This document shows positions 1 through 64,000 of a DNA stretch of 64,000 nucleotides, piece by piece (position 1 is the stretch's first letter; each line of letters begins with the position of its first letter). Source of the DNA: Collibacillus ludicampi (GTDB taxonomy: Bacteria > Bacillota > Bacilli > Tumebacillales > BOQE01); contig NZ_BOQE01000001.1 in assembly GCF_023705585.1 (NCBI RefSeq), positions 1,825,001 to 1,889,000 of the forward strand. Reading direction: 5' to 3'. The notes beneath the pieces were generated by a model. The model saw nothing but the letters and a program-made list of their open reading frames with translations. It was not told the origin of the DNA and did no database searches. The position numbers and the translations under genes are program-made.

Positions 1-314
1 ATTCCACCGCACAGGTCGCCGTACAGATCGCCGTACTGGTCGCCGCACCACAAGTTGGGCCCGCACGAAAGATCCCCGTAGACGAGATATTGTAACTATT
101 CTTTTCAGACGGAACCCCATCACGGGGCGACGCAGAATTATTAGAGTTCGCATTATTGGTAATGCACGACCCTGTTTGAGATTTTTAGTTGTTGGCGCTC
201 TTGTTAATCCGGCAGTTAGATGTCTTTTGGCCAATGGTTTTGTTATTGTCAGGTCAGTTGATAACGTCATAGTTCTGCGCCGGAGATAGAGTGCAGCGTT
301 TTCGTTGCACTTTT
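1..314. other. Left edge, no complete gene
   Basis: No complete gene is visible. Bases 16-51 are three 12-bp tandem units (TCGCCGTACAGA and two variants). On the minus strand they read as repeated Tyr-Gly-Asp-Leu, with a further YGDL at about 75-86, but that frame has a stop near 100 and no credible start. It could be the debris or start of a low-complexity protein that continues left of the window. A small hairpin (AGTGCA...TGCACT) lies at about 291-312. Confidence 0.3.
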
Positions 315-341
315 GCCACCAATTAGGTGGCTCTTTTTTTC
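315..341 (+). terminator. Rho-independent terminator
   Basis: GCCACC-AATTA-GGTGGC stem followed by CTTTTTTT. It would end transcription coming from the left edge; no upstream gene can be assigned. Confidence 0.7.
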
Positions 342-373
342 CTGAAAACACAGTGATACATCCACCCAAGCAT

Positions 374-722
374 TAGTTTTAAGATAGCCACCCATGCCGC
401 AAACGGCGCCATCAGAGGATGAAAAGTTTCTTGTGAGGGAAGAAGTATAAGGCTATCTCAAGAAACAGAGTGGCTTTTGGGTGGGTTGTATCGCTTTGCG
501 GAGCAGAGGTGAGTGGAAGGTCGTTCCGCTTCCTTTCGGATGTTAAGGCATATGCTTTGCGCGTAATAGCGACTTTGGAGGTCGTCTCGCAACATATGAT
601 TATGATTCCATGCGAGACGGCCTCCACGGAGCATGAGTGCAAAGCATATGCCTCAAAGACGACCTTCATCGAACCCAAGCGCAAAGCGATACACCCACTC
701 AAGCACTAGTTTTCAAGGTAGC
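374..722 (+). repeat. Nested palindromic element, copy 1 (full form)
   Basis: Largest copy of a dispersed element found five times in the window. In order: GCCGCAAACGGC mini-hairpin (395-406); GTTTCTTG/CAAGAAAC hairpin (about 427-466); outer stem A (478-500 with 680-701, TATCGCTTTGCG core); stem GAAGGTCGT/ACGACCTTC (516-524 with 659-667); stem B GGCATATGCTTTGC (547-560 with 639-652); inner stem C GGAGGTCGTCTCGCA-like (577-591 with 611-625). The whole is bounded by near-direct repeats of the form TAGTTTTCAAGRTAGC (374-389 and about 707-722). A further right-end fragment lies just upstream (about 352-373), suggesting a tandem remnant. It matches no family I can name. Confidence 0.85.
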
Positions 723-876
723 GATTACAAATGAACCGGCAAGACCTTACCTTTTTAAATCATGGTAAGAAATATGCAAGCTTCTTAAAACCTTTCATGC
801 ACGATCATTCGGACACCCATGGTGTTTCAACATTTCTTGTGGCAAGATAAAACATATAGTGACCAAGAGGTGGCAT

Positions 877-1494
877 ATGAACGAATTATGGCTGAAAAAG
901 TGGCGAACCGTGCGTAAAGAACTGACCCGACTCCTTCATGAGTTCAACGAAGTGAACCAAGAAGATACACCTGTCCTTTACGAAGAAGTTCTAAGCATGA
1001 AAGAGCAAATCGAAAGACTCCACATAGAAATTACACGGAAATATGCGCAACAATGGTGGAGCCAAATCCCGACCGAAGATATTCGACGGTTGCGTGTACT
1101 GCTTATCGGCCGTCCGATCTCTCCGTCAGTCATCCATAGAAGGCCTGACCTTAGCTATCTCATGCTCTTGCTTGATCTGGAAGATCCTAATGTCATACGT
1201 ATATGGGCGGAGATGACCGAAGAAAAAAGAAAGAAAACATTAGACGATCTAGCTTTGCTCACGAAACTTTCAGATGAAGAAAGCCAAACAGAAAACAGTT
1301 GGCAAAAACAAGAGGAAGTGGACACGCTGGCATATGCGGTATTAGGGCTCACGTCTTCCGCCACATGGCAAGAAATTCGTCAAGCGTATCGAGACGCCGT
1401 TCGCCGTGTTCATCCCGATGCGGGCGGTGACCCTGCTCGCTTTCGTCATATTCAACTGGCCTATGAACATCTCACGAAAATAAGAAAGCCCTAA
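877..1494 (+). CDS. J-domain (DnaJ-like) protein
   Basis: About 205 residues. The N-terminal two thirds is charged and helical with no domain I recognise; the C-terminal 60 residues form a J-domain with the HPD signature in VHPDAGGDPARFRHIQLAYEHL. It should bind and stimulate an Hsp70 (DnaK), with the N-terminal part giving the specificity. The order is unusual, since the J-domain is normally N-terminal. I prefer the ATG at 877 because AGAGGTGG sits just upstream; an in-frame GTG at 859 has no good Shine-Dalgarno. The 3' end overlaps a small convergent gene by four bases. No partner gene is nearby. Confidence 0.8.
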   Translation: MNELWLKKWRTVRKELTRLLHEFNEVNQEDTPVLYEEVLSMKEQIERLHIEITRKYAQQWWSQIPTEDIRRLRVLLIGRPISPSVIHRRPDLSYLMLLLDLEDPNVIRIWAEMTEEKRKKTLDDLALLTKLSDEESQTENSWQKQEEVDTLAYAVLGLTSSATWQEIRQAYRDAVRRVHPDAGGDPARFRHIQLAYEHLTKIRKP

Positions 1495-1583
1495 CATGAA
1501 CTTTTGTATCGCTCAAATAAATGATTGACATATTGACGTAAATCCAGAGTATGATCATGAATGAACTGTTCAATGATCTGCAT
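1491..1583 (-). CDS. Small protein, 30 residues, unknown function
   Basis: Too short for routine gene calling, but it has an excellent Shine-Dalgarno (AAGGAGG, 7 bases before ATG) and an uninterrupted 30-codon frame starting MQIIEQFIHDHTLDLRQYVN and ending in Ser-Ser-Cys. The peptide is polar and probably helical, with no signal or membrane segment. It converges with the J-domain gene and overlaps its stop codon. I do not recognise a family. Upstream (1584-1846) I see no other gene. Confidence 0.5.
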   Translation of the reverse strand: MQIIEQFIHDHTLDLRQYVNHLFERYKSSC

Positions 1584-1846
1584 AGCGAGTCCTCCTTATG
1601 ATTTGGATACTTGCAGTATGAACATAAATCTAGTATTTTAAACTTCTGTTTGATAGAATTGCGGTTAACTTTGTACGAATAGCGGTTGAATGATGGATCG
1701 AAATGAAGGTATACTATGTAAGTCAAGTCCTTCCAATCATCAACTGAGAATTTCGAAAAGCAGGTGGATTCGGTATGAACACACATGCGTTCATCCGTTC
1801 AGGGATTCATTTTTTAAAATTAGAACATCTTATCGAACCGTAAAAA

Positions 1847-1874
1847 CTTCGACATGAGTCGGAGATTTTTTTTT
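1847..1874 (+). terminator. Terminator or attenuator upstream of the cation transporter
   Basis: CTTCGAC-ATGA-GTCGGAG stem (one G-T pair) followed by nine T residues, about 50 bases before the CDF gene. No plus-strand gene ends just upstream, so it may be a leader attenuator; it could also simply end read-through from the J-domain gene. Confidence 0.55.
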
Positions 1875-1921
1875 CCTCAGGGAAAGATGTATAGGGAAGG
1901 GCCATTGAGAGGAGGGTGCCC

Positions 1922-2833
1922 ATGCGTGAAAGAGTAAGCAAAATCGCCGGGTGGGTCAGCGTAGCCAGTAATTTATTGCTCACGATGCTGAAACTCGTCA
2001 TCGGTTTTTTCTTAGGAAGCCAGGTCTTAATTGCAGATGGTGTCCACTCAGCGGCAGATGTTGTTGCATCTGTAGCTGCGCTTGGAGCAATGACCATCTC
2101 GAATCGGCCGGCGGATAAGGAACATCCTTATGGACATGGAAAAGCGGAAGTGGTTGCATCCGGCATTGTTTCTGTCATTTTAGTCATCGCGGCCGTGGGA
2201 ATCGCCTATAAAGGGTTCGAGTCTTTGTTGGGGGAAGCGATCCCGCCCCATCTGATATCTTTATTTGCTGCCTTATTTTCACTGGTTGCCAAACAGATTT
2301 TATATGTGTATACGTACCGGCTCGGAAAAAAATATAACAGCCAGGCGTTGATAGCAACGGCAATCGATCATCAGGCGGATGTCTATGCGTCGTTAGCGGC
2401 AGTCATTGGAATCGCTGTTGCACTGGTCGGTCAAGCGACAGGAAACACGATTCTGTATTATGCCGATCCTGTCGCGGGGATTCTCGTCGCAGCACTCATA
2501 CTCAAATTGGCGTATCATATGGGGAGCAAATCGGTCGACACGTTGATGGAGAGAAATGTTCCACCAGAATTACTGGAGGATTTTGAGCGCATCATTTATT
2601 CGGTTCCGAAGGTAAGGCGCATCGATCGGTTGCGTGCGCGCGAGCACGGCCACTATATCCTCGTCGATGTGCGCGTCGGCGTACCTGGACAGCTCTCCAT
2701 ACAGGAAGGTCACGATGTAGCGAACCGTCTTAAAAAAGCGGTGATGGAGAAACATCCAAATGTACAGGAAGTCCTGGTACATATCAATCCGTGGTACGCG
2801 GAAGATGACTTCGCTAACAAGCGAACAAAATAG
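1922..2833 (+). CDS. Cation diffusion facilitator (CDF) transporter
   Basis: 303-residue inner-membrane protein. It should export divalent metal ions (Zn, Mn, Fe or Co class) in exchange for protons. Six membrane helices fill roughly residues 10-205, followed by a cytoplasmic C-terminal domain of about 90 residues. The metal-site signatures are visible: ADGVHSAADV in helix 2, HPYGHGKAE in the loop, and DHQADVYASL in helix 5. The start ATG at 1922 follows GAGGAGGG; the in-frame GTG at 1916 lies inside that Shine-Dalgarno. It resembles B. subtilis YdfM/MneP-type proteins. Metal specificity cannot be read from sequence. Its last 20 bases overlap the convergent HAD gene. Confidence 0.9.
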   Translation: MRERVSKIAGWVSVASNLLLTMLKLVIGFFLGSQVLIADGVHSAADVVASVAALGAMTISNRPADKEHPYGHGKAEVVASGIVSVILVIAAVGIAYKGFESLLGEAIPPHLISLFAALFSLVAKQILYVYTYRLGKKYNSQALIATAIDHQADVYASLAAVIGIAVALVGQATGNTILYYADPVAGILVAALILKLAYHMGSKSVDTLMERNVPPELLEDFERIIYSVPKVRRIDRLRAREHGHYILVDVRVGVPGQLSIQEGHDVANRLKKAVMEKHPNVQEVLVHINPWYAEDDFANKRTK

Positions 2834-3455
2834 AAAGTAATTCAGACAAGTGCTCGATTCTGCCCAAGGGATGAAGATCATATCTTTCAATGACATGAGA
2901 AGGCATACGAAAAGCGATAAACGGACAGCCGGCATATTTTGCTGCCATACCGTCAGGCCAGCCGTCCCCAACCATGAGTATATCAGCGGGTGGAAGTGCC
3001 CATCGTTTGCAGAGAGTGAGCAGACCATCCGGTTCCGGTTTCATTTTCTTTACATCATCACGAGTCAGCACAATCGAAAAAAATTCGCGCAAGCCGAAGC
3101 GCGTGAGAGCTTCCTGGGTGGATGTCCGAGAATTGTTCGTGAGAACCGCCAGGGAGAATCCGCGTTTTTTTAATTCTTGCAATGTATCATGCGTTTCGTC
3201 GGCGATCGTTGCCTCACGCAAAGCAGCCTGCTCGTGTGACGTTGCGATCGCTTCCAGCGCTTGCAGATGGTTCGTTCGGTTGACCGCGTCATAGTGTGAA
3301 GCGATGCGCATGAGTTCTGCCGCAACGAGTTCTTCAGACAGAACCCCTTTATCCATGAAACGACACAGATAGGCGTACATTTCTTTGCGCATCCTGATCA
3401 GATCGAGTGTGGAAAAGAGCAATGTATGATCCAAATCAAAAACGATCGCCTGCAT
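2814..3455 (-). CDS. HAD-superfamily phosphatase
   Basis: 213 residues. Motif I is FDLDHTLL (nucleophile Asp in DxDxT), motif II is LTNN, motif III the Lys of KMKPEP and motif IV VGDGWPDGMAA. The cap is a small helical C1 type inserted after motif I, as in phosphoglycolate phosphatase or pyrophosphatase PpaX-like enzymes. Substrate unknown. The gene is transcribed towards the CDF gene and overlaps its end by 20 bases; the next gene upstream on the same strand lies 15 bases away, so the two probably form an operon. Confidence 0.85.
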   Translation of the reverse strand: MQAIVFDLDHTLLFSTLDLIRMRKEMYAYLCRFMDKGVLSEELVAAELMRIASHYDAVNRTNHLQALEAIATSHEQAALREATIADETHDTLQELKKRGFSLAVLTNNSRTSTQEALTRFGLREFFSIVLTRDDVKKMKPEPDGLLTLCKRWALPPADILMVGDGWPDGMAAKYAGCPFIAFRMPSHVIERYDLHPLGRIEHLSELLSILFAC

Positions 3456-3470
3456 ACCGTTCTCCTTTAC

Positions 3471-3743
3471 TTAAACACATTGTGAAAACCAGTCGGCCGC
3501 TTGATCCGAAAGAAATCCAGTAAATTGATCCGACTGCAACTGGGTGACAAAAAAATAGTCGTCACTTTCCAATGTTTCTTCGAGTAGATTATACCATTGT
3601 TCCATAGAGAGACGTGATGAGACGACAAAAGCGGAATCGGTGATTTTACAGGAATCTTCTGCGTGAGTTTCGATCAAGTTGCATAGTCGATTTTCATGTT
3701 CCTGACTTTTGTTTCTGAGATCGTAAAGAATCAAATGCAGCAA
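3471..3743 (-). CDS. Small protein with a Cas2-like (SinR-family-like) pattern
   Basis: About 90 residues. The start is unclear: the TTG at 3743 has GGGAGGG six bases away, while an ATG two codons upstream abuts that sequence. The protein begins LHLILYDLRN, continues with a region around SAFVVSS, and ends GFLSDQAADWF. The beta-alpha-beta rhythm, the LILYDLRN first strand and the late YFFVTQL strand resemble the stand-alone Cas2/VapD-fold proteins often annotated SinR family, which are not adaptation nucleases. This is inference from pattern only. It precedes the HAD gene on the same strand. Confidence 0.45.
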   Translation of the reverse strand: MLHLILYDLRNKSQEHENRLCNLIETHAEDSCKITDSAFVVSSRLSMEQWYNLLEETLESDDYFFVTQLQSDQFTGFLSDQAADWFSQCV

Positions 3744-3904
3744 GTCCATCCCTCCCATTACGAGTATATGCCGGAATCTATCATTTATAATCGGTACATA
3801 CAGATGATACATTGAATTCGAAGAGACTTAAGCGGCAAAGCGCCTGTACATATTTTCGGACAGGATGAAATACACATGTTATCAGGAATATGGAGGGACA
3901 TACC

Positions 3905-5449
3905 GTGTTTATTGTTACAAGCCAGGAAATGAAGAGTATTGACGCGTTTACGATCGAGAGTTTAGGTCTTCCCGCCAGAGTCTTGATGGAGAATGCCGGG
4001 TATGCTGTGGCACGTGTGATCGAATCCCGGTATCCGAAAGGTACGCGCGTTCTCATCCTTGCCGGGAAAGGTAACAATGGAGGGGATGGACTTGTTGCTG
4101 CACGACATCTCGCGGATGCAGGCTACCCGGTTCACGTGATCCTGGCCGTTGCTGCGGCCTCCTTGTCTGGTGAAGCGGCGTTTCAGTATGAACGTATCCA
4201 GCGTTTTGGTATCTCGTCGAGCATGTATGATCCGTTCACGTTTCACCGAGAGTTGAGCCGTTCGGAATTGATTGTCGATGCGCTGCTGGGGACTGGAACG
4301 AAGGGAAGCCCTCGCCATCCATATGACGAGATGATCGTAGCCGCGAATGAATCCCGAAAACCGATCGTCGCTGTCGATATCCCGAGCGGTCTCGATGCGG
4401 ATAACGGTCACGTATCTCAACCATGTATTCGTGCAACCTGTACCGTATCTCTGGCATTCCTGAAGAGAGGGCTTGTCAGTCAACCAGGGGCTGAATATGC
4501 GGGTGAATGCGTGGTGGAGCGGATTGGGATTCCACATTGGGCGGCTGAGCGGCATGGTGTGAAAACTCGTTTGCTCACCGAGATGGAAATCGCCGGATTG
4601 ATGCGGCCACGCCATCCTTCCGGACATAAGGGCACATACGGTCATGTGATGCTCGTCGGCTCATGTCGACGAATGGTCGGTGCAGGATTGTTGGCCGCAC
4701 ATGCAGCCGTACGTACAGGTGCCGGGCTTGTCACACTCGGAGTACCCGCATCGGCTCTGCCGGCAGCAGCAGGAAGAGTGCTGGAGGTGATGTTGACGCC
4801 GCTTCCCGATAACGGGACAGGAGAGTATTACGCGGATATGGCGGAAGAGATTTTACTCGCAGCGGAAGACAAAGATGTTCTTGCCGTGGGACCCGGCCTC
4901 GGTCGTTTCGCAGGCGGAGAGACATTCCTTCGCAAGATCATACGAGAATGGCCGAAGCCACTAATACTGGATGCAGATGCGCTATACCTGCTTGCACAAG
5001 ATGTGACGATGTTACGTGAACGTACAGATCCTACCATTCTCACTCCGCATCCTGGCGAAATGGCGCGTCTTCTTGGTTGCTCGATCGCAGATGTGCAAAT
5101 GGCGAGAATCGATCATGCTAGGACATTCGCTACGACATACCAAGTGACTCTCGTTCTCAAAGGAAATTATACGGTCATTGCCCATAAAACAGGGGATGTC
5201 GCGATCAATCCAACAGGAAATCCGGGAATGGCAACGGGAGGAACCGGTGATGTGTTAACGGGGATGATTGCATCCCTCGTCGCTCAAGGCTATGATCCGT
5301 ATGAAGCCTCGTGTCTCGCCGTTTATTTGCACGGAGCAACAGGGGATCGTCTTGCTGAGAAAATCGGCCAACAGGCTTTGGCTGCGGGTGATCTCATTGA
5401 GGAAATCGGACCCACTTGGATAGAAATTGAACGTAAACGTCTCTTCTGA
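3905..5449 (+). CDS. nnrD: Bifunctional NAD(P)HX epimerase / ADP-dependent dehydratase
   Basis: 514 residues. It repairs hydrated NADH and NADPH: the N-terminal YjeF_N domain (about 1-210) epimerises R- and S-NAD(P)HX, and the C-terminal ribokinase-like domain (about 225-510) dehydrates S-NAD(P)HX using ADP. Visible motifs are GKGNNGGDGLVAARHL and DIPSGLDADNG in the first half, and KGTYGHVMLVGS, LTPHPGEMARLLG and NPTGNPGMATGGTGDVLTG in the second. The GTG at 3905 has GGAGGG seven bases upstream; an ATG at 3890 overlaps that Shine-Dalgarno. It leads the conserved Bacillales block with the YdcC-like lipoprotein and alr. Confidence 0.93.
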   Translation: MFIVTSQEMKSIDAFTIESLGLPARVLMENAGYAVARVIESRYPKGTRVLILAGKGNNGGDGLVAARHLADAGYPVHVILAVAAASLSGEAAFQYERIQRFGISSSMYDPFTFHRELSRSELIVDALLGTGTKGSPRHPYDEMIVAANESRKPIVAVDIPSGLDADNGHVSQPCIRATCTVSLAFLKRGLVSQPGAEYAGECVVERIGIPHWAAERHGVKTRLLTEMEIAGLMRPRHPSGHKGTYGHVMLVGSCRRMVGAGLLAAHAAVRTGAGLVTLGVPASALPAAAGRVLEVMLTPLPDNGTGEYYADMAEEILLAAEDKDVLAVGPGLGRFAGGETFLRKIIREWPKPLILDADALYLLAQDVTMLRERTDPTILTPHPGEMARLLGCSIADVQMARIDHARTFATTYQVTLVLKGNYTVIAHKTGDVAINPTGNPGMATGGTGDVLTGMIASLVAQGYDPYEASCLAVYLHGATGDRLAEKIGQQALAAGDLIEEIGPTWIEIERKRLF

Positions 5450-5527
5450 CAGCAAACGACACTTTCCCCGGGAAATAGACACGCGGGTATGTCCCTTCAT
5501 GTCGAACGCTGAAGGGAGAAGGAGACG

Positions 5528-6529
5528 ATGCGCAAATCCATCGCATGGATCGTATGGATCATTCTTATTATAGGTATGTTAGTAACGGGATGCGGGAACG
5601 TTACGCAAGAATCTGTGCTCAATGATTTGCAGTCCATCGAGAAAAATTTAAAAACATACAAAAGCAAAGCGATGATGACCGTTCAAACATCAGAGATTCC
5701 CCAGAAATACTATATTGAAACATGGTATCAATCGCCATCGTTATACCGTATCGCTCTCGGTGATGAGAAACGCGTGATCACCCAAGTGATCGTGAGGAAT
5801 AACGAGGGAATCTATGTGATTAACCCGCAATTAAAAAAATCCTTTCGTTTCAAAGGCGAATGGGCAGAAAATCAGGGGCATGTATACCTTTATCATGCGA
5901 TGATTCATCAGATTCTCGAAGCAAAAGAAAAAACATTTAAACAGGACGAAGGTACAGTTTCTTTTGATATACCGATCAAAGAAAATCCGCTGATCGTCCA
6001 TCAGAAAATCGTTTTGGCTGAGAGGAAGCTTGATCCGCGCCAAGTCTTGTTATTTGATAAGTCGGATAAAGCCATTGTAAATGTCACTTACGAAGAGTTT
6101 AAGACTGGGGTAAAATTCGCTGATGATGACTTTACACCCGAGAAAGTCATGGCGCTAGCCGATCCCAAAAATGCGCTTCCAGCGATGACCCACAAAAATG
6201 ATTTTGGGATCATAGAACCCGCTTACGTACCGAAAGGTTTTGAACGTCAAGACACGATTGAAAGTGACGCTTCCGTCTTATTACGTTATTCCGGTGACAA
6301 AGGTGCGTTTACGCTTAAGGAAACCCGTTCGTCTTCCCAAAATCAAACCCTTGTGGGCGGTAATCAACTCTTAGACCTTTTCGGTGCTCCAGCCATCGTC
6401 ACGGGGGCAGGAAATGCAAAGACGGTCTATTGGTCGAGAAACGGAGTCGAATTTGCACTCACCGGATCTCTGCCGGTACAAGAAATGATGAAAATAGCAG
6501 CTTCTACAATCGATGCAACAGGTAAATAA
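5528..6529 (+). CDS. YdcC-like lipoprotein (LolA-fold, sporulation-associated family)
   Basis: 333 residues. An N-terminal signal peptide ends in the lipobox LVTGC, so the mature protein is anchored outside the membrane by a lipidated Cys near residue 22. The body resembles the LolA/DUF4367-type beta-sheet proteins of Bacillales (B. subtilis YdcC), whose gene likewise lies between nnrD and alr. The exact role is not established; a link to sporulation or envelope lipid handling is from family context. Its Shine-Dalgarno is GAAGGAG before ATG 5528. Confidence 0.85.
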   Translation: MRKSIAWIVWIILIIGMLVTGCGNVTQESVLNDLQSIEKNLKTYKSKAMMTVQTSEIPQKYYIETWYQSPSLYRIALGDEKRVITQVIVRNNEGIYVINPQLKKSFRFKGEWAENQGHVYLYHAMIHQILEAKEKTFKQDEGTVSFDIPIKENPLIVHQKIVLAERKLDPRQVLLFDKSDKAIVNVTYEEFKTGVKFADDDFTPEKVMALADPKNALPAMTHKNDFGIIEPAYVPKGFERQDTIESDASVLLRYSGDKGAFTLKETRSSSQNQTLVGGNQLLDLFGAPAIVTGAGNAKTVYWSRNGVEFALTGSLPVQEMMKIAASTIDATGK

Positions 6530-6536
6530 CCCTGCG

Positions 6537-6560
6537 AAGGACGCGTGGCGTCCTTTTTTT
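6537..6560 (+). terminator. Terminator after the lipoprotein gene
   Basis: AAGGACGC-GTG-GCGTCCTT stem followed by TTTTT, 8 bases after the stop codon. It separates the lipoprotein gene from alr. Confidence 0.85.
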
Positions 6561-6630
6561 CTAGACCATTCGAGACAAGCTGTGGTAACGTGGGAGAAGA
6601 TGATGTTAAGACAGAAAAGAGGTTTTCATC

Positions 6631-7785
6631 ATGTTCATCAGGCCTACCTGGGCAGAAGTCGAACTGTCAGCAATCGCACACAATATCCGACAATTTCAGC
6701 GACACCTAGCAAAAAACGCGATCATCATGGCGGTCGTCAAAGCGAATGGATACGGGCATGGCGCATTTCCTGTCGCACGTACCGCTCTGGAGGCAGGGGC
6801 TCGTTATTTGGCCGTTGCAACGGCTGATGAAGCGATCGAACTGAGGGAAGAAGGTATCACAGCTCCGATCCTTATACTGGGTTTCACACCGCCGGATCGT
6901 GCAGCGGACATTGTACGGTACGAGCTCACACAAACGGTCTTTCAAACAGAGATGCTGGATGCCTTGGAAAGTGCCGCCAAGCAACAAAACAAACGCGTGC
7001 GCATTCATATCAAAGTGGATACGGGTATGGGCCGTATTGGTTTGCGAGATCTTTGTGAAATCATACCATTCGTGAAAAACGCTCATGAGAGGCCAAGCAT
7101 TTTTGTGGAAGGAATCTTTACACATTTGGCTACGGCCGATGAAGCGGATAAGCGTTACATGTGGGAGCAAGTGAACCGATGGAATGACATCGTGCATGCG
7201 ATCGAGGAGCAAGGGATCAAGATTCCTCTTAAACATGTAGCGAATAGCGCGGCGACGATCGATCATCCTGAACTTCATTTGGATATGGTACGCATCGGAA
7301 TTTCGATGTACGGTTACTATCCTTCTTCCGAAGTACACAAAGAACATGTACATTTGCGTCCGGCGCTTACTTTTAAAAGCCGAGTGATTCATGTGAAGAC
7401 CCTTCCTGGGGAACAATCTATTTCGTATGGGGCGACCTATAGGACAAAAAACGAGGAACGGATCGCCACGATTCCCGTGGGGTATGCGGACGGATATTCG
7501 CGCCTGTTGTCCAATCGCGGCTTTGTCTTAGTAGGGGGCAAACGTTGTCCGATCGTTGGTCGCGTTTGTATGGATCAACTGATGGTGAACGTTACCCATG
7601 TCCCGGATGTCAAGGTGGGCGATGAAGTGGTCCTTTACGGATCGCAAGGTCAAGAGCAGATTCACCTGGATGAAGTCGCATCGATCATCGGTACGATCTC
7701 CTATGAAATCGCGTGTGCGGTGGGCAGGAGAGTGCCGCGCGTATATTTGTGGAATGGACAAATCACGGAAGTGAAGAAATACTAG
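6631..7785 (+). CDS. alr: Alanine racemase
   Basis: 384 residues, the usual family length. It is PLP-dependent and interconverts L- and D-alanine for peptidoglycan. The PLP lysine lies in AVVKANGYGHG (Lys37) and the catalytic tyrosine probably in the ISYGATY segment; the C-terminal beta domain carries GRVCMDQLMV. The start ATG 6631 follows AAAGAGG. The gene comes before the ndoAI/ndoA pair, as in B. subtilis, but a promoter between them separates transcription. Confidence 0.96.
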   Translation: MFIRPTWAEVELSAIAHNIRQFQRHLAKNAIIMAVVKANGYGHGAFPVARTALEAGARYLAVATADEAIELREEGITAPILILGFTPPDRAADIVRYELTQTVFQTEMLDALESAAKQQNKRVRIHIKVDTGMGRIGLRDLCEIIPFVKNAHERPSIFVEGIFTHLATADEADKRYMWEQVNRWNDIVHAIEEQGIKIPLKHVANSAATIDHPELHLDMVRIGISMYGYYPSSEVHKEHVHLRPALTFKSRVIHVKTLPGEQSISYGATYRTKNEERIATIPVGYADGYSRLLSNRGFVLVGGKRCPIVGRVCMDQLMVNVTHVPDVKVGDEVVLYGSQGQEQIHLDEVASIIGTISYEIACAVGRRVPRVYLWNGQITEVKKY

Positions 7786-7884
7786 TAAAATGTTCCGAAA
7801 GGATTTCGCCGCTTCTTGCCGTAATAAGCAGAATCGGTGATTTTCCATGGTTTCTTAACCATGTGGTATGAAAGGCGTCAAGCT

Positions 7885-7914
7885 TTGACATACTTAGGGT
7901 ATGATGGGTATAAT
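7885..7914 (+). promoter_or_regulatory. Sigma-A-type promoter of ndoAI-ndoA
   Basis: TTGACA (7885-7890), 18-base spacer, TATAAT (7909-7914): consensus in both boxes. The start would fall near 7921, about 40 bases before the ndoAI start codon. Confidence 0.8.
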
Positions 7915-7959
7915 ACCGTTGGATATAAGTGAATAGGTTTGTTGTGGGGGTGCCTCGTA

Positions 7960-8232
7960 TTGTCCAGAACCAAACGCATCATGATTAGCATTCCAAACCA
8001 CTTGCTGCAGGAAGTCGATGGCATTGTTGAAAGGGAGAATTCCAATCGCAGTGAATTTATTCGCCAGGCGATGCGGCTTTACTTGTCTGAGCGCAAGAAG
8101 CGCTATATCCGTGAGTCTATGCAGAAGGGTTATATGGAAATGGCGAAAATCAATCTCAAGATAGCTTCTGAGGCGTTCTTGGCGGAGGAAGAGGCAGAAG
8201 GCACGGTAGGTCGTTTGGTAAGTGGGGTGTAA
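7960..8232 (+). CDS. ndoAI: Antitoxin EndoAI (ribbon-helix-helix, MazE role)
   Basis: 90 residues. An N-terminal CopG/Arc-type ribbon-helix-helix (TKRIMISIPNHLLQEVDGIV, then SEFIRQAMRLYL) should dimerise and bind the operon's own promoter; the acidic C-terminal tail should cover the EndoA active site. I choose the TTG at 7960, which follows GGGGGTGCC; codons further upstream lie inside or before that sequence. The family length (93 in B. subtilis) agrees. The toxin gene starts 3 bases later. Confidence 0.9.
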   Translation: MSRTKRIMISIPNHLLQEVDGIVERENSNRSEFIRQAMRLYLSERKKRYIRESMQKGYMEMAKINLKIASEAFLAEEEAEGTVGRLVSGV

Positions 8233-8235
8233 TCG

Positions 8236-8586
8236 GTGAATGTGAAGCGTGGGGATGTGTATTTCGCCGATTTGTCGCCCGTTGTTGGCTCAGAACAGGG
8301 TGGTTTTCGCCCCGTGCTTATCATACAGAATGATATTGGTAACCGGTTTAGCCCTACTGTCATTGTGGCTGCCATCACGGCTCAGATTCAAAAGGCGAAA
8401 CTCCCTACTCACGTTGAAATCGATGCGAAAACGTACGGCCTTGACCGCGACTCTGTGATTCTTTTAGAACAGATACGAACGATTGACAAACAACGTCTTA
8501 CTGATAAAATCACACATCTTGACGAAGAACTCATGGCAAAAGTGAACGAATCTCTCCAAATCAGCTTAGGACTTATTGAATTTTAG
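8236..8586 (+). CDS. ndoA: Endoribonuclease EndoA (MazF-type toxin)
   Basis: 116 residues, the full length of B. subtilis EndoA. It cleaves single-stranded mRNA at a short recognition sequence (UACAU in B. subtilis). Conserved MazF/PemK features include [39 protein letters not shown] and the basic [21 protein letters not shown] segment that contacts RNA. Starts with GTG. It is co-transcribed with and inhibited by the preceding antitoxin. Confidence 0.95.
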
Positions 8587-8771
8587 GTGAGCACCGCAAA
8601 GCGCGATGCTCTTATTCATTTTTGCGTTCCGTACGTTCTGTGAATGGTTGGCCACAGGGTGACACGCAAATCATTACAGGATGTCCCGCTCTCTCACATG
8701 CTTTCCCTCACATCGCCCCACGCCGGATCGGGTACACTACATCCGTACATGAGCAGAAAGGGTGTGAGCAT

Positions 8772-9017
8772 GTGAAGCCGTACATTCGCAGGCGTTCCGA
8801 TTTTGTAGGCGATAACTTTGTCGCCGAGCATAATGACGCGGGGATTCTTGTCACACGGGAAGGCAATACGTATCACGTAGGTGTAGAAGTCGATGTGGAT
8901 ACTGTTGTCGAGGTGGAGACGACGAAAGACAAACACCAGGTACAGCCTATTATCGAATCCCTTTTACCCAAGTTAGAGGAGATTCGTGATCATTATCGCA
9001 ATTGTTATCGTGAATAA
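8772..9017 (+). CDS. Hypothetical protein, 81 residues
   Basis: Small soluble protein beginning MKPYIRRRSDFVGDNF, with a basic N-terminus, a beta-rich middle (GNTYHVGVEVDVDTVVEVET) and a helical C-terminal end. The GTG at 8772 has AAAGGGTG eight bases upstream, which decides against longer in-frame starts. I do not recognise a family. It stands alone between ndoA (185 bases upstream, nothing else seen there) and a terminator. Confidence 0.65.
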   Translation: MKPYIRRRSDFVGDNFVAEHNDAGILVTREGNTYHVGVEVDVDTVVEVETTKDKHQVQPIIESLLPKLEEIRDHYRNCYRE

Positions 9018-9054
9018 GTGAACCCGTCTTCCGATAGGTTTCATTTGCATGCAG

Positions 9055-9094
9055 AAAAAAGCCCACACGTTTCGTTGACGTGTGAGCTTTTTGT
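9055..9094. terminator. Bidirectional terminator
   Basis: AAAAAGCCCACACGT and ACGTGTGAGCTTTTT arms around a 7-base loop, with A-rich and T-rich flanks. It serves both the small plus-strand gene and the converging carboxypeptidase gene. Confidence 0.85.
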
Positions 9095-9095
9095 T

Positions 9096-10277
9096 TTATC
9101 CGGGAAGAGATTCGCGCATCTCTTGAGGGAGAGGTTTCTTCCTAAACGCGGATCGCATACGAACCATCATCAAGGTTGTCAGTAGCAAGATGACGATTGT
9201 TCCCGAAACGGGCGACGTTTTGTTTGATGTGATCGGTTGTTGTACGACGAGAGGAATTTTTTTAAGAACTTTTCCGTCTTGAATGATGGTGAGAGTCCCC
9301 ATCTCCGTTCCGGCTGGAACGGGCCCGTTCCAGGGCTTGAGCTCTACCTGCTTTTCGATGGGAGCCGTTCTCGGATAGATGGTTTGAAAACCGTCTGCCG
9401 TGTACATCATTTGCGGTGTGAAGCCCGAAGGTGCGGGATACTCAATGAGCGATTGGCCTTTTCGAAGTGTGAACGTGTCATATTGCGTGTAACCGTATGC
9501 CACCAGTTTTTCGATATCGTCATATGCTCCTTCCAGCGTCGTTTTTAATGTAACGGCAATCAGGAGGATTCCGTTTTCATTGGCCACTTCCGTTAAACAA
9601 GTACCTGCCTGATCGGTGAAACCCGACTTTCCTCCCCAATATGTTTCCGGGTCTTCAAATAGTAATCGATTCTGGTTTTTCAATTCTTTTGGATCGTAGG
9701 AACGTTTCATTGTATACGTTTTTGTATGCAAGGCTTCCTTGATTTGCGGGTATTGCAGGGCTGCGCGAGTCAAAATCGCAAGATCTTTGGCTGTGGAATA
9801 ATGATTCGGATTGTGTAACCCGTTTGGGGTTACGAAATGTGTGTTCTTCATCCCCAAGGCTTTCGCTTTGGCGTTCATCATATCGGCAAACTTTGATACG
9901 GAGCCGGCCACATTTTCAGCGACCATGACGGCCACATCGTTAGCACTGTGAAGCAGGAGGGCATAGAGTGCATCTTTGGCTGTCATTTTTTCACCGGCAC
10001 GTAATGAGATGTTGGTCGGTTCCTGACTTGCCGCAAGTCGACTGGCCGTCAATAGGTCATCCGGCTTTTTGTGTTCCAGCAGCAGGATGGCAGTCATCAG
10101 TTTGGTCAGGCTCGCAGGATAACGTTTCACGTCCTCTTCCTTGGTAAATAGGATGTCACCTGTCGTTCCATCCATGACGACGGCGCTTTGTCCGGACAAT
10201 GTAGGCACTTGTTCTGCATGGGCGGTCAGCGGGCTGAAGAGCAGAAATGCTGCAAGACCTAGGGGAATGATTTTCAT
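9096..10277 (-). CDS. D-alanyl-D-alanine carboxypeptidase (DacF/PBP5-like)
   Basis: 393 residues. A serine peptidase that trims the terminal D-Ala from peptidoglycan pentapeptides outside the membrane. A signal peptide is followed by Ala-His-Ala (cut near residue 21). The active-site triad of motifs is present: SLTK (56-59), SAN in HSANDVAVM, and KSG in GGKSGFTDQAG. A PBP5_C-like domain follows, then a C-terminal hydrophobic helix (IVILLLTTLMMV) and a basic tail, a more complete transmembrane anchor than the usual amphipathic one. Start ATG 10277 is preceded by AAAGGAGG. Confidence 0.93.
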   Translation of the reverse strand: MKIIPLGLAAFLLFSPLTAHAEQVPTLSGQSAVVMDGTTGDILFTKEEDVKRYPASLTKLMTAILLLEHKKPDDLLTASRLAASQEPTNISLRAGEKMTAKDALYALLLHSANDVAVMVAENVAGSVSKFADMMNAKAKALGMKNTHFVTPNGLHNPNHYSTAKDLAILTRAALQYPQIKEALHTKTYTMKRSYDPKELKNQNRLLFEDPETYWGGKSGFTDQAGTCLTEVANENGILLIAVTLKTTLEGAYDDIEKLVAYGYTQYDTFTLRKGQSLIEYPAPSGFTPQMMYTADGFQTIYPRTAPIEKQVELKPWNGPVPAGTEMGTLTIIQDGKVLKKIPLVVQQPITSNKTSPVSGTIVILLLTTLMMVRMRSAFRKKPLPQEMRESLPG

Positions 10278-10343
10278 AGAGGTGCCTCCTTTCCTCCCTA
10301 TCAAGCTATGAATGTGTATGCTAGAGTATGACTCGATGGCGGA

Positions 10344-10373
10344 TTGACTATATGAAAAACAATTGGATATAAT
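10344..10373 (+). promoter_or_regulatory. Promoter of the alaS leader
   Basis: TTGACT (10344-10349), 18-base spacer, TATAAT (10368-10373). Transcription would start near 10380, just before the T-box. Confidence 0.75.
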
Positions 10374-10380
10374 GATACAG

Positions 10381-10630
10381 TGAGATTTATAATGCAAAAG
10401 CGATGCGGGAGCGGAGTACGAAGCAGTCCACAGTCAGAGAGAGAACCCCGTTGGCTGAAAGGGTTTTCCTGTGAAGGGCTTCCGAAGCTACTCCTAAGGC
10501 GCAATTGAAAGATTGACGGTTCGTGTCCGTTATCGCACGTCTGAGGTGACATGGCGTTTTTTGCCGTGTAATCAGGGTGGTACCGCGAAAGGAATGCCTT
10601 TCGTCCCTGTGGGGGCGAGAGGTTTTTTTA
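10381..10630 (+). promoter_or_regulatory. T-box riboswitch, alanine type
   Basis: It senses uncharged tRNA-Ala and controls alaS by antitermination. The T-box sequence AGGGTGGTACCGCG lies at 10574-10587 and is followed by a G+C-rich terminator arm and a T run (about 10615-10629). Stem I carries the AGAGA and CTGAAAG segments, and the specifier is probably GCT (10487-10489) in GAAGCTACTCC, an alanine codon matching the downstream gene. Confidence 0.93.
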
Positions 10631-10875
10631 GTTTTCAAAGTAACCCTCCATGCCGCAAGCGGCGTCACCAGAGGATGAAAAATTTCATGTGTGGAAAAGA
10701 AGTTTGAGGCTGCCAGAAGCAACGGAGTGTCTTTTGGGTGGATTGTATCGCTTTGCAGCGCAGAGGTGAGTTGAAGGTCGTTCCGCAACCTTTGTTAAGA
10801 GATCGGGCGGGACGACCTTCATCGAACCCAAGCGCAAAGCGATACATCCACCCAAGCACTCATTTTCAAAATAAC
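10629..10875 (+). repeat. Nested palindromic element, copy 2 (short form)
   Basis: Same family as at 374-722 but without stems B and C. It has GCCGCAAGCGGC (10652-10663), outer arms with TATCGCTTTGC and GCAAAGCGATA, and an inner stem GAAGGTCGTTCCGC / GCGGGACGACCTTC closed by a short loop. Boundary repeats TAGTTTTCAAAGTAACC and CTCATTTTCAAAATAAC flank it. It lies directly after the T-box terminator, so every antiterminated alaS transcript carries this hairpin. Confidence 0.85.
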
Positions 10876-10909
10876 GCTCATTTTCAAAGCAGAAGAAAGG
10901 AGTTTCCTC

Positions 10910-13540
10910 ATGAAATCAGCAGAGATCCGCGAAAGATTTCTTGCGTTTTTCGCATCCAAGGGACATGAGATCGTTCCTTCCGCTTCTCTGATCCCGTACA
11001 ACGACCCTTCTTTATTATGGATTAATGCTGGAATGGCACCGTTAAAGAAGTATTTTGACGGTTCCGAGATTCCGCGCAATCCGCGTATGACCAATTCGCA
11101 AAAGTGTATCCGAACCAATGATATTGAAAACGTGGGAAAAACAGCACGCCACCATACATTTTTTGAAATGTTGGGCAACTTTTCGATCGGTGATTATTTC
11201 AAGAGAGAAGCAATCCATTGGGCGTGGGAATTCCTCACGAAAGAAATCGGGTTTGAGCCTGAGCGTCTGTCTGTGACCATTCACCCGGAAGATGATGAAG
11301 CGTACGACATCTGGGCGAAAGAGATCGGCGTTCCGGATGAGCGCATCATTCGTTTGGAAGACAATTTCTGGGATATCGGAGAAGGACCCTGCGGACCTTG
11401 CTCAGAGATTTTCTATGACCGCCAGCTGGAAGGTTGTAAGAATCCGGATTGTAAGGCCGGTTGCGATTGCGATCGTTTCCTGGAAGTTTGGAACCTCGTG
11501 TTTTCACAGTTCAATCACAATCCGGATGGTACCTATACTCCATTGCCGAAGAAGAATATCGATACCGGCATGGGTCTGGAACGTATGGCTTCCCTCTTGC
11601 AGAACGGTGAAACGAACTTCGATACCGATTTGTTCCTGCCGATCATTGAGGAAGTGTCCCGCCTGTCCGGCAAGCCGTATCATCAGGAACAGGATTGGGA
11701 TGTAGCGATGAAAGTGATCGCCGACCATATCCGTACGGTGACGTTCTCCGTAGGCGATGGTGCGCTTCCATCGAATGAGGGGCGCGGGTATGTGATTCGT
11801 CGCCTTCTGCGCCGCGCGGTCCGTTACGGAAAGGTACTGGGGATCGAGAAGCCGTTCCTCTATACATTGGTTTCCGTAGTTGGCGACATCATGGGTGTGC
11901 ATTATCCTGAAGTCGTTGAAAAGCGCGCCTTCATTGAGCGGGTGATCAAAGCGGAAGAGGAACGTTTCTCGGAAACTTTGCATGAAGGAGAAAACATCCT
12001 CAACGAAGTGATCGCGACCCTTAAGAAAGAAGGAAAAACGGTGATCCCGGGTTCAGACGCGTTCCGCTTGTATGACACATACGGGTTCCCGATCGATCTG
12101 ACGGAAGATATCGCTTTCGAACAAGGGTTTACCGTCGACCGAAAGGGATTCGAAGAAGCGTTGAACGAACAACGTGAACGTGCGCGCGCTGCACGCAAGG
12201 ATGTGACTTCGATGCATGTGCAAAGCAACGTCTTCGAAGAACTGGGAGAACTGCAAGCGACATTTGTAGGATATACGGAGCTTGCGACGGCCTCCAAAGT
12301 GCTGGCCATCTTAAAAGATGGTCAACCGGTGGAGTCGGCGGAGGAAGGGGATGTCATCGAACTGATCCTCGACCGTACTCCGTTCTATGCGGAATCTGGG
12401 GGGCAAGTGGCGGATAAAGGGATCATCTCCGTAGGAGAGAAGGCACAGATTCAGGTGCTGGATGTGCAGAAGGCACCGAACGGATATCATATGCACAAAG
12501 CGAAAGTCATCGCCGGTGTCGTAGAAGTGCTCGATACGGCCGAAGCGGTGATCGATGCGGAAAAACGTACTGATATTACGAAGAATCATACGGCTACCCA
12601 CTTGTTGCACAAAGCGTTGCGTGAAGTTTTGGGAGAGCATGTGGCACAAGCAGGTTCGCTCGTGGAAGCGGAACGTTTGCGCTTCGACTTCTCTCATCTC
12701 GGGGCGATGACGCCTGAAGAGATCCGTGAAGTTGAACGACGCGTCAATGAGCAGATCTGGGCGAATCAACCGGTCATCATCCGCGAAATGCCAATCGAAG
12801 AAGCCAAAGCGATGGGGGCAATGGCGCTGTTCGGTGAAAAATACGGTGATGTCGTACGCGTGGTACAAGCGGGCGACTATTCGATCGAACTGTGCGGCGG
12901 TTGCCACGTACGCTCCACGGGAGAGATCGGCATGTTCAAGATCCTCTCCGAGTCTTCGATCGCTTCCGGTGTGCGCCGCATCGAAGCCGTTACCGGACGC
13001 GGTGCCTACGCGTTTGTCCAACAGCAGACAGATCTGTTGGAAGAAGCGGCAGAAAAATTGAAAGCCAACGTGAACGATCTTCCGACTCGTATTGAACACC
13101 TGCAAGCGACAGTGAAAGAGCTTAATAAAGAGATCGAATCGCTCAAAGGCAAGCTCGCATCGTATGAAGTGAAAGCATTGATCGACAAAGTCCAGGAAGT
13201 TGAAGGGATCCGCTACGTGGCGGCAGCGCTTGAAGGGCTGGACATGGACGGTTTGCGGGCCGTAGCGGAAGATCTGCGCAATCGCTTGGAGTCTGGCGTG
13301 GTCGTAGTCGGTACGGCTGGAGAGGGAAAAGTCAATTTTGTTGCGGCTGTCACGAAAGATCTTGTAGCCAAGGGATTGCAGGCGGGCAAGATTGTGAAAG
13401 AGGTCGCTACTATTGCGGGAGGCGGCGGTGGTGGCCGTCCGGAACTTGCACAGGCGGGAGGAAAAGATCCGTCCAAATTGAAAGACGCCATCGCACAAGT
13501 CGCGGACATTTTAAAAAGCCAACTTGCACATGTAAAATAA
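10910..13540 (+). CDS. alaS: Alanyl-tRNA synthetase
   Basis: 876 residues, full length. The class II catalytic domain (about 1-440; [17 protein letters not shown], and [16 protein letters not shown]) charges tRNA-Ala. The editing domain (about 555-715) has HTATHLLH and CGGCH metal ligands for clearing Ser and Gly mischarges. A coiled coil (about 725-765) leads to the DHHA1/C-Ala domain with a glycine-rich run near residue 840. Start ATG 10910 follows AAAGGAG. Regulated by the T-box upstream. Confidence 0.97.
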
Positions 13541-13553
13541 AAGAGTAAGGAAA

Positions 13554-13583
13554 GGCGCCCTGGAGTTCCGGGTGCCTTTTCTT
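13554..13583 (+). terminator. Terminator of alaS
   Basis: GGCGCCC and GGGTGCC arms around a 9-base loop, followed by TTTTCTT. Confidence 0.85.
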
Positions 13584-13673
13584 ATCGTCATGATTCTCTT
13601 TGTAGTCACATGTTTTTGACAACAAATTTGTGGTATGATGACGATTGTATTCTTGAAACGTGAGGAGATGGGT

Positions 13674-14861
13674 TTGGAAACATATCGTTTGAAAAAAATG
13701 TCGGAGACCAAAATTGTTTACCGAAGTTTATCTATGGTTTATTTTCTTTTTTTCTTCGGGATTGGTGCTCTGTATACATTGTTGCCACTCTACTATCAAA
13801 AGTTCGGCTTAAGCGGTACACAAATTGGGACGATCATGGCGGTCGGGCCGGTGATTTCGATTCTTTTCCAGCCGGTGTGGGGAATGATTTGTGACCGATT
13901 TCAAGCTGAACAAAAGGTATTGGCTTGTGCGCTTACTTGTGCGGCTTCGATCGCTTTGCTTTTCCCTCTGATGCATGGATTTATCGCGTTTCTTCTCTTG
14001 TTTGCAGGATTACAGCTTTTCCAGAGCGCGATCAATCCGATTACCGATTCCATTACCCTTTCCTTCGTACAAAAACAAGGCGGGGATTACGGAAATATCC
14101 GTCTGTTCGGAGCGATCGGTTTTGCTGTAGCTGTCTGGTTTACGGGTACACTCGCAGAACGCTTCGGTCTCGTGGTCATTTTCTATGTGTATGCGGGTGC
14201 CTTTCTGCTTGGACTTTGGTGGGTGAGACAGTTTCCGAAAGTGCATCGAGAAAAGACCGGAAGCGTTTGGAGCGGTTTAGGCCGATTGTTACGCTTGCCC
14301 AAGTATGTGATCTTCTTGGGATCTGCTTTTCTTATTTTCGGGCCGATGAACGCGCATAACTACTATTTTTCCCTGCTTTATACAAAGATCGGCGGAACGG
14401 TCGCGGGAGTGGGTGTCGCCTTCCTGTTGTTTGCCGGTTCGGAAGCCCCCGCGATGAAAGTGGCGGGATCGCTGATTCGCAAGTATGGGATTTTGACCAT
14501 TCTGATTGTAGCTGGAGTAGTTTCTGCATTGAGGTGGGGATGGTATGCAAGCACCCCATCGGCCGCCTGGGTGATCATGCTTTTCTTTATTCAAGGCATG
14601 TCGGTGGGTCTCTATTTACCGGCGGCAGCCACATTTATACGTGAACATGCACCGCGCGAAGTGCAGGTGACTGCGCAAGCACTCTATTCGTCATTCGGAA
14701 ATGGACTCGGCACCATGTTTACCAGCTTTATTGGCGGTGTACTGTACGACCGCTCCGGAATCTTTTCAACGTATCTTTATTTTTCATTCTCTACCGTTGT
14801 CGGCATACTTCTTGTCATCGCGATTACAGTCTTGAACACGAGAACCAGTCGTCAGGGGTGA
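13674..14861 (+). CDS. MFS transporter (MFS_1-like / proton symporter type)
   Basis: About 395 residues with 12 predicted membrane helices. The N-terminal pattern (YFLFFFGIGALYTLLPLYYQ, then GLSGTQIGTIMAVGPVISIL) and the PVWGMICDR loop resemble the MFS_1-like family that includes phenylpropionate and sugar/proton symporters. Substrate unknown. An extended -10 (TGGTATGAT, 13630-13638) lies just upstream, so the ATG at 13635 cannot be the start; the TTG at 13674, six bases after GAGGAG, is preferred. Its stop overlaps the Shine-Dalgarno of the CbiX-like gene. Confidence 0.85.
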   Translation: METYRLKKMSETKIVYRSLSMVYFLFFFGIGALYTLLPLYYQKFGLSGTQIGTIMAVGPVISILFQPVWGMICDRFQAEQKVLACALTCAASIALLFPLMHGFIAFLLLFAGLQLFQSAINPITDSITLSFVQKQGGDYGNIRLFGAIGFAVAVWFTGTLAERFGLVVIFYVYAGAFLLGLWWVRQFPKVHREKTGSVWSGLGRLLRLPKYVIFLGSAFLIFGPMNAHNYYFSLLYTKIGGTVAGVGVAFLLFAGSEAPAMKVAGSLIRKYGILTILIVAGVVSALRWGWYASTPSAAWVIMLFFIQGMSVGLYLPAAATFIREHAPREVQVTAQALYSSFGNGLGTMFTSFIGGVLYDRSGIFSTYLYFSFSTVVGILLVIAITVLNTRTSRQG

Positions 14862-14866
14862 ATTTC

Positions 14867-15253
14867 TTGTCAAGGAAAGGCATCTTGCTGATTGCACATG
14901 GTTCACCGATTTTAGGTGAGACCGATGCGTTGTTTGCCATCGCACAAGAGGTACAAAGAAGGCTCCCCGATAGTATCACGGAGGTCGCCTTTCTTGATTT
15001 TAACGAACCGCGGATTGAAGAGGGAGTCAAGAGGTTCATGGTACAAGAAATCAGCGAATTGATTCTTGTTCCATATTTTCTATCGAATGGATTTTTAGCA
15101 AAAAAAGCATTACATCGGGCCGAAATAGCGGCGAAAAATCATCTTCGCGTGCCTGTTCGTTGTGCCGTCCCGATCGGTTTTGACGAGCGTTTGCTTGATG
15201 TAATCAAAGAACGGATCGAAGCCGTTAAGTATACAAAGGAATTTGAAAAATGA
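14867..15253 (+). CDS. CbiX/SirB-like chelatase family protein
   Basis: About 128 residues, a single CbiX domain. Family members insert Co or Fe into sirohydrochlorin. Visible signatures are GILLIAHGSP at the N-terminus (metal-binding His) and LILVPYFLSNGFL. A second conserved His usually follows the latter motif; ALHRAEIAAKNH may supply it. The TTG at 14867 is seven bases after AGGGGTG; the GTG at 14858 overlaps the previous stop. No other tetrapyrrole genes are nearby, so the substrate is uncertain. Confidence 0.75.
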   Translation: MSRKGILLIAHGSPILGETDALFAIAQEVQRRLPDSITEVAFLDFNEPRIEEGVKRFMVQEISELILVPYFLSNGFLAKKALHRAEIAAKNHLRVPVRCAVPIGFDERLLDVIKERIEAVKYTKEFEK

Positions 15254-15346
15254 GTACAAATTCGACAAAAACTATCAAAATATCCTATGGATATATATGG
15301 AAGGATGTCGTATACTGAGAGTAATAAATGATTCGGGGGTATAGGG

Positions 15347-15562
15347 ATGGCAACTGAGATGAAGCTCCTGCAAACGATTGAACAGGTACGTGAACAAATG
15401 TACAAAGTTGCTCGTGCCAACCGCATGAACTTGGTGGCCGATGACATCGTTTCGATCAGTCACACACTCGATTGGTTGCTCGTCAAAGTTCAGCGGGAGC
15501 GAATGGAAACCTGGAGAAGGAAACAAAAGCGTTCCTTGGTATCAGGGAATGATGGTAACTAA
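15347..15562 (+). CDS. Spo0E-like aspartyl-phosphate phosphatase
   Basis: 71 residues. Short two-helix protein of the Spo0E family that removes phosphate from Spo0A~P and so delays sporulation. The signature is seen in SISHTLDWLLVKVQ (consensus SxxLDxLI), preceded by the first helix LLQTIEQVREQMYKVA. Stand-alone gene with its own terminator. Together with the Sda-like gene near 61.7 kb it gives two sporulation brakes in this window. Confidence 0.8.
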   Translation: MATEMKLLQTIEQVREQMYKVARANRMNLVADDIVSISHTLDWLLVKVQRERMETWRRKQKRSLVSGNDGN

Positions 15563-15572
15563 ACTGCAAACC

Positions 15573-15604
15573 GGCTCTGCCCAAAGGGCAGGGCTTTATT
15601 TTTG
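15573..15604 (+). terminator. Terminator of the Spo0E-like gene
   Basis: GGCTCTGCCC-AAA-GGGCAGGGCT stem followed by TTATTTTT. Confidence 0.8.
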
Positions 15605-15963
15605 CCCTGTTGACATGCCCCAAGATACTTTTCACTGATCTGTTGCTTCGTAACGGCTGAGGCGGTTAAGAAATATTTTTAATAAATTGTATGACCATTC
15701 AATAAACGTGCAATAATTGAAATAGGATCCGGATATCGAATTCTTATGTTGCAACATGATGCATTCGATGATATAATCAAAAATCGTGTGAAATGGGAGA
15801 TCACTTAATGAAACGAGCAAATTCGAGGGTTTCAAACGCTTGAAATAAACGGGAACTGTTTCGAAAAATCTTTTGTATCCGCCCAAGGCAAGTGTAAAGT
15901 ATGATAAATTTTGTCAACTTCTTAAACATTTCTAGAAACTTAGAAATTTTTGAAGAAAGATGC

Positions 15964-16023
15964 TTGAAAATCGACAAAAGATGAAATACTGTTATTAGTG
16001 GTTTATCCGCAATGACCGGTCAT
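15964..16023 (+). promoter_or_regulatory. codY promoter with a 12-bp palindrome
   Basis: TTGAAA (15964-15969), 17-base spacer, TACTGT (15987-15992). A perfect palindrome ATGACCGGTCAT lies at 16012-16023, roughly +12 to +24 of the transcript, well placed for a repressor. The stretch before it (15605-15960) is A+T-rich and holds no gene I can support. Confidence 0.5.
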
Positions 16024-16062
16024 GCTAGATGAAAAAGAATTTTGATGGAAAAGGTGATAGAG

Positions 16063-16842
16063 ATGGAATTGTTGGAAAAAATTCAACGGTTTAATCGGAT
16101 GTTACAAAAATCGGCCGTACAAGGCGTAGATTTCAAAGAATTGGCGAAACTGCTTTCCGAGATGGTGCATGCAAACGTCTATATTGTAGGCAAACATGGC
16201 AAAATCCTCGGTTACGGGCTGGCCGAATATGAACTTACCCTCGAATGGAATCAAATTATGAATGTGGATCGTCGTTTCCCTGGCGAGTTTAATGAACATC
16301 TTCTGCGAATCGACGAAACGGTGAAAAACATCGAAGATAAGAGCCAGTTCCTCGTGTTCTCCGAAGAAGAAAATGAAGTATTCAAGAAGAAGAATATTAC
16401 GATCGTGCCGATCCGCGGGGGTGGGGAACGCCTCGGTACATTGGTTCTCGCACGTTTGCAGAACAAGTTTGAAGATGAAGATCTGATCCTCGCCGAATAC
16501 GGGGCTACGGTTGTCGGGATGGAGATCATCCGTTCCGAACAGGAAATGATGCAAGAAAATGCACGCAACCGTGCGATTGTAAGTTTGGCGATCGAATCGC
16601 TTTCCTTCTCCGAACAAGAAGCGATTCAGCATATCTTCCAAGAGCTTGATGGCAGCGAAGGTCTCCTTGTCGCTTCGAAAGTGGCGGATCGTGTAGGTAT
16701 CACTCGTTCCGTGATTGTGAACGCCATCCGCAAGCTGGAGTCTGCCGGCGTGATTGAATCGCGTTCTCTTGGAATGAAGGGTACGTACATCAAAGTCTTG
16801 AACCCGTTGTTCCTTGAACAATTGGAGAAATTAAATAAATAA
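16063..16842 (+). CDS. codY: GTP- and isoleucine-sensing global regulator CodY
   Basis: 259 residues, exactly the B. subtilis length. An N-terminal GAF domain (about 1-155) binds branched-chain amino acids; a linker helix and a winged helix-turn-helix (about 185-259; SKVADRVGITRSVIVNAIRK) bind the CodY box. It represses amino-acid uptake, competence and sporulation genes during growth. ATG 16063 follows AAAAGGTGA; an upstream ATG at 16042 lacks a ribosome site. Here it is not in the xerC-clpQY-codY order of B. subtilis. Confidence 0.97.
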   Translation: MELLEKIQRFNRMLQKSAVQGVDFKELAKLLSEMVHANVYIVGKHGKILGYGLAEYELTLEWNQIMNVDRRFPGEFNEHLLRIDETVKNIEDKSQFLVFSEEENEVFKKKNITIVPIRGGGERLGTLVLARLQNKFEDEDLILAEYGATVVGMEIIRSEQEMMQENARNRAIVSLAIESLSFSEQEAIQHIFQELDGSEGLLVASKVADRVGITRSVIVNAIRKLESAGVIESRSLGMKGTYIKVLNPLFLEQLEKLNK

Positions 16843-16854
16843 TGATAGAATCAG

Positions 16855-16884
16855 AGATGCCCTTATCTAGTGGGCATCTTTTTT
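16855..16884 (+). terminator. Terminator of codY
   Basis: AGATGCCC / GGGCATCT stem with a 9-base loop, followed by TTTTT. Confidence 0.9.
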
Positions 16885-16901
16885 ATTGAGAGGTGCAAAG
16901 A

Positions 16902-17573
16902 TTGCTGAATGGGGATGGGATTTTGCTCTCCAAGATTTACGACGCACTTTTTCAGTATTTTGGTCCACGGCATTGGTGGCCTGCCGAAACGGCGGAAGAA
17001 GTCGTGATCGGCGCGATTCTTGTGCAGGGTGTTGCTTGGTCGAATGTTGAAAAAGCCATTTCCCGTTTGAAACATGCCGGATTGCTTTCTTTAAACGCCA
17101 TCCATCGTGCGGATGAATCCGTGCTGGCGGAATGTGTGAGATCGACGTTATATTATCGGATGAAAGTGAAAAAGCTTAAGGCTTTCGCTGGCCATATCGC
17201 GCAACATTACGAAGGAAAGCTGGAAAGTCTGTTTGACAAGCCGATGGGAGAAGCGCGAAAGGAATTGCTTCAGATCTACGGAATCGGTCCAGAAACGGCA
17301 GATTCCATTCTCTTATACGCGGGAGGGCTTCCTACATTTGTGGTGGATGCGTATACGCGGAGGATCTTTTCGCGTATGGGGTATGTGGAGGAGAAGATTC
17401 CATACGAAGATTTGCGGAGATTTTTTATGGAGAGGCTCCCGCAATCTACCGAATTATTTAATGAATACCACGCACTCCTCGTCGAATTAGGAAAACAGAT
17501 ATGTACAGCCCGAAAACCAAAGTGTGGTATATGTCCGTTGGGAGAATGGTGTAAAGGCAAGGACAAGATATGA
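16902..17573 (+). CDS. Endonuclease III-like DNA glycosylase (HhH-GPD, 4Fe-4S)
   Basis: About 223 residues. Base-excision repair glycosylase fold: helix-hairpin-helix LLQIYGIGPETADSILLYA, catalytic Asp in FVVDAYTRRIF, and a C-terminal iron-sulfur loop C-x6-C-x2-C-x5-C (CTARKPKCGICPLGEWC). At the place where Nth has the Schiff-base lysine (GxGxKTA) this protein has Glu, so it is probably monofunctional like MutY or Mig rather than a lyase. The TTG at 16902, following GAGAGGTG, is the likely start. Confidence 0.85.
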   Translation: MLNGDGILLSKIYDALFQYFGPRHWWPAETAEEVVIGAILVQGVAWSNVEKAISRLKHAGLLSLNAIHRADESVLAECVRSTLYYRMKVKKLKAFAGHIAQHYEGKLESLFDKPMGEARKELLQIYGIGPETADSILLYAGGLPTFVVDAYTRRIFSRMGYVEEKIPYEDLRRFFMERLPQSTELFNEYHALLVELGKQICTARKPKCGICPLGEWCKGKDKI

Positions 17574-17664
17574 TCAATGGTCTTTGCGAATACAGGTTGT
17601 CCTTGTGAGTATTCGTTTGGGTATATTTGGTGCTGACGCCCGCGTAAAATTGATCACATTGAAA

Positions 17665-17700
17665 AATAACAGGATCTCATTTGCATCCTGTTATTTTTTA
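17665..17700 (+). terminator. Terminator after the glycosylase gene
   Basis: AATAACAGGAT / ATCCTGTTATT stem followed by TTTTT. The rest of 17574-17895 shows no gene. Confidence 0.85.
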
Positions 17701-17895
17701 TAGTCGAAAAATTTCACCTTCGCGAAATTAAGGTACATCATTATAATTTTGGATATAACCTTCAATCAACCGAAAATAGCACATCGATGAATCTGTCATA
17801 TGACGATTTGTTTGCGAACGACCCTATCCCAATCATCAGAAATCCATACGGTTTCACAATGGCAGTTCATAATCATACGGAAAGGGGAATGCAAG

Positions 17896-19077
17896 ATGAT
17901 AACAGAAACGCTCGCATCTGTCATCGAGACGGTCAAAGAAGAGGTGATTCGATGGCGGCGCCATTTTCATCAAAACCCTGAGCTCTCGTTCCAGGAAGAA
18001 AAGACGGCACAGTTTGTTTATGATACGCTTCAATCTTTCGGAAATTTAAAAGTCTCCCGTCCAACGAAGACGAGTGTGATGGCACGCTTGATCGGGGAAC
18101 AACCGGGGAAGGTGCTCGCGATCCGAGCGGATATGGACGCTTTGCCTATACAGGAAGAAAACGATTTTGAGTTCGCATCGAAAAATCCTGGCGTCATGCA
18201 TGCGTGTGGGCATGACGGTCATACGGCTATGTTGCTTGGAACGGCAAAAGTTCTTTCCAAGTTGAAAGACCGGATAAAAGGGGAAGTTCGTTTCCTGTTC
18301 CAACACGCGGAGGAATTGTTCCCAGGCGGGGCTGAGGAAATGGTGCAAGCCGGTGTGATGGAAGGGGTTGACATGGTCATCGGGGCCCATCTCTGGACTC
18401 CTCTTGAAAGCGGAAAGATCGGTGTCGTTTATGGTCCGATGATGGCAGCTCCTGATACGTTCTGGATTACGATCAAAGGGAAAGGAGGTCATGCGGCACT
18501 TCCCCAACAAACGATTGATTCGATCGCGGTCGGAGCACAGGTTGTCATTAACCTGCAGCATATCGTCTCTCGTAACACAGACCCTCTCGATCATCTGGTC
18601 GTTTCGATTACGAAGTTTGTGGCAGGAACGACACATAATGTCATTCCGGGAACGGTAGAAATGTGCGGTACCGTGCGTAGCTTGAATCCTGAACTGCGCC
18701 GTTCTGTTCCCGAACTTATGGAGCGGATTGTTAAAGGGATTACGGAAGCGCACGGGGCAGACTACACATTCAAATACGAATATGGTTACCGCCCGGTCAT
18801 CAACGATAGGGAAGTCACTCGAGTCATTGAGGAAACCGTTCGCGAAGTGTTTGGCGAGGAAGCCCTTGATCTCATGAAACCGAACATGGTCGGTGAAGAT
18901 TTCTCTGCCTTCCAGCAAAAAGCACCCGGTACCTTCTTCTATGTGGGAGCGGGTAACAAGGACAAGGGGATCATGTATCCACATCATCATCCACGTTTTA
19001 CAATCGATGAAGATGTATTGGAAAACGGAGTAAAAATGTTCGTGCACGCGACGTTCAAATTGCTGAATCAATCATGA
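17896..19077 (+). CDS. M20 family amidohydrolase (N-acyl-amino-acid / hippurate hydrolase type)
   Basis: 393 residues. Metal-dependent hydrolase releasing an amino acid from an N-acyl or related amide. Motifs are the N-terminal RRHFHQNPELSFQE, the metal-site ACGHDGHTAMLLG and AEELFPGGAEEM, the dimerisation-domain entry GKGGHAALP and C-terminal MVGEDFSAF. ATG 17896 follows GGAAAGGGGAATG. No membrane segment. A paralogue lies at 52.7-54.0 kb. Natural substrate unknown. Confidence 0.9.
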   Translation: MITETLASVIETVKEEVIRWRRHFHQNPELSFQEEKTAQFVYDTLQSFGNLKVSRPTKTSVMARLIGEQPGKVLAIRADMDALPIQEENDFEFASKNPGVMHACGHDGHTAMLLGTAKVLSKLKDRIKGEVRFLFQHAEELFPGGAEEMVQAGVMEGVDMVIGAHLWTPLESGKIGVVYGPMMAAPDTFWITIKGKGGHAALPQQTIDSIAVGAQVVINLQHIVSRNTDPLDHLVVSITKFVAGTTHNVIPGTVEMCGTVRSLNPELRRSVPELMERIVKGITEAHGADYTFKYEYGYRPVINDREVTRVIEETVREVFGEEALDLMKPNMVGEDFSAFQQKAPGTFFYVGAGNKDKGIMYPHHHPRFTIDEDVLENGVKMFVHATFKLLNQS

Positions 19078-19114
19078 ACAATAACATTACCGGTAGAATT
19101 GGTTGTGCATGTTA

Positions 19115-19154
19115 CTAAAACAAAGGAAGGAGAGGCCCTTCACGGATCCCCTTC
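19115..19154 (-). terminator. Terminator of the hsp20 gene
   Basis: On the minus strand GGAAGGGGA pairs with TCTCCTTCC (one G-T), followed by TTTGTTTT, just past the stop of the small heat-shock gene. Confidence 0.6.
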
Positions 19155-19162
19155 CTTCCATA

Positions 19163-19585
19163 CTAGCTAAAGTCAATATCAATTTGTCTGCCGGTTTCTT
19201 GATGGATTTTCGGCAGGCGAATTTCCAATATGCCGTTTTTATAACTCGCTTTGGCGCCCGCTTCATCCACAGGGGAAGGAAGAGACAGCGTTCGAGAAAA
19301 ATGTCCGTAGAAACGTTCCTGCCGATGGATATTTTCTTCATGCTGTTCGGTCACTCGCTCGACTTTTCCGCTGAGATGAATATGATCTTCGTGAACGGTA
19401 ATCTTGACATCATCCTTTTTCTCGACTCCCGGTATTTCCGCTGTGATGATTACCTCTGTTGGCGTTTCATGGATGTCCGTTTTCGGAAACTCTGAAACTC
19501 CTTTGAAAACGTCACCGAATGTACGCAGTGAATCGAGAAATTCAGGGCGAAAGATATCAGATGGCAAACGTGGTATCAATGCCAT
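19163..19585 (-). CDS. Hsp20/alpha-crystallin small heat-shock protein
   Basis: 140 residues. ATP-independent holdase that keeps unfolding proteins soluble. A short N-terminal arm is followed by the alpha-crystallin domain (about 37-130): TDIHETPTEVIITAEIPGV at the start, FSRTLSLPSPVD in the middle and the ASYKNGILEIRLPK signature near the end. The C-terminal IxI tail is seen only as IDIDF. Perfect Shine-Dalgarno AAGGAGG seven bases before ATG 19585. No CIRCE element is seen upstream. Confidence 0.95.
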   Translation of the reverse strand: MALIPRLPSDIFRPEFLDSLRTFGDVFKGVSEFPKTDIHETPTEVIITAEIPGVEKKDDVKITVHEDHIHLSGKVERVTEQHEENIHRQERFYGHFSRTLSLPSPVDEAGAKASYKNGILEIRLPKIHQETGRQIDIDFS

Positions 19586-19855
19586 AAAAAAACCTCCTTA
19601 TTTTTTGCTTCCCGCATATTGTAACCAGATTTTCCGAATGGATTGCAAAAGTTTGGCGGCGTCTTTTGTCATTTTTAAATGATGAGATCGGATCTATTAT
19701 GATCAGGTTTAAAAGTAGTTTTTCTGATTTAAGACTTGCGAAAGGGGAGCCATCTCTATCGTTTCTTACCTTCACGGCTCTGGTTTTGTGCGTATGGATT
19801 CTGTATGATATCCATGAAATGGTTCGGTATTTTCAGGGAAAGGGGAGAGATCCTC

Positions 19856-21085
19856 GTGACGCGCAAATTGTATTATGAAGATGTGTATCTGCGTGAATTT
19901 ACAGCACATATCGTTGAAATCGGCACGGCAAACGGTACTCCTTATGTGGTATTGGATCAAACGGCGTTTTACCCGACGGGAGGTGGACAACCGTGCGATC
20001 ACGGATCGATTCACGGAGTTCGGGTCGTCGATGTCGAGAAAGTCGGCGAGCGGATCGTCCACCATTTGGCCGAGCCGCTCTCACTCGAATCGTCCGACCC
20101 ACGTGTATATGGACAAATCGATTGGGACCGCCGCTTCGATCATATGCAACAACATACGGGTCAGCATATTTTGTCTGCCGCGTTTGAACAGCTGTTTCAT
20201 GGGGAGACGGTCGGATTTCATCTGGGCCGTGAGACGGTGACTGTCGATATCACTTTGCCTGCTCTCGATCAGGAGATCGTTCAACAGGTAGAATCATTGG
20301 CGAACCGCATCGTCTTTGAAAATCGCATCATTCAAGCGCGATTTGTCGAACCTGAAGAATTGAAGCAGTTGCCATTGCGTAAACCGCCCCAAGTGCGTGA
20401 AAACATTCGTATCGTTACAATTACCGATTTTGACCACAATCCTTGCGGCGGAACACATCCAGAGAGAACGGGGGAAGGCGGCCCCATCAAGATTCTCTCC
20501 TGGGAACGGTACAAAGGTCATGTTCGCGTTGAATTTGTTTGCGGATGGCGTGCATTGAAGGAGATGAGCGAGAAACAACAGATCCTGCGCCAATTGATTC
20601 TGCAATTGACCTGCGGGGAGCATGAACTTCCGGCCAATGTTATTCGACTGCTCGACGAACGAAAAGATAAAGAAAAGGCGTTACAGGAAGCGTGCAGTAA
20701 ATTGCTGGATTTCGAAGCGAACGAATGGGTCAAACAATCCGTGCCGCGACATGGTATCCATCTGGTGACTCGAACGTTCGCAGAACGTTCGATGCAAGAA
20801 ATGCAGCGGCTTGCCCAACAGATCACGGCGCGTGATCCCTTGGCTGTAGTCCTGTTTGTCTCAGGGGGAACGAAAACGCAACTCGTTTTTGCCCGCGGTT
20901 CCGACGTTCGCGTCGAAATGAACGCCTTGCTCAAAGAAACCCTCCCGCTGATTGCGGGCAAAGGGGGAGGAACTCCCGCAATCGCACAAGGGGGCGGCGT
21001 GACATCACAATCGCCGGACGAAGTTCTCGCACACGCGGTGAATCTGTTGGAGCAGAAGCTAGAGCAGATTGTCAAAGGGAAGTGA
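19856..21085 (+). CDS. Alanyl-tRNA editing protein (long AlaX type with DHHA1)
   Basis: 409 residues. A stand-alone relative of the AlaRS editing half, it deacylates Ser-tRNA-Ala or Gly-tRNA-Ala. A beta-rich N-terminal part (TAFYPTGGGQPCD) leads to the zinc ligands HMQQHTGQHILSAAF and CGGTH, then a coiled coil (about 255-300) and a DHHA1 domain ending in a glycine-rich AGKGGGTPAIAQGGG loop. GTG 19856 follows AGGGGAGAG. It lies just upstream of the cas operon on the same strand, but the gap of 189 bases argues for separate transcription. Confidence 0.9.
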   Translation: MTRKLYYEDVYLREFTAHIVEIGTANGTPYVVLDQTAFYPTGGGQPCDHGSIHGVRVVDVEKVGERIVHHLAEPLSLESSDPRVYGQIDWDRRFDHMQQHTGQHILSAAFEQLFHGETVGFHLGRETVTVDITLPALDQEIVQQVESLANRIVFENRIIQARFVEPEELKQLPLRKPPQVRENIRIVTITDFDHNPCGGTHPERTGEGGPIKILSWERYKGHVRVEFVCGWRALKEMSEKQQILRQLILQLTCGEHELPANVIRLLDERKDKEKALQEACSKLLDFEANEWVKQSVPRHGIHLVTRTFAERSMQEMQRLAQQITARDPLAVVLFVSGGTKTQLVFARGSDVRVEMNALLKETLPLIAGKGGGTPAIAQGGGVTSQSPDEVLAHAVNLLEQKLEQIVKGK

Positions 21086-21274
21086 ATGGATATAAGTCTT
21101 TAAGGAAGAAACGCGGGGGACGAATTTGAGGGAAATGCGGCCCTCGCTATTTGCTGAAAAAGTGTCAGAAAAGAAAGGATCATTGGGGTATGAGAATATG
21201 AAATTGGGAAGGAATTATGGATGATAAGGAAGAATTAGATAGAATATGGTTCTTTTAGGAAAGGATGATTAGTA

Positions 21275-22234
21275 TTGTTAGAAGAGTTACGTGTAGCCCA
21301 ATATCGATTTGTAGTGGAAGCAGGGGAGCAAGGAATCGAATTGCCTATATTCAAAACAGCCGCTTTGCGCGGAGGATTTGGACAGGTCTTTAAGTCACTC
21401 GTTTGTACATATCCGAGTCTTGAGTGTAAACATTGTTCTCTGTCAGAAACATGTCCATACCCTTATGTTTTTGAAACACGACCGAACCAAGATGCGGAAA
21501 TTCAGCAATCTTTCGATAATATCCCAAGACCTTACATCCTGCGTGCAAGCCTCGACCGGCAAACGCGGTTTCAACCGGGTGAGACGTTTGTGTTTGATTT
21601 GGTACTGATCGGTCAAGCCATTACATACGCTCCTTACTTTATTTATGCATTCGATCGTTTGCTTGAAACCGGAATTGGTTACGGAAGGAGACCTGGAAAA
21701 CTTCTTAGAGTAGAAGGAATAGATTTGGATACGCATCTTTCCTTTTGCATCTTTGACGGTCATACCAAGCGGCTGATCGGCAAAGAGTTCGTTTATTCGG
21801 GTCAAAGCATTATGGAAAAAGCGAAAAAACTCCGTCCCCAAAAGGTGACTCTGTATTTCCAAACTCCTTTTCGGACGAAATGGCAAGGCCGTTATACAGA
21901 TCGGACAGATTTTCATATCATCATACGTTCTCTGCTAAGGAGATTATCAAGTATTTTCTACTTTCATCATCAAATAAAACTTAACATTGATTTTAGCCAT
22001 ATCATTCGGAAAGCAGAAGCTATTCAAATAGTTTCGGATAAAACACGATGGATGGATTTTTCACGTTTTTCCGCTCGTCAGGATACAAAGATGAACCTTG
22101 GGGGATTCGTCGGATGGGCAACGTATGAAGGGGACTTGGAACCATTTGTCCCTCTTTTGCTGGCAGGGGAACTCTTGCATGCTTCAAAACAAGCTGTGTT
22201 TGGTCTTGGGCAGATTCGATGTGTGTGGGGTTAG
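21275..22234 (+). CDS. cas6: CRISPR pre-crRNA endoribonuclease Cas6
   Basis: 319 residues. It should cut the repeat transcript at the base of the repeat hairpin, giving crRNAs with an 8-base 5' tag. The first RAMP domain begins RVAQYRFVVEAGEQGIELP, with the conserved AALRGGFGQVF; a cysteine cluster C-x6-C-x2-C-x5-C (CTYPSLECKHCSLSETC) suggests zinc binding. The second RAMP domain ends in the glycine-rich KQAVFGLGQIRC that contacts RNA. Start TTG 21275 follows AGGAAAGGATGA. First gene of the I-D operon. Confidence 0.88.
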   Translation: MLEELRVAQYRFVVEAGEQGIELPIFKTAALRGGFGQVFKSLVCTYPSLECKHCSLSETCPYPYVFETRPNQDAEIQQSFDNIPRPYILRASLDRQTRFQPGETFVFDLVLIGQAITYAPYFIYAFDRLLETGIGYGRRPGKLLRVEGIDLDTHLSFCIFDGHTKRLIGKEFVYSGQSIMEKAKKLRPQKVTLYFQTPFRTKWQGRYTDRTDFHIIIRSLLRRLSSIFYFHHQIKLNIDFSHIIRKAEAIQIVSDKTRWMDFSRFSARQDTKMNLGGFVGWATYEGDLEPFVPLLLAGELLHASKQAVFGLGQIRCVWG

Positions 22235-22292
22235 TCATGTGTGATCTCTTGACCCGTTTTAAGGGGACGATCTTAGTTTTGGGGGTCTAAGG

Positions 22293-23294
22293 GTGAGAAA
22301 GAACATTGAACGTCACATGTGGCCGCGGCTCTATAAAATCCATCACTTATTGTTGAAAAAGAGATATCCTTCTCGTCAAGAATTGGCCGAACGATTAGAA
22401 GTGAGTCCCCGTACTATTCAGAGGGATCTTGATTTACTAAGAGATGAATTGGGGGCTCCGATCGAGTATGACAAAATGAGAGGCGGCTACTATTACACGA
22501 ATGACCAATTCTCTTTAATTCCTTTACATCTAAATGTGCAGGAACAATTGGCTCTTCAACTAGCTTATTTATTCTCAAAACAAATTGCAGACCCTCTTCT
22601 GCAAGATATGATGTATTCGGCTATGGAAAAGATTGTTTATCTATTTCCAAACCAGGTGAGCATGGATTTGGAAGAATGGGACGGAATCATCTCTTCGGCT
22701 CAGGATACGTTTTATAACCAACAAATGAGAGATCATTTTCTTTTGATTCTAAATGCCATCGAGAAGAATCAATGTTTGGAGATGGTCTATCATTCGTTTT
22801 CCTCACAAACGGTGCACAATCGAAGAATCGATCCCTATCATCTACGCAAAAGCCGCGGCACATGGTATCTAATCGCTTATTGTCATAAACGTAACAGTAT
22901 GCGCATGTTTGCCCTGCAAAGAATTCATTCGTTACGCATACTTGATGAGACATTCGAACGTCAACCATTTGATATAGAGGATTATATGAAGGGAGCTTTC
23001 TTTGAGGAAAGAGGAGATCAGGTCTTCGAGGTGGTTCTTCGCTTCTCGGCTAAACAGGCTCCTTACATTAAGGAACGGATATGGCATAGCAGTCAGGAAT
23101 TATACGAAGAAACGGACGGATCAGTGATTTTGCGTCTTCAGGTGAGTGGACTCGATAGTATCAAACGATGGGTCTTATCCTATGGCAAAGAAGTGGAAGT
23201 GATCGAACCTTTACAACTGAAAAATGCTGTATTCGGCGAAGTGAATGAACTCGTGAAACAATATGAAAAAAATCTGCGCAAGTTTTCGGAGTGA
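22293..23294 (+). CDS. WYL-domain transcriptional regulator of the CRISPR locus
   Basis: 333 residues. An N-terminal winged helix-turn-helix (SRQELAERLEVSPRTIQRDLDLLR) binds DNA; the middle (about 150-230) is a WYL ligand domain with RRIDPYHLRKSRGTWYLIAYC, and a WCX-type C-terminal extension follows. WYL proteins are often found with type I-D loci; Sll7009 of Synechocystis represses its I-D crRNA array. A like role here is inference. GTG start after GGGGGTCTAAGG. It sits between cas6 and cas3' on the same strand. Confidence 0.88.
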   Translation: MRKNIERHMWPRLYKIHHLLLKKRYPSRQELAERLEVSPRTIQRDLDLLRDELGAPIEYDKMRGGYYYTNDQFSLIPLHLNVQEQLALQLAYLFSKQIADPLLQDMMYSAMEKIVYLFPNQVSMDLEEWDGIISSAQDTFYNQQMRDHFLLILNAIEKNQCLEMVYHSFSSQTVHNRRIDPYHLRKSRGTWYLIAYCHKRNSMRMFALQRIHSLRILDETFERQPFDIEDYMKGAFFEERGDQVFEVVLRFSAKQAPYIKERIWHSSQELYEETDGSVILRLQVSGLDSIKRWVLSYGKEVEVIEPLQLKNAVFGEVNELVKQYEKNLRKFSE

Positions 23295-23309
23295 CAGTTG
23301 ATGTCACTC
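23289..23309. promoter_or_regulatory. Perfect inverted repeat between the WYL gene and cas3'
   Basis: GAGTGACA-GTTGA-TGTCACTC, overlapping the WYL stop codon and 37 bases before the cas3' start. There is no T run, so it is not a typical terminator. An operator for the WYL regulator in front of the effector genes is plausible. Confidence 0.5.
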
Positions 23310-23346
23310 TTGGCGGGTATGATAGAGGTGTAAGGGGTGAATACAC

Positions 23347-26160
23347 TTGGAACGTGTGAGGGTTTCCGTGACGAATCAACCGCCTGTCGAAGCAACCGGC
23401 GTAACGGGGGATGAAATCGATCTCTTCCAAAGGTATATAGGCGATACGCGAAGGTTCCCCTTTGAACACCAGGCTCGAGCATTCCAAATCATCCGCGAAG
23501 GGAAAGAGTGTGTGCTTGTTGCAGGGACTGCGGCGGGAAAAACATTATCGGTTGTGATTCCTTTGCTTTTGCGGGTTCAAAAAGGACTGTCACGAAAAAT
23601 CTTGTTTCTTTACCCCGCATTGGCACTGCTGGAGGACCAGCTACAGACGATACGCAGAGTGGCTCAGTCCATCGGTTATGAGAACGCGATCGGTCATATC
23701 TACGGGGGAATGACCAGAAGAGAGCTTACGGAGCAATTAACGAAGCCGATCCTAGTGGCGACACCGGATGCGATCTACTGGTTTGTCGAAAAAAACACAA
23801 AGTATGGCCCCTTGTTTTTGTACAGCCTTTGTCAAGTGGACGATATCGTGATCGATGAAGCACATATCTTGTCAGGTCTCATGGGGGAAAATCTGAAAGC
23901 GTTTCTGGACCGACTCAACGTTCTTCGCACTCAGTTTTTACATAAAAAACGAATACGGGTTCACGTCTTGACGGCTACACCAACAGAAGTCGTTGACAAG
24001 TTGTCCAAAGGTGAGAAGGTGTATGGCCGATCCAAGGTGGGAGAAGTAATTTTTGAAGCGGAGTTGTTAAGTAAGGGAAACACTGAATCATGGTTGCAAT
24101 TGATTCAGCGGGAAGCAAATGGTGATTTTCGCCGTATGATTGTCGTTGTCAATTCCGCCAAACGAGCGCATCAATTATTTTTTGCTTGCAAGGAAGAACA
24201 GCAGAATAGCAAGAGGATCATGCCTTTTCTCAGACAGTTTGGTTGGATACGTTTGCAGGATGTCGGACGGGTTCTTTATACACAATATCCGCATCTTCTA
24301 TCCACTGTTGAAGGGTGGATGCGTGAACAGACAGAGCATATTCTTATTCCTTTACAAAATTTGTATGATGATGACAATCTTCTTGTTTCGGCGGGCACCT
24401 TGTCGGAGTGGGGGGAGTCATGGACGGAGCGGTGGAAGAAGAGAATTTCTAGTGAAATAAAAGAATTTTTTCAAAAAGAGAGTAAGAGGAAGCTGGAATA
24501 TACCTTAAACGGGAAATGGAGAAACCATCAAGCACTCATGCGATTCGGGCGTCTTACATATCAAGACTATCAGCGAACGATCGACCAATATGCGGAACAT
24601 CTGATTAGGGCATGGGAAGCGAATATTCACACGCTTGTGGAAGAATCGGACGAAGCCGTATTGACAAAGAGAGGTTTACAGGAATTCTTCCGAACGTTAT
24701 CACTTGATCCTCTCTTTCACGGGATTGCTGATGACCTGAAGAACGATGTATTTCGCCAGCGAATCCCGTTACGTCATGTGAACACTCCTTTCGAAAAACT
24801 TCTTACTCTGCCTCTTCCCTCGATACCGATTCGTGAAGTGGAAGAAGTGTGTATAAAGCTGGGGATTTCTTTCGAATCTGTTTTTCAGGCATGTATGAAA
24901 CAGATTCAATTGAAATATATCGGATTCTTGCAAGGGACGGATATTCCGGTCATTCTCTATACAGGCAGTATGACCAAGAGAGCGAGAAATGGTTTGATAG
25001 AGGCTTTTCAGTCTGACGAGATCAGACAGGCGATCCTCATATCCACGAGTGCGGTTGAGGTGGGGGTGGATTTTGATGCGGATCTGTTACTTTCGGAGGA
25101 ATGTACTTCGAACTCTTTTCTGCAACGATTTGGAAGGGTCGGGAGAAGAGGTGGCAATTTCCAGCGTGTGGTTCTCTTGACACAAGACGGTGGGTTATAT
25201 GGAAAATTCCGCAGGGCATTTGAAAACAAGGATCGACTAACGAGAGAAGAATTTTCGGAGGAAATTCGTTCCCTCCTTCCGGAACGCAAACATTTGAATT
25301 CTTCTCCTTATATCCACCTTCTGCACTCCCATGTGACGAGAAGATTGGGGGAGGTCGGCCGGTTAATCGCACCCGATCAACCAGAAGTGGAACGATTGTT
25401 GCTAGAAAAATGCGGGTTTCGCTACGGTCTGCGCAGTACACTTCCCCAAGTCGAGTTACTTGATGAAGGTATCGGTAAAGATCCGTTTCAGATTTTGTCC
25501 TATATTCCGAAAGAACAATTGCGAACACATTATGATTCATTCACAGTTGCAAAAGCGGATGTTTTTTTCGATCAGCTGATCTATATGAAGCGAATGTATC
25601 GTATACTGATCAATCAAGATGCGACATTGAAACAGATGAAAGTTATGTTGTACTGGCACAAGGGTCAATTGCACGGGATTGATCCGACCATTCTCATGCA
25701 AGCCGCTACACGTGGACAGCCTTGCTTCTATCAAAATACGGTCCATGCGGTTTTAAATCGTCCTAACGCTTTGAAACTGGCGTTGAGCGAAACACATATG
25801 GCGAAATTTACTCAGGTTTATCCTTATTTACAAGCGATTCAAGAGAATCCAAAACTCAATCGGTATATTCTCGGGATCGGAGATATTATTCTTCAACGTG
25901 GAAGCGGACATGATTTGCACGACCTGATCGATCAAGAGGATGACCCGATCATATTAAGAAACCAAATGTTCCTGTATTGTCCTTATGAAGCGGGGCGGGA
26001 TAGCAAGGATACAATTTCGTGGGAAGGGTTCGAACAAGAGTTGCTCGTTTTCCGTAATGAGGATTATCCGGAGTTCAACCAGCCGTTCGGGCATATTTTG
26101 ATTGACCGTGTGGCGGGAGCATGTGTGGAAATGTACAGAAGGATGGTAGAGACTGCATGA
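23347..26160 (+). CDS. cas3': Type I-D Cas3' helicase
   Basis: 937 residues. SF2 DExH-box helicase that is recruited to the R-loop and reels in target DNA. Walker A is GTAAGKT (60-66), Walker B DEAH (170-173), motif III TATPTE; the C-terminal RecA domain has SAVEVGVDFDADLLL and QRFGRVGRRGG. No HD nuclease motif is present in the chain, as is normal for I-D. TTG start following AAGGGGTG. The stop overlaps the ATG of the HD gene (ATGA), showing translational coupling. Confidence 0.93.
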   Translation: MERVRVSVTNQPPVEATGVTGDEIDLFQRYIGDTRRFPFEHQARAFQIIREGKECVLVAGTAAGKTLSVVIPLLLRVQKGLSRKILFLYPALALLEDQLQTIRRVAQSIGYENAIGHIYGGMTRRELTEQLTKPILVATPDAIYWFVEKNTKYGPLFLYSLCQVDDIVIDEAHILSGLMGENLKAFLDRLNVLRTQFLHKKRIRVHVLTATPTEVVDKLSKGEKVYGRSKVGEVIFEAELLSKGNTESWLQLIQREANGDFRRMIVVVNSAKRAHQLFFACKEEQQNSKRIMPFLRQFGWIRLQDVGRVLYTQYPHLLSTVEGWMREQTEHILIPLQNLYDDDNLLVSAGTLSEWGESWTERWKKRISSEIKEFFQKESKRKLEYTLNGKWRNHQALMRFGRLTYQDYQRTIDQYAEHLIRAWEANIHTLVEESDEAVLTKRGLQEFFRTLSLDPLFHGIADDLKNDVFRQRIPLRHVNTPFEKLLTLPLPSIPIREVEEVCIKLGISFESVFQACMKQIQLKYIGFLQGTDIPVILYTGSMTKRARNGLIEAFQSDEIRQAILISTSAVEVGVDFDADLLLSEECTSNSFLQRFGRVGRRGGNFQRVVLLTQDGGLYGKFRRAFENKDRLTREEFSEEIRSLLPERKHLNSSPYIHLLHSHVTRRLGEVGRLIAPDQPEVERLLLEKCGFRYGLRSTLPQVELLDEGIGKDPFQILSYIPKEQLRTHYDSFTVAKADVFFDQLIYMKRMYRILINQDATLKQMKVMLYWHKGQLHGIDPTILMQAATRGQPCFYQNTVHAVLNRPNALKLALSETHMAKFTQVYPYLQAIQENPKLNRYILGIGDIILQRGSGHDLHDLIDQEDDPIILRNQMFLYCPYEAGRDSKDTISWEGFEQELLVFRNEDYPEFNQPFGHILIDRVAGACVEMYRRMVETA

Positions 26161-26870
26161 ATCTAGTGGATAGGATGAATAAGGCTGTTGCCAAATCTTT
26201 ACCCAGAGTCAGCCTTTTTGAGCATAGTTTCGGTGTCCTTCAGATCGTCGATCATATGATACGGCAAACGGAAGGATACTCGAATGATCAGGCGTCTGTT
26301 CTGCGGCTCGGTGCATTTCTGCACGATATCGGGAAATTGAACGCAGACTTTCAAGAAATGCTGCTTTCATCGGACAAAAGCCAGATGAAACGGGTCAAGC
26401 ATGAAGCTCAAACATACCAGTTTTATGAAGATGTCATGAACGAAAGAAATGATGTGGTTGAATGGCTTGCGGAAGCCCTGAACTGTAGGGTCATCAATCC
26501 AAAGGATTGGGGAGATGTATTTGCGTTCGCTGTTACCCATCACGGTTTGTTTTACAGTTCCCTGGAAGAAGGAAAGTGGCACGCACGGCGAGAATGGACG
26601 CGGATGAGTCCGAAAGAGGAACGGCGTATCACATTGGCCGATCTGATGATCCGCTATTATCCGCTAGGAGGAGCAGTCATTTTTGCAGACATGCTTCATT
26701 CGGAACAATTGTCTAGCGGACGGGACAACGTCTCCGAAATCAAGGGAATGAAACATCCAAGTGACTGGCTGCTCTATGTCCGCCGGAGAAAAGAGGAGTT
26801 ATTCCACGTAAAAGAAATCGATCACGAGACGAGGATCCCCTTGGATCTTTTGGAACTGTTAATCGCATGA
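26157..26870 (+). CDS. cas3'': Stand-alone HD nuclease (Cas3''-type)
   Basis: 237 residues. HD-superfamily metal nuclease. Ligands in order: His23 (FEHSFG), His56-Asp57 (FLHDIGK), His82 (KHEAQ), His128-His129 (THHG) and Asp178 (FADML), the Cas3''/Cas10 HD arrangement. In described I-D systems the HD domain is the N-terminus of Cas10d; here it is a separate gene between cas3' and cas10d. It starts inside the cas3' stop (ATGA) and ends 13 bases before cas10d. Confidence 0.88.
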   Translation: MNLVDRMNKAVAKSLPRVSLFEHSFGVLQIVDHMIRQTEGYSNDQASVLRLGAFLHDIGKLNADFQEMLLSSDKSQMKRVKHEAQTYQFYEDVMNERNDVVEWLAEALNCRVINPKDWGDVFAFAVTHHGLFYSSLEEGKWHARREWTRMSPKEERRITLADLMIRYYPLGGAVIFADMLHSEQLSSGRDNVSEIKGMKHPSDWLLYVRRRKEELFHVKEIDHETRIPLDLLELLIA

Positions 26871-26883
26871 GGGGGTGACATTC

Positions 26884-29481
26884 ATGACGATCAATGAGCA
26901 AGTGCAGCAATTTCTTCTCCGCCATCATTGTCCGATTGATGCAAACGAGATACTGGAGAACGTCAAGCGGGGAGTGCCGTATCAAAAATTACCTTGTCCG
27001 TCAGGAGACTTGTATCTGATTCAACTCTATCACCCGGTCATCCTGAGGAGAGAGATATTCCTGGGCAACGTGTTATTTAATGCATATCTTGGTCTGACGA
27101 TGAAACACGCGTTGGACAACCATGAAAAGACGGATGCGCTTCCGCTCTTTAACGACCTTCATTCTTACTATTTTCTTGTTCATACTACTGTGTCATTAGC
27201 TGAATTAATGGAACACGTATACAAGGCATGGTATGACGGATTGGAGGATCTGTATTTTTCCGATCCATCGCCTGAGGAGATGTATACATATGCGCAGAGG
27301 GGATACTTTGGACGCTTCTCGGGGATGTTTGAAAATTATTTCAAAAGTAACATTCAACCGTTTCCTTTAATGATTATACCACTCGCTTACGTGAAGAAGT
27401 TGGAACGCGGGGTTCGCTCTTACCTGCTGGAGAAACTGCATTCAGGAACCTGGTCTGAGGGGATTGCTAATTTTACTGCCAATTTTAGTTTCTTCTATGG
27501 GCAAACAAGCGGCGGAGCGGGAGATGTACAAAGCTGTCCAAACTTTTTAAGAAGGCTTGTTTCGGAATATAGAGTTATTGAACCTGATGAGATGATCGCT
27601 GCTTTTCATTTACCACACGAATCGGATTTCAATAAACAGGAAGTAAAAGATGCCATACACTCAAAGTTATTCGCCAAAGGGAAACAACCTTCGTATGATC
27701 CTGAGGCTTTAAAAACGGTTTTTCAGAAGGCCCTGGATCATTTCGCACAATCGATTGAGTCAACTCAAGATCATCTTGGGGAGTCTGAATGGCTGTGCCG
27801 TTACCATCGTGAAAAGGGGGTTTTTTTGGATGAATCACCTGAGACGCTTTTACGTGAATTGACAAGAGGAGTGACCATTGCAGGGCGGACTGTTTTTGAT
27901 ATAGAGGAAAGTCGCGAAATCGCTGATCAGGAAACTTGTTTACTATGTGGGTGTTATCCTGCAAAACTCGAAGGGGCTACGATACTATCATCCGATTCGT
28001 TCAGTAAGTTTCATAATCATTCCATTAATCGAAAGTCAAACGAAAAGCGAATTTGCAGGAATTGTGCCTTATATGCGTATCTGAATGTTAAGTTGTCAGG
28101 TTCGAAAAGTGCTGGTATCGGTCAGATTCCACGCCAAGGAAACATCGTCTTTCATTATGGCGATTATTTGGATGGGGAATTGGACGAGGTCATCAAGAAA
28201 TTCGAGGAAAAATACCGTAGCTTATTCCGAAGCCAGACCGAAGAGAAAAATGGAGAAAATCCTTCAGAAGAAGTTCCATTTGCTTTTTTGTCGGAACTCG
28301 ATTCTGAGCACATCGAAGAAATACAAGAAGAAAACTTGCGTTCCATGTTCAGGGGCAACGATAATGGCCAAGCGCTTGTTTTGCCGATACATTTTGGACG
28401 GCAACAGTTGATCATTTTCGTTTTTCCAGGACTGAATGATGATATTCAAAAACGGTTGGATGTAAATTGGTATTCCACATGTCAAATTTTAAGCTGGTTA
28501 ACTTCCGTTGGAGGCAAGGAAGGCCCCTACTATTACCTGTCTTTGCCCCGGCCGGAACAGGTGCTTAAAAATCGCTCCATTCTCGTGATCAATGATCAGG
28601 AATACGATACAGATACAGCGATTCATTTGCATAATCTGTATCTGCAGGTCGTTCCTGAATTGTCTAAATCTCGTGCGAAAGATGGATTTAAGTATCAGAT
28701 GATAATGGCGGAGCGAGTACAGAGGGAACCATTAGGGAGATTCAGTGATGCCATACGTAATTGGATGCAGGAAAAGAAATTTTCAGCGAAAAGACAAGAT
28801 ACGTTTTTCGCAGTCTATGGAAAGATCCACGATATTCTCGATATGGAGGGGTTGTACATGTCGGAGGAAAAGAAGATCCTCGATGAGTTTTCCAACCGAA
28901 TGTTCTTTACATTAGACATGCTCGGAATCCTCACAGAATATCCCGGGGATTTGACAAATCGCCCAAATGCGTATGAAAAATGGCCCCGAGAATTAGTGGG
29001 TCCTTTGAAGAAAAAAGGAGCCAACATGCGCTTTGTCATGGAACAGTGGAAAAACCGGGTAATCCGCGCCGCTTTGGCTTCAGCTACTGAACGGAGAATC
29101 AGCGAGTCAGAACGTCAATCGTACATCGAGCAACTCCACAAATTTGAAGCGTGGTGCTGGCAGTATGAAGATACGATTGTGCGTCATGCGAACCATTTGC
29201 TAACAAGTTTGCTGGCAAGAGCGTTTGTTTATCTTTATACGGTTCGAGCGCTGAGCGAATATTATTTGCAATTACATAAAGATCATCCGGAAATGTTGTC
29301 GAAGGAAGCAGTCCTGCAGAGATTTGAGGAAGATGTCGAGCAGCGTTATCAAGAATTGAAAAAAGAGGGGCGCATTGATCCTCTTCTCAAGGAATGTTCC
29401 ATGCACCATCTTATGAAATATATCAACTATTACAAAAAGAAAATATCCAATCAAATCACAAATGGAGGCGAAAAAGCATGA
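26884..29481 (+). CDS. cas10d: Type I-D large subunit Cas10d (Csc3), lacking an HD domain
   Basis: 865 residues. The large subunit of the I-D Cascade, thought to recognise the PAM. The N-terminal 300 residues have no HD motif. A zinc-ribbon-like cysteine set lies near residues 351-394 (ETCLLCGCYP, later RICRNCALYA). No GGDD palm signature is seen, so no cyclic oligoadenylate synthesis is expected. ATG 26884 follows GAGGGGGTGA. Its end overlaps csc2 by ATGA. Assignment rests on the cysteine motif, length and position next to csc2 and csc1. Confidence 0.82.
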   Translation: MTINEQVQQFLLRHHCPIDANEILENVKRGVPYQKLPCPSGDLYLIQLYHPVILRREIFLGNVLFNAYLGLTMKHALDNHEKTDALPLFNDLHSYYFLVHTTVSLAELMEHVYKAWYDGLEDLYFSDPSPEEMYTYAQRGYFGRFSGMFENYFKSNIQPFPLMIIPLAYVKKLERGVRSYLLEKLHSGTWSEGIANFTANFSFFYGQTSGGAGDVQSCPNFLRRLVSEYRVIEPDEMIAAFHLPHESDFNKQEVKDAIHSKLFAKGKQPSYDPEALKTVFQKALDHFAQSIESTQDHLGESEWLCRYHREKGVFLDESPETLLRELTRGVTIAGRTVFDIEESREIADQETCLLCGCYPAKLEGATILSSDSFSKFHNHSINRKSNEKRICRNCALYAYLNVKLSGSKSAGIGQIPRQGNIVFHYGDYLDGELDEVIKKFEEKYRSLFRSQTEEKNGENPSEEVPFAFLSELDSEHIEEIQEENLRSMFRGNDNGQALVLPIHFGRQQLIIFVFPGLNDDIQKRLDVNWYSTCQILSWLTSVGGKEGPYYYLSLPRPEQVLKNRSILVINDQEYDTDTAIHLHNLYLQVVPELSKSRAKDGFKYQMIMAERVQREPLGRFSDAIRNWMQEKKFSAKRQDTFFAVYGKIHDILDMEGLYMSEEKKILDEFSNRMFFTLDMLGILTEYPGDLTNRPNAYEKWPRELVGPLKKKGANMRFVMEQWKNRVIRAALASATERRISESERQSYIEQLHKFEAWCWQYEDTIVRHANHLLTSLLARAFVYLYTVRALSEYYLQLHKDHPEMLSKEAVLQRFEEDVEQRYQELKKEGRIDPLLKECSMHHLMKYINYYKKKISNQITNGGEKA

Positions 29482-30437
29482 GTTTGGAACAAATCCGTGA
29501 ATGGTTGAATCCGATCGAAACAGTCTTGAAACTGGAAGGCGGGAAAAAGAAGAACGAAAAAATGTTGCCGCCGGTTATGAAACGAAACGTAGTAACGATC
29601 ATCGGCGTCAAGAGAACAGTGGGGCGTTTTCTTCCTGTCTCCCATGAAGGATATTCCAATGAAACGTATGTAGATAAAGTTGAGTTGCTGAATCGTGAGA
29701 GGGCGGAATTCATTGCCCGCAAATTAAAAGGAATCGAACGACGGGCCCATATGTCCCTGTACAGAGAATTAATCGAGAAAACGGTAGAGAAAGAATGGAA
29801 CTTGGCGTTTGAAGAATTGTACGGAAAAGCGTGCACCATTCCCTCCGGACTCTGTGTTACTTGCTGGAATTGCTCCTTATTTGGGGCATTGGAAGCAGGC
29901 AAGGGCGGAACATTTTCACGAATCCGTTATTTTGACACTTGGTCATTCGAATCTACGGATGAATGTGTAGCCAGCATCCAGTCCGGAGAAGGCATGGGGA
30001 TTGGCAACACTGTCAGCGAAGATCTGCGAGAGGAAAGAGGGGCTGATTCCTATCATTTATATGAATACGTAAAGCCTGGAACTCATTTTCCGTTTATTAC
30101 AATCATTGAAAGCCCGACATCTCTTGATTTGGCAGGATACATTCAAGCGGTTCGCATGGCGGATCTTCATGGTTATGGGAAATATAGCGCTAACCATGGG
30201 AAGTTTGAGACCACCTTCCTTTCCGTCGCGCCCGGTATGCCGCGCTTCTCCATCTTGACGATGTTAGAGAATGTGGAGGGCGATGTTATCAAAGGATTGG
30301 AAAGAAAATTCACAGACGGCACATTCGCTTTTGACGCTCCTGAACAGTCTGTGATTCTCGGTCATAACGAGATTCTTTCCATTGGTCATGAGCTAGAAAA
30401 AGAATTTGCGGATTACGTAAAAATCGTACGTCAATAG
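29478..30437 (+). CDS. csc2: Type I-D backbone subunit Csc2 (Cas7)
   Basis: 319 residues. It polymerises along the crRNA spacer to form the I-D Cascade backbone. It begins MSLEQIREWLNPIETVLKLE; a cysteine group CVTCWNC near residue 130 could hold zinc, and GMPRFSILTMLENVEGD near the end fits the RAMP fold of the Csc2 family. ATG 29478 follows AATGGAGGCG and overlaps the cas10d stop. Confidence 0.9.
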   Translation: MSLEQIREWLNPIETVLKLEGGKKKNEKMLPPVMKRNVVTIIGVKRTVGRFLPVSHEGYSNETYVDKVELLNRERAEFIARKLKGIERRAHMSLYRELIEKTVEKEWNLAFEELYGKACTIPSGLCVTCWNCSLFGALEAGKGGTFSRIRYFDTWSFESTDECVASIQSGEGMGIGNTVSEDLREERGADSYHLYEYVKPGTHFPFITIIESPTSLDLAGYIQAVRMADLHGYGKYSANHGKFETTFLSVAPGMPRFSILTMLENVEGDVIKGLERKFTDGTFAFDAPEQSVILGHNEILSIGHELEKEFADYVKIVRQ

Positions 30438-30449
30438 GGAGGAAGCCAG

Positions 30450-31217
30450 GTGTATGCGCGTGCCTTACTTCTCCGGAACTGTGGACGATATACCTTGGTT
30501 CGCTCCGACTTCGGGTCGGATTATATAACGTGTCGGTTTGTTAGCGAAGAATCTTTGTACGCAGGGTTAACGAGAGAACAGGCAAGAAAGTTCGGAAGGA
30601 TCGAACCGAACATGGGGGCCGATTTTGCAAAAGCGTACGATATATCAGCGTATCCCGTTTGGTTTACTCCAGGAGTATTTATTCATTCTCTGGACAAAGA
30701 ATTTGATGTTGTTCACACAGGACGGTTGAAATATAACGTGATTGAAGAAGCCCGCCCTTCAACAAGTGAGAGTATAGTGTATGACAAGAAGGGCGAATGG
30801 AAGAGTGGTTCGCGAAACAATTTAGCTACATTTGGATCCATTGAGTCGGTTTTGCCCAACCAATTGCTTTATACGATTGGAATCAGTGAGGACAAAGAAT
30901 TGTTATCTCGTTATCAAAGGCAAGATGTTTATCTCATGGGAAAAAAGCGTACGATGTTTGAAGTTGTCGATGTATCGGAAGTGACTTCATTGGAAGAGGA
31001 AGAGTTTCAAGAAACCGTTCCTGTTCAAGTGCAAATGAATCAACTCAACCAATACGCCTCGTATACGATCCTAGATGTGAACGCTCGGTATTTTCTGGTC
31101 GAAGGAACGTCATTGAAATGTTGGCGTGTAAATACTCACCTCCTGGGTAAACCTTTTACAAAGTATCTTCCAGGTGTTTTTGTTGAGAGGGCGGAGGAAT
31201 TGTTTTCGAAAAAATAA
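30450..31217 (+). CDS. csc1: Type I-D Csc1 (Cas5)
   Basis: 255 residues. Cas5-type RAMP that caps the 5' tag of the crRNA in the I-D Cascade. It begins MYARALLLRNCGRYTLVRSD and includes PNMGADFAKAYDISAYPVWFTPG and LPNQLLYTIGIS. GTG 30450 follows GGGAGGAAG, 12 bases after csc2. It is the last recognisable cas gene: no cas1, cas2 or cas4 follows within the window. Confidence 0.85.
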   Translation: MYARALLLRNCGRYTLVRSDFGSDYITCRFVSEESLYAGLTREQARKFGRIEPNMGADFAKAYDISAYPVWFTPGVFIHSLDKEFDVVHTGRLKYNVIEEARPSTSESIVYDKKGEWKSGSRNNLATFGSIESVLPNQLLYTIGISEDKELLSRYQRQDVYLMGKKRTMFEVVDVSEVTSLEEEEFQETVPVQVQMNQLNQYASYTILDVNARYFLVEGTSLKCWRVNTHLLGKPFTKYLPGVFVERAEELFSKK

Positions 31218-31418
31218 ACGCTTTGTTGCGGACGTGGATTTGCAGGGGCTGGGGCCAAAGTCTTGTCTTTCTAAACGAGGGGGACCCCGCCCTTGCATGT
31301 TACTTTGTGGATATTTAATAAGAATTACATTTCAACGTAATAAACAAACTATACTCGACCAAAACGGATGTTATCTTCTGTTATGGTTTAAAAATCCTCT
31401 AATTTGCAGCTATGTACA

Positions 31419-31639
31419 CAGCAAGGAACGTTCGTATTTTCGGATCGCAAGCTCGCGGAGAGGAAAACGAATACAGTGATGTGGATATGCTCGTTCGTTG
31501 CATTTGAAAACCCAAACTTACTCAATCAAATATCCTTGAACTGGAAGATCTCCTACATTGCCCGGTTGATCTACTGACAGATTCATCAATTCATCCGCTG
31601 TTACGTGATGATATCTTGAAAGATGCGATTCACATTTAA
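31419..31639 (+). pseudogene. Remnant of a minimal nucleotidyltransferase (MntA-like antitoxin)
   Basis: One frame shows [23 protein letters not shown], the GSxARGxxxxxSDxD nucleotidyltransferase signature, then hits a stop. Another frame continues with LELEDLLHCPVDLLTDSSIH and ends at the TAA at 31637, as MNT proteins do. At least one frameshift and a stop break the gene and no start or ribosome site is left. No HEPN toxin partner is visible. Upstream 31218-31418 holds nothing I recognise. Confidence 0.7.
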
Positions 31640-31771
31640 AACGTTAACAATGCAAATAAATCATGAATGTGAAGGGGAAGCTACTCATAACGAAATGAGC
31701 AGTAGATTCCAAAAGAAAGTAGAAGTAATTTCACGTTTATTGTGAAATAAAAATAATAAAAGAGAATCGAG

Positions 31772-32000
31772 TATAATGAAGGGGACGTCCCATACTTTTT
31801 ATAGGGGAGTACTGGAAATACTTATCAAATGGTCATGACTCATGAAATTACGGACTTCTGGATGGTCAATTTGTCATTTTCGAGTCAACTCCCATTTTTC
31901 CAACAAAAAACCAATCCTCGAAAAGTACACCTTTCCGAACAAAAAGCCGAATCCGCGAATACCGCGCCTGGCTTAAATTCTCGTAGTGCCCGCAAATGCG
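31772..32000 (+). promoter_or_regulatory. Leader of CRISPR array 1
   Basis: Contains a -10-like TATAAT (31772-31777), a palindrome GGGACGTCCC (31782-31791), and the inverted repeat TTTTCGAG (31877-31884) / CTCGAAAA (31917-31924) separated by 32 bases. The last 14 bases before the first repeat are TGCCCGCAAATGCG. The inverted repeat and the 14-mer recur at identical distances before array 2. No good -35 is seen. Confidence 0.65.
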
Positions 32001-32677
32001 GTAACATTCATGACCCGAGTAACTAGGGGACTGAAAGAAAATACTGGCGATGAGAAGCGTGTACGGTGCGCAAGGTAACATTCATGACCCGAGTAACTAG
32101 GGGACTGAAAGTCAACGTCCAATAAAAGAGCACCACAAAGAGAAGCGCGTAACATTCATGACCCGAGTAACTAGGGGACTGAAAGTAAACAAAAGTCAGT
32201 CGAAGCCATTCAAAATTGATAAGTAACATTCATGACCCGAGTAACTAGGGGACTGAAAGTCGGGAGATCCAAACTACGTTGCACGACAACGATGAGTAAC
32301 ATTCATGACCCGAGTAACTAGGGGACTGAAAGAGCCCAGAACAATAAAATTAAAAAGCAACTTAGAATGTAACATTCATGACCCGAGTAACTAGGGGACT
32401 GAAAGTCGCCATTCCACAAAAGCATCCGAGCATAGAAGGTGCGTAACATTGATGACCCGAGTAACTAGGGGACTGAAAGCTCAGACACAACCCGGGGACA
32501 CTCATTGATTCGTTATTGTAACATTGATGACCCGAGTAACTAGGGGACTGAAAGTCGATGAGAAGAGTGAGGAGCATATCGTCCTCACTCCCGTAACATT
32601 GATGACCCGAGTAACTAGGGGACTGAAAGGTCAGTTCCTGTATCTCACGCTTAAACAGATCCGCATGTAACATTGAT
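32001..32677 (+). CRISPR. CRISPR array 1 (9 full repeats, 9 spacers, truncated last repeat)
   Basis: 37-base repeats start at 32001, 32075, 32149, 32223, 32296, 32369, 32443, 32518 and 32593, with an 11-base remnant at 32667. Spacers are 36-38 bases. The repeat begins GTAACATT, has the stem CCC-g-AG / CT-a-GGG with loop TAA, and ends in the tag ACTGAAAG. Repeats 1-6 read ATTCATG, repeats 7-9 and the remnant ATTGATG. The leader is at the left and the degenerate end at the right, so transcription runs rightward, 780 bases after csc1. Confidence 0.98.
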
Positions 32678-33296
32678 AAACAGGGAATCTAGAAATCCGG
32701 TAGAAATAACAGGTTACGATGTGAATGGTCTGTTGAAGGAAGAAATACTTACAAAAACCCTAAAATCCCGAACACTAAGGCTTCTTCCTGGGTCACGAAT
32801 GCCTGATCTTGGCATGCCAAACTCCCGGTTTGAGGTTGTTTTTCTTAAACCGGTATTTCTTTTTCAGATTTTTAACAATTAGCAGCGCTTGTTTTTATAT
32901 AGAATGCCAGACTTCTGCTTCGCGCTCGATCCAGCCCTTGTACCGTTTTCTCTTCCGCTAAGGCATGATCGCAACGAGTGCATCTTTTTTGGATCTTTCG
33001 GTATTTACCTAAGTTGGATGCGCTTTGGCTTTATTCTTGATCTGGACTTTGTCCATTGTTCTCTCTTTTTCGCAGATTTTCCGGAACATGGGTTTGTCTT
33101 TTCCAAGCGGGGATCGGTTCCAATTCCAGTTTCCGTAGTGAAATGAGCGGAACGTTGCTTTGTGGATACGTGCCGAGTTAGTCTGGCGTTCCGTATGTTT
33201 TGTCTTCATACAGTGCGAATCCTAATTCTGTATCTTTTATGTAATCACTTATTATCGGAATATATGGTTATTTAAGGGGTGCAAAAATTTTTGTGT
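32678..33296. other. Region after array 1 with no recognisable gene
   Basis: About 600 bases. Short open frames exist on both strands but none has a ribosome site together with a recognisable protein. It may hold decayed genes. Confidence 0.4.
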
Positions 33297-33755
33297 TTAT
33301 ATAGAAGGATAACCTTTTTTATTTGAAAACTTTAACTTATACATATCCTTATCTGCGTTCTTAATTAAATCATCAAGACTGCCTCCGTTGTCCGGATAAA
33401 TGGAGTTTCCTATTGAGATTGAAATATTTCTCCTTATTTCATTAGATATTTTTTGTAGGTTTTCTTCAATGCGTTCTATAAATGGTAATGAATCATCACA
33501 TGATAAAATGATAAGAAATTCATCTCCTCCCCAACGGGCAACAATGTCCGTCTTCCTTGTGTTTTGCAACAAAGCGGTTGATATGCTTTGTAACACTGAA
33601 TCTCCAATTTCATGTCCAAATGAATCATTAATCTTTTTAAAATCATCAACATCGACAATAAAAACCTGTATTCGCTGATTTCGTTTTTTTGCCTTGGCTA
33701 ATATCTTAGGAAACGTTTTATATACAAATCTTCGATTATACAGCTCAGTCAAAGC

Positions 33756-35145
33756 AAGTTGAGTCCGATATACTGTGTAAAAATGGTTCAGTAATCTAGC
33801 AAAAATTGAGCCATTTCGCTTCCTCTTTGGTAGAATAAGGTTGGCGACTAATCTACTAAGGAGGAATGGAAAATGGCTCAATATCAGATTAACCTAAATG
33901 ATGAAATTTTGCACGGTTTATTTCAGAGGGATGAAGCGGTAGCTCGATTAATCGAGCAAGTATTGAATCAGGTCCTTCAGGCCCAGGTTACAGAACAGCT
34001 GAAAGCAGCTCCGTATGAGCGTACCGAAGAACGTCAAGGATACCGGAATGGTACACTCCCCATACTCTCACTACACGAGTAGGGACGCTCACGCTTCGCG
34101 TTCCAAGACTCCGGAATGGTCAATTCTCTACAGACCTTTTCATGCGCTATCAGCGGAGTGAACAAGCTCTCGTCTTAGCCTTAATGGAAATGGTGGTCAA
34201 TGGGGTCTCCACCCGTAAGGTAGCCAAAATTACGGAGGAATTGTGTGGAACAGAGTTCTCAAAATCAACGGTGTCGGACTTGTGTAAACGCCTGGATCCC
34301 ATTGTACATGCCTGGAACAATCGGAACCTTAGAGAGCATACGTATCCCTTTCTCATCGTGGATGCCATGGTTTTAAAAATCCGGGAAGAGGGACGTGTGC
34401 GTTCTCGGAGTGTCATGATCGCAACGGGCATTAACGAAGAAGGATATCGTGAAATCCTGGGGCTGATGCTTGGAGACAGCGAATCGGAAGCAAGCTGGAC
34501 AGAGTTCTTTTCATGGCTCAAAAGCAGAGACTTGCGAGGCGTGGATATCGTCGTCTCGGACAGCCATAGTGGGTTGGTAAATGCCGTAAAAGCGCAATTT
34601 CAGGGATGTACGTGGCAACGTTGTCAAACTCATTTTATGCGTAACTTACTGGATGCTACACCCAAGTCCCTACAAGGGGATGTCTATGGGCGTGTAAGAG
34701 CGATTCTTGACGCTCCTGACTTAAAACGGCGAGAGTCTTACTGAACCAGGTGATCGAAGACTATTACGAAAAAGCTCCACGTGCTATGCGGGTGCTTGAA
34801 GAAGGATTTGACGATGTGACAGCTGTATTGGAGCTTCCAGAACGTTATCGCAAGCGATTACGCACAACCAATGGCCAGGAGCTCCTGAACGAAGAAATCC
34901 GTCGACGCGAGCGGGTGATCCGCATCTTTCCCAATCGAGAGTCCGCCTTACGGCTGCTTGGTGCGTTGCTGATGGAGATGGATGAGAAGTGGAGTACGGG
35001 CCGTCGCTACCTGGACATGACTGAGTACTGGGATTGGCGCAAAGTACAGAAAGAGACTTTGAAACAGGCTTCCAAGGTACACCATCTTCGCTAGACGACC
35101 TGTTCTACCAAAGAGGGGATTTTACACACAAATTCGGACTTGATC
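33756..35145 (+). mobile_element. IS256-family insertion sequence
   Basis: 1390 bp. Ends are related inverted repeats (left AAGTTGAGTCCGATATAC.., right GATCAAGTCCGAATTTG.. on the opposite strand, both continuing into GTGTAAAA), flanked by the 8-bp target duplication GTCAAAGC (33748-33755 and 35146-35153). The ends resemble the known IS256 GATAAAGTCCG terminus. Inserted at the start of the GGDEF domain of the cyclase. Confidence 0.93.
33873..35094 (+). pseudogene. IS256-family transposase, two frameshifts
   Basis: DDE transposase of the Mutator/IS256 type. Three frames must be joined: 33873-34060 (MAQYQINLNDEILHGLFQRD...), about 34060-34735 (VDAMVLKIREEGRVRS holds the first Asp; VDIVVSDSHSGLV the second) and about 34735-35094 (QELLNEEIRRRERVIRIFPN, holding the Glu region). 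Frameshifts near 34060 and 34735 make it inactive unless supplied in trans. Confidence 0.88.
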
Positions 35146-35286
35146 GTCAAAGCATCTTTGTCCGCGTAATATTTTGCTTTGTCATATTGTTTTCCACATA
35201 ACCAACAAATACCTAACGATACGATGTCGGTAATGTAAGCGTAAAATAATCCCCACCTTTTGAAGATATGGGGATTTTTGTATGAT

Positions 35287-36858
35287 TTACGTATTCTTTT
35301 TTATAGTCCGGCAGGTAAGCGGTAGGCTTTCTGACCAAGGGAGAAGCTGATCTAAGAAATCTTTGTCTTTCATATCTAGGTTAGGTAGTTTCTCAAAGAG
35401 ATAGGTAAGATAGGAATAGGGATGTAATCCATTTTCTTTCGCTGTCTCTATGATACTGTAAATGATCGCACTCGCCTTTGCACCACGCGGGGTATTGGAG
35501 AACAACCAGTTTTGCGACCGATCACAAACGGTTTGATCGCGCGTTCACTTCGGTTGTTATCGATCTCCAATCGCCCATCTTGTAAAAACGCCTCTAATTT
35601 TTCCCACTGGTTCAGACAATACAAGATTGCCTGACCGAACGCACTTTGGGCAACACTTTCGGTTTCTGGGTACGTAGCCATGCCAAAAAGCATCCAACAC
35701 AGGGCGGCTGCGTTCTTGACGGATTTGGTAACGTTCCTCAGGCGTGCACTCCTTTAAGTCCCGTTCAATCGCAAAGAGTTGATTGCAGAAATTGAGTCCC
35801 TCTTTGGCTGCTACCGGTGACGAGCGCTTCGATTCAGGCAGCGCCTTGAGTGCCTCATCGAATTTGCGCCGGGCGTGAGCCCAACAACCGACCAGGGTCA
35901 CATCCGGTATCCCATGGTAACCCGCATAGCCATCGACGTGCAGGTACCCTTTGAAACCGGAAAGAAACTGACGCGGGTGTTTGCTCGCCCGTGTCGTCTG
36001 GTAGTCATAGAGGATGATGGCCGGACCTTCTCTCCCGGTGCGGTACAGCCATAGATAAGAAGTCGTCTGTGCGGCCCGACCCGGTTCGCGGAGCACTTGT
36101 AAGGTCGTCTCGTCTGCGTGCAGAATGTCCTGCTTGAGTAAGTGCTCGCGCATGCGATCATAGAGCAGACTCAACCAGGTATTCGCTCCGTAGAGGATCC
36201 AGTTGGCCAGGGTCTGACGAGACAACTCAATCCCCAGGCTTGCAAACTGTTGCTCTTGTCGGTAGAGAGGCATGCTCTCCACATATTTTTGACTCATGAT
36301 ATAGGCCATACTGGAAGCAGAAGCCAAACTCCCCGGAAAGACGGGGGCAGGCATAGAGGCTGTGACTATCGGCGTACTTGTCTCCTCACGCTCACAACGG
36401 CGGCAGGAGTAGACGTAACGGACATGCTTGACCACTTTGACTTCGGCCGTTAATCTTCAGCTCTTGCCGTATCTCCGTGCTCATTTCATGCAAAGAACCA
36501 CCGCAACACGAACAAACCTGCTCCTCAGATGGCAGGCGATACTCGATCGTCTCCACTGGCAGGTTTTCAAGCAGGGTTTCCCGGTGGCCGCGTTTTTGGA
36601 GCGGCGGTACGTAATGGTTTCGAGGGTAGGCTCCTCTACAGTGGGATCTGCCTCCACCTCGGCTTCGTTAAAAGCTCAAGCTGATCGGCATTCGTTCGTT
36701 CGCTCGAAGAGCCAAACCGGCGCTGTTGGCTAAGACGAAACTGCTCCTCATACCACTTCAGTTTGGCGGTCAGTTCCGCATTTTGCTTTTTCAGCCAATC
36801 GCATTCTTTTGGAGATCTTCTATTGTAGTAGGGGTCGGGTTCAATGTATGATTTTTCA
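35287..36858 (-). pseudogene. IS66 transposase TnpC, several frameshifts
   Basis: The N-terminal start MKNHTLNPTPTTIEDLQK is followed by a frame change; a leucine-rich stretch with SSSERTNADQLEL follows in another frame; the DDE core is intact in 35690-36435 ([34 protein letters not shown]). The last part ([19 protein letters not shown]) and the C-terminal IS66 tail lie in two more frames. At least four shifts, so the transposase is dead. Confidence 0.88.
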
Positions 36859-36927
36859 TAATACTATTGATTTGGACAATGTACAGCCAATTCCTTTTCC
36901 ATTCAAAAAATAGGTGGATGTGTGGAA

Positions 36928-37284
36928 TCATACGATTGTGCGCGCGGTCACCGCAGGGTGAGCTTGTCGCTGTTCGAGAGATAAACCATCGAGTAGCCAA
37001 CGCAACTCCCGACGACTGATTTTCAACGGTACGGAGCTCGCTTCTTCCGGCCACTGAAATTTTCCTTTCTCTAACCGGCGGTAATAGAGCCAGAAACCGT
37101 TGTGTTCCCAATGAAGAATCTTCAGTTTATCTCGCTTTCGATTGCAGAAAACGAAGAGACAGGGCGAGAAAGGGTCGAGTTCAAACTCTTCCTTGACGAG
37201 CACAGCTAACCCGTCAATCGATTTCCGTAGATCGGTGCTTCCGCAGGCCAGATATACTCGCTCTACAATAGCTTCGCTTAGCAT
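36928..37284 (-). CDS. tnpB: IS66 accessory protein TnpB
   Basis: 118 residues, full length for IS66 Orf2. MLSEAIVERVYLACGSTDLR, then KSIDGLAVLV and the conserved FVFCNRKRDKLKILHWE are diagnostic. Required with TnpA and TnpC for IS66 transposition; its exact biochemical role is unknown. Overlaps the end of tnpA by seven bases. Confidence 0.92.
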   Translation of the reverse strand: MLSEAIVERVYLACGSTDLRKSIDGLAVLVKEEFELDPFSPCLFVFCNRKRDKLKILHWEHNGFWLYYRRLEKGKFQWPEEASSVPLKISRRELRWLLDGLSLEQRQAHPAVTARTIV

Positions 37285-37595
37285 AACGTTTGGAGTGTTC
37301 GCACGACGTCGGCCAGCAGCGCAGGATCAAAGCCAGGCTGGATCTCTACGGTTACTTGCCCTACTCTAACGAGCAAGGTGTTTCTAGACTCGTCAGTCTG
37401 CCCGTCCACTTCTGCCGATATCCACTTGGATGATGGGGTCACAGCGGCTTCTTTGTGTTCAATCTTCCGGAGCCAATACCGGAACTGATGAAGCTTCAAC
37501 TGATGAGCTCTACACCAAGCTGATGCGCTCTGTCCGCTAGCCCGAAAAGCGGCGATCCGTACCTCCCACTCTTTTCTCAGTTCTGCATGGGACAT
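37278..37595 (-). CDS. tnpA: IS66 accessory protein TnpA
   Basis: 105 residues. Helix-turn-helix protein starting MSHAELRKEWEVRIAAFRAS, with SASAWCRAHQLKLHQFRYWLRK, typical of IS66 Orf1. First gene of the element, immediately inside the right end. Intact, unlike tnpC. Confidence 0.88.
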   Translation of the reverse strand: MSHAELRKEWEVRIAAFRASGQSASAWCRAHQLKLHQFRYWLRKIEHKEAAVTPSSKWISAEVDGQTDESRNTLLVRVGQVTVEIQPGFDPALLADVVRTLQTLC

Positions 37596-37976
37596 TGAAA
37601 ATTCTCCTCTCCGAATATCTTGAGGAGATTATCTCAAATACAATACGAGGTTAGTAGGTGGGAAGTATTTGACGCTTACTCGGTAATGATCTCATAAGGT
37701 TGAATATATCCATACGTCCTATAGTAAAAGATTAGTAAAGTAACTATAACTATTAAATCCAAGAGGACTGCCGTTATTCTACCTGTGTATTTCATATTCT
37801 TAGCATTCCCTTTTATTACTTATTAGTTAAACAAAAACTATCGGAATCTGGCCTACTATTTAGTGTATGCTGAGCGTACATCTTAGCGTTGCAGATATTT
37901 CTCAAAATACTTTTCTAAATTATTATTCCATACCTTAAACAAACTGTAAATAATTAACTTGCGTTTCGCGCCCGAT

Positions 37977-38005
37977 TTGAGAACGAACCCCCTCGATGTT
38001 ATAGT
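37977..38005 (+). promoter_or_regulatory. Promoter of the SpoIIM-family gene
   Basis: TTGAGA (37977-37982), 17-base spacer, TATAGT (38000-38005). The remaining parts of 37796-38127 show no gene; the cyclase pseudogene is transcribed away to the left from the same interval. Confidence 0.55.
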
Positions 38006-38127
38006 GGAAGTTGTATGAGAAAAGTTTTCGATCACACGAATTAATATTTATGCTTATAACATGAATAAATAAGCCATTCTAGCTATCAAACCCTAATATA
38101 TAAAATGTTCAGGGAAGGAGAAATAAT

Positions 38128-38748
38128 ATGTCTTGGATAACCGAAGAATATAGACATTTTCGACAAGATTATCTTAAACTTTTTATATTTTACTATCTTA
38201 CTTCCATTGTAGTTATAATATTCGCGTATTTTTTCTATAAAACGAATCATTATGCAGTTGATGTCTTGCACAATCAATATATCGCCAATGGTAAGGAGCA
38301 GGGTCTTCACACCAATGATGAAGCACCTTGGAGTGATTTTCTTATTATTTTTTTTAATAATTGCTGGAACGTCTTTTTGATTGTTGTTCTCGGTCTTATT
38401 CCTGTATTAGTAATACCATTCCTGATTCTTATTATTAATATGACAAATACTGGTATTCTATTAGTGTATGGACAAAATCACACAGGTATTAGTCCAGTTC
38501 GTCTTTTTGTTCATGGAATTTTACCACATGGTATCTTCGAAATGACTGCAGTGATACTTTCAATTGTACTTGGCACAAGATTGAGTTGGCGTGTACTACT
38601 TAAACTGATTAAAAAAGGTGGAGAATTGAAGAGAGTTGTAAAACAAAGTCTATTAACGTATTTAAGAGTCATTATGCCCTTGCTATTTATTGCCGCACTG
38701 ATCGAATCATTCATTACCCCTTATTTTCTTAATCGTATTAACGGATAA
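38128..38748 (+). CDS. SpoIIM-family (DUF95) membrane protein
   Basis: 206 residues, about five membrane segments. It shares the SpoIIM-family features LPHGIFEMTAVILS in the middle and AALIESFITP at the end. SpoIIM itself works with SpoIID and SpoIIP in engulfment, but many family members are not sporulation genes, so the role is open. Shine-Dalgarno GGGAAGGAG before ATG 38128. Codon use is more A+T-rich than in most neighbours. Confidence 0.8.
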   Translation: MSWITEEYRHFRQDYLKLFIFYYLTSIVVIIFAYFFYKTNHYAVDVLHNQYIANGKEQGLHTNDEAPWSDFLIIFFNNCWNVFLIVVLGLIPVLVIPFLILIINMTNTGILLVYGQNHTGISPVRLFVHGILPHGIFEMTAVILSIVLGTRLSWRVLLKLIKKGGELKRVVKQSLLTYLRVIMPLLFIAALIESFITPYFLNRING

Positions 38749-39144
38749 GTTGGCAGTTTATTAGGAGTGGAGTCTAGGAGTACATCGACTATCTGACGAG
38801 CAAACGAAACTATGCGGCACGATCAACTACCATTGATTTTCTTCCGATAAAATCTCGAGTTCAGTACTGCAAACCGACAAATCCATACGCCGGTTGCTTT
38901 ATACTTCTCCAAAGCGTTCTTTCATGCTCGGCAAGAATTGTTGCGTTTGTCGAGCGAGTTCCGGTTGTTCATTCTCTAAGACGTCCGGCGGAACAGATGC
39001 GAATCTCCGCAAAGACCCCAAATCTTGAATTCTTCCGATTCAAGTGGAAAACCACCGTAAGAAAGATTGGCTGCTTGCTTCGATGGTTTTTTCTATGTGT
39101 AAGTCTTACTCACAGATTTCGTCATGGAAGTAGGGTGCAATTTT
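38749..39144 (-). other. Gene-free stretch with a possible coding remnant
   Basis: On the minus strand a frame ending with TAA at 38899-38901 reads SVPPDVLENEQPELARQTQQ and ends MKERFGEV, which looks like a real protein tail but has no start. I cannot identify it. Nothing else is supported here. Confidence 0.3.
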
Positions 39145-39330
39145 CCTATCTTGAAAATGTGTAGTTTGGTGGGCGTATGCTTTGCGTTCGCGCTCCGTGG
39201 AGGTCGTCTCGCATGGAACAATGATTAAATGTCGCGAGACAACCTCCAAAGTCGCTGTCTCACGCAAAGCATTACGCCCACTCGAAGACACTTTTCATCC
39301 TCTGATGGTGCCGCTTGCGGCATGGGGGAC
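39145..39330 (-). repeat. Nested palindromic element, copy 3 (B/C form, inverted)
   Basis: Reverse orientation. From right to left it has the GCCGCAAGCGGC mini-hairpin, the CAGAGGATGAAAAG block, outer arms GTGGGCGTATGCTTTGCG / ACGCAAAGCATTACGCCCAC and inner arms TGGAGGTCGTCTCGC / GCGAGACAACCTCCA, then the ATTTTCAAGATAGG boundary at 39145-39160. Stem A is fused with B. Its right boundary supplies the stop codon region of the dehalogenase gene. Confidence 0.8.
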
Positions 39331-39992
39331 TACCGGGAAATTAAGTGTGCCAGTTCTAGCAAATCCTGTACCTGATAATCCGGCTGAACTCCAAGCTCTT
39401 CAATTGGATTGCCCGTACGGTTGATCCAACCGACGGTAAAACCGAACGATTTGGAACCGGCCACATCCCACCCGTTTGATGAAAGAAATAAAACTTTTTC
39501 TTTGGAGATCCCTAACTTGGTGACAGCAAGTTGATAGACCTGTGGATTTGGTTTATAAGTTTTTAGTGCGTCCACGCTTAAAATCGCAGTAAAGTACGAT
39601 TCTAATCCGGCATTTTCAACCACGATGTGTAGCATCTTACTGGTTCCATTAGACAAGATCAGGAGTTGCCGAGGCTGGAATGCATTCAATGCGTCGACCA
39701 CTTCGGGATAGGGAGTAAGGTTCAGGTAGGCGGCTGTTAATTTCTCGATCGTGTCCTCACTAAATTCCAGCTTCAACTTGTTTAACGAGAACCGTAGCGA
39801 GTCCCGGTTAATAGCTTCAAAATCCACAAATCTGTTCATAAGTGCCCGTAGCCATGTGTATTCGAGTTGTTTCTGACGCCAAGTTTGGCTAATGAAAGTC
39901 CCCTTACCGGGGTACAATTGTTCACAGGCGTCGATGACTGAATTCACATCAAATAACGTTCCATATGCGTCAAAGACTACTGCCTCAATCAT
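39330..39992 (-). CDS. Haloacid dehalogenase, type II (L-2-haloacid dehalogenase-like)
   Basis: 220 residues. Motif I VVFDAYGTLFDV (Asp nucleophile), motif II LILSNGTSKML, Lys in LKTYKPNPQVY, and motif IV FLSSNGWDVAGSKSFGF; the SSNxWD form is the one seen in L-2-haloacid dehalogenases and differs from phosphatases. It would hydrolyse 2-haloacids such as L-2-chloropropionate. ATG 39992 follows GGAGG. The stop codon lies exactly at the edge of palindromic copy 3, so the native C-terminus may have been changed by it. Confidence 0.88.
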   Translation of the reverse strand: MIEAVVFDAYGTLFDVNSVIDACEQLYPGKGTFISQTWRQKQLEYTWLRALMNRFVDFEAINRDSLRFSLNKLKLEFSEDTIEKLTAAYLNLTPYPEVVDALNAFQPRQLLILSNGTSKMLHIVVENAGLESYFTAILSVDALKTYKPNPQVYQLAVTKLGISKEKVLFLSSNGWDVAGSKSFGFTVGWINRTGNPIEELGVQPDYQVQDLLELAHLISR

Positions 39993-40161
39993 GGAATGAA
40001 CCTCCAATCGGGACGTATTTATTGTATTATCCCCCATAATAAGGGGAGCGTCTGTGAAATGTCTTACGTTCGAACGGAAACAAGAAAGAACTCATCCTGT
40101 ATCTACATGGTGGAAATGAAGAGAGTATTTTGGCTCTTCTGACGCTTCCACTTAATAAATG

Positions 40162-40190
40162 TTGACATATCTGATTACTCGGAATAAAAT
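40162..40190 (+). promoter_or_regulatory. Promoter of the YeiH-family gene
   Basis: TTGACA (40162-40167), 17-base spacer, TAAAAT (40185-40190). Near-consensus sigma-A type; start near 40197, giving a leader of about 140 bases. Confidence 0.75.
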
Positions 40191-40229
40191 GAAGGTAACA
40201 TTGAACATTTCGCCGATCGGACCACCGAA

Positions 40230-40286
40230 GGCTCTCATATATTACCTGAGTCATTTATGGCAGGTAGTATGAGGGCCTTTTGTTTT
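40230..40286 (+). terminator. Leader terminator (possible attenuator) before the YeiH-family gene
   Basis: GGCTCTCATATATTACCTG pairs with CAGGTAGTATGAGGGCC (small bulge), followed by TTTTGTTTT. It sits between the promoter at 40162 and the gene at 40340, and no plus-strand gene ends upstream, so it can only act on this leader. The upstream 35 bases may be a sensor; I do not recognise a riboswitch class. Confidence 0.65.
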
Positions 40287-40339
40287 AAATCAAGGTGACA
40301 AGTCGTTTCATGAGTTGGGAATAGGAGGGGAATGAGAAA

Positions 40340-41638
40340 ATGACAAATGGTGATCAAAGGGGAACAGGGGTACTCGGCGAAGATTGGTGGGCGGTCATTT
40401 TAGGTATTTTGTTTGTCGTAGCAGCTTTTGTGGGATATCAGTGGAAAATGCCGCTGAATCTTTTCAAAAACGCGATACCAGTGGAATGGCCCACCAAAGA
40501 TTTGGGAATGCATTTAGCCACAAACTTTGGATCTTATGTTCTTCTGTATTTGGTATTATTGGTTTTTACGGGAATTGCCATTGTAAACATGAGGGGAAAT
40601 CTTAAGCATTATGTACTTTCTTTCACTGTGTTGTTCATCGTTTCGATCATTATTTTAATCTTGGGAAGTCAGCATACGCTGAAGTATTATGGGCTGGAAT
40701 ACCCCTTTTGGGCATTGGTCATTGGTCTGATTATCGGCAACTCACTAAGAATTCCGGATTGGTTCCAGGCTGCGGCGAGTCGAACCGAATTTTATATCAA
40801 AACGTCAATTGTGCTGCTAGGGGCCAATTTACCTTTTACGATTATTCTGCGAGCGGGGATATGGGGGTTTCTCGAAGCTTTATTAATTGTTCTTTCTGGG
40901 TTTACAGTGGCCTTTGCGGTAGGGCGAAAACTCGGTTTTGATCCAAAGTTTTCTAGTGTTATTGGAGCGGGTGGATCCGTGTGTGGTGTTTCTGCAGCGA
41001 TCGCTGTGGGAAATAGCGTGAAAGCACCGGAAAAACAAATTGGCTATGTCGTTTCGCTGGTGGTTCTGTATGGATTAGTCTTAATATTTATTCTGCCGGC
41101 GCTTGGAAAATGGTTGCATCTCCCTGATTATGTGACGGGGGCATGGATCGGCGGTTCCGAGTTGGCAGATGCCTCAGGTTTGGCGGCTGCATCACTGGTT
41201 TCTGATACAGCCGTGAAAGCCTTCACTTTGGTAAAACTCAGCCGTGATGTGTTGATCGGATTTCTATGCTTTATTTTTGGCACCATGGCTGTGACTCGAT
41301 GGGAGAATAAGCAAGGAAAACCGATCGGTGCTCGGGTCATGTGGGATCGCTTTCCAAAGTTCGTTCTTGCTTTTTTGGTGGTCTCTGGCTTAACCACCTA
41401 TTGGCAATTGCATGCTGGAAAATCTTTTTCAAACGACTTCACCGGAAATCTTAATGCACTACGTACGTGGTTTTTTGTTCTTACTTTTTTCTGTATTGGA
41501 TTAAACACAAGGTTTAGAGACATTCGTACCCTTGGGAGAAAGCCAATTATCGCCTTTACAGCCGTGGTGTTGGTCAACTTTGTTGTCGGTTTTATTTTAG
41601 CGAACATATTCTTTGGTCATATCGTTCATCCCTTCTAA
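40340..41638 (+). CDS. YeiH/UPF0324-family putative sulfate exporter
   Basis: 432 residues, about 10-11 membrane helices. Family hallmarks: VIGLIIGNSLRIPDWF, IKTSIVLLGANLPFTIIL, VIGAGGSVCGVSAAIAVGN and GGSELADASGLAAASLVSD. The family is annotated as putative sulfate exporters from links with taurine and sulfoacetate breakdown; direct evidence is limited. It has a longer N-terminal extension with two extra helices than YeiH. Shine-Dalgarno AGGAGGGGA. Likely controlled by the leader hairpin upstream. Confidence 0.85.
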   Translation: MTNGDQRGTGVLGEDWWAVILGILFVVAAFVGYQWKMPLNLFKNAIPVEWPTKDLGMHLATNFGSYVLLYLVLLVFTGIAIVNMRGNLKHYVLSFTVLFIVSIIILILGSQHTLKYYGLEYPFWALVIGLIIGNSLRIPDWFQAAASRTEFYIKTSIVLLGANLPFTIILRAGIWGFLEALLIVLSGFTVAFAVGRKLGFDPKFSSVIGAGGSVCGVSAAIAVGNSVKAPEKQIGYVVSLVVLYGLVLIFILPALGKWLHLPDYVTGAWIGGSELADASGLAAASLVSDTAVKAFTLVKLSRDVLIGFLCFIFGTMAVTRWENKQGKPIGARVMWDRFPKFVLAFLVVSGLTTYWQLHAGKSFSNDFTGNLNALRTWFFVLTFFCIGLNTRFRDIRTLGRKPIIAFTAVVLVNFVVGFILANIFFGHIVHPF

Positions 41639-41901
41639 AAGCTTTAACCTTCTTAAAGTGTGGTAATTTTGAAGGGATTCCAACAGATTGAACATGCTTT
41701 GTGTACACCTCTCGTATCAGCCAAAAACCAGAAAGGAAAGTGTTTCAACGGTTGATATGCGAAGGTATGTCATACTTATTTCAAACTGTTAGGAGAATAT
41801 TACCCAAATACGGGTGCTGGGGTTGGTAAGAGCAGACAAGGAACTCAGAATGGGTATGCACTAAGCATCAAACCTGAGGGGATCACAATTGTTACAATGA
41901 T

Positions 41902-41943
41902 AAGTCCCGATAACATGTTTCGATATGTTATCGGGACTTTGTT
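41902..41943 (+). terminator. Strong hairpin, probable terminator
   Basis: AAGTCCCGATAACAT / ATGTTATCGGGACTT, a perfect 15-bp stem with an 8-base loop and a short T-rich tail. It lies 265 bases after the YeiH gene. The remainder of 41639-42018 has only a short start-less frame (YYPNTGAGVGKSRQGTQ) that I cannot identify. Confidence 0.65.
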
Positions 41944-42018
41944 GTATAAATATAGCTAGTCTTCGTGTGATTTTTTCACAAGAGAATATTTTCGAAAAAT
42001 TTCCTGAACAGGTATTGA

Positions 42019-42079
42019 CTTTTTATATATAACATGTAGAATAGTGTTAAGTAATATATGAAATATTATATATAAAAAG
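42019..42079. promoter_or_regulatory. 14-bp perfect inverted repeat upstream of padR-like gene
   Basis: CTTTTTATATATAA (42019-42032) and TTATATATAAAAAG (42066-42079) with 33 bases between. Located 120 bases before the PadR start. PadR proteins often bind an inverted site in their own promoter; ACATG near the left arm is reminiscent of the ATGT-ACAT pattern, but the match is weak. Confidence 0.45.
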
Positions 42080-42201
42080 TGAAATATTAATCTCAAAGAG
42101 GTGAATTTTGAACCGAAGTATCTATGCTTGATGAAGTGAAAAATATTTTTAGTCATTACCGTACAATTTATCCATGAGCGAAAATAACACGAGGTGTTTC
42201 T

Positions 42202-42774
42202 ATGTCTTTACCGCATGCCATTCTAGGTCTCCTTACGTATAAACCCATGAGCGGATACGACCTAAAATCATTCTTTGATAAATCCATCAAATATTTTTGG
42301 CCTGCTCAGTTAAGCCAGATCTATCGCGATCTTGGTACACTTGAGAAAAAAGAGTGGGTGACATCCCATATAGAACCACAAGAAGGACGCCCCGATCGAA
42401 AAGTCTATAGCATTACCGAAGAAGGAAAAAAGGAGTTGCTGAATTGGTTGAATAAAATGCCGCAGAGTTTTACCTCCATTGTTCGTGATGAAACAGCGTT
42501 ACGCATGTTTTTGGGGTCCAGAATTGAAATCGATGAAATGATTTTCCAAATGAAAGCTTTTGTAAAAGAAAAGAAAGAAACGGTTATGGCTTTAGATGCA
42601 ATTGCAGATATGATTCAGAAAAGTGATTTTGACAAAGAAAAAGTATATTGGTTACTTTCCTTAAGAAAGGGGTATCGAATAGCTGAAGCCGAGCTCAAGT
42701 GGGCGGAAGAATGCATAGAAGAACTTGAAAGGTATAAAAAAATACTCAAAGAAAAGGAGCAGGATGAATCATGA
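42202..42774 (+). CDS. PadR-family transcriptional regulator
   Basis: 190 residues. An N-terminal winged helix (LPHAILGLLTYKPMSGYDLK; later PAQLSQIYRDLGTLEKKEWV) is followed by a C-terminal helical dimerisation domain of the Vir_act_alpha_C type. It probably represses its own operon with the nitroreductase and CPBP genes, to which it is joined by an ATGA overlap. The inducer is unknown. Shine-Dalgarno CGAGGTG. Confidence 0.9.
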   Translation: MSLPHAILGLLTYKPMSGYDLKSFFDKSIKYFWPAQLSQIYRDLGTLEKKEWVTSHIEPQEGRPDRKVYSITEEGKKELLNWLNKMPQSFTSIVRDETALRMFLGSRIEIDEMIFQMKAFVKEKKETVMALDAIADMIQKSDFDKEKVYWLLSLRKGYRIAEAELKWAEECIEELERYKKILKEKEQDES

Positions 42775-43346
42775 GTATTATTCAACTCTTACCTGAAATT
42801 GAAGAAAGAAGCAGTATAACCAATTGGAGTTCCAAGAGCATATCGGAAGAGACCTGGGAGATTCTTTTTGAGGCAGCCAGACGTGCCCCGTCATCTTGGA
42901 ATCGTCAGCCTGCACGTTATGTCGTGGTTAGTGAGGAAAATGTAAAAAAATCTGTATGTAATGCCTTACATCGTACAAACAAATGGGCAGAAAAAGCGGC
43001 GGGTTTAATTGTTCAGGTAGCTGATCCGGTGGATGATGACAGGTTGGATGGAAAAGACTATTATCTTTACGATTGCGGACTTTCGATGATGAGTTTAATC
43101 TACCAAGCGCAATCCATGGGGATAACCACACGACAAATGATCGGTTTTGATGAGAAAGACATGAAACAGATCCTAGGAATCCCCGACCGTTATCGAATTG
43201 TGGTCATTGCAGGTCTTGGTTATCCTTCAGAATCCCCAGTATCGATGAAATTGGCACAGATTAAACATGTGATGACGGAACAGCACAAACGGTATCGCCT
43301 GGAGCATCTTGTTTCATGGCAAAAATGGGGAGGAAAATCCAAATGA
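42771..43346 (+). CDS. Nitroreductase-family protein
   Basis: 191 residues. FMN-dependent oxidoreductase fold: the Arg/Ser/Asn pocket ARRAPSSWNRQPARYVVV contacts FMN, and GITTRQMIGFD and VVIAGLGYPSE match the usual late motifs. It may reduce nitro- or quinone compounds or serve a dehydrogenation step. Starts inside the padR stop codon; the next gene starts inside its own stop. Substrate unknown. Confidence 0.85.
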   Translation: MSIIQLLPEIEERSSITNWSSKSISEETWEILFEAARRAPSSWNRQPARYVVVSEENVKKSVCNALHRTNKWAEKAAGLIVQVADPVDDDRLDGKDYYLYDCGLSMMSLIYQAQSMGITTRQMIGFDEKDMKQILGIPDRYRIVVIAGLGYPSESPVSMKLAQIKHVMTEQHKRYRLEHLVSWQKWGGKSK

Positions 43347-43960
43347 AAACGGCCGTTTCCTCTTTCCGACTTTCACCCATAAAACGTGTTCAGTTGAACA
43401 AGATTCGATTGACCATTGATGTTCTAGGTGTCACGCTTATTCGCTTGATTGACCCACTGATCCACACTTCCTTTGGTCATACCATACTCTCCATTTACAA
43501 TGTGGCGGCTTGGATCACCATCCTCACCTTAGATCCTACACGTATACCAGAATTCACGACGACTCGGAATCAACAAAAAAAGGCTTGGCTTTTTACCCTT
43601 AAATTACTTCCCGTTATTTTGATAGGTTTGATCACGATTGCACTTGGATTTCAACTACCCGTTCTACAGCAAACCATAACACCAAGCAGTGTATTGGTAG
43701 TGGGATTGGGGAGTTATATGGACGAACTTCTTTTCCGCAACACGCTTCAGCCTAAACTGCGTCAATGGGGGTTCTCCCGTTTTGGTGCGATTGCGACACA
43801 AAGTCTGTTATTTGCAGCTTCTTGGTGGATTTCCTATAATTCTATAGGTCTGATGGTGTCAGCTCTCTTTATAGGTCTCGTCAATGGTTGGATAGTGTAT
43901 AAATATCGTTCGCTTTGGCCTGTATTTATCATTAGTTTCATTTGGAGAGTTATTATTTAA
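43343..43960 (+). CDS. CPBP-family intramembrane protein, catalytic residues altered
   Basis: 205 residues, about six membrane helices. The CPBP (Abi/Rce1) motif 1, normally EExxFR, is DELLFR here; motif 2, normally FxxxH, appears as FAASW without His; motif 3 has only GLVNGW. The proteolytic site is therefore probably lost. ATG 43343 lies inside the nitroreductase stop and follows GGGAGG. Third gene of the padR operon; it may have become a non-enzymatic membrane partner. Confidence 0.65.
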   Translation: MKTAVSSFRLSPIKRVQLNKIRLTIDVLGVTLIRLIDPLIHTSFGHTILSIYNVAAWITILTLDPTRIPEFTTTRNQQKKAWLFTLKLLPVILIGLITIALGFQLPVLQQTITPSSVLVVGLGSYMDELLFRNTLQPKLRQWGFSRFGAIATQSLLFAASWWISYNSIGLMVSALFIGLVNGWIVYKYRSLWPVFIISFIWRVII

Positions 43961-44083
43961 GAGAACAATTTATTGACTTTTTTTATAATTATGGTTCCGG
44001 CGAGATTCAATCGTGCACTCAAACGCACAGTTGCGGAAACCTTAGACCAACAGAATTATGAGAAAACGAGTAAAACGTAAAAG

Positions 44084-44124
44084 TTTTCCCTGAACATACA
44101 TGATTCATGTATGTCCAGGGAAAA
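44084..44124. repeat. Long near-perfect palindrome upstream of array 2
   Basis: TTTTCCCTG-a-ACATACATGA / TTCATGTATGT-c-CAGGGAAAA, two mirrored halves of 20 bases with one mismatch pair and no loop. There is no T run on either strand, so it is not an ordinary terminator. About 90 bases before the leader inverted repeat of array 2. Confidence 0.65.
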
Positions 44125-44210
44125 GTAAAATATAAAGCAGGAATTGAAATCAGCGATGAGGAATTATTAAATTGTCTAGGTCAATGCTTGGTATGCTTCT
44201 CTTCCTCTTT

Positions 44211-44335
44211 GTTTTCGAGGCAAAAGGCACTTTTTTTACAAAAGAATAATCCTCGAAAACAGCCAGATAAATCATTTGCATTGCCTTCCATTAATCCCTT
44301 GTCCCACCTGCAGTTTTTCGCTGCCCGCAAATGCG
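44211..44335 (+). promoter_or_regulatory. Leader of CRISPR array 2
   Basis: GTTTTCGAGG (44211-44220) and CCTCGAAAAC (44251-44260) form a perfect 10-bp inverted repeat; 76 bases separate the shared CTCGAAAA core from the first repeat, and the last 14 bases are TGCCCGCAAATGCG. All three spacings equal those before array 1. Confidence 0.7.
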
Positions 44336-44715
44336 GTAACATTGATGACCCGAGAATCTAGGGGACTGAAAGTGATCAAGCCGTTCAAAACTCGCTTCAT
44401 CTAGTCCTGTAACATTGATGACCCGAGAATCTAGGGGACTGAAAGTTTCGTAGAAAATTCATCCATTTCATCTCCCCCCTTGTAACATTGATGACCCGAG
44501 AATCTAGGGGACTGAAAGGAGGGAACTTAGACAAGCCCAAGAAATAGCAAAAGGGTAACATTGATGACCCGAGAATCTAGGGGACTGAAAGAAACGCTTC
44601 AGCGTATACACATCTGTCTGCTATGTCGTAACATTGATGACCCGAGAATCTAGGGGACTGAAAGTTTTTTGAACTTGAACTTGATTAAAAGGATTCGCCA
44701 TGTAACGTTGATGAC
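44336..44715 (+). CRISPR. CRISPR array 2 (5 full repeats, 5 spacers, truncated last repeat)
   Basis: 37-base repeats start at 44336, 44409, 44482, 44555 and 44628, with a 14-base degenerate remnant GTAACGTTGATGAC at 44702. Spacers are 36-37 bases. The repeat is that of array 1 (ATTGATG form) except that the hairpin loop is AAT instead of TAA; stem and ACTGAAAG tag are unchanged, so the same Cas6 should process both. Same orientation as array 1. Confidence 0.98.
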
Positions 44716-44717
44716 TT

Positions 44718-44736
44718 CTGTGTAAAAATGGTTCAG
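44718..44736 (+). mobile_element. IS256-like terminal fragment at the end of array 2
   Basis: CTGTGTAAAAATGGTTCAG is identical over 19 bases to 33773-33791, the inner part of the left end of the IS256 element. It begins two bases after the broken last repeat. No transposase follows. Confidence 0.6.
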
Positions 44737-44784
44737 AAAGTACATTTGACCAGAGAAGGATCTTGATTGGCTCACTCCCATTTA

Positions 44785-45204
44785 CTATTCGCTGCCGTCA
44801 ATCTCGATCAAGATTTCCGGATTTTGCTTCATGAGGAGCGAAATGAACTCCAGTTCTTTTTCAGGGGAAATCAGAATGATACCTTTCGTATGGGAGATTT
44901 CCAACCGATTGATTGACAGGGCTGGGCTTGATAAAAGGCTTTTGGTTCTGCGAACACGTTTGATCGATTGATATGAGATCTTCCATTTGAAAGGACCTGC
45001 TTTTACGAGAAGTTCATCCTGCAAAAATTCATAGTAAGTCGCAGTCCAGATCCAAAAGGAGATTCCGCTTACAATCAAAAGAGGAATGACGAGCGACCAG
45101 TTGTGTCTTATGACGGACAAGATCACGATTGACAAAACGACCAATGTCGGTAGTAAGAGAAACAGGTACGAAAGAGGGTCTCTCTTACTTCGGAATCTAC
45201 ACAT
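44785..45204 (-). CDS. Membrane protein with bacterial PH domain (bPH_4 type)
   Basis: 139 residues. Two N-terminal membrane helices (YLFLLLPTLVVLSIVILSVI and LVIPLLIVSGISFWIW) precede a cytoplasmic PH-like beta domain (YEFLQDELLVKAGPFKWKIS..IKRVRRTKS.. ISPEKELEFISLL). Family function unknown. The start at 45204 follows GGGTGGTG; an upstream ATG at 45222 is possible. Upstream 45205-45433 shows nothing I recognise. Confidence 0.75.
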   Translation of the reverse strand: MCRFRSKRDPLSYLFLLLPTLVVLSIVILSVIRHNWSLVIPLLIVSGISFWIWTATYYEFLQDELLVKAGPFKWKISYQSIKRVRRTKSLLSSPALSINRLEISHTKGIILISPEKELEFISLLMKQNPEILIEIDGSE

Positions 45205-45433
45205 GATTTTCACCACCCACATCTTTGTTAAAGCAGGAACCTATTCGCCGTTACCAACGTAAGAGACGGAATATTCCCTCTTCCATAGATCCGTTGATCT
45301 TTTCGATCTTTCTTTATGATGGTAATCGTACGATCTCCCAAGAAAATATCTTTTAGAAGGAAAAGGTTAGTGAAAGTGTCAATACTGAGCGGTCGTTCAC
45401 AAATACTAGAAAAGGAAAACGTCAATTTTTTGT

Positions 45434-45678
45434 AATCAAGATAGCCCCTCATGCTACAATCGGCGCAGCTATCAGTGGATGAAAAGTTTCTTGCGCAGGA
45501 AGAGAAGTATAAGACTATCTTAAGAAACAGAGTGGCTTTTGGGTGGGTGTATCGCTTTGCAGCGCAGAGGTGAGTTGAAGGTCGTTCCGCAACGTCTGTA
45601 AAGAATCAGGGCGGAACGACCTTCATCGAACCCAAGTGCAAAGCGATACACCCACACAAGCACTCTTTTTCAAGAGCC
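45434..45678 (+). repeat. Nested palindromic element, copy 4 (short form)
   Basis: Full left part (GTTTCTTG...CTTAAGAAAC hairpin, GGATGAAAAG block), outer arms GTATCGCTTTGC / GCAAAGCGATAC, and inner GAAGGTCGTTCCGC / GCGGAACGACCTTC stem (14 bp, perfect). Lacks stems B and C, like copy 2. Bounded by TCAAGATAGCC and TTTTTCAAGAGCC. The mini-hairpin is degenerate here. Confidence 0.85.
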
Positions 45679-45795
45679 ACCAAAGCGCTAGTTTTCATGA
45701 TACAAAGCTCTCCCCTACTCGACCATTGGGGGCGGGTTACTTTTGCCGCGGGTGATAGGTTGCTTTTTGCCAAGGAGTATATGGATAAATCCCGA

Positions 45796-46026
45796 TCACC
45801 AACGAATGAGATCCCCTTTTTTTATTTCGCCGTTTAACGCTTGACGCACTAATTGGTCGTCAAAAATTTGCGTGGGTACTCCCGTTTTCACATTGACGAC
45901 TTGGACGGCCCCGTTCGAAACGGATACAACTTCGTATTCGGACGAAAAAATATGTGAAATATCCCCCTTGAGAAAAAACAGGAGAGCTAGGCCGATCGCT
46001 AGGAAAGCCCAAATATTTTTCTTCAT
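45796..46026 (-). CDS. Small membrane-anchored hypothetical protein
   Basis: 76 residues. One N-terminal membrane helix (KNIWAFLAIGLALLFFL) and a 50-residue beta-rich tail (EYEVVSVSNGAVQVVNVKTG). Excellent Shine-Dalgarno GAAGGAGGAG before ATG 46026, which decides the start against longer frames. No family recognised. Stands alone, divergent from the pabB gene. Confidence 0.7.
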   Translation of the reverse strand: MKKNIWAFLAIGLALLFFLKGDISHIFSSEYEVVSVSNGAVQVVNVKTGVPTQIFDDQLVRQALNGEIKKGDLIRW

Positions 46027-46209
46027 AAAAATTGCTCCTCCTTCTATGAAACTACGTATATCTATTCGTAGTGTATGGACAATCCCTGCAACACATTCCA
46101 CCAAGTCTATCGGACATCTTCCAAAAAATAAATTGTCAATGGAAACCCGTCATAGAATCATGACCTTATGGTAGACTGATAGATAAATGAAACGTAAAAG
46201 GTGAATGAT

Positions 46210-47973
46210 GTGACTGAATGGTACCAAGAACCGTTTCTCCTGTTTGATTTCGCTGATGGACAAAAGGGGCCGGAACGCATCATTTTTTCGGATCCCGTCA
46301 AAGTCATCGAGGCCCATTGTGTAGAGGAAGTCGTCCCGGCGATACAATCGGTACAAGAAGGAGTGCAAGCCGGATATTATGCGGTCGGCTATATCGCATA
46401 TGAAGCGGCACCGGCTTTCGATCCCGCATTCGTTGTTCGCGAGGGGACGGAACTCCCTCTGTTATGGTTCGGATTATTCCGTGAACCGCAACGGTCAGTG
46501 CGCATCGAAACGGAAGGGGAATATCACCTGACAGACTGGCAACCTTCGATCAGCCAGGATGCATACAATCGCCACATTCAAATCATAAGGGATGCGATTT
46601 CCCGCGGAGAAACGTATCAAGTGAACTACACGATGCGGCTTCGTGCGGCGTTTGAAAAAGATGACCTTGCGTTTTATCATCGTCTGCTTGCCGCTCAACA
46701 GGCGAACTATTCCGCATATCTGAACCTCGGGCGCTTTCGTATTCTCTCCGCTTCCCCTGAGCTGTTCTTTCGCAGAGAGGGAGATCGAATCATCACGAAA
46801 CCGATGAAAGGAACGGCCAAGCGCGGGCGATTTTGGGAAGAGGATCAGAAACAGCGGGAATGGTTGGCACATTCGGAGAAAAATCAGGCTGAAAATCTCA
46901 TGATTGTGGACTTGCTGCGCAACGATTTGGCAAGAATCGCAGAGACCGGTTCTGTGGAAGTACCGCATCTTTTTGAGATTGAACGTTATCCGACCGTCTT
47001 TCAGATGACATCGACCGTCACGGCCAAAGTTCCTCCGCATGTCACATTGCGAGATATTTTTTCCGTCCTGTTTCCGTGCGGTTCGATCACCGGGGCGCCG
47101 AAAGTGAAGACGATGGAGTGGATCGCCGAATTGGAAGATTCCCCGCGTGGCGTCTATTGCGGAACGATCGGTTTTGTCAAACCGAATGGGGATGCCGTTT
47201 TCAATGTGGCGATCCGTACAGTCGTCGTTGATAAACAGAAAGGAACGGCGGAATATGGAGTAGGCGGAGGTATCACGTACGATTCAACGGCGGAAGGCGA
47301 GTATCTGGAAGCTCTGGCGAAAGCGGCATTACTGACGGAACAATGGCCCGCATTCGAATTACTGGAAACCATGCGGTTGGAAAACGGCGAATATCAGCTG
47401 TTGGAACGGCATTTGCAGCGTCTGTGCGCTTCCGCGAATTATTTTCAAATCCCGCTCAACCTTGCAGACATTCGCGAGACTTTAAAACAGCATGTGCGCC
47501 AGTATCCGAATGAAAAGCGTCGCGTCCGCTTGCTCGTGTCCCAAAAAGGGGAGGCGCGCGTCGAAAGCACGGGTTTGCAAGAGTTGCATCAAGATTCGAT
47601 GCCCGTCCGTATCGCGGGTACACCGGTTTCCACAAAGGATCGTTTTCTCTATCATAAAACGACGCACCGTACGATGTACGATGTACGCCGCAAAGAACAC
47701 GGCGATGTGTTTGACGTTTTATTGCGAAACGAACAAGGCGAAATCACGGAATTTACGATGGGAAATATTGTCGTAGAAATCAACGGTCAAAAGTGGACAC
47801 CTCCTCGCGAGTGCGGGTTGCTCGCTGGAACGTTACGTGCGGAATTGCTCGAGAGAGGAGAGATTCAAGAGCGAGTGATCACTCTCTCCGATCTGAAGCG
47901 GGCCGAGAAGGTCTGGTTCATCAACAGTGTGCGCGGTTGGGTGCCCGTACATTTTGTTTCAGATGTTCAATAA
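46210..47973 (+). CDS. pabB: PabB-PabC fusion: aminodeoxychorismate synthase I / lyase
   Basis: 587 residues. The N-terminal anthranilate-synthase-like domain (to about 375) converts chorismate to 4-amino-4-deoxychorismate: ETYQVNYTMRL, PMKGTAKRG and CGSITGAPKVKTMEW are diagnostic. The C-terminal PLP class IV domain (about 385-587) eliminates pyruvate to give p-aminobenzoate for folate: FELLETMRLENGEYQLLERH, later GEITEFTMGNI. GTG 46210 follows AAAAGGTGA. No pabA glutaminase gene is adjacent. Confidence 0.93.
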   Translation: MTEWYQEPFLLFDFADGQKGPERIIFSDPVKVIEAHCVEEVVPAIQSVQEGVQAGYYAVGYIAYEAAPAFDPAFVVREGTELPLLWFGLFREPQRSVRIETEGEYHLTDWQPSISQDAYNRHIQIIRDAISRGETYQVNYTMRLRAAFEKDDLAFYHRLLAAQQANYSAYLNLGRFRILSASPELFFRREGDRIITKPMKGTAKRGRFWEEDQKQREWLAHSEKNQAENLMIVDLLRNDLARIAETGSVEVPHLFEIERYPTVFQMTSTVTAKVPPHVTLRDIFSVLFPCGSITGAPKVKTMEWIAELEDSPRGVYCGTIGFVKPNGDAVFNVAIRTVVVDKQKGTAEYGVGGGITYDSTAEGEYLEALAKAALLTEQWPAFELLETMRLENGEYQLLERHLQRLCASANYFQIPLNLADIRETLKQHVRQYPNEKRRVRLLVSQKGEARVESTGLQELHQDSMPVRIAGTPVSTKDRFLYHKTTHRTMYDVRRKEHGDVFDVLLRNEQGEITEFTMGNIVVEINGQKWTPPRECGLLAGTLRAELLERGEIQERVITLSDLKRAEKVWFINSVRGWVPVHFVSDVQ

Positions 47974-47990
47974 CATCAATAACATACAAA

Positions 47991-48033
47991 AAAAACGCCA
48001 TCTGATACAAACGAGTATCATTTGGCGTTTTTT
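47991..48033 (+). terminator. Terminator of the pabB-pabC gene
   Basis: AAAAACGCCATCTGATAC pairs with GTATCATTTGGCGTTTTTT around a six-base loop. Confidence 0.9.
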
Positions 48034-48110
48034 GCGTGCGAGCCTTGCTTGTCCTTTTTTTCACATGATCTTATAGGCGGAATCGCATAAATTATCAGAC
48101 TTCTATAGGC

Positions 48111-48308
48111 CTACTCTGCCTTCTCAAGACTGTTCCACAAGTAAATCTCGCCGCGGTCTACTCCGGGATCCCACTTGACATGAACATAGACACCGTCGGT
48201 TTTAATGACTTCTCCCTTATCATTCGTGCCCTGCACACGGACGCGATCCCCTTTCCAAAAGAGTCGAGGTTTTAGTTCATCAAAATAACGCAGTGCATGT
48301 CTTTTCAT
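48111..48308 (-). CDS. Small hypothetical protein with an SH3/KOW-like pattern
   Basis: 65 residues. After MKRHALRYFDELKPRLFWKG come RVRVQGTNDKGEVIKTDGVY and VHVKWD, a run of short strands with Gly turns like KOW or SH3 barrels, so nucleic-acid or ribosome contact is possible but not shown. Shine-Dalgarno AAAGGAG nine bases before ATG 48308. Monocistronic. Confidence 0.65.
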   Translation of the reverse strand: MKRHALRYFDELKPRLFWKGDRVRVQGTNDKGEVIKTDGVYVHVKWDPGVDRGEIYLWNSLEKAE

Positions 48309-48572
48309 GGTACGAAACTCCTTTCCAGTTCACGAAAATTCTATGAAAACATTTTTATTACAAATGGGCTACTGATTTGTAGTATAGAACAAAAGTAGAC
48401 AGAAGTCGACATGCTTCACAAAATTTTCAGTTTTATCATAGTATTATTATTCGTTATAAAAATATCCTGTATTTCCCAGTCAAATAAAACAGTATTCTTA
48501 TAGATAACTGTTACATTACTTTTTAAAGTATGGTAGGATACAAGGCGAGACGACTGTACGGAGGTATGCATC

Positions 48573-50201
48573 ATGCAACGGGCGCTGATGGGAGAACAGG
48601 AGATTCTTCTTTGTGACCCACGGTGGGACGGTAAGCGAGAAGAATTAAAAGCTTGGGACAAAGAAGGACTCTTTTCCTGTCCATATTGCGGTTTGCCATT
48701 AACGCTCGTATGGGGAACGGTCAGATTTCGTCATTTTCGTCATCCTAGCGGCAATCTGTGCATGATTTCAAAGAACGAGCCTGAAACAAGGGAACATATT
48801 CTCGGCAAAATGAGACTGTACGAACAAGCGGTTCGCTGGTTTCCGCAAGCCCTTCGGATTGAAATGGAGTATCGCCTGCCCAATGGAGAGCGAATCGCTG
48901 ATGTTTATGTTGAGGATCGGGATGGACGTGCCTACGTTTTCGAGTACCAAAGAGTGAGGATTCCGGAGAAGGAGTTCCTGGAACGCAGGGCATCCTATCG
49001 GCAGATGGGTGTATGCGACATCTGGGTTTTCGGTGAAAACCTGTTGCAAAACAAAGGGCACCAGCGAGATCGTAATGGCAAGAAAACACCGGTTGAATGG
49101 TTTTCGTTTGATGGAATGATACGTGCCGCTCTTGATCCGGCACCTTTCGAATGGATCTATGCAGCGCTCGTAAGGGAAGAATTCGGAAAGTACACCGAGA
49201 TTCTCGGGAGTCTAAGCTTCTATGATCCGAACGAAGATTGCTTTACCCTTTTGCGCGGGGTTTTTCCGCGTCAAGGCTCATCCGTGATTTACGGCGCCTA
49301 TCGCTCTTGGTCAACGGCGCTAACGCATATCGATTGGAAAGACGGTTTGATGTTGAAAGAAGACTGTCTGTTTCTAAAAGAAAATAGGGAACATGCTCGC
49401 ATGCTTCTAGAGAAACAGAAGTACATGATGGATCAAGAAGAAACAGCACGCCAACAACAGATCCGGCTCCATCAGCAAGCGCTTGCCGCCCCCGAGCAGG
49501 TATGGTGCGAACGTGTAAACGAACGGTATGGTTATGATCTGTTTCATCGATATGCGGCTTCCCGTCAACTTGCCATCCAGACGGAACGGGTACGTGCTTT
49601 TAAATGCCAGCCCGATTCCATACCTGTGGCACGTAGCATATGGGAAAGTTTGCGAAAGGAAGTTTCTGTCGAGAAGATTTGGTCTCCCTTTTTCAATCTG
49701 CCGGTTGCCAATGACATTGTCTTTCAAGTCCCGCGTTTCATCTGGCAGATGTTACTTTACGTCCGTTTGATTCACGAACGAAGCGGGAAATCGTTCTCTT
49801 TCCGGCAGGTGCAAGAATTGTTACGTGACAGCGGTATCGTGTATGCATTGGACATCGGGTTTAAGATCACTCTCACCGCTTCGGCGAGACGACTGGCGGA
49901 AAAGAACCGAAACTCCATACAACGTTACGTGCACCCGGAACATTATGTCCTGCTGGATTACCTCGATGTTCTATGTTTTCTCGGTGTATTGCAGAAGAAA
50001 GCATCCACATACCAGGACGGCTATTGGAAATACCGCGTGGTTCGCGATCATATGCCAGTCTTGCAAAAAAAGGAGTTGGAACACGCCCGTGCGCTCGTGC
50101 TCATAGGCCGAGCCAACCCGCAAAAACCGCTTTGGGATCCGGTGTTAGATCAACCAATCGGCAACTATGTAGAAATGTTCGGTTCTGTAAACGGAGGATG
50201 A
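48573..50201 (+). CDS. CoiA-like competence protein
   Basis: 542 residues. The N-terminal half has the CoiA pattern: zinc-finger-like CPYCGLPLTLV, FRHFRHPSG, then a restriction-endonuclease-like core with GERIADVYVEDRDGRAYVFEYQ and FLERRASYRQMGVCDIW. CoiA proteins are needed for recombination of incoming DNA in transformation. The C-terminal 300 residues are helical and poorly conserved in the family. The protein is longer than B. subtilis YjbF (CoiA). ATG 48573 follows GGAGG. Confidence 0.8.
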   Translation: MQRALMGEQEILLCDPRWDGKREELKAWDKEGLFSCPYCGLPLTLVWGTVRFRHFRHPSGNLCMISKNEPETREHILGKMRLYEQAVRWFPQALRIEMEYRLPNGERIADVYVEDRDGRAYVFEYQRVRIPEKEFLERRASYRQMGVCDIWVFGENLLQNKGHQRDRNGKKTPVEWFSFDGMIRAALDPAPFEWIYAALVREEFGKYTEILGSLSFYDPNEDCFTLLRGVFPRQGSSVIYGAYRSWSTALTHIDWKDGLMLKEDCLFLKENREHARMLLEKQKYMMDQEETARQQQIRLHQQALAAPEQVWCERVNERYGYDLFHRYAASRQLAIQTERVRAFKCQPDSIPVARSIWESLRKEVSVEKIWSPFFNLPVANDIVFQVPRFIWQMLLYVRLIHERSGKSFSFRQVQELLRDSGIVYALDIGFKITLTASARRLAEKNRNSIQRYVHPEHYVLLDYLDVLCFLGVLQKKASTYQDGYWKYRVVRDHMPVLQKKELEHARALVLIGRANPQKPLWDPVLDQPIGNYVEMFGSVNGG

Positions 50202-50204
50202 AAT

Positions 50205-50459
50205 GGTTTCTTAGGTGGTGGGGATACCTCTATGTAGCGAGGGAGTGACCTTGAAAGTCGTCTCACTTCCTTGTGACGTTAAAGGGTATATGCTTTGCGC
50301 GTAATAGCGACTTTGGAGGTCGTCTCGCAACAACTAAACATATTCCAAGCGAGACGGCCTCCACGGAGCATGAGCGCAAAGCATATGCCTCAATGACGAC
50401 CTTCATCGAACCCAAGCGCAAAGCGATACACCCACCCAAGCAAAAGTTTTCAAAGTAGC
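50205..50459 (+). repeat. Nested palindromic element, copy 5 (full inner part, decayed left arm)
   Basis: Stems B (GTATATGCTTTGCGC / GCGCAAAGCATATGC) and C (GGAGGTCGTCTCGC / GCGAGACGGCCTCC) are intact and match copy 1 closely; the right arm of A (CGCAAAGCGATACACCCACC) is intact, while the left arm of A has decayed (50205-50270). Right boundary AGTTTTCAAAGTAGC. Lies between the CoiA-like gene and ahcY. Confidence 0.82.
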
Positions 50460-50516
50460 ATCCGAGTCATAAACCAATTAAAATGGTAACGATAACTTTT
50501 ACAAGTGGGTGAAAAC

Positions 50517-51779
50517 ATGTCGAAAACCGTACATGATTCCATGATTCGCGACATACGATTAGCTCCTTCGGGACAATTGAAAATCGACTGGGTAGCCGCA
50601 CATATGCCGCTGCTCAATTCGGTGAAAGAACAATTTGAAAAAGACAAACCATTCGCGGGAAAAAGAGTGACCATTTGTCTGCATCTCGAAGCGAAAACGG
50701 CTTACCTCGGAAAAGTGATTCAGGCGGGTGGTGCGGAAGTGGCGATGGTGGCTTCCAATCCCTTGTCTACTCAAGACGATGTGGTCGCCGCACTCGCAGA
50801 TAGCGGGATTTACGTATATGCGTGGCATGGAGCGACGGCGGAAGAGTACAAAATGCATCTGAACAAAGGACTGGATTTTCAGCCGGATGCCTTAATTGAT
50901 GACGGGGGCGATCTCGTTTCGACGCTTCACCATGAGCGGATCGAACAGACGAAGAAGATCATAGGGGGAGCGGAAGAAACGACGACCGGCATCATTCGTT
51001 TGCGTGCGATGGAGAAAGAAGGGAAGCTGAATTTCCCGATGATCGCCGTCAATGATGCGTATTGCAAGTACCTTTTTGATAACCGATACGGTACGGGCCA
51101 GTCGGTATGGGATGCGATCATGCGCTCCACGAATCTGGTTGTCGCAGGGAAAACGGTGGTTGTGATCGGTTACGGTTGGTGCGGCAAAGGCGTGGCGATG
51201 CGTGCCAAAGGGTTGGGGGCCAAAGTCATCGTGACCGAGGTGGATCCGATCAAGGCGGTCGAAGCAGTGATGGACGGATTCCAGGTCATGCCAATGATCG
51301 AAGCCGCCAAAAGGGGTGACTTTTTCATCACGGTGACGGGCAACAAGGATTGCATTACGGCGGAACATTTTTACGTCATGAAAGATGGTGCGATCCTTGC
51401 CAACGCCGGCCATTTTGATGTGGAGATCAACAAAATCGACCTCAACAACATGGCCAAAAACGTCCGTAAAGTGAGAAATAACATCGAAGAGTTTACGTTT
51501 GCCGACGGCAGGAAAGTATATCTGTTGGCGGAAGGCCGATTGGTGAATCTTGCGGCAGGTGACGGGCATCCGGCGGAAGTCATGGATATGACATTCGCGT
51601 TGCAAGCATTGTCCCTGCGTTACATTGTGGAACATCAAGGGCAATTGGAGAACCGAGTCTATTCTGTCCCCGAGGAACTGGATCGCCACGTGGCGGAACT
51701 GCGCTTGCAGACATGGGGCATCGAGATCGATGAATTGACAGAGGAACAGGTCCGCTATTTAGAGTCCTGGGTAGAGTAA
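50517..51779 (+). CDS. ahcY: Adenosylhomocysteinase
   Basis: 420 residues. NAD-dependent hydrolysis of S-adenosylhomocysteine to adenosine and homocysteine in the methyl cycle. Seen: [46 protein letters not shown], and the NAD site [22 protein letters not shown]. The length matches the shorter archaeal and Thermotoga-type enzymes without the 40-residue insert. Most Bacillales use Pfs/LuxS instead. ATG 50517 follows AAGTGGGTG. Confidence 0.93.
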
Positions 51780-51918
51780 AGAAGACTACTGGCATATGTC
51801 TCTTCGCGCAGGATGCAGCGTCCGGATATCGATCGATGAAGCGGAAGCAACCAGTACGTAACTCCCTTCCTCTCACATATGCTAATCAAAAGATCAGAGA
51901 AGAGAGGGAGGAAACGTC

Positions 51919-52638
51919 ATGCGGAAACGGGTAGGACTCACGGGTCTTCTTCATCATTTGAACCCGGATGTCAAGGGCGTCTTTGTCGGTGAGGGCTATA
52001 CGAGTGCTCTTGCGAAGGCGGGGGTCCTTCCTCTGGTGATTCCTTATCTTTACGAAGAAGATGAGATTCACGCACTGGCGGAGAATCTCGACGGACTCGT
52101 ATTGACAGGAGGAGAGGATGTAGATCCTACGCGGTTTGGGGAGGAACCCTTACCCGGTCTTGGAGAGGTTTCTCCTGAGCGTGACGATTTGGAATATCGA
52201 TTAGTCCGGGCGTTTATGGAAAGGGACAAACCGATCCTCGGGATCTGTCGCGGTATGCAAGTCTTGAATGCGGCACTGGGCGGTACCTTATGGCAGGATC
52301 TTTCCCGCCAGAAAAAGCGGGTGCTTCAGCATAGGCAGAACGCTCCCAGATGGCATCTGTCCCATCATGTATTCGTGTATGAGGGTACACGTTTGGCGAG
52401 TATACTTGGCAGTAGCGAGATCAAGGTCAATAGCTTTCATCATCAGGCGGTGAAAGATGTCGCTCCCGGTTTCATCGTATCTGCCGTTTCGGCGGACGGG
52501 GTTATCGAGGCGTTCGAAAGCCGCGAACACCGCTTCATTCTTGGAGTACAATGGCATCCGGAGAATTTGTGGCGCAAACATCCCTTGTTTTACTCCCTGT
52601 TTTCCGCATTTGTCGATGCGGTGCAACAATCTTGTTAA
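51919..52638 (+). CDS. Class I glutamine amidotransferase-like hydrolase (PuuD/peptidase C26)
   Basis: 239 residues. Gamma-glutamyl-GABA hydrolase family. The nucleophile Cys is in LGICRGMQVLNAALGG, the His-Glu pair in GVQWHPENLW; LVLTGGEDVDPTRFGE is the family signature. It cleaves gamma-glutamyl amides. Shine-Dalgarno GAGGGAGG before ATG 51919. The following M20 gene on the same strand may act on a related substrate. Confidence 0.88.
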   Translation: MRKRVGLTGLLHHLNPDVKGVFVGEGYTSALAKAGVLPLVIPYLYEEDEIHALAENLDGLVLTGGEDVDPTRFGEEPLPGLGEVSPERDDLEYRLVRAFMERDKPILGICRGMQVLNAALGGTLWQDLSRQKKRVLQHRQNAPRWHLSHHVFVYEGTRLASILGSSEIKVNSFHHQAVKDVAPGFIVSAVSADGVIEAFESREHRFILGVQWHPENLWRKHPLFYSLFSAFVDAVQQSC

Positions 52639-52745
52639 GCGAGGGTGATGGCCGTTCTTCAACCGGTTCAGGGAGAACGAGCACGGATGGAAAGAGGAGC
52701 AACCACCTCTTCATATGTGTTTTTGCTGAAACGGGGGATCCCTCT

Positions 52746-53954
52746 GTGTACGAGTGGAAGAGATTTCAGAATCGAGTACGTCGCGCGATCGTCCATATCC
52801 ACGATGAGCTTGTCAGAGTCAGACGCGATCTGCACGCCCATCCGGAATTGGCGTTTCAGGAAGTGCGTACCGCCGGAATCGTTGCCTCCTGTCTTTCGCG
52901 TTTAGGACTTGAAGTACGGACGGGTGTGGCGAAAACGGGGGTAGTAGGAGATTTATTCGGACGGAGATCAGGCCCTACGGTTGCGTTGCGTGCCGACATG
53001 GATGCATTGCCCATGCAAGATGAGAAAGAAGTAACTTATAAAAGCAAAGTAGATGGCTGTATGCATGCTTGCGGTCATGATGCGCATACTGCGATGATGC
53101 TCGGAGCTGCGGTCGTTCTCGCGGAGATGCGTGAAGAGTTGCCCGGGCATGTCCGATTTCTTTTTCAGCCCGCGGAAGAGGGGCCCGGCGGGGCTCTTCC
53201 CATGATCGAAGAAGGAGCGCTCGAAGGGGTTGACGTGATTTTTGCCCAACATGTCAACCCCTCCCTTGAAACGGGGTATGTAGCGGTTTCCGATGGTCCG
53301 GCAATGGCGGCTGTAGACGATTTTTGCCTGACCATTCACGGGAAGGGAGGACATGCCGCTTACCCGCACATGGCGACCGATGCCATACAGATCGCCGCTC
53401 AAGTGATTGTCGGCTTGCAGCCGTTGATTTCCCGTCAAGTGGACCCGTTTGAGCCGGCGGTTGTTACGATCGGCACGATCGAAGGCGGAAAAGCGGAGAA
53501 TATCGTTGCCGACCAAGTGTCCATGCGGGGCACGATCCGTACGTTCAATCGTCTGTTACGCAGTGAAATTCCCAAGCGGATCGAAGAGATAGTGGGCGGA
53601 ATCACATCCGCATATGGCGGACGATTTGAACTGAACATACGACCGGGTTATCCGGCACTGATTAACCCTTCCGAAGAAGTGAAAAGAATCACCCAAGTCG
53701 CGGAGGAAGTAGTGGGAGCTAATCATCTGTTACTTGCTCCTCCGTCTATGGGAAGTGAAGATTTTGCTTTTTACCTGGAAGAAGTGCCCGGATGTATGTG
53801 GTGGCTCGGAGCGATGCCTGCCTATGCATCGATAGGGGAATTGACGTTGCACCATCCCCGTTTCGATATCGACGAACGGGCGCTGGCTTATGGCGTCGAA
53901 ATGCTTGTGATGAGCACGCTCGCTTATTTCTTCCCCGATTTTGCAACATCCTAA
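52746..53954 (+). CDS. M20 family amidohydrolase (second copy)
   Basis: About 402 residues. Same family as 17896-19077: VRRDLHAHPELAFQE, HACGHDAHTAMMLG, PAEEGPGGALPM, GKGGHAAYPHMATDA, MGSEDFAFYLEEVPG. The start is uncertain: the GTG at 52746 follows GGGGGATC and puts the HAHPE motif at the usual distance. The frame stays open back into the puuD-like gene, and another frame carries an ATG at 52648, so a longer protein or a frameshift cannot be excluded. Probably co-transcribed with the hydrolase upstream. Confidence 0.85.
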   Translation: MYEWKRFQNRVRRAIVHIHDELVRVRRDLHAHPELAFQEVRTAGIVASCLSRLGLEVRTGVAKTGVVGDLFGRRSGPTVALRADMDALPMQDEKEVTYKSKVDGCMHACGHDAHTAMMLGAAVVLAEMREELPGHVRFLFQPAEEGPGGALPMIEEGALEGVDVIFAQHVNPSLETGYVAVSDGPAMAAVDDFCLTIHGKGGHAAYPHMATDAIQIAAQVIVGLQPLISRQVDPFEPAVVTIGTIEGGKAENIVADQVSMRGTIRTFNRLLRSEIPKRIEEIVGGITSAYGGRFELNIRPGYPALINPSEEVKRITQVAEEVVGANHLLLAPPSMGSEDFAFYLEEVPGCMWWLGAMPAYASIGELTLHHPRFDIDERALAYGVEMLVMSTLAYFFPDFATS

Positions 53955-54051
53955 GGAACAACCTTAGCGATGTTTTTTTATTGGCGCAGAAGTAGGAGTG
54001 TTGTAGAATATTTGTTGTCGATTGGTATCGAATCATGGGAGCGTGGATGAT

Positions 54052-54897
54052 TTGCAAGGATTATTGGACGCCATCACTGGCGGTGGACATATCAGTATCG
54101 GGCGCCTCTTCATCATTTTCTTCTTGATCGCGCTCACCAATATTTTTGACACGTCTGCGTATGCGTCTCGCCTGGCGGGGGTACGGACGAAACGGTTGGC
54201 GATCTCCAATACGTTATATGCGATGGTGACGGTCGGATCCCGCACGACGACGTTTATCTATCTGCCTACGGTGGGTGGAATCACCGACTTTGCAAGAAAA
54301 TACTCGTTCGATCCCTTCTGGTCGCTGAGTTTGATTCTGTGGGGGGCGGCCGTCGGTACGGCGATCGGAATCTTTCTCATGCCATCGATGGTCAATTTTT
54401 ATAGTCTAGGGATCGAATGCATGGATGAACGGGGGACGGCGCTCCGTGTCATGCGCTATCTTTTTACTACAAAAGAAGGGTTGCTCAAGGTTGCCCGTTG
54501 TTATCAGAAACCGACTCTTGCGATGATGAAGAGAATCGATATTCGCGATAAAGAAACCCCGAAGGATCTGTATTACCTGAATTCCCTGTTATATGCGTTA
54601 TTCACGGTCGGGCCGATTGCCGCCTTATATGCGGGTGTCCTGAGGGCCGATCATGTCACGAGCGCCAATATGCTCTCGGGGGCGATTAATTCGGTGGCTG
54701 CGATTCTCTTGCTCTTTATGGTTGATCCTCGATCGGCGTTGATCGTCGACCGCGGGATCGCCCGCAAGATTTCCATGGATACGGTAAAGACAACGATGGT
54801 CATGCTTGCGGTTGGGCGCTTAACAGGGGCCGTGTTAGCACAGCTTGTTTTGTACCCGGGAGCACATTTTGTCGCTTTTGTCGCACGTTTCTTCTAA
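54052..54897 (+). CDS. amj: Lipid II flippase Amj
   Basis: About 281 residues, six membrane segments. Amj (alternate to MurJ, B. subtilis YdaH, DUF2837) moves lipid II to the outer face of the membrane. Typical segments are LFIIFFLIALTNIFDTSAYA near the start, NTLYAMVTVGSRTTTFIYLP, and DPRSALIVDRGI towards the end. The start is unclear: TTG 54052 or codons just upstream near GGGAG. No sigma-M promoter was identified. Confidence 0.87.
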   Translation: MQGLLDAITGGGHISIGRLFIIFFLIALTNIFDTSAYASRLAGVRTKRLAISNTLYAMVTVGSRTTTFIYLPTVGGITDFARKYSFDPFWSLSLILWGAAVGTAIGIFLMPSMVNFYSLGIECMDERGTALRVMRYLFTTKEGLLKVARCYQKPTLAMMKRIDIRDKETPKDLYYLNSLLYALFTVGPIAALYAGVLRADHVTSANMLSGAINSVAAILLLFMVDPRSALIVDRGIARKISMDTVKTTMVMLAVGRLTGAVLAQLVLYPGAHFVAFVARFF

Positions 54898-54937
54898 CCG
54901 ATAGGATCACGCGATAACATTCGCCAAGTGAGAGCCA

Positions 54938-54977
54938 AGAAACCCACCGCTTGAACAGAAGGGTGGGTTTCTTCTCT
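54938..54977. terminator. Terminator between amj and the regulator gene
   Basis: AAGAAACCCACC and GGGTGGGTTTCTT arms with an 11-12-base loop, followed by CTCTT. A-rich on the left side too, so it may serve the converging response-regulator gene as well. Confidence 0.8.
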
Positions 54978-55035
54978 TCGAAAGGGATAAACATTGAGCA
55001 AAAAGGACGACATGTATTTCCATGTTTTTAAGTGG

Positions 55036-56466
55036 TTACTTTTCATTTAAGATATATCGAATGACCCTTGTTGTAATGTTAAATCTCTTACTCAACAATT
55101 GCCTGTTTCCTCGTGTCTCGGATAACCCTTTTTCAATTATTTTTCTTCCGATTTCCCCTTCCATTTGTCTGATCCGCTTCATAATTTTTTTCAGATCCAT
55201 CTGCTCGACATGGCTTAAACCATTGACCAGATTTTGCACGAATTGATGGATTTCTTTCTCGATAAATTCATCGATTTGCTTTGCAACCGACATCTCTTTG
55301 TCTGGATTTTCCGCTCTGTTAACCAGATATTGGGGGAGATGATCCGCCCTTAATCTCTTACAGTCATGAATGACATGTGTTTGATTGAGTACGTTAAGGA
55401 GTTGTCTCACGTTGCCTGGCCAATCGTACATTTTTAGAATCTCAATGGTATCCGAATCCAGTCTGCACTCGCCGCCATATTTTTTGTCAAGATAGTACTG
55501 AGCGATTAACGGAATATCTTCGCGTCTTTCCCGCAAAGGGGGGAGTGATAATTTCACTCCCTCCAACCGGTACAAAAGATCAGCGCGAAAGCGTTTGTTT
55601 TCAACCTCGGATTCCAAGTTTCGATTCGTAGCTGAGATGACCCGCACATTGCTTTTTTGTATCTCTTCACTTCCTACCCTCATAAACTCTCCCGTCTCTA
55701 ATACGCGCAACAATTTTACCTGGATGGAAGTCGGCGCCTCTCCGATCTCATCCAGGAAGAGAGTCCCGTTATTCGCCAGCTCGAAATACCCCTTGCGGCT
55801 CTTGATCGCTCCGGAAAAAGCGCCTTTTTCGTGCCCGAACAGTTCGCTTTCCAGCAGGGATTCTGGTACCGCCCCGCAATTGATCCCCACAAACGGGTAT
55901 TGTGCTCGCAGGCTGGAGCCGTGAATGAAGCGCGCCATCAATTCCTTACCGGTTCCTGTCTCTCCCTCGATCAAAATGTTGATCGCTTTCTTGGCGAGCT
56001 TTTCTGCAACGGTAAGAACTTTATGCAAGGGACTCGAAGACGAAAAAATAATCCCGTACTTAGCTGCTTCCGTAAACAGTTTTTCATCATGGGCAACAGG
56101 GGGAGTTAACACGGAATTGATGATGTTTTCCAGACTCTCCAAGTCATCAAACGGCTTTTCCAGATAGTCTTTCGCACCCGCCTGAATAGCCATCACAGCT
56201 GATTTGACCGTACTGTAACCGGTCATAATCAGGACTTCGCAGGCAGGGTATTTCGCTTTAATCTTTGATAATAAATCCAATCCATTGGCATCAGGCAGCT
56301 TCAAATCAACGAGAGCCATATGAAACGTGGATGGATGTCGGAGCAGTAGATCCTCCACTTCTCTCCCTGAATTCGCAACCACTACGTCACAATTCTTATC
56401 TTCCAAGAAATAACGAAAAAATGATGTCACTTCGATTTCATCATCAACGACAAGCACGCTCTTCAC
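55036..56466 (-). CDS. NtrC-type sigma-54-dependent response regulator
   Basis: 476 residues. Receiver domain (1-120; VVDDE, phospho-acceptor Asp54 in ALVDLKLPD), AAA+ domain (about 150-385) with Walker A GETGTGKE, the sigma-54 contact loop GAFSGA (usual GAFTGA with T to S) and LFLDEIGEAP, and a C-terminal Fis-type helix-turn-helix ending RVIRYILNEK. When phosphorylated it should open sigma-54 promoters such as the one at 59057. GTG 56466 follows AAGGAGTGG and starts one base after the kinase stop. Confidence 0.92.
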   Translation of the reverse strand: MKSVLVVDDEIEVTSFFRYFLEDKNCDVVVANSGREVEDLLLRHPSTFHMALVDLKLPDANGLDLLSKIKAKYPACEVLIMTGYSTVKSAVMAIQAGAKDYLEKPFDDLESLENIINSVLTPPVAHDEKLFTEAAKYGIIFSSSSPLHKVLTVAEKLAKKAINILIEGETGTGKELMARFIHGSSLRAQYPFVGINCGAVPESLLESELFGHEKGAFSGAIKSRKGYFELANNGTLFLDEIGEAPTSIQVKLLRVLETGEFMRVGSEEIQKSNVRVISATNRNLESEVENKRFRADLLYRLEGVKLSLPPLRERREDIPLIAQYYLDKKYGGECRLDSDTIEILKMYDWPGNVRQLLNVLNQTHVIHDCKRLRADHLPQYLVNRAENPDKEMSVAKQIDEFIEKEIHQFVQNLVNGLSHVEQMDLKKIMKRIRQMEGEIGRKIIEKGLSETRGNRQLLSKRFNITTRVIRYILNEK

Positions 56467-56467
56467 T

Positions 56468-57751
56468 TTATTCCACTCCTTCACTCTCTTGGATCGGAAG
56501 CAGGAGGGAAAACTGACTATACTCATTCACCTTGCTGTCTACCAGCAGCTTTCCTCCGTGGGATTCGGCAATGCCGAGACTCACAGAAAGGCCAAGACCG
56601 GTGCCCTTCATTTTTTCCTTTGTCGTAAAAAAAGGGTTGAATATTTGAGAGATATCTTCTTCTTCAATTCCAACCCCGTTGTCGCGAACATAAATCGAAA
56701 CGTATGGCCGCTCCTCCAAACTCGCAAGGCAGGTTCCAATGATGATTTCCGGATCGCTTTTTTCTTGAACGGCGTCTTTTGCATTGAGAAGAAGGTTGAT
56801 CAAAACCTGTTCGATTTGATTGCGGCTCCCTCGAACAGGAGGCAGTGTTCGATCAATGTCTTTCTGAATGGAAATTCCGGAAACAGCCAGTTGATATCCG
56901 ATCAATCCCAACACATCTTCAATCAAATCGGGAAGATCAATGGTTTCGAATTGATACTCTTCTTGTCTCGAGAATGTTAATAAGTTTTGTATGATTTTTT
57001 TGCTTCGAAGGCCGCATTGATAAATATCCTCCAACATTTTTCCCGGGCGCCCTTCTTTAATCTCCCGCATGAGAAGCTGGACATGTCCGAGAATTGCGGT
57101 CAGGGGACTGTTCAGTTCATGGGCGATTCCCGCGGCCATCTCTCCCAACGCGGCCAATTTTGCGGATTGGATCAGTTGGGCTTCAATTTTGACTTTCTCA
57201 CTCACATCTTTAAACAGGAGGATGTTTTCGATGGAGACTCGCACATGTTCCCCCATCGTCTTATAAAGTTCCAGATCCTCTCGGGGATACTCCACTCGAT
57301 TTCGATTCAAGAGGGTAAGAAATCCATATATTTTTCCCGATTGATTTTGCAAACAAACGGAAGTGCCATAATGATCAGGCATTTCTTTTTTAAGCAACTT
57401 TTTAAATTCTCCGACGGATAGGGCCGTCTTTGTTTGAATGGATCGTTTCACGAAGTGACAAGACCAGTCCGTCGCATCCGGTTGAGAAATATAAAATAAG
57501 AGCTCGGATTTGTCGATAAGAGTCAGCACAAACCGGTCGAAAGAAAGAACTTGAGAAAACTGGGCGGCTAAATAGTTGCTGACTTCTTCCCATGATTTTT
57601 CCACATGAATCTGGGTTAATCGGTTAATCACTTCTAACTGTTTATTCTTTTTCTGCAGTTCTCCAACGATGGCGTTTAATTCGCTGTAATAACTTTTTCG
57701 CGAAGATTGGATCCCTATCAACTTGTCGATCAACTCTTGTTTTCCGCGCAT
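56468..57751 (-). CDS. Sensor histidine kinase with GAF domain
   Basis: 427 residues, no membrane segment, so a cytoplasmic sensor. N-terminal coiled coil, GAF domain (about 50-185), then HisKA with GEMAAGIAHELNSPLTAILGH (phosphorylated His) and HATPase_c with LLLNAKDAV, DNGVGI, and GTGLGLSV. It should phosphorylate the adjacent NtrC-type regulator. What the GAF domain senses (alcohol, aldehyde or redox) is not known. The start at 57751 overlaps the iron ADH stop; ATG 57757 is an alternative. Confidence 0.9.
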   Translation of the reverse strand: MRGKQELIDKLIGIQSSRKSYYSELNAIVGELQKKNKQLEVINRLTQIHVEKSWEEVSNYLAAQFSQVLSFDRFVLTLIDKSELLFYISQPDATDWSCHFVKRSIQTKTALSVGEFKKLLKKEMPDHYGTSVCLQNQSGKIYGFLTLLNRNRVEYPREDLELYKTMGEHVRVSIENILLFKDVSEKVKIEAQLIQSAKLAALGEMAAGIAHELNSPLTAILGHVQLLMREIKEGRPGKMLEDIYQCGLRSKKIIQNLLTFSRQEEYQFETIDLPDLIEDVLGLIGYQLAVSGISIQKDIDRTLPPVRGSRNQIEQVLINLLLNAKDAVQEKSDPEIIIGTCLASLEERPYVSIYVRDNGVGIEEEDISQIFNPFFTTKEKMKGTGLGLSVSLGIAESHGGKLLVDSKVNEYSQFSLLLPIQESEGVE

Positions 57752-58911
57752 CAGCATTCACTCCCAAGTGCTTTGCGGAACAACATCTTCACATCTGAAG
57801 CCTCCATATCCCGTGGATTTGTAATCATACAGGCATCATGAACCGCATTATGGCTCAAAAAATCAAGCTGTTCTTCTTTCAAGTTCACATTTGACAGGGA
57901 ATTAGGGATGCCGATGTCGCTTGCCAGTTCTTTTACGGCTTTGATCGCCAGTCTGGCTGCTTCTGTCAAGCTGAGACCGTTCACGTTCTCCCCGAAAGCT
58001 GCGGCGATATTTTTGTACTTCTCGGGAGAAGAGATCAAATTATACTCCAGCACATAAGGCAGTAATGTCGCATTGACTTCGCCGTGAGGGAGGTCCAGTA
58101 AACCGCCCAGTTGATGGGACATGGCATGGACCGCTCCCAAGATCGCGTTCGAGAAAGCGATGCCGGCTTGCAGGCTAGCCATGGCCATAGCTTCTTTTGC
58201 TTCACGATTGTGTTGGCTTGCCACCGAAGGCCGAAGGTATTTGGTAATTAAGCGAATCGCTTGTAATGAATATTCTTCCGTTAACGGAGTGGCGGCCAAA
58301 GAGATATAGGATTCGATGGCATGTGTAAGTGCGTCCATTCCGGTATTTGCAGTTAAACGAGCATCTTTTGTCATGAGGGTTTGAGGGTCAATGATAGCGA
58401 TGTCGGGAATTAACGACTTGGAGATAATCGTCATTTTCACCTTGCGCTTGGAATCAACGATAATCGAGAACTGGGAGACTTCCGCACCCGACCCTGCGGT
58501 CGTAGGGACCATCACCATCGGAGGAAGAGGACGGGTAATCAGGTCAACTCCTTCATATTGATGGATGGTTCCGCCGTTGGTTGCAAGTAAGGCGATTGCC
58601 TTTGCGGCGTCAATTGCACTTCCGCCTCCGATGCCGATCACTGCGTTGCAACCGCTTTCACGGTATGCGTCCACCCCTTTTTCCACTTCATAATCCTTTG
58701 GATTGGGGGTGGCTCCTGCCCACAAGCAATAATTGAGTTTACAATCTTCTAGATATTGAATGGCAAGTTCTACCCAACCGGTATTTACAATCCCCGGATC
58801 GGAGACGATAAAAACTTTTTTTGCCCCCAACCGGAGCATGCTTTCCCCGATTTGGCTCAGAGAATTGATACCAAAAATAATTTCGGGTGTCATGAATTTG
58901 AAGATTCCCAT
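57751..58911 (-). CDS. Iron-containing alcohol dehydrogenase
   Basis: 386 residues. Group III NAD(P)-dependent ADH. N-terminal Rossmann-like part with GIGGGSAIDAAKAIA; metal ligands Asp and His in NTGMDALTHAIESY and the later HAMSHQLGGLLDLPHGEVNA. Substrates in the family include ethanol, butanol and 1,3-propanediol. Start ATG 58911 with AAGGGGGAA upstream. First gene of the ADH-kinase-regulator operon, diverging from the zinc ADH genes. Confidence 0.92.
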   Translation of the reverse strand: MGIFKFMTPEIIFGINSLSQIGESMLRLGAKKVFIVSDPGIVNTGWVELAIQYLEDCKLNYCLWAGATPNPKDYEVEKGVDAYRESGCNAVIGIGGGSAIDAAKAIALLATNGGTIHQYEGVDLITRPLPPMVMVPTTAGSGAEVSQFSIIVDSKRKVKMTIISKSLIPDIAIIDPQTLMTKDARLTANTGMDALTHAIESYISLAATPLTEEYSLQAIRLITKYLRPSVASQHNREAKEAMAMASLQAGIAFSNAILGAVHAMSHQLGGLLDLPHGEVNATLLPYVLEYNLISSPEKYKNIAAAFGENVNGLSLTEAARLAIKAVKELASDIGIPNSLSNVNLKEEQLDFLSHNAVHDACMITNPRDMEASDVKMLFRKALGSEC

Positions 58912-58961
58912 TGAGATTCCCCCTTGTTGTTACTTTACTGTTTAGCAAAAATTTTTAAAAG

Positions 58962-59010
58962 GCCGAAAAAACGTTACAATGGCCGTTTTTTCGGCTGAAG
59001 AGCCGAGTTT
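58962..59010. promoter_or_regulatory. Candidate activator (enhancer) sites for the NtrC-type regulator
   Basis: GCCGAAAAAACG (58962-58973) is repeated inverted as CGTTTTTTCGGC (58984-58995), and a third related copy AGCCGAGTTTTCG starts at about 59002. They lie 65-100 bases upstream of the sigma-54 promoter, the usual distance for an upstream activating sequence. That they bind this regulator is inference. Confidence 0.65.
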
Positions 59011-59056
59011 TCGTTGCTTGAATCAAAAAATCTTATAAATTTTTTTATATTTTTGG

Positions 59057-59075
59057 TTGGCAAGAGTTTTGCAAA
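59057..59075 (+). promoter_or_regulatory. Sigma-54 promoter of the zinc ADH - aldehyde dehydrogenase genes
   Basis: TTGGCAAGAGTTTTGCAAA: GG at 59059-59060 and GC at 59071-59072, exactly 10 bases between, matching the -24/-12 consensus TGGCAC-N5-TTGCA in form. The ADH start codon follows 47 bases later. Confidence 0.85.
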
Positions 59076-59122
59076 TAGTATTGTGCGGAAAAACACAAAA
59101 CAATTTATGAGGAGGAATCAAA

Positions 59123-60136
59123 ATGAAAGCTGCAGTAGTCAATCAATTTCATCAAAACCTGGAAATTAAAGAGGTGCCGATTCCTGAAATCGGTTACGGC
59201 GAGATCTTGGTGAAGATCAAAGCTTGTGGAGTTTGCCACACAGACTTGCATGCCGCTCATGGAGATTGGCCGGTGAAACCGAAACTCCCCTTAATTCCTG
59301 GGCATGAAGGAGTCGGTGTCGTAGAAAGAGTGGGAGAAGGGGTAACCTCGATCAAAGTTGGGGATCGCGTGGGAATTCCGTGGCTCTACTCCGCCTGTGG
59401 TGAATGTGAATACTGTTTGACGGGTTGGGAAACTTTGTGCGAAAGTCAGTTAAATGCCGGCTATTCGGTTGATGGTGGGTATGCGGAATATTGCAAGGCA
59501 CCCGCTGCCTATGTCGCCAAAATCCCGGACGAACTCAGTTTTGAAGAAGCAGCCCCCATTTTCTGTGCAGGCGTAACCACTTATAAAGCTCTGAAGGTTA
59601 CGAATGCAAAACCGGGCGAATGGGTGGCGATTTATGGTATCGGCGGTCTCGGACACGTGGCACTTCAATATGCGAAAGCGATGGGATTTAACGTCATCGC
59701 GGTGGATATCCACGATGAGAAATTGGAACTTGCCAAGAAACTGGGAGCGGATCTTACTGTAAACGGGAAGTCTGTTGATCCTGTGGAAGAAATTAAAAAC
59801 CAAGTCGGTGGTGCTCATGCCGCAGTCAGTGTGGCCGTAACTCCAAAGGCGTTTGAACAGGCGTATCGTTCTGTAAGACGCGGTGGTACTCTCGTTGTCG
59901 TCGGTTTGCCGACCGGAGAATTGCCGATTCCAATCTTTGATACGGTTCTCAATGGTGTCACAGTGAAAGGTTCGATTGTGGGTACAAGAAAAGATTTGCA
60001 AGAGGCTTTGGAGTTCGCAGCCCGCGGAAAAGTGAAGACGATTATCGAAACACAGCCTCTCGAAAAGATCAATGAAGTTTTTGACCGCATGGAGAAGGGA
60101 CAAATTAACGGCCGTATTGTTTTGACTTTAGAGTAA
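59123..60136 (+). CDS. adhT: Zinc-dependent alcohol dehydrogenase (ADH-T type)
   Basis: 337 residues, the same length as Geobacillus stearothermophilus ADH-T and very similar to it. Oxidises primary alcohols with NAD. Catalytic zinc ligands Cys38 and His61 (with Glu62), structural zinc cysteines in [17 protein letters not shown], and the NAD site [16 protein letters not shown]. Shine-Dalgarno GAGGAGG before ATG 59123. Controlled by the sigma-54 promoter upstream and probably co-transcribed with the aldehyde dehydrogenase. Confidence 0.95.
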
Positions 60137-60184
60137 GAGAAAGCGTTTTCTCGAATCTAGAAGGAAATGGAGGAGAGGAGTAAA

Positions 60185-61687
60185 ATGACTACAACTACTG
60201 CAGTTGCCATCGATCCACGAGTTCATGATTTTCTTCAAGGCGGTCCCAAAAAGTTATTCATCGGCGGTGAGTTCGTCGAATCTCTTTCCGGGAAAACGTT
60301 CGAAACCATAAATCCTGCAACCGGTGAGGTACTCGCGCAAGTATACGAGGCAGACAAGCCCGATGTTGACCGTGCGGTGGAAGCGGCCGAACGGGCTCTG
60401 GCGGGTCCATGGTCGAAACTGACACCGAGCGAACGCGGAAAATTGATTTGGAAATTAGCCGACTTAATGGAAGAGCATGCGGAAGCTCTTGCGCAACTGG
60501 ATACTCTTGACAATGGAAAGCCCATCCGCGAGACCCGCAATGCCGATGTTCCGCTCTCGATCGATCATTTTCGCTATTATGCCGGATGGGCGACCAAGGT
60601 TCACGGTGAAGTGATTGACAATTCGGTTGGCAGTCATATGTTCACGTATACCCGACGTGAGCCCGTTGGCGTGGTAGGGCAAATTATCCCATGGAACTTC
60701 CCGCTGTTAATGGCCGCATGGAAGCTCGGGGCTGCCTTGGCGACCGGTAACGTCGTTATTATGAAAACAGCGGAGCAGACTCCTCTATCCGCTCTCTATT
60801 TAGCGCAATTAATCCAAGAAGCGGGGTTTCCGGAAGGTGTAGTCAACATTTTATCGGGTTTTGGTCCGACGGCGGGAGCTGCGATTGTTCAACATCCGCG
60901 AATCCGTAAAGTTGCATTCACTGGATCCACAGAGGTTGGAAAGTTGATCATGCAACAAGCGGCAGGCAACTTAAAGCGGGTTTCCTTGGAATTAGGTGGA
61001 AAATCGCCGAATATCATATTCCCGGATGCGGATTTCTCGAAAGCGATTCCGGGAGCTTTGATGGGGATCTTCTTTAACCAAGGCCAGGTATGCTGTGCAG
61101 GTTCGCGTCTGTTCGTCCACAAGAAAGTTTTTGATAACGTGCTATCCGATATGAGCAGTTTTGCTTCGAAAATCAAACAGGGACCCGGATTGGATGAATC
61201 AACTGAGATTGGTCCTCTGGTTTCGGATGAACAATTCAATCGGGTATCTTACTTCCTTAATAAAGGAAAAGAGGAAGGTGCCACTCCGATTATCGGAGGT
61301 CAACCGCTCGACAGACCCGGATACTTTGTGCCACCAACGATCTTCACGGATGTTCGGGATGATATGACCATTGTAAAAGAGGAAATTTTTGGGCCGGTCG
61401 TTGCTGCACTGCCTTTCGATGATGAGGAACAGATTGCGGACGTGATTCGCCGGGCGAATGACAGTGAATACGGCTTGGCCGCAGGCGTATGGACGAACGA
61501 TGTAAGGAAAGCTCATCGGGTGGCTCACGCGTTGGAAGTTGGAACGGTATGGGTGAACTGTTACAACGCGTTTGATGCAGCTGTTCCATTTGGCGGTTAC
61601 AAGCAGTCTGGATTTGGCCGAGAAATGGGCAGCTATGCGCTGGAATTGTACACGCAAGTCAAAGCGATCTGGATGAATCTAAACTGA
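60185..61687 (+). CDS. NAD-dependent aldehyde dehydrogenase
   Basis: 500 residues. Oxidises the aldehyde formed by the alcohol dehydrogenases to the acid. Glu in VSLELGGKSPNIIF and the catalytic cysteine pair in NQGQVCCAGSRLF (about 303-304) are in place, as is IPWNFPLLMAAWK. ATG 60185 follows GGAGGAGAGGAG; an ATG 18 bases upstream lies within or before that site. The adhT-aldehyde dehydrogenase pair turns ethanol-like alcohols into carboxylates. Confidence 0.95.
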   Translation: MTTTTAVAIDPRVHDFLQGGPKKLFIGGEFVESLSGKTFETINPATGEVLAQVYEADKPDVDRAVEAAERALAGPWSKLTPSERGKLIWKLADLMEEHAEALAQLDTLDNGKPIRETRNADVPLSIDHFRYYAGWATKVHGEVIDNSVGSHMFTYTRREPVGVVGQIIPWNFPLLMAAWKLGAALATGNVVIMKTAEQTPLSALYLAQLIQEAGFPEGVVNILSGFGPTAGAAIVQHPRIRKVAFTGSTEVGKLIMQQAAGNLKRVSLELGGKSPNIIFPDADFSKAIPGALMGIFFNQGQVCCAGSRLFVHKKVFDNVLSDMSSFASKIKQGPGLDESTEIGPLVSDEQFNRVSYFLNKGKEEGATPIIGGQPLDRPGYFVPPTIFTDVRDDMTIVKEEIFGPVVAALPFDDEEQIADVIRRANDSEYGLAAGVWTNDVRKAHRVAHALEVGTVWVNCYNAFDAAVPFGGYKQSGFGREMGSYALELYTQVKAIWMNLN

Positions 61688-61701
61688 TTTGCTAGATAAA
61701 G

Positions 61702-61848
61702 ATGAGCATTCTGCAGTATTTAAGCAATGAAGAATTATTGGATTGTTACGAGATAGCTATCGAGTTAAAACTTGAGGATTGTTTCATTCAAATGCTTTTA
61801 AAAGAGATCCAACTTCGCGGTTTAACGGCTGAGAAATTGGTAGAATAG
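61702..61848 (+). CDS. sda: Sda-like sporulation inhibitor
   Basis: 48 residues, starting MSILQYLSNEELLDCYEIAI, with the Sda pattern LSxExLxxxYxxAxxLxLxxxFIxxLxxEIxxRxL (FIQMLLKEIQLRGL). Sda blocks the sporulation kinase KinA in response to replication trouble; its fold is a two-helix hairpin. The Shine-Dalgarno (AGATAAAG) is weak. It starts 15 bases after the aldehyde dehydrogenase stop, so it may be read through from that transcript. Missed by length-limited gene finders. Confidence 0.78.
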   Translation: MSILQYLSNEELLDCYEIAIELKLEDCFIQMLLKEIQLRGLTAEKLVE

Positions 61849-61934
61849 ATACACATTGAAAAAAGACAATTTGTAGTATAAGAATGAGCTGGAGGAAGCT
61901 TTTGGTTTCGGGTCGGACAAGCGAGGTTCTGTAC

Positions 61935-61972
61935 AACTCCCCTATAGAAATTTTGTAGGGGAGTTCTTTTTT
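61935..61972 (+). terminator. Terminator after the sda-like gene
   Basis: AACTCCCCTA / TAGGGGAGTT stem with an 11-base loop, followed by CTTTTTT. Confidence 0.9.
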
Positions 61973-62100
61973 CTTCCGGCGTTAGGGTGTAGACAGCTTT
62001 GTGACTCTTGGCCTGTCCCTTTTTTCTAACGTTATTCGCATCTTCTAATTTGTCGGACGGTACAAGTTGTCCGAACAAAAGGAAGAGGAGGAACTTCACA

Positions 62101-62315
62101 TGAACAAAACGGCAGGCTACTCCAGTCTCGTACTGCAACTGCAGACCGGTACGGACGCTACAGGGAAGCCCAAACTCAAGCAGAAGGAGTTTCCCAATGT
62201 CAAAGCGACGGCGACAGACCAGGACATTTTTGAAGTCGCTCAGGCGCTCGCCAAATTGCAAGGACTTCCACTCTATAGTGTGATGCGCGTTGATCGCGCG
62301 GAACTCAATCAATAA
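62101..62315 (+). CDS. DUF1659-family small protein
   Basis: 71 residues. Begins MNKTAGYSSLVLQLQTGTDA, with KPKLKQKEFPNVKATATDQDIF in the middle. Members usually lie next to a DUF2922 gene, as here, 14 bases apart. Function unknown. ATG 62101 follows GGAAGAGGAGG. Confidence 0.8.
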
Positions 62316-62329
62316 GGGGGAGATAAGCG

Positions 62330-62545
62330 ATGACGAGCAAAAACCTGGAGTTACTCTTTATCACTTCCGGTAACAAGACGGTACGATTCTCACTCGCTAA
62401 TCCCGTCGATCCGATTGACCCTTCGTTGGTGCAATCCACGATGGATTTGATCGTACAAAAAAACATTTTTGCAACGCCTACAGGCGATCTGGTGAAAAAG
62501 GCGGAAGCGCGTGTCGTTGAGACGAACCGTACACAAGTGTTGTAA
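62330..62545 (+). CDS. DUF2922-family small protein
   Basis: 71 residues, similar in size to its neighbour: KNLELLFITSGNKTVRFSLA, then VDPIDPSLVQSTMDLIV, ending with a helix. Function unknown; the DUF1659/DUF2922 pair probably works together. Shine-Dalgarno GGGGGAG before ATG 62330. Confidence 0.8.
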   Translation: MTSKNLELLFITSGNKTVRFSLANPVDPIDPSLVQSTMDLIVQKNIFATPTGDLVKKAEARVVETNRTQVL

Positions 62546-62550
62546 AAGAG

Positions 62551-62589
62551 CAAGCCAAGTTACCCGCAAAAGACGGGTGACTTGGCTTG
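62551..62589. terminator. Long hairpin between converging genes
   Basis: CAAGCCAAGTTACCCG pairs with CGGGTGACTTGGCTTG (16 bp, one G-T). On the minus strand it is followed by CTCTTTT, so it best serves the DedA gene; on the plus strand the T run is missing. Confidence 0.75.
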
Positions 62590-62619
62590 TACCGTTTACA
62601 AAAAGCGGCTGAAATGAAC

Positions 62620-63216
62620 CTACCTTTGGCGATGACGCCAAAGATAGAAGAACATGCAGACAATGAGGCAGCCTGTGATCCACAGAAGGGAGCGGTTGAT
62701 GATCTCGACAAGGTCGCGCCAATGTTCTCCCAGATAAACCCCCAGCCCCACCCAGGTGAAGCACCAAGCGAAAAAGCCGAGAAGGGAAAAACACAAGAAT
62801 GTAGGCCATGACATCCCGCCGATCGCCGCAAAATAACTGGATAATGTGCGTACTCCCGGAAGAAAACGGCCGAAAACCAAGACGAAGATACCGAATCTGC
62901 GTGATAATCGTTCCGTTTGTTTAATTTGTTCCGGTCGTATCAGCGCAAATCGTCCAAAACGCAGGAGAAAGGGCAGTCCGTAACGTCGCCCGAAGAAAAA
63001 AGCGGCGAGGGAACCTATATAACAGCCGATTGATGCGGACAGCCAGATGATCAGGAAGGAGAAGCGGCCTTGTGCCGCGAGAAATCCGTAGAAGGCCATC
63101 ACGGCATCACCGGGGAAGGGGATCCCGAGTCCCTCCAAAATCATGGCGGCAACGACCCCCGAATAACCGGCAGCGTGTACCCAATGAAGAAATGTTTGCC
63201 ACAATGTCTTGAACAC
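62620..63216 (-). CDS. DedA-family membrane protein
   Basis: 198 residues. DedA/VTT proteins are membrane transporters or scramblases; some recycle undecaprenyl phosphate or phosphatidylethanolamine. Features: GLGIPFPGDAVMAFYGFLAA, then GRFLPGVRTLSSYFAAIGGM with the conserved Arg, and a C-terminal membrane helix. GTG 63216 with AAAGGAG seven bases upstream is preferred over a longer frame. Substrate unknown. Confidence 0.87.
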   Translation of the reverse strand: MFKTLWQTFLHWVHAAGYSGVVAAMILEGLGIPFPGDAVMAFYGFLAAQGRFSFLIIWLSASIGCYIGSLAAFFFGRRYGLPFLLRFGRFALIRPEQIKQTERLSRRFGIFVLVFGRFLPGVRTLSSYFAAIGGMSWPTFLCFSLLGFFAWCFTWVGLGVYLGEHWRDLVEIINRSLLWITGCLIVCMFFYLWRHRQR

Positions 63217-63461
63217 GGGACTGTCTCCTTTCTTCACATACACGTGATCGTTTTACATCTGTATGTGGAGAAGCCCCTTCTTTATGACGGGTATGGGGCG
63301 ATGGTTCATCCATTGAATGAATCCGGTGTAGAGATTGTGCTCTCCCGCTCCCTTCTCGTATCTTTTTGTTCGTTCCGAGTAGGGATTCCCTTGCGTGGCG
63401 TGCAGCGTTTTGTAGAATTATTATACAATGGGGGAAGGAATGGAAAGAGACGGTGTAACCA

Positions 63462-64000
63462 ATGGTGGAACGGAATCATGGGATCTATAACATGCGCGCG
63501 GTATGCCAAAAGCTCGGCTTATCGCCGGAAACTTTGCGCGCATGGGAACGGAGATACGATATCATAAGCCCGATGCGCAATGAAGCGGGCCACCGATTAT
63601 ATAGCGAACAGGACATGCAGACACTCGCATGGTTAATCGATCAGATCAACAAAGGATTTACGATTGGTCAAGCGGTACACCTCTATAAACAAATGCAGGA
63701 AGAGCAGTTGGAAAGAGAACGGGGTGCAACGGAACCGCACGCGTCGGAATCCGATGAGAGGCATGGGTATCGTGAGACGTTGCATCGTTTCAAAAAAGCG
63801 ATCTTGCATTGGGATGATGCGGCGGCGGAGCAAACCGTGGATCTTGTAAGTGCTATGTTCGGTATCGGTGTATTTGTCAGTGAATGGATGATCGACTTGC
63901 AAGACATGTTGTGGCAAGGTGTCAAGACGGGTGAACTGCGAATCGCTCACGAACGATTCGCGCTTCATATTATCAGAAACCGTATGCATGCGCTCATGCG
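63462..64000 (+). CDS. MerR-type regulator, possibly B12-binding (partial)
   Basis: The first 179 codons; the gene runs off the right edge. N-terminal MerR helix-turn-helix: IYNMRAVCQKLGLSPETLRA, WERRYD, then NEAGHRLYSEQDMQTLAWL. After a linker, a helical region (LHRFKKAILHWDDAAAEQTVDLV ... RFALHIIRNR) resembles the B12-binding-2 cap of LitR/CarH-type regulators, which use adenosylcobalamin as a light or cofactor sensor. The binding loop itself is beyond the window, so this is not proven. The start rests on the motif position; the ribosome site is weak. Confidence 0.75.
   Translation, partial: MVERNHGIYNMRAVCQKLGLSPETLRAWERRYDIISPMRNEAGHRLYSEQDMQTLAWLIDQINKGFTIGQAVHLYKQMQEEQLERERGATEPHASESDERHGYRETLHRFKKAILHWDDAAAEQTVDLVSAMFGIGVFVSEWMIDLQDMLWQGVKTGELRIAHERFALHIIRNRMHALM

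What the first reader, a model, noticed from the sequence alone, without database searches (positions are those of the whole stretch)
23347..31217. Type I-D CRISPR operon with the HD nuclease as a separate gene
In described I-D systems Cas10d carries the HD nuclease at its N-terminus. Here Cas10d (26884-29481) has no HD motif in its first 300 residues, and a complete HD protein (His23, His56-Asp57, His82, His128-129, Asp178) is encoded between cas3' and cas10d with an ATGA overlap to cas3'. This could be a fission of Cas10d or a Cas3'' acquired separately, and it makes the nuclease a free subunit that may be recruited on demand.
Basis: partly seen in the sequence, partly recalled or inferred. 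Interest (0 to 1): 0.75.

Follow-up and report, generated by a model that had tools for sequence, protein, structure and literature searches.

The report
Type I-D-like CRISPR with separate nuclease
This bacterium carries a relative of the type I-D CRISPR defence system in which the DNA-cutting enzyme is its own gene, paired with the DNA-unwinding enzyme instead of built into the target-recognition protein; the layout recurs in bacteria and archaea, so one can ask how the cutting part came to be attached in the textbook version.

Summary
The operon runs cas6, WYL regulator, cas3', HD, cas10d, cas7, cas5, followed by CRISPR arrays. The HD gene starts at ATG 26157 inside the cas3' stop (ATGA) and carries every metal ligand listed. 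Cas10d has no HD domain: canonical HD profiles score at most 4 bits on this lineage, against 27-195 bits on held-out canonical Cas10d, and its predicted N-terminus is alpha/beta.

It is not a local accident. All 16 loci with both genes in view (four bacterial phyla and archaea) have a free HD gene directly after cas3' and an HD-less large subunit. In two of them the cas3'-HD pair sits kilobases from cas10d, so HD travels with the helicase. The helicase is sister to canonical I-D Cas3' (100/99).

The free HD keeps the two-metal ligand set of Cas3, which canonical Cas10d HD domains lack. This argues against fission of a modern Cas10d, but the HD tree alone cannot reject that kinship (AU p = 0.33).

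Best reading: a sister variant of I-D that uses a split Cas3'/Cas3'' pair, as type I-A does. Profile libraries already hold its large subunit as 'Cas10_Id'; I found no open paper describing the free nuclease. The host lacks cas1.

The parts
21275..22234 (+). cas6, crRNA-processing endoribonuclease
   Evidence: Pfam CRISPR_Cas6 66.4 bits; PADLOC PDLC01477 320.6 bits
22293..23294 (+). HTH-WYL transcriptional regulator of the cas operon
   Evidence: Pfam WYL, WCX and HTH_11
23347..26160 (+). cas3', stand-alone DEAD-family helicase without an HD domain
   Evidence: sister to canonical I-D Cas3' with 100/99 support
26157..26870 (+). Stand-alone HD nuclease, Cas3''-type (237 aa); start overlaps the cas3' stop (ATGA)
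   Evidence: TIGR01596 Cas3'' 44.3 bits, over its cut-off of 43.45; two-metal ligand set invariant; model pLDDT 89
26884..29481 (+). cas10d-like large subunit without an HD domain, C-terminally fused to a Cas11 small-subunit domain
   Evidence: PADLOC Cas10_Id 229.6 bits and Cas11d 81 bits; fold match to S. islandicus Cas10d 6thh; no HD
28858..29481 (+). Predicted internally started cas11d: ATG with GGAGG upstream, at the Cas10/Cas11 junction
   Evidence: the same motif sits at the junction in the two other fused relatives, L031 and L027
29481..30437 (+). cas7 (Csc2-type backbone)
   Evidence: Pfam Csc2 over its cut-off; profile-profile 97.5% with canonical Csc2
30450..31217 (+). cas5 (Csc1-like)
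   Evidence: PADLOC Cas5d of I-D 175.7 bits; weak profile match to canonical Csc1, 67%
32001..32700 (+). CRISPR array 1: 9 repeats of 37 nt plus a degenerate terminal repeat
44336..44664 (+). CRISPR array 2: 5 repeats of nearly the same 37-nt unit
31877..31924 (+). Leader-like element upstream of array 1, repeated at 44212-44259 upstream of array 2
   Evidence: 75% identical over 48 nt (family D4)

Best explanation
This is a CRISPR interference system sister to canonical type I-D. Its crRNA-guided complex (HD-less Cas10d, Cas11d, Cas7 of the Csc2 family, Cas5, Cas6) finds dsDNA. The cutting is done by a separate Cas3''-type two-metal HD nuclease that works with the separately encoded Cas3' helicase, much as in type I-A. 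Most likely steps: crRNA-guided R-loop formation (inferred), docking of Cas3' and Cas3'' as a pair at Cas10d (inferred), nicking of the displaced strand by Cas3'' and degradation as Cas3' unwinds (inferred). Because the nuclease is not tied to the large subunit, the pair could in principle leave the complex and degrade DNA processively, which canonical I-D is thought unable to do. Shown here: gene layout, its conservation, the ligand set, absence of HD in Cas10d, helicase kinship.
For: A free HD gene overlaps or abuts cas3' in 16 of 16 loci, with gaps of -37 to +14 nt. In L032 the cas3'-HD pair starts 5.5 kb after the end of cas10d, and in L052 a type III-B operon separates HD from cas10d by 8.0 kb, so HD follows the helicase. 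All nuclease ligands are invariant. The second-metal His columns are H in 15/15 free HDs, 40-41/41 Cas3 and 2/2 Cas3'', but in only 3, 7 and 5 of 15 canonical Cas10d; PMC7689449 reports these ligands absent from S. islandicus Cas10d. Helicases of the variant and of canonical I-D are sisters, 100/99. Cas7 matches Csc2 at 97.5%. The only convincing PDB match of the Cas10d model is 6thh Cas10d, prob 0.99. Two I-A loci also have a separate HD gene next to cas3'.
Against: No biochemistry and no complex model. Homology of the large subunit to canonical Cas10d by sequence profile is weak, confined to the zinc finger (25.6%), and the structure match is modest (E 2.5e-3, TM 0.28). Fold search with the HD model ranks SAMHD1-type HD proteins above Cas3, all with weak E-values. 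Pairing of HD with Cas3' is inferred from gene order only. The host lacks cas1 and no protospacers were found, so current activity is unproven.
Confidence: 0.78

Rival explanations
1. Fission: the HD domain of a canonical Cas10d was split off and became a free gene in this lineage.
For: The AU test does not reject a clade of free HD plus Cas10d HD, p = 0.33. In most loci the HD gene lies directly before cas10d, overlapping or within 59 nt.
Against: The free HD has the complete two-metal set, whose second-metal columns are not conserved in Cas10d HDs (PMC7689449). Its profile scores Cas3 HDs up to 46 bits but Cas10d HDs at most 16 bits. It tracks cas3', not cas10d, in L032 and L052.
Confidence: 0.15
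2. The HD protein is a stable subunit of the effector complex, bound to Cas10d where the fused domain would sit, so that the system works exactly like canonical I-D except for a missing peptide bond.
For: In I-A, Cas3'' is reported as part of the helical assembly (PMC11127173). HD and cas10d genes are adjacent and often overlap in 14 of 16 loci.
Against: The cas3'-HD unit is kept when separated from cas10d (L032, L052).
Confidence: 0.3
3. The HD protein is an accessory nuclease, and the system silences targets mainly by binding or by Cas7 cleavage.
For: Canonical Cas7d is itself reported to have nuclease activity (PMC10212523).
Against: Universal presence, invariant active site and overlap with cas3' are those of a core enzyme; no other HD-bearing interference protein is in the operon.
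Confidence: 0.07

Closest known systems
Canonical type I-D (Synechocystis pSYSA, Sulfolobus islandicus)
   Same: Separate Cas3', Csc2-type Cas7, Csc1-like Cas5, Cas10d fold with zinc finger, Cas11d at the C-terminus with an internal start, WYL regulator nearby; helicases are sisters
   Different: The HD nuclease is a free gene with two-metal ligands instead of a one-metal domain fused to Cas10d; window proteins fall below NCBI's I-D cut-offs (Csc2 34.5/38, Cas3' 63.7/69.1, no Csc3 or Csc1 hit)
Type I-A (cas3' and cas3'' as separate genes)
   Same: Split helicase and HD nuclease; cas3' and cas3'' adjacent in the two loci read
   Different: Helicase not on the I-A/other-Cas3 side of the tree; large subunit and Cas7 are I-D type
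PADLOC models Cas10_Id PDLC01506 and Cas11d PDLC01499
   Same: These models match this lineage; Thermacetogenium phaeum (L012) scores 1330 bits, so it is likely a seed. The large subunit without HD was thus already filed under I-D
   Different: The library entry says nothing of the free HD gene or of the mechanism
I-D CASTs with inactivated Cas10d and no Cas3d
   Same: HD activity missing from Cas10d
   Different: There nuclease activity and Cas3 are lost (PMC10293859); here both are present with intact active sites

Membership tests
Type I-D | HD nuclease fused to the N-terminus of Cas10d | tested here: not met
   separate gene 26157-26870
Type I-D | Cas10d/Csc3 large subunit | tested here: inconclusive
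   PADLOC Cas10_Id 229.6 bits and 6thh as only good PDB fold match, but no hit of NCBIfam's I-D Cas10d model and only a zinc-finger match by profile
Type I-D | Csc2-family Cas7 | tested here: met
   Pfam Csc2 35.1 over 25.5; hhalign 97.5%; NCBIfam just below its cut-off
Type I-D | Stand-alone Cas3' of the I-D clade | tested here: met
   Sister group of 15 canonical I-D Cas3', 100/99
Type I-D | Cas11d encoded within or beside cas10d | tested here: met
   Internal SD and ATG at the junction in all three fused genes; a separate gene in the other relatives; translation itself not shown
Type I-D | GTN-type PAM and dsDNA interference | not testable with these tools
   No protospacers found
Type I-A | Separate cas3' and cas3'' | tested here: met
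Type I-A | I-A helicase kinship and Cas8a-type large subunit | tested here: not met
   Helicase on the I-D side; large subunit hits Cas10_Id only
Cas3'' HD nuclease | TIGR01596 match and conserved metal ligands | tested here: met
   44.3 bits over 43.45 for the window; best family in all ten relatives scanned, though below cut-off there; ligands invariant

The most novel reading that the evidence does not exclude
This lineage keeps the layout that existed before the HD nuclease was fused to Cas10d: a free two-metal Cas3'' beside a free Cas3'. Canonical I-D would then be the derived form, having fused the nuclease and lost the second metal site. That would reverse the published scheme in which the HD moved from Cas10d onto the helicase.
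Probability: 0.4. Interest if true: 0.72.

Novelty: new variant of a known kind. Interest (0 to 1): 0.56.

Why it matters
Fusion of HD to Cas10d is taken as the hallmark of I-D and underlies two ideas: that the nuclease must stay with the complex (PMC9123187), and that type I arose when HD moved from Cas10d to the helicase (PMC10212523). In 2011 Makarova and colleagues left open whether the I-D HD came from cas3 or from an ancestral stand-alone HD (PMC3150331). A widespread sister lineage with a free HD lets both ideas be tested by direct comparison. In practice, a nuclease that can be added to or left out of an I-D-like complex is convenient for in vitro work.

Tried and rejected
Viral and plasmid collections hold no relative of this Cas10d or Cas7. 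The first array has no match in phages or plasmids, so no PAM or target could be inferred. A sample of 399 genomes of the class holds no other copy, and 7 of 398 phylum genomes match the Cas10_Id model, one of them a weak match without cas genes. The HD tree was built to settle fission against acquisition and cannot: the deep forks are unresolved and the AU test is not significant. A second AU test (free HD with I-A Cas3'') did not finish. The short standalone HD ORFs in the Bacillota scan (L116-L120) showed no cas neighbours and were dropped.

Full report
What is there. The window holds one CRISPR-Cas interference operon: cas6 (21275-22234), a WYL regulator, cas3' (23347-26160), an HD gene, cas10d (26884-29481), cas7 and cas5 (to 31217), followed by a CRISPR array at about 32001-32700 and a second array of nearly the same 37-nt repeat at 44336-44664 with a similar leader. 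The HD start is best placed at ATG 26157, inside the cas3' stop codon.

Cas10d has no HD domain. A profile of canonical Cas10d HD domains, built leaving each one out, scores 27-195 bits on the canonical protein left out and no more than 4.3 bits on any protein of this lineage. Pfam and NCBIfam find nothing HD-like in it. The AlphaFold model (pLDDT 85) starts with an alpha/beta domain; the only good PDB fold match is Cas10d of S. islandicus, 6thh (probability 0.99, E 2.5e-3).

It is a lineage. A scan with the Cas7 alignment found 18 loci, and whole-genome searches added Thermacetogenium phaeum (identified by its 2,939,057-base chromosome, PMC3551663) and others. Hosts are Bacillota, Chloroflexota, Rubrobacter, a Syntrophaceae member, a Poribacteria MAG, Methanothrix and another archaeon. 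In all 16 loci with both genes in view, HD overlaps or directly follows cas3' (-37 to +14 nt). In one of these (L028) the HD frame is broken once, possibly an assembly error. In L032 the cas3'-HD pair lies after cas5, cas1, cas2 and cas4; in L052 a complete cmr1-cmr6 operon lies between HD and cas10d. So the nuclease gene follows the helicase gene.

Kind of nuclease. The free HD proteins match Cas3'' (TIGR01596) best, the window's over the curated cut-off. In a 77-row alignment the three histidines of the second metal site (His82, His128, His129 here) are H in 15/15 free HDs, in 40-41 of 41 fused Cas3 and in 2/2 I-A Cas3'', but only in 3, 7 and 5 of 15 canonical Cas10d. Manav et al. report that these ligands are missing from Cas10d and suggest one metal there (PMC7689449). 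The free-HD profile scores Cas3 HDs up to 46 bits and Cas10d HDs up to 16.

Kinship. Variant and canonical I-D helicases fall on one side of a 100/99 branch, each a clade, apart from 18 other Cas3 and two I-A Cas3'. Cas7 is a clear Csc2 relative (97.5%), Cas5 a weaker Csc1 relative, and the large subunit shares only a zinc finger by profile. The HD tree leaves the place of free HDs open: a clade with Cas10d HDs is 2 log units worse, p 0.33. Since all other Cas3 in the helicase tree have HD either free or on the helicase, an unfused state as ancestral is the simpler reading, but this is inference and the tree is unrooted.

Cas11. Most relatives have cas11 as its own gene. In the three with a fused cas10-cas11 (window, L031, L027), a strong Shine-Dalgarno (GGAGG or AGGAGG) and an in-frame ATG sit at the junction (window 28858), so Cas11d is probably also made alone, as described for canonical I-D (PMC10212523).

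Mechanism. In canonical I-D the fused HD is thought to be ordered on target recognition, to serve as landing pad for Cas3', and to keep helicase and complex together (PMC9123187). Here the likely equivalent is a Cas3'-Cas3'' pair that docks on Cas10d after R-loop formation, as in I-A (PMC11127173). Whether HD waits in the complex or comes with Cas3' is open; gene order favours the second.

Known or new. PADLOC already files this large subunit as Cas10_Id and its Cas11 as Cas11d, so curators had seen members; the 2020 classification paper is not held here. In the open papers searched and the passages read, including the 2025 classification update, I found the HD-Cas10d fusion stated as general for I-D and no description of the free form. 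I therefore call it a new variant of a known kind, with the caution that it may be in a supplement.

Activity. The genome (99.9% complete) has no cas1, so the arrays can probably not grow. Genes and active sites look intact, but no target was found.

Noticed in passing
L052:4263-13064 (G782, Chloroflexota; the cas10d end is L034): A complete type III-B operon cmr1-cmr6 sits between the cas3'-HD pair and cas10d-cas11-cas7-cas5, making one I-D-like/III-B gene run on one strand.
   Followed up: yes
L023:1324-7263 and L053 (Methanosaeta/Methanothrix, G781): At the same place upstream of cas10d lies a different type III set with a Csx11-type Cas10 and Cmr4; cas3'-HD is on another contig end. The same genome also has a canonical I-D locus (L129).
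   Followed up: partly
whole genome G000: No cas1 in a 99.9% complete genome: an interference-only CRISPR system with short arrays.
   Followed up: partly
L122 and L129 (archaeal canonical Cas10d): The HD motif reads HELHK instead of HD..K, an Asp-to-Glu change in the catalytic pair of canonical Cas10d.
   Followed up: no
L123:7814-8260, L124:6897-7358, L129:5170-5613: Some archaeal canonical I-D loci have a separate small gene of about 150 aa right after cas10d, likely a stand-alone Cas11d.
   Followed up: no
L028:6441-7208: The free HD gene is broken into two ORFs in this MAG; sequencing error or loss of the nuclease.
   Followed up: no
window:33297-33881: A short GGDEF diguanylate cyclase ORF (194 aa) lies near array 1 on the opposite strand.
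   Followed up: no

Follow-up and report, generated by a model that had tools for sequence, protein, structure and literature searches.

Can a single letter that varies between the repeats of one CRISPR array tell, from one genome, in which order its spacers were taken up? This question is raised by a locus of Collibacillus ludicampi (assembly GCF_023705585.1), which we analysed within a window of 64,000 nucleotides (positions 1,825,001 to 1,889,000 of contig NZ_BOQE01000001.1; coordinates are those of the window unless a genome position is given, and the genes, arrays, leader and spacer described in it lie on the plus strand). The array in question, array 1, occupies 32001-32703 and consists of nine intact repeats of 37 bases and a decayed tenth, with spacers of 36-38 bases between them. 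The intact repeats are nine exact copies of GTAACATT[C/G]ATGACCCGAGTAACTAGGGGACTGAAAG, and the repeat pattern at up to 3 mismatches gave 14 matches in the window versus none in shuffled sequence. This repeat pattern search gave C at base 9 for the six repeats on the leader side, repeats 1-6 (starts 32001, 32075, 32149, 32223, 32296 and 32369; 32001-32405 including the intervening spacers), and G for repeats 7-9 (starts 32443, 32518 and 32593; 32443-32629). The degenerate terminal repeat (32667-32703) carries G at base 9 and AATC at bases 20-23, the latter as in a second array of the window. These letters agree with the original prediction, in which G had been assigned to repeats 7-9 and the remnant and C to the six repeats before them; the end that the prediction gave, 32677, is that of the well-kept first 11 bases of the remnant, but the remnant itself runs to 32703. 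Thus, there is a single boundary in array 1, with six C followed by three G and a G remnant. An unbroken leader-side block of six C among nine repeats is 1 of 84 possible arrangements, or 1 of 210 when the remnant is counted.

The leader of array 1 (31800-32000), delimited by leader alignments, contains the motif TTTTCGAG...AATCCTCGAAAA, and AAATGCG adjoins repeat 1. When the regions upstream of the three arrays of this genome were aligned, TTTTCGAG, AATCCTCGAA and the bases adjoining repeat 1 were found to be common to all of them. The motif TTTCGAG...AATCCTCGAA is also found in a leader of another genome of the same order (G002, locus L069), and the contig of that leader carries cas1 and cas2. 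At the opposite end, a decayed terminal repeat was present in all three arrays. The orientation of array 1, with the leader on the left and the old end on the right, is therefore confirmed. Since it is given by the leader motif upstream and the decayed repeats downstream, it is independent of the polymorphism, and the direction that had been read from the polymorphism is the same one.

Which of the two letters is the older one was addressed with the other arrays. Array 2 contains five intact repeats (44336-44664; repeat pattern search) and a degenerate sixth (44702-44740). G was found at base 9 in 5/5 intact repeats and in the degenerate one, so the statement that all of array 2 reads G holds for the complete array. 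Two further positions, 20 and 22, distinguish its intact repeats from those of array 1, with AATC in place of TAAC at bases 20-23. The third array lies outside the window, at G000:C1:2343589 (L009:8590), and shows G at base 9 and TAAC in all four intact repeats, and A at base 9 in its degenerate fifth repeat. Among 19 repeat starts in the genome, no C-type repeat was detected outside array 1. Since arrays 2 and 3 carry G, we take G to be the ancestral letter and C the derived one. The AATC in the remnant of array 1 hints at an older layer, although only two bases of this decayed repeat are informative. Because the repeats of the arrays differ at these further positions, their history comprises more than one step. 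The claim that uptake was working after the arrays separated stood in part: uptake did work in the past, but the wording presumes a common parent array. The surroundings of the arrays also contain mobile and repetitive sequences. Between arrays 1 and 2 (34142-37595) there are pieces of a Mutator-family transposase together with IS66-family genes, and five sites of the window, one of them inverted, carry copies of an imperfect dispersed repeat that measures a few hundred bases at most (349-722, 10633-10869, 39172-39344, 45468-45673 and 50285-50459). A stage II sporulation gene lies near the array locus.

All 18 spacers of the three arrays are distinct, and no spacer-to-spacer match was obtained at E<=0.01. 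Because all of them differ, the C-type repeats did not result from duplication of repeat-spacer units and should have arisen together with new spacers. We propose that array 1 was extended at its leader end, the leader-proximal repeat being duplicated with each new spacer, and that a single G-to-C change at base 9 of that repeat would then have been copied by at least five acquisitions. Spacers 1-5 would postdate the change and spacers 7-9 would predate it, so that one letter step would order these spacers in time from one genome, without strain data. cas1, cas2, cas4 and csa1 would later have been lost, or would have acted in trans and since gone, the outcome being a fixed memory beside an interference operon that is apparently intact. 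We assign a probability of roughly 0.86 to this account, i.e., one mutation in a leader-proximal repeat, at least five acquisitions after it, and a memory then fixed by loss of the adaptation genes. Its central part, one G-to-C change and no fewer than five acquisitions thereafter, is well supported by the single boundary, the ancestral G, the distinct spacers and the orientation, as the original prediction had held. The mechanism of copying, the place of the loss in this order of events and the present inability to acquire spacers are inferred.

The same letters would also be obtained if the C block had been imported whole by recombination with another, now lost, C-type array, in which case the boundary would mark a crossover. 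The three arrays of the genome resemble one another in their repeats and leaders, the remnant of array 1 shows the AATC letters of array 2, and a spacer present twice in one array of L069 suggests that units do rearrange within arrays. However, no C-type repeat was found beyond array 1 among the 19 genomic repeat starts, and the arrays have no spacer in common. Recombination is hence judged to be quite improbable.

The frequency of variant repeats was examined in arrays of the relatives of the cas operon described below and of G002. Among 260 distinct repeats (7 arrays, 6 genomes), only 3 were variants, each of them the last repeat listed of its array; in this count, repeats with more than 9 mismatches to the consensus (12 for G002) are undetectable. 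The sample consisted of 113 repeats from G083 (two stretches of 33 and 81, less 1 shared), 30 from G337, 19 from G136, 21 from G134, 45 from G189, whose array is cut by the contig end, and 29 and 3 from G002. Since internal variants are rare in the relatives, it is unlikely that six identical adjacent variants arose by independent mutation, and one copied event is favoured. Gene conversion, spreading C among adjacent repeats without new spacers, would likewise give identical letters, and the repeats, closely spaced and identical over 36 of 37 bases, are suited to it; the boundary would then say little on age. However, neither scattered nor partial conversion was seen in the arrays of the relatives or in the rest of the genome, and array 1 has one boundary, with the C block on the leader side. 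We regard conversion as very unlikely. The repeat of array 1 was itself found in this genome only, out of 14 genomes of the order (0/13 others), and a scan of genome_contigs records gave no match to it.

It could further be argued that C was favoured through the repeat RNA. With C at base 9, four additional base pairs are predicted (bases 7-10 pairing with bases 32-35, which belong to the presumed 5' handle of the crRNA), and the predicted minimum energy is -6.5 kcal/mol versus -4.1 kcal/mol for the G form. However, the stability of the C form is ordinary when compared with shuffled sequences (z -0.84; 34 of 200 fold as well), the A at base 9 in the terminal repeat of array 3 is what would be expected of a free position, and a mutation in the leader-proximal repeat propagates without any advantage. 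Selection on this base seems highly improbable, and C at base 9 is regarded as a neutral marker.

The signature of mutation and copying is of a kind already described, and it is ordinary biology. In passages of a study of Escherichia and Salmonella arrays, Touchon and Rocha 2010 (PMC2886076) inferred copying of the repeat from the adjacent one from stretches of variant repeats; as in array 1, those arrays show neighbouring runs of one repeat variant and a terminal repeat that is degenerate at its 3' end. They differ in that many strains were compared there, whereas array 1 comes from one genome and belongs to a type I-D-like system with no detectable Cas1. A passage in PMC12638026 cites a study of repeat mutations by CRISPR subtype, which may already cover patterns of this kind statistically. 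The main use of array 1 would be in teaching, or as a single data point for surveys of adaptation loss.

The genes upstream of array 1 form an operon (21275-31217) in which all frames are open. It starts with cas6 (21275-22234; PADLOC Cas6 2.8e-96, Pfam CRISPR_Cas6 above cut-off), followed by a gene for a WYL-domain regulator (22293-23294; PADLOC WYL 1.6e-46; Pfam WYL, WCX and HTH_11), the cas3' helicase gene (23347-26160; PADLOC Cas3 2.5e-162) and a separate cas3'' HD nuclease gene in a frame different from that of cas3' (26121-26870; Pfam HD and Cas3_HD above cut-offs). Next are a cas10d-like large subunit (26875-29481; PADLOC Cas10_Id 1.6e-68, with Cas11d at 2.5e-23 in the C-terminal part), cas7d (csc2; 29394-30437; Pfam Csc2 35.1 bits with a cut-off of 25.5, NCBIfam cas_Csc2 34.5 with a cut-off of 38) and cas5d (csc1; 30450-31217; PADLOC Cas5d 3.8e-52). 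No HD domain match was obtained at the N-terminus of the cas10d-like protein, nor any Pfam match in it. All five relatives of the operon that were compared (L064, L065, L066, L067 and L068) likewise have a separate HD gene. In passages of a review of type I-D systems (PMC10212523), HD is fused to Cas10d. The features described there and found here are the cas10d-like subunit with a Cas11d-like C-terminal part, csc2, csc1, cas6, the separate cas3' helicase, the WYL regulator and a leader of roughly 200 bases in which motifs are conserved; in contrast to that description, HD is here a gene of its own, and cas1, cas2 and cas4 are missing. Because HD is separate from Cas10d and not fused to it, we named the system type I-D-like.

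Relatives of the operon were retrieved by a profile search, in which 6 of 397 other genomes of the phylum gave matches at E<=0.001. Five of them, from other families (G083, G337, G136, G189 and G134), were compared and the sixth, G258 (4.4e-4), was left out; a less sensitive Cas10d scan of genome_contigs gave no relative. All five contain cas1. In four of them, cas1, cas2, cas4 and csa1, a type I-A kind of gene, are located between cas5 and the array, and in the fifth, cas1 is found further along, close to the end of the sequence that was compared. These genes were named by Pfam in G189 and by similarity to G189 in the other relatives. As judged by tblastn and the gene order of the relatives, the corresponding site in C. 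ludicampi is 31218-31780, and none of the four genes is there: the Cas1, Cas2, Cas4 and Csa1 proteins of the relatives gave no tblastn match at E<=1 in window positions 31150-32000.

The search was extended to the whole genome. Cas1 (PF01867) gave no match in the source genome; of 14 genomes from the order, 6 have it, and the control query matched in 9/14 known genomes. That cas1 was missed by the assembly, which comprises 7 contigs with an estimated completeness of 99.87%, is unlikely but possible. The sole match to Cas2 (PF09827) in the genome, at G000:C1:3330668-3330880 (L041:8669-8881), has an internal stop codon and adjoins two copies of an unrelated repeat (L041 9142-9257). This Cas2 relic with its two-copy array is what remains of another CRISPR locus. 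The one Cas4 match in the genome, on contig 2, was discarded: genes for a single-strand-binding protein and a primase-like protein are close to it (read by eye from the translations), and it is probably a phage-type nuclease and not part of the CRISPR module. The simplest reading, which rests on parsimony, is that the adaptation block was lost from the genome after array 1 had grown. Spacer uptake worked formerly and is now probably lost, the record looking frozen. The locus would illustrate, on a small scale, an immune memory apparently no longer growing while its interference genes are still open. CRISPR loci described in passages of PMC8092290 borrow Cas1-Cas2 in trans and resemble this one in having interference genes and arrays without adjacent cas1-cas2; unlike in those loci, no Cas1 was found here anywhere in the genome.

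The leader-side spacers might also have been added by machinery not encoded here, for instance that of a passing element, and a resident array would then have been updated by visitors. A cas1-cas2 pair of this lineage does exist in G002, where a Wadjet system is surrounded by arrays with matching leaders. We nevertheless consider this origin of the spacers unlikely. In L069, cas1-cas2 and two arrays flank JetABCD (Wadjet type II) on both sides; no recognised CRISPR effector was detected on that contig, and no Cas10_Id match in the genome of G002. An identical spacer occurs twice in array 2 of L069, at repeats 12 and 19, which is a sign of either rearrangement or repeated capture.

Finally, targets of the spacers were searched for. 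Array 1 matched in its own genome only the three arrays, apart from one chance match of 20 bases. Against phages, array 1 gave only a chance match at E 0.7, running from the end of spacer 9 into the remnant, spacers 8 and 1 searched alone gave short chance matches only, and arrays 2 and 3 gave none. Exact patterns derived from spacers 1, 2, 3, 4, 6 and 8 (6 of 18) were absent from viral_contigs. Against plasmids, no match was obtained with array 2 and one weak match of 28 bases with array 3. A single target was identified among the 18 spacers, that of spacer 8 of array 1 (32555-32592), which aligns from end to end (38 positions, 86.8%) with a phage gene for a gp6-like head-tail connector. The E value was 8e-4 when the spacer was searched alone and 0.05 within the whole of array 1, and no match was obtained with the reversed spacer used as control. 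Because spacer 8 lies on the older G side, this match is not a test of the claim on age. The PAM of type I-D is GTN; the protospacer is preceded by CCA and not by GTN, and a single distant target carries little weight in this respect. The matched gene is located among capsid and tail genes on a phage-like Geobacillus plasmid, and 10 of the 12 encoded residues agree between spacer and target.
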